Below the pieces are notes generated by a model. That model had not been told where the DNA came from. It saw nothing but the letters and a program-made list of their open reading frames with translations, and did no database searches. The position numbers were made by a program, and so were the translations under genes. Source: an uncultured Methylophilaceae bacterium (GTDB lineage Bacteria > Pseudomonadota > Gammaproteobacteria > Burkholderiales > Methylophilaceae). From it: a stretch of DNA of 6,993 nucleotides. This document shows, in pieces, positions 1-6,993 of the stretch (positions are counted from its first letter, which is position 1; every line of letters starts with the position of its first letter). Location: positions 1 through 6,993 of the forward strand of contig CALKDJ010000014.1 of the NCBI GenBank assembly GCA_938084195.1. Direction: 5' to 3'.

Positions 1-1541
1 AACACACATTTAAAAAATGGAGTGAAATTGATTTTGTTGTTGTAGGCCCCAGAGGCATGATGTGTCTTGAAGTTAAAGGTGGGGGGGTTGAATTCAAAGA
101 TGGTATTTGGAGATTCACAAATAGATTTAGTCAAATTGAAAAGAAAAAAGAAGGACCTTTTGATCAAGTTCGTGAGGCACATTACTCCTTATTAAAAATG
201 TTTAAAAATGATAATGTTTTTCAAGATATTTCTACTGGTAGTTCAGAAAAAGAATTTAGTTTGGACAGAAAAACAAATACAGGCTGGGGAGTAATCTTTC
301 CAGACATTACCTGGACAAATTATTCACCTGAAATGCCAAAAGAAATTATATGTGATGAAAAATTTACTAAAGACCCAGATAAATTCAAAAAATATATTAC
401 TAATTTATATGATTACTGGTTAAATAAAGGTAAGAAATTTCCTGATTTAGATCCTGATAGTCTTATTTTTAAAAAAATTACACAATACATAAGAAGTGAT
501 TTTCAAACCTCAATTTCACTAAAAAATAGATCAGATAAACTTTATCAAACTATGGTTACTCATACAGAAGGCCAGCAACAATTGATTGAAGGCCTTGATG
601 CTAATGATAGAATTATTTGTGACGGTGGTGCGGGAACTGGCAAAACATTAATTGCAATTGATACCGCTCGGAATGAATTGAATAAAAATAATAAAGTATT
701 GCTAGTATCAAAAGATAATATTTTTAATGCTTATTTAAAAATGCAAATAGAGCCTCAGCCTTCTCTAAAAATCTGTACATCAGCTGAGCTAGAAAAAAAC
801 AAGGAAAATTTTAGCAATAATAAATTTGATGTCCTAATCGTTGATGAGGGTCAGGATTTAATGCAAATGGAAATTTTAGATACCTTTGATCAATTAATTA
901 AAGGAGGTCTTGAAAAGGGCCGCTGGCGATTTTTTATGGATAGCAATGCACAATCTGGAATACTCGGTAGTTTTGATCAAGATGCTTTTAGCTTCTTAAA
1001 ATCTAATACGCCTACAAGTTTTACTTTAAAAAATAATTGCCGAAATACGAAGCAAATTGTCGAGGAAGCGCAATCAACGACTGGAGCTTACATTGGTGAA
1101 ACTGTTATTCAAAATGATGGACCAAAAGTAGTCTACCTTGATACTAATGAAGAAAATGAAGCAGCCCTATTAACAAAAAAAATTGAGAGCTTAAGAGATG
1201 AAGGCATTAGTCTTGAGGATATAGCAATCTTATCTCCAACTAACTTCAGTGATTCTTCATGTATTAAATTAACGCCTAAATGGAAAAGTAGAATACATAC
1301 GATTGATGAAATTAATGTAACTTCACCTCCTGCTTCATCTATTTTATTTAGTCAGATTAGTCAATTCAAGGGATTAGAAAGAAAACATATTATGCTCATT
1401 GACACTAATTTTTTTACCGATGATAAACTATCTCGTTCTTTATTATATATAGCAATGACCCGAGCCAACATTGAATTATGGGTTGCAGCTAGGCCTGAAT
1501 TTAATAGGATGTATATAAATCTTCAAAAACAAAATATGTAA
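1..1541 (+). CDS. NERD nuclease-UvrD-like SF1 helicase fusion, 5'-truncated by window edge
   Basis: The reading frame is open from base 3, so the gene starts upstream; 512 residues are visible. The first ATG at 57 is internal, because the conserved NERD core straddles it: E-I-D-F-V-V-V at bases 24-44 and L-E-V-K at 66-77. These supply the Asp and the Glu-x-Lys of a PD-(D/E)XK-type active site. Numbering from the ATG at 57, the NERD Gln is Q37 and a full SF1A helicase core follows: Walker A GGAGTGKT 190-197, Walker B DEGQD 263-267, motif IV NNCRNT with R329, motif V QFKGLE 436-441 and motif VI YIAMTRA 464-470. No membrane segment or signal peptide is seen, so it is probably cytosolic. Known for the family: NERD is a nuclease-related domain often fused to helicases. 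Inferred: it is the DNA-cutting arm of the drmAB operon that follows 9 nt later. Nuclease activity is predicted only; the domains are clear. Confidence 0.93.
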   Translation, partial: HTFKKWSEIDFVVVGPRGMMCLEVKGGGVEFKDGIWRFTNRFSQIEKKKEGPFDQVREAHYSLLKMFKNDNVFQDISTGSSEKEFSLDRKTNTGWGVIFPDITWTNYSPEMPKEIICDEKFTKDPDKFKKYITNLYDYWLNKGKKFPDLDPDSLIFKKITQYIRSDFQTSISLKNRSDKLYQTMVTHTEGQQQLIEGLDANDRIICDGGAGTGKTLIAIDTARNELNKNNKVLLVSKDNIFNAYLKMQIEPQPSLKICTSAELEKNKENFSNNKFDVLIVDEGQDLMQMEILDTFDQLIKGGLEKGRWRFFMDSNAQSGILGSFDQDAFSFLKSNTPTSFTLKNNCRNTKQIVEEAQSTTGAYIGETVIQNDGPKVVYLDTNEENEAALLTKKIESLRDEGISLEDIAILSPTNFSDSSCIKLTPKWKSRIHTIDEINVTSPPASSILFSQISQFKGLERKHIMLIDTNFFTDDKLSRSLLYIAMTRANIELWVAARPEFNRMYINLQKQNM

Positions 1542-1550
1542 TAGTAAATT

Positions 1551-4500
1551 ATGGATAAAGATAAAATATTTCAAAAAGACCGAGAGTTGTTTATAGAGTA
1601 TCTCGAGCAACAGCTTGTAGGGCCTTGTGAAGGTGAAAATGAAGGTTTTTATAAAGACTCAGCCAACCAAGTACCTTACCAAAGGTATGTTATGGGGACA
1701 CTATATCCGCAAGTTATTAGTGAAGATGAATATATTAATGAGGAAGCATCAACACAAGAAATAGAGAATGTATCTTCAGATCCAGATGAGGTTGATGACA
1801 CACCAATGAGTATGGTTTTCCAAAGACTTCCAGCTTCAATTGGTATGAGCTTTTATGTTAAAGATTGTAAAGAAATTAAAATAGATGTTTGGGGTGCAGA
1901 ATACAAAAGAGTTGACAAAGATTTTATAGTTAACCAAGAAAGCTTACCTGAAAGTAATCGAATTCTTAAGAAAAGAATGGATAGTTATCCAGAGTATATT
2001 CGAATTCCATTAGCGACAAAAAATGAACCGAAGACAATACTTTCAAATAAGACTGAAACAATCACATCTCTAAATGGTAAAGCAGAGCTTAAAGTTATTT
2101 GGAGGTCATTGGGTGAGGGTTCATTAATCACTATTTCAATGATAAACCCATCAAAACAAGAAGTGGATGCAAAATTAGATGCTGAAAATTGTCTATACCA
2201 AGTTGGTTTTTGTTGCCGTACGTCTTCAGGAAGTATTGCAGAGTATCCCTCAATGGATAAATTGTCATATGACGATGAGGAGCTTGAGCTTGCCTTACAA
2301 TACAAAGAAAATATAAATTATGGTATCGGTCACGGTTGTTCTGTAAATTGGGATGAAACAGAAAGCTCTCCGAGTTTTATAGAAACAACTTTTATGCCAT
2401 CACAGGAAGTTAAACCTCAAGATTTTGAAGCTGCCGATGATTATAAAAATCTAGATGTTTTATCTCTAAAATACTTGAGTCAAGAAGAAATTGACAAAGT
2501 AAATCTAAATACTCAATTAGAAAAGTTTATTGACAGTTATGAGGAGTGGCATAAAAAAATATGCAACCAAGTTGTAGATAAAAAATTTATTAAAGCAAAA
2601 GAAAGAGTTATAAACAGGATTGCGACCGCAATTTCTAGAATGAGAGATGGCATTTCAATATTAAAAAATGATTCAAAGGCATTACAAGCCTTTACTATGT
2701 CAAATCAAGTCATGTTGAGACAGATGGTTCACGTTGAATTGACTAAGTCTGAAGAAATAAATCCTTACAAGCAACCAGATTATCAAGAATATAAAACTTA
2801 TGCGTGGCGTCCCTTCCAGCTGGCATTTCAATTACTAATAATCGAGTCACTCGTAAATGAATCCAGCCAAAATAGGGATACTCTGGACTTAATATGGTTT
2901 CCAGCTGGTGGAGGAAAGACTGAGGCATATCTTGGCGTAGCTGCATTTGAACTTATTTATAGAAGGCTCAAATTTGGCCAAGAAGGAACAGGTACTGCTG
3001 TTATCACAAGATACACTCTTAGACTATTAACCTCACAACAATTTGAAAGATCAGCAACTTTTATTTGCGTATTAGAAATGCTCCGTAAGAAAGAAAAATT
3101 ACAAATGCTAGGGAATGATTCTTTCAGCTTAGGTTATTGGGCAGGTCAAGGAATGACTCCAAATACTTACATAAAAGCTAATGAGAAATATGATGTTATG
3201 TTGGATGAAGAGTCTCCAAAAAACTCTTTTGTACTTCAAAAATGTCCTTTATGTGGCACATCTATTATTCCCAAAACTAGATCAGAGCAAGAAAGTGATT
3301 ATGGTATTAAAGCGACGGATAACTCTTTTAAATTCAATTGCCCTTCCCAAAGTTGCGATTTACATCAAAGTATTCCAATCTCAGTTGTTGATGAGGATTT
3401 ATATGAAAACCCGCCTAGCTTTCTTATAGGCACCATTGATAAATTTGCAAGGCTTGCCTGGGATAATAGAGCAAGCAATATATTTTGTCCTACCAAAAAT
3501 AGAGCCCCCTCTCTAATCATTCAAGATGAGTTACATTTAATTTCGGGACAATTAGGAACCCTAGCCGGCCTATATGAGGCGGCGATAGATGTAGTCGTTA
3601 GTTCTAAGGGAATTCGTCCTAAATATATTGCTGCTACGGCGACAATTAGACGCTCAGCTGATCAAGTAAAGAAATTATATGGTAACAATGTTGATATATT
3701 TCCTCCCGCAGGACTATCTTATAAAGATTCCTATTTTTCAAAAATCTCAAAAGCTGCAAACGGTCGAATGTATATTGGAATAATGGCTCAAGGTCAATCT
3801 CCTATCCTTTCATTGGTCAATACTTCTGCAGCATTAAGTCAATCTGTTATGGATTGCGAAGGTTTGAGTGATGATGCAAAAAATACTTGGTGGACACAAA
3901 TAATTTATCACAACAGTAAAAGGGAATTAGGCAAAACAATATCCTTAACTGGAGATGATATACCAATGCGCATAGATGCAATTTCAAAAACGAAGGAAAG
4001 TAAACGAAAATTACCAAATATTCAAGAAATGTCATCTGTTATTAAAACTGAATTGCCAACCATTTTGGCAAATTTGAATAAAGATTTTGAGAACAAAGAT
4101 GCAATAGATATTCTTCCATGCACTAATATGATTTCAGTGGGTGTGGATGTTAGTCGTCTAGGATTAATGCTAATTTATAGACAACCGAAATTAACATCAG
4201 AATATATACAAGCATCAAGCAGAGTAGGAAGAAACCCGAATTATGCACCGGGGGTTGTAGTTACACTCTATTCTGCAAATGCCCCCAGAGATCGATCGCA
4301 TTACGAAAGCTTCAAACCCTATCACAACTCTTTATACAGATTTGTTGAGCCAACAAGCGTTACGCCTTTTTCAGAAAGAGCAAGAGATAGAGCACTTCAT
4401 GCTGCTTTAGTTATTGTGATGAGGCATGCAGGCGGGTTAGGTGAAAATGAAGATGCAGCAAAGTTTAATCCTGATGATAAAAAAACAAAAGGGTTAATTG

Positions 4501-4763
4501 AAAGTCTAGTAAATCGCATGTCCGCTGCAGAACCTTCAGAAAAAAATGAGATTAAAATTCATCTCGATACTTTAATAAAAGAATGGTTTGATATGACAAA
4601 GTCAAAAACTCTACGATTTGAAGGTAAAAGTAAAAGTTTTGAAAGTCTACTTGTACGCTTCAATTCAAAAGAAGCTATTGCCAAACAAGGATGGCCTACT
4701 CAAGATTCCATGAGAAATGTTGATGCAGAAGCTCTGATTAGTTTGCCAGGAGAAAGTAATTAA
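1551..4763 (+). CDS. drmA: DrmA-like SF2 helicase, DISARM/YprA-family defence core
   Basis: A 1070-residue SF2 DNA helicase/translocase and the partner of the DrmB-like protein downstream. The N-terminus shows a pattern I associate with DrmA: VGP at 23-25, then P-x3-Y-x2-G-x-L-x-P at 42-53, followed by an acidic stretch near 55-80. RecA domain 1 has Walker A PAGGGKTEA at 451-459, with the GGGKTEA form usual in DrmA. A Cys pair C565-x2-C568 and another C597-x4-C602 form a likely zinc ribbon. Walker B is DELH 659-662 and motif III AATAT 694-698. RecA domain 2 has motif V SVGVDVSRLG 862-871 and motif VI QASSRVGR 887-894. All catalytic motifs are intact. The ATG at 1551 is chosen because conserved sequence begins within about 20 residues and the next Met (M48) lies inside the conserved block. 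No clear Shine-Dalgarno precedes it, so coupling to the upstream gene is likely. Known: DrmA acts with DrmB in DISARM. Role in this particular operon is inferred. Confidence 0.93.
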   Translation: MDKDKIFQKDRELFIEYLEQQLVGPCEGENEGFYKDSANQVPYQRYVMGTLYPQVISEDEYINEEASTQEIENVSSDPDEVDDTPMSMVFQRLPASIGMSFYVKDCKEIKIDVWGAEYKRVDKDFIVNQESLPESNRILKKRMDSYPEYIRIPLATKNEPKTILSNKTETITSLNGKAELKVIWRSLGEGSLITISMINPSKQEVDAKLDAENCLYQVGFCCRTSSGSIAEYPSMDKLSYDDEELELALQYKENINYGIGHGCSVNWDETESSPSFIETTFMPSQEVKPQDFEAADDYKNLDVLSLKYLSQEEIDKVNLNTQLEKFIDSYEEWHKKICNQVVDKKFIKAKERVINRIATAISRMRDGISILKNDSKALQAFTMSNQVMLRQMVHVELTKSEEINPYKQPDYQEYKTYAWRPFQLAFQLLIIESLVNESSQNRDTLDLIWFPAGGGKTEAYLGVAAFELIYRRLKFGQEGTGTAVITRYTLRLLTSQQFERSATFICVLEMLRKKEKLQMLGNDSFSLGYWAGQGMTPNTYIKANEKYDVMLDEESPKNSFVLQKCPLCGTSIIPKTRSEQESDYGIKATDNSFKFNCPSQSCDLHQSIPISVVDEDLYENPPSFLIGTIDKFARLAWDNRASNIFCPTKNRAPSLIIQDELHLISGQLGTLAGLYEAAIDVVVSSKGIRPKYIAATATIRRSADQVKKLYGNNVDIFPPAGLSYKDSYFSKISKAANGRMYIGIMAQGQSPILSLVNTSAALSQSVMDCEGLSDDAKNTWWTQIIYHNSKRELGKTISLTGDDIPMRIDAISKTKESKRKLPNIQEMSSVIKTELPTILANLNKDFENKDAIDILPCTNMISVGVDVSRLGLMLIYRQPKLTSEYIQASSRVGRNPNYAPGVVVTLYSANAPRDRSHYESFKPYHNSLYRFVEPTSVTPFSERARDRALHAALVIVMRHAGGLGENEDAAKFNPDDKKTKGLIESLVNRMSAAEPSEKNEIKIHLDTLIKEWFDMTKSKTLRFEGKSKSFESLLVRFNSKEAIAKQGWPTQDSMRNVDAEALISLPGESN
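4748..4753 (+). promoter_or_regulatory. Ribosome-binding site of drmB
   Basis: AGGAGA lies inside the last codons of drmA, 9 nt before the ATG at 4763. It is the best Shine-Dalgarno match at any junction in the window and supports the overlapping TAATG start. Confidence 0.7.
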
Positions 4764-6607
4764 TGGCAATTTATAGAAAAATTAGACGCTCTCAATATAT
4801 TTTTCCATCAGGGGTAGGAGCTCTCTATGATATTAGCGATGAGTCGATGATTGCGATGGATATTTCTAAATGGAAACCAAATTATGGGGAGAAATTAAAC
4901 TTAAAGCGTCTGGAACAGCTGCTTCGCGTTAATCACTTTAAAATGCCTGAAAGTCATAGTGATATGGGAAATAAAAAATATTCAACTGCTAAAGATAAAT
5001 TACCCTTCCTAAGATTCCCTCAGTGGTTGTTCTGTCGGTCATGTGGCACGATGGTCAAATGGACCATGCAAAAAGATATAGATAATAAGGCTGCTGTCCC
5101 TAAATGTGAAAATTTTAAATGTCAAAAAAAACCTAATCTGACACCTATGAGATATGTCATGGCTTGTGATAAGGGGCATGTCTCAGATATTGATTGGCAT
5201 TACTGGGCACATTCGTTTTCGAATAGTGGGTGCAAAGTTAAAAATAAATTAAAATATAAATCTCTAAGAAAATCTGGTGGTCCTGCATTGCCAACAGTTA
5301 TTTGTGAGGAATGTGGTTCATCTAGAGATTTGAAATATATAACCTCCAAAGACGCTGGTTTAGGCCAAATTGGAATTCATTGTATGGGAATTCAGCCATG
5401 GGAAAGATGGCCAGAGAATCCTAAATGTGATGGAGAAATTCGAGCGGTTCAAAGAAGTGCAAGTAACTTATATTATCCAAAATTAATATCCGCACTAGAC
5501 ATTCCATTTGGTCAAGACAATCCTGGCAAAACAAATGAATTAGAGCATGAAATAAAATCGAATAACTTATACAACCTGATTCTCAAAAAACTTCACAATT
5601 CTGAAGGAAATGAAGCGGCTCTAGAAGCTTTTGCTGATGAAATCGCAAAGAAAGCTAATTGTTCAATAGAAGAAGTTTTACGCATTGCAAATGAAGAAGT
5701 AGGTAATAATAAAACAGAAGAATTTTCAGATCAAATTGTTATTAATGAGGAGGAAATTTTATTCGAGGAGTGGAAAGTCCTCACTAATCCAACTAAAAAT
5801 ACCAATAAAAACTTTGAAGCAAAGGAGGAGTTCATAGGAGATATTGAATTTGGCTTCAAAGAGGTGATTGATAAGCTAGTATTAGTTAAAAAGCTCAGAG
5901 AGGTTACTGCTTTAAGAGGATTTCACAGAATTAGGCCTTCTCAAGAAGAATTTGTCCCGGTGGACTTAGGTAATAACATTAATTGGTTACCAGCTAGGGA
6001 GGTCTTTGGTGAAGGTATTTTTTTATCAATAAATGAAAAGGCAATTGATTCATGGAGTAAAAAAAATGAAGATGCAATCAAAAAGAGGCTTCAATCTATC
6101 CAAAAAAAATATGAACAAATGGAGCTTGATTTTTTACCAGAGCCCACACCAAAATTCGTACTACTTCATACACTAGCTCATTTACTCATCAGGCAGCTTT
6201 CATTTGAATGTGGGTATGCAGCATCATCTTTACGAGAAAGAATTTATGCGTCAGAAAATGATTCTCCTATGTCTGGTATTTTAATTTATACAGCAGATTC
6301 TGATGCCGAAGGATCTATGGGTGGACTCGTCAGACAGGGTTATAAAGATAGGCTTATCCCGACCTTAATAACTGCACTTGAACGAGGACAATGGTGCTCG
6401 GCCGATCCAGTTTGTAGTGAGCTGGCTGGACAAGGGATTAATGGACTAAACAGAGCAGCCTGCCACTCATGCACACTTCTTTCTGAAACTTCGTGCGTTA
6501 GTCATAACTCGCTATTGGATAGGATGCTTCTGTTGGGTAATGATGAAAAAAATCATAATTATGGTTTTTTCAGCCAGATAATCGAACAGTTAACAAAGGC
6601 TCTTTAA
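4763..6607 (+). CDS. drmB: DrmB-like DUF1998 protein, partner of DrmA
   Basis: A 614-residue protein with the hallmarks of DrmB. The N-terminus carries R-R-S-Q-x4-P-S-G-V-G-A-L-Y-D (residues 8-23). Putative zinc ligands come in groups: C91-x2-C94 with C115-x4-C120, then C135 and H139 in the C-x3-GH motif; and C181-x2-C184 with C207 and C222. A charged, probably helical middle spans roughly 255-350. The DUF1998 domain occupies about 465-600: HTLAH 469-473, then C545-x6-C551 in the C-S-A-D-P-V-C motif, C567-x2-C570, and C578 in S-E-T-S-C, ending with N-S-L-L-D-R. The start codon overlaps the drmA stop by one base (TAATG), and an AGGAGA motif sits 9 nt upstream, which fixes the start and implies translational coupling at near-equal stoichiometry. 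Known: DrmB forms a complex with DrmA in DISARM and has no enzymatic motif of its own. No truncation or lost Cys is apparent. Confidence 0.94.
   Translation: MAIYRKIRRSQYIFPSGVGALYDISDESMIAMDISKWKPNYGEKLNLKRLEQLLRVNHFKMPESHSDMGNKKYSTAKDKLPFLRFPQWLFCRSCGTMVKWTMQKDIDNKAAVPKCENFKCQKKPNLTPMRYVMACDKGHVSDIDWHYWAHSFSNSGCKVKNKLKYKSLRKSGGPALPTVICEECGSSRDLKYITSKDAGLGQIGIHCMGIQPWERWPENPKCDGEIRAVQRSASNLYYPKLISALDIPFGQDNPGKTNELEHEIKSNNLYNLILKKLHNSEGNEAALEAFADEIAKKANCSIEEVLRIANEEVGNNKTEEFSDQIVINEEEILFEEWKVLTNPTKNTNKNFEAKEEFIGDIEFGFKEVIDKLVLVKKLREVTALRGFHRIRPSQEEFVPVDLGNNINWLPAREVFGEGIFLSINEKAIDSWSKKNEDAIKKRLQSIQKKYEQMELDFLPEPTPKFVLLHTLAHLLIRQLSFECGYAASSLRERIYASENDSPMSGILIYTADSDAEGSMGGLVRQGYKDRLIPTLITALERGQWCSADPVCSELAGQGINGLNRAACHSCTLLSETSCVSHNSLLDRMLLLGNDEKNHNYGFFSQIIEQLTKAL
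6595..6599 (+). promoter_or_regulatory. Weak ribosome-binding site of the second SF1 helicase
   Basis: AAAGG lies in the last codons of drmB, 9 nt before the ATG at 6609. The match is short, but the spacing favours this ATG over in-frame ATGs at 6615 and 6633. Confidence 0.4.
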
Positions 6608-6608
6608 T

Positions 6609-6993
6609 ATGAGAATGCCTACAGAGGCTGATATGAGCCAAGAGCAAACTGATATCTATATTGAGGCGCCCTTAAATGGAAAAATCTTAGTAACAGGACC
6701 ACCAGGAACTGGTAAAACTTTAATTGCATTCCTTAGAGCTCACACAGTCAGTAAAAAAAAGGGGGGTGTTGCGATAGCCATGTTTCAAAATGTACTAAAA
6801 CAATACGCCTCAAATGCTTCAGAAAATAAATTTACTGTTTGTACGATTCATAACTGGTGGAGAAACTGGTGGATGAATTTTGCTCTAGGCTCAAAAATCA
6901 AAAGCGGAAAAAAAGGCTCAAAAGATGTTATTTTTTTACCAGGTTGTTCAGGTATGAAACGCAAAGAAGTGGATGAGTTATTTGATTTTCATA
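6609..6993 (+). CDS. UvrD-like SF1 helicase, N-terminal part, cut by window end
   Basis: An open frame begins at ATG 6609, one base after the drmB stop, and runs without a stop to the window end (128 complete codons). The N-terminus shows a Q-motif-like S-Q-E-Q (residues 10-13), then a beta strand and Walker A GPPGTGKT at 30-37, followed by L-I-A and R44. Next come a segment resembling SF1 motif Ia (about 52-64) and a T-I-H-N-W-W box near 79-84, as in UvrD/Rep-type helicases. Walker B and the later motifs would lie beyond the window, so completeness cannot be judged. It is clearly distinct from the NERD-linked helicase at the other end of the operon, which has GGAGTGKT. ATGs at codons 3 and 9 are possible alternative starts. 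Position and spacing imply co-expression with drmAB, so a role in the same defence system is inferred. An A8G6 run at 6753-6766 could be a slippage site. Confidence 0.85.
   Translation, partial: MRMPTEADMSQEQTDIYIEAPLNGKILVTGPPGTGKTLIAFLRAHTVSKKKGGVAIAMFQNVLKQYASNASENKFTVCTIHNWWRNWWMNFALGSKIKSGKKGSKDVIFLPGCSGMKRKEVDELFDFH

Follow-up and report, generated by a model that had tools for sequence, protein, structure and literature searches.

Gene organization of the window

The window, which is the whole 6,993-nucleotide stretch analysed here, contains four ORFs that abut on the forward strand and encode a NERD nuclease-SF1 helicase fusion (NERD-helicase), DrmA, DrmB and the N-terminal portion of another SF1 helicase, termed the second SF1 helicase. 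The junctions from gene 1 to gene 4 are, in order, a 9 bp gap, a 1 bp overlap and a 1 bp gap. Gene 1 (positions 3 to 1541) encodes 512 of approximately 556 residues and is open at the left edge. Its product is detected by Pfam as NERD (PF08378, 30.1 bits, cut-off 22.1), UvrD_C_2 (33.6, cut-off 27.4) and UvrD_C (26.8, cut-off 25.6), and its helicase part is UvrD/Schlafen-like. P0001, a protein of 556 residues with a predicted structure at a pLDDT of 88.5, is 99% identical to it; the window copy is without approximately 44 N-terminal residues. Gene 2 (1551 to 4763) encodes DrmA, an SF2 helicase of the YprA family with 1070 residues, and gene 3 (4763 to 6607) encodes DrmB, a DUF1998/MZB protein with 614 residues. 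Gene 4 (6609 to 6992) is open at the right edge, and only the first 128 residues of its product are encoded in the window. This fragment has a Walker A motif and Pfam matches that are all below the cut-offs, and aligns with full-length SF1 helicases at the same place in other loci (alignment A4).

The initial annotation described four abutting same-strand genes with DrmA and DrmB in the centre, and ORF coordinates, Pfam, PADLOC and NCBIfam agree with this description. Three ATPases are encoded in one operon as it proposed, namely the NERD-helicase, DrmA and the second SF1 helicase. The gene set is confirmed for the four genes, but it is not complete: gene 1 is truncated, and the operon probably extends past gene 4, beyond the window edge, because its relatives carry a fifth gene (G5).

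Identity of DrmA and DrmB

PADLOC assigns gene 2 to DrmA at 2.7e-198, as compared with 1.3e-5 for DpdJ, the next best model, and 1e-4 for DruE. Dpd and Druantia are rejected as its home by these values and by their different gene sets; the trees contain no sequences of either system. The protein matches Serratia DrmA (7s9v) with an E value of 4.9e-130. DrmB is identified by PADLOC (8.9e-82), NCBIfam (DrmB family, 460.6 bits, cut-off 240) and Pfam (MZB/DUF1998, 38.2, cut-off 24.2). Thus, the window contains what defines DISARM in the broad sense, a DrmA-type YprA helicase and a separate adjacent DUF1998 gene, DrmB. In the DrmA tree, the window DrmA belongs to a separate clade (SH-aLRT 99), termed the window clade below.

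The window DrmA is without the long N-terminal part typical of class 1 DrmA, and its PSSxGxSF-like motif is at residue 93, as compared with 236-247 in L064 and L036. Directly before this motif lies an acidic loop of 40 residues (positions 1710 to 1829, derived from residue numbers), with 12 D/E and 1 K/R. It sits where Serratia DrmA has its trigger loop, given as residues 176-232 in PMC9142583. Of 128 rows, which comprise the DrmA homologues P0121-P0240 and the SF1 loci, 84 have both loop-region motifs, and in these the loop has a median length of 37 residues with 29% D/E and 5% K/R; among the SF1-locus rows, the window alone matches both. In the comparison set of others, both motifs are found in 7 of 42, and the median loop length is 64 residues.

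NERD-helicase and DrmC in DrmA loci

The gene-order counts cover 56 DrmA loci that were chosen for their resemblance to the window DrmA. They leave out L066 (its match is that of L065), L071 (DrmA split over two ORFs), L073 (incomplete) and three loci without DrmA (L096, L098 and L099). L085 was scored as being without a NERD-helicase, though its first 180 codons correspond to the end of the helicase, and the distant NERD gene of L043 was left out of the NERD-helicase count. The exact order of the window is found in 2 of the 56 loci, from two unrelated phyla, as given by search group (L005, Deinococcota; L024, Bacteroidota), indicating that this order is not a single case. The mirrored order, UvrD-DrmA-DrmB-NERD-helicase, is found in 7 of the 56 loci. 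The viral contig scan with alignment A6 gave 17 loci, the same set as another scan. The SF1 scan gave at least 4 loci, and among the matches listed DrmA is present only in L097, which shares its contig with L061. In phage records, one weak partial match to DrmA was obtained.

The DrmC PLD nuclease is absent from the four ORFs of the window by PADLOC, Pfam and NCBIfam, and is detected by profile in none of the 8 window-clade loci read past DrmB. A NERD-helicase adjoins DrmAB in 22 of the 56 loci, DrmC in 10 and both in none (Fisher p 0.0042, in a test that ignores shared ancestry), and neither nuclease is found by profile in 24. L063 has the order UvrD-DrmA-DrmB-DrmC, and the others of its DrmA clade mostly have a NERD-helicase in that slot. 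The proposal that NERD replaces the PLD nuclease is therefore reasonable, because the two never occur together, but 6 of the 8 window-clade loci read past DrmB have no NERD-helicase upstream, so that it is not indispensable to the class. Likewise, of the two extra motors that had been proposed, the second SF1 helicase is constant, being found after DrmB in 8 of 8 window-clade loci read that far, with a divergence that follows that of DrmA (Mantel r 0.97, 8 loci), but the NERD-helicase is not.

The catalytic residues of the NERD-helicase are highly conserved. E66 and K68 of the NERD domain are kept in 43 of 43 NERD-helicases, E17 and D53 in 42 each (one gap each) and E51 in 40 (two Q, one gap), and the Walker A lysine, the motif II DE and the motif VI arginine are kept in all 43.

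The NERD-helicase also diverges together with DrmA, with a Mantel r of 0.956 for all 43 pairs, 0.907 for the 23 pairs of the window clade and 0.975 for the 20 pairs outside it (0 of 2000 shuffles in each case). When the best 120 of 2398 NERD-helicase matches are compared with the best 120 of 6311 DrmA matches, both from searches that scored only the candidates with the most shared words, 20 pairs lie on contigs of exactly equal size, as compared with 0.37 expected by chance from shifted lengths (at most 3). The source coordinates of one pair, P0071 and P0197, abut, P0071 ending and P0197 starting at 4530. The correlation within the window clade, these contig pairs and the 9 bp or overlapping junctions all point to long joint descent. 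They thereby argue against a pairing of two separate neighbouring modules, of which one would be a mobile gene for a NERD-helicase, like that of defence associated with reverse transcriptases, and the other a DrmA-DrmB-SF1-G5 system that works without it. This arrangement is unlikely, though it agrees with the absence of the gene upstream in most window-clade loci, with its position before or after DrmAB depending on the clade, and with the best PADLOC model for the window protein, the RT-associated NERD helicase (PDLC03813, 146.3 bits, with most of the profile covered). The latter protein and that of the window share the NERD-SF1 fusion, but the window copy sits with DrmA and DrmB, and the window contains no reverse transcriptase. 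NERD-helicases like that of the window also occur outside the DrmAB context. As a partner of DrmAB the NERD-helicase is more widespread, being found also beside DrmE-family and DrmMII proteins.

Genes downstream of the second SF1 helicase

G5, a fast-evolving gene, follows the second SF1 helicase in 7 of 8 window-clade loci, and in the locus of the window it would lie beyond the window edge. Profile comparison gives an E value of 1.4e-7 between the Vibrionaceae/phage and Bacteroidota sets and of 1.7e-4 between the L025/L091 set and L005. The links between these two groups of G5 sets are at 0.0078-0.0084 (0.28-0.54 for L005 alone), as compared with 0.09 or more for control proteins and the UvrD N-terminus. 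According to these values, G5 is firm in 4 loci and probable in 3; in L005, L025 and L091 its homology to other G5 is weak, and the profile used in the 56-locus survey misses it in L005 and L025. A profile search against PDB sequences gives nothing at E values up to 5, Pfam gives no match for 7 G5 proteins and PADLOC none for 3, and the AlphaFold2 model from three sequences has a mean pLDDT of 30.6, at which no fold is predictable. Only 2 proteins are retrieved when the G5 alignment is used in the large protein search, which points either to rapid evolution of G5 or to homologues passed over by the word filter.

In L024, G5 is followed on the same strand by Vsr and then a C5-methyltransferase. 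The latter is not distinctive of the window clade, because it is found within the fetched stretch in 5 of 8 clade loci and 23 of 48 others, with some matches being weak (63-72 bits). No DNA methyltransferase is found among the ORFs of the window.

Relationship to known systems

Class 1 DISARM, such as that of Serratia, consists of DrmD, DrmMI, DrmA, DrmB and DrmC. It shares with the window separate adjacent DrmA and DrmB and an acidic loop before the PSSxGxSF motif. Unlike class 1, the window has no DrmC, DrmD or DrmMI among its four ORFs, and has a short DrmA N-terminus, a NERD-helicase, a second SF1 helicase and its own DrmA clade. Class 2 DISARM consists of DrmE, DrmMII, DrmA, DrmB and DrmC. 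A short DrmA is common to class 2 and the window, and a NERD-helicase is found in class 2-like loci as well; one of these, L031, also encodes DrmMII and a protein that scores 79.6 bits for the DrmE family, against a cut-off of 80. However, DrmE and DrmMII are absent from the window, and none is assigned in L024 or L005.

AU tests separate the window DrmA from the loci of class 1, from the class 2-like loci and from those with UvrD-DrmAB. In these tests, which move the window row alone, grouping is rejected with class 1 rows (p-AU 4e-43) and with the class 2-like rows L031, L074, L076 and L060 (p-AU 1e-4); the latter rows come from Bacteroidota and viral contigs and include no reference from Bacillus. 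The first DrmA tree, of 78 rows, is without L085 and L091-L095, which the repeat tree includes. The root is weakly supported (19-38). Uvr-labelled rows are not one clade (two changes), L062 and L040 falling apart, but 9 of the 11 do form one clade (support 100). These results support the initial annotation of the system as a DISARM relative, and they place its DrmA beyond both class 1 and the class 2-like rows. It is quite improbable that the operon is an ordinary class 1 or class 2 DISARM with its methyltransferase, drmC and other genes just beyond the window. The window is only 7 kb long and L024 does run on into Vsr and a C5-methyltransferase, but the AU tests, the lack of a DrmC profile match in all 8 window-clade loci read past DrmB and the NCBIfam DrmAS score, which is 854.2 for the window DrmA, under the cut-off of 950, and below it also for L024, L005, L002 and P0138, argue against this. 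A DNA-repair operon akin to MrfAB is less probable still: YprA-family helicases also act in repair according to PMC12458937, and repair relatives exist for all four gene types, but PADLOC assigns the helicase to the DrmA branch, DrmB is separate, and relatives are found on plasmids, within a phage genome and next to genes for restriction.

According to the same paper (PMC12458937), the ARMADA YprA helicase carries OB-CON-DUF1998 in one chain and a C-terminal Vsr-type nuclease, with BrxHII-like and PglX-like neighbours, and its type II also encodes a UvrD helicase that resembles GajB. In both ARMADA and the window, a single operon combines a YprA-family helicase and further helicases. Gene content nevertheless fits ARMADA poorly, because the ARMADA YprA carries the fused DUF1998 and has BrxHII-like and PglX-like partners; in the window, DrmA and DrmB are split, the nuclease is NERD, and no BrxHII-like or PglX-like ORF is present. 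TALON, largely from Chloroflexota, is described there with an ARMADA-like YprA, a NERD nuclease, and TPR-CSD and TBP genes. Both TALON and the window combine a NERD nuclease and a YprA homologue; in the window, however, the helicase is DrmA-type, NERD is fused to an SF1 helicase, and no TPR-CSD or TBP ORF is present. ARMADA and TALON are thus rejected as the home of DrmA by their gene sets, the trees being without sequences of either.

Proposed function

The window probably carries most of a predicted DISARM-like anti-phage operon. The reading we favour, with reasonable but limited confidence, is that this operon is of an undescribed class, in which the NERD-helicase would fill the role of DrmC. 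The layout of this class would be (NERD-helicase)-DrmA-DrmB-SF1 helicase-G5, sometimes with Vsr and C5-methyltransferase. DrmA and DrmB may form a complex that acts as the sensing motor and, by analogy with Serratia DISARM, would load on phage DNA with single-stranded 5' ends, possibly after displacement of the acidic loop. Next, the NERD nuclease-helicase would be recruited and cut the DNA, a job usually attributed to DrmC, and the second SF1 helicase and G5 may aid loading, recruitment or target choice. More tentatively, the NERD-SF1 fusion may be a general, interchangeable DISARM-like effector that occupies the DrmC slot of several DrmA clades, with DrmA-DrmB-SF1-G5 as an undescribed class in which G5, a new family, helps to choose or hold the target.

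Our literature search found no paper on a DISARM-like system with a NERD-helicase in the DrmC role. Co-diverging with DrmA and catalytically intact as judged from its residues, the NERD-helicase is a candidate for the missing effector where DISARM-like systems lack DrmC. This reading offers a possible answer to how phage DNA is cut by DISARM-like systems without the usual nuclease and, if true, would name part of the branches referred to as 'many uncharacterized DISARM-like' in PMC12458937.

Gene organization of the window

The window (G+C content, 35%) carries four abutting genes on the plus strand, encoding a NERD-SF1 helicase (3-1541; NERD and UvrD_C domains), cut at its 5' end by the window edge, DrmA (1551-4763), DrmB (4763-6607; MZB/DUF1998) and a second SF1 helicase (from 6609), which is interrupted after 128 aa by the other edge. 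Open reading frames and family searches agree on this arrangement, in which, as the initial annotation described, DrmA and DrmB are central and flanked by helicases, one of them NERD-fused. The DrmA part of the window is 99.2% identical to a 3,721-base contig (L001) of a Flavobacteriaceae MAG, which makes a Bacteroidota bacterium the probable source; the assignment of this MAG is that of one small contig. L001 is devoid of the stretch matching 4707-4814 (DrmA stop and DrmB start), so that a single open frame spans both genes. This frame is possibly a misassembly of a low-coverage contig; natural DrmAB fusions are known in L025 and L091, both loci of the window clade.

Phylogenetic position of DrmA

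In the 84-row DrmA tree, nine SF1-bearing rows, including the window, form one clade (SH-aLRT 99) with 29 other rows, of which one is L085 and 28 were picked for likeness to the window, as homologues whose gene context was either unseen or linked indirectly. The window group has a support of 95 in the 35-row tree. AU tests, which shift the window alone, reject its placement with class 1 rows (p-AU 4e-43), class 2-like rows (1e-4) and UvrD-type rows (1e-9). This result indicates that DrmA of the window lies outside class 1 and class 2-like DISARM, the class 2-like rows being Bacteroidota and viral-contig loci. Scores fall short of the NCBIfam DrmAS cut-off of 950 for the window (854.2), L024 (812.5), L005 (854.2), L002 (876.7), the collection protein P0138 (919.4) and L026 (924.0), and attain it for L031 (968.3), L044 (1229.9) and L067 (1232.3).

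Operon of the window clade

Eight clade loci are readable past DrmB (L002, L003, L004, L005, L024, L025, L061 and L091). The SF1 helicase directly follows DrmB in all eight, and its distances correlate with those of DrmA (r 0.97, 0/5000 shuffles). A fast-evolving fifth gene, G5 (protein of ~390-580 aa), follows the helicase in seven, firmly in L002, L003, L061 and L024 and probably in L005, L025 and L091; among the eight it is absent from L004 (Streptomyces). In L004 (S. fungicidicus, 8117-11938), the gene directly before DrmA codes for a protein of 1273 aa that contains sigma-70 regions 2-4.

In L061 (IMGVR_UViG_2718218203_000001, 5786-17943), the DrmA-DrmB-SF1-G5 cassette directly follows, on the same strand, ORFs that by eye resemble a large terminase and a portal protein, and is a predicted phage-borne copy. 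The cassette and a C5-methyltransferase gene are convergent. The SF1 helicase of L061 apparently has, by eye, two DUF5710-like stretches; in the Photobacterium plasmids L002 and L003, the helicase contains a DUF5710-like insert that scores under the Pfam cut-off. L096 (10001-11095), a viral contig that lacks DrmA, encodes a clade-like SF1 helicase (244 bits) adjoining a 935-aa protein.

Downstream of the L024 cassette, on the same strand, lie a Vsr-like gene and then a C5-methyltransferase gene (PF00145, 328 bits); the Vsr-like protein shares 53% identity with the annotated Vsr of L005 and 49% with that of L039. The plasmids L005 (Deinococcus, 2180-7619) and L039 (Rhizobium, 401-5702) share a cluster of C5-methyltransferase, 565-aa protein, DUF2357/PDDEXK protein and Vsr, the middle two being 47-50% identical; the adjoining DrmAB cassettes are otherwise unlike.

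Recurrence of the gene order

The order NERD-helicase-DrmA-DrmB-SF1 recurs in unrelated genomes, being found in two of 56 DrmA loci, Deinococcus gobiensis plasmid P4 (L005) and a genome (L024) recovered when the phylum of the MAG was searched. The mirrored order, with a UvrD-like helicase before DrmA and the NERD-helicase after DrmB, is found in seven (L026, L038, L039, L041, L042, L058 and L062). In L041 (Azospirillum, 14828-15430), a DarT-like ADP-ribosyltransferase is annotated directly after the mirrored cassette. In a large collection of proteins, among the best 120 of 2398 NERD-helicase and best 120 of 6311 DrmA matches, 20 of each agree exactly in the size of the longest contig, as compared with 0.37 expected (maximum 3) when sizes are shifted. 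In one pair, the NERD-helicase P0071 (2881-4530) abuts the DrmA P0197 (4530-7742) by source coordinates.

The distance matrices of DrmA and the NERD-helicase correlate with r of 0.956 over 43 pairs, 0.907 within the window clade (23 pairs) and 0.975 in the other 20 pairs (0/2000 shuffles each). This result shows that the two genes have descended jointly over a long time, a signal expected of any genes moving together.

NERD-helicase and DrmC

The DrmA loci were drawn from plasmids, Bacteroidota genomes and viral contigs (17 loci from the last). Matches were found in 15/296, 1/18, 11/397, 8/98 and 1/11 genomes at E 1e-60, and in 11/244 and 3/128 at E 1e-120, in overlapping groups. After six loci were dropped, 56 were scored for operon content. 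Of these, 22 encode the NERD-helicase: it immediately precedes DrmA in 13, lies one gene further upstream in 2 and follows DrmB in 7. DrmC is found in 10 by profile search, and in 24 loci the profiles used match neither. The two never occur together (0/56; Fisher p 0.0042, shared ancestry ignored), and separate PADLOC scans of four short downstream proteins, from the NERD-helicase loci L031, L076, L027 and L081, yielded no DrmC. An exchange of the two nucleases is most clearly indicated by L063, in which DrmC follows DrmB: its DrmA belongs to a 9-row clade (SH-aLRT 100), of which the other readable members mostly have the NERD-helicase in that slot. The proposal that NERD replaces the PLD nuclease is thus partly borne out: in the 56 loci the NERD-helicase is never accompanied by DrmC, but it precedes DrmA in just two of the eight readable clade loci and, as an end fragment, in L085, another row of the clade. 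In the viral contig L060 (3603-15211), genes for MzaE-like, DrmE-family, NERD-helicase, DrmA and DrmB proteins lie in a row.

Relation to described systems

ARMADA, BRIGADE and TALON are defined in PMC12458937, according to which the DISARM-like clade contains many uncharacterized classes, and PMC5704561 links a YprA helicase to a Cas4-like nuclease. No description of a NERD-helicase in DISARM was found in searches of the open literature, which included PMC9142583, PMC11090510, PMC10952713 and PMC7251935; subscription papers or supplementary tables may catalogue one. The system of the window is DISARM-like, with the nuclease role probably taken by the NERD-helicase, and the second SF1 helicase and G5 are constant companions of DrmAB in the window clade.
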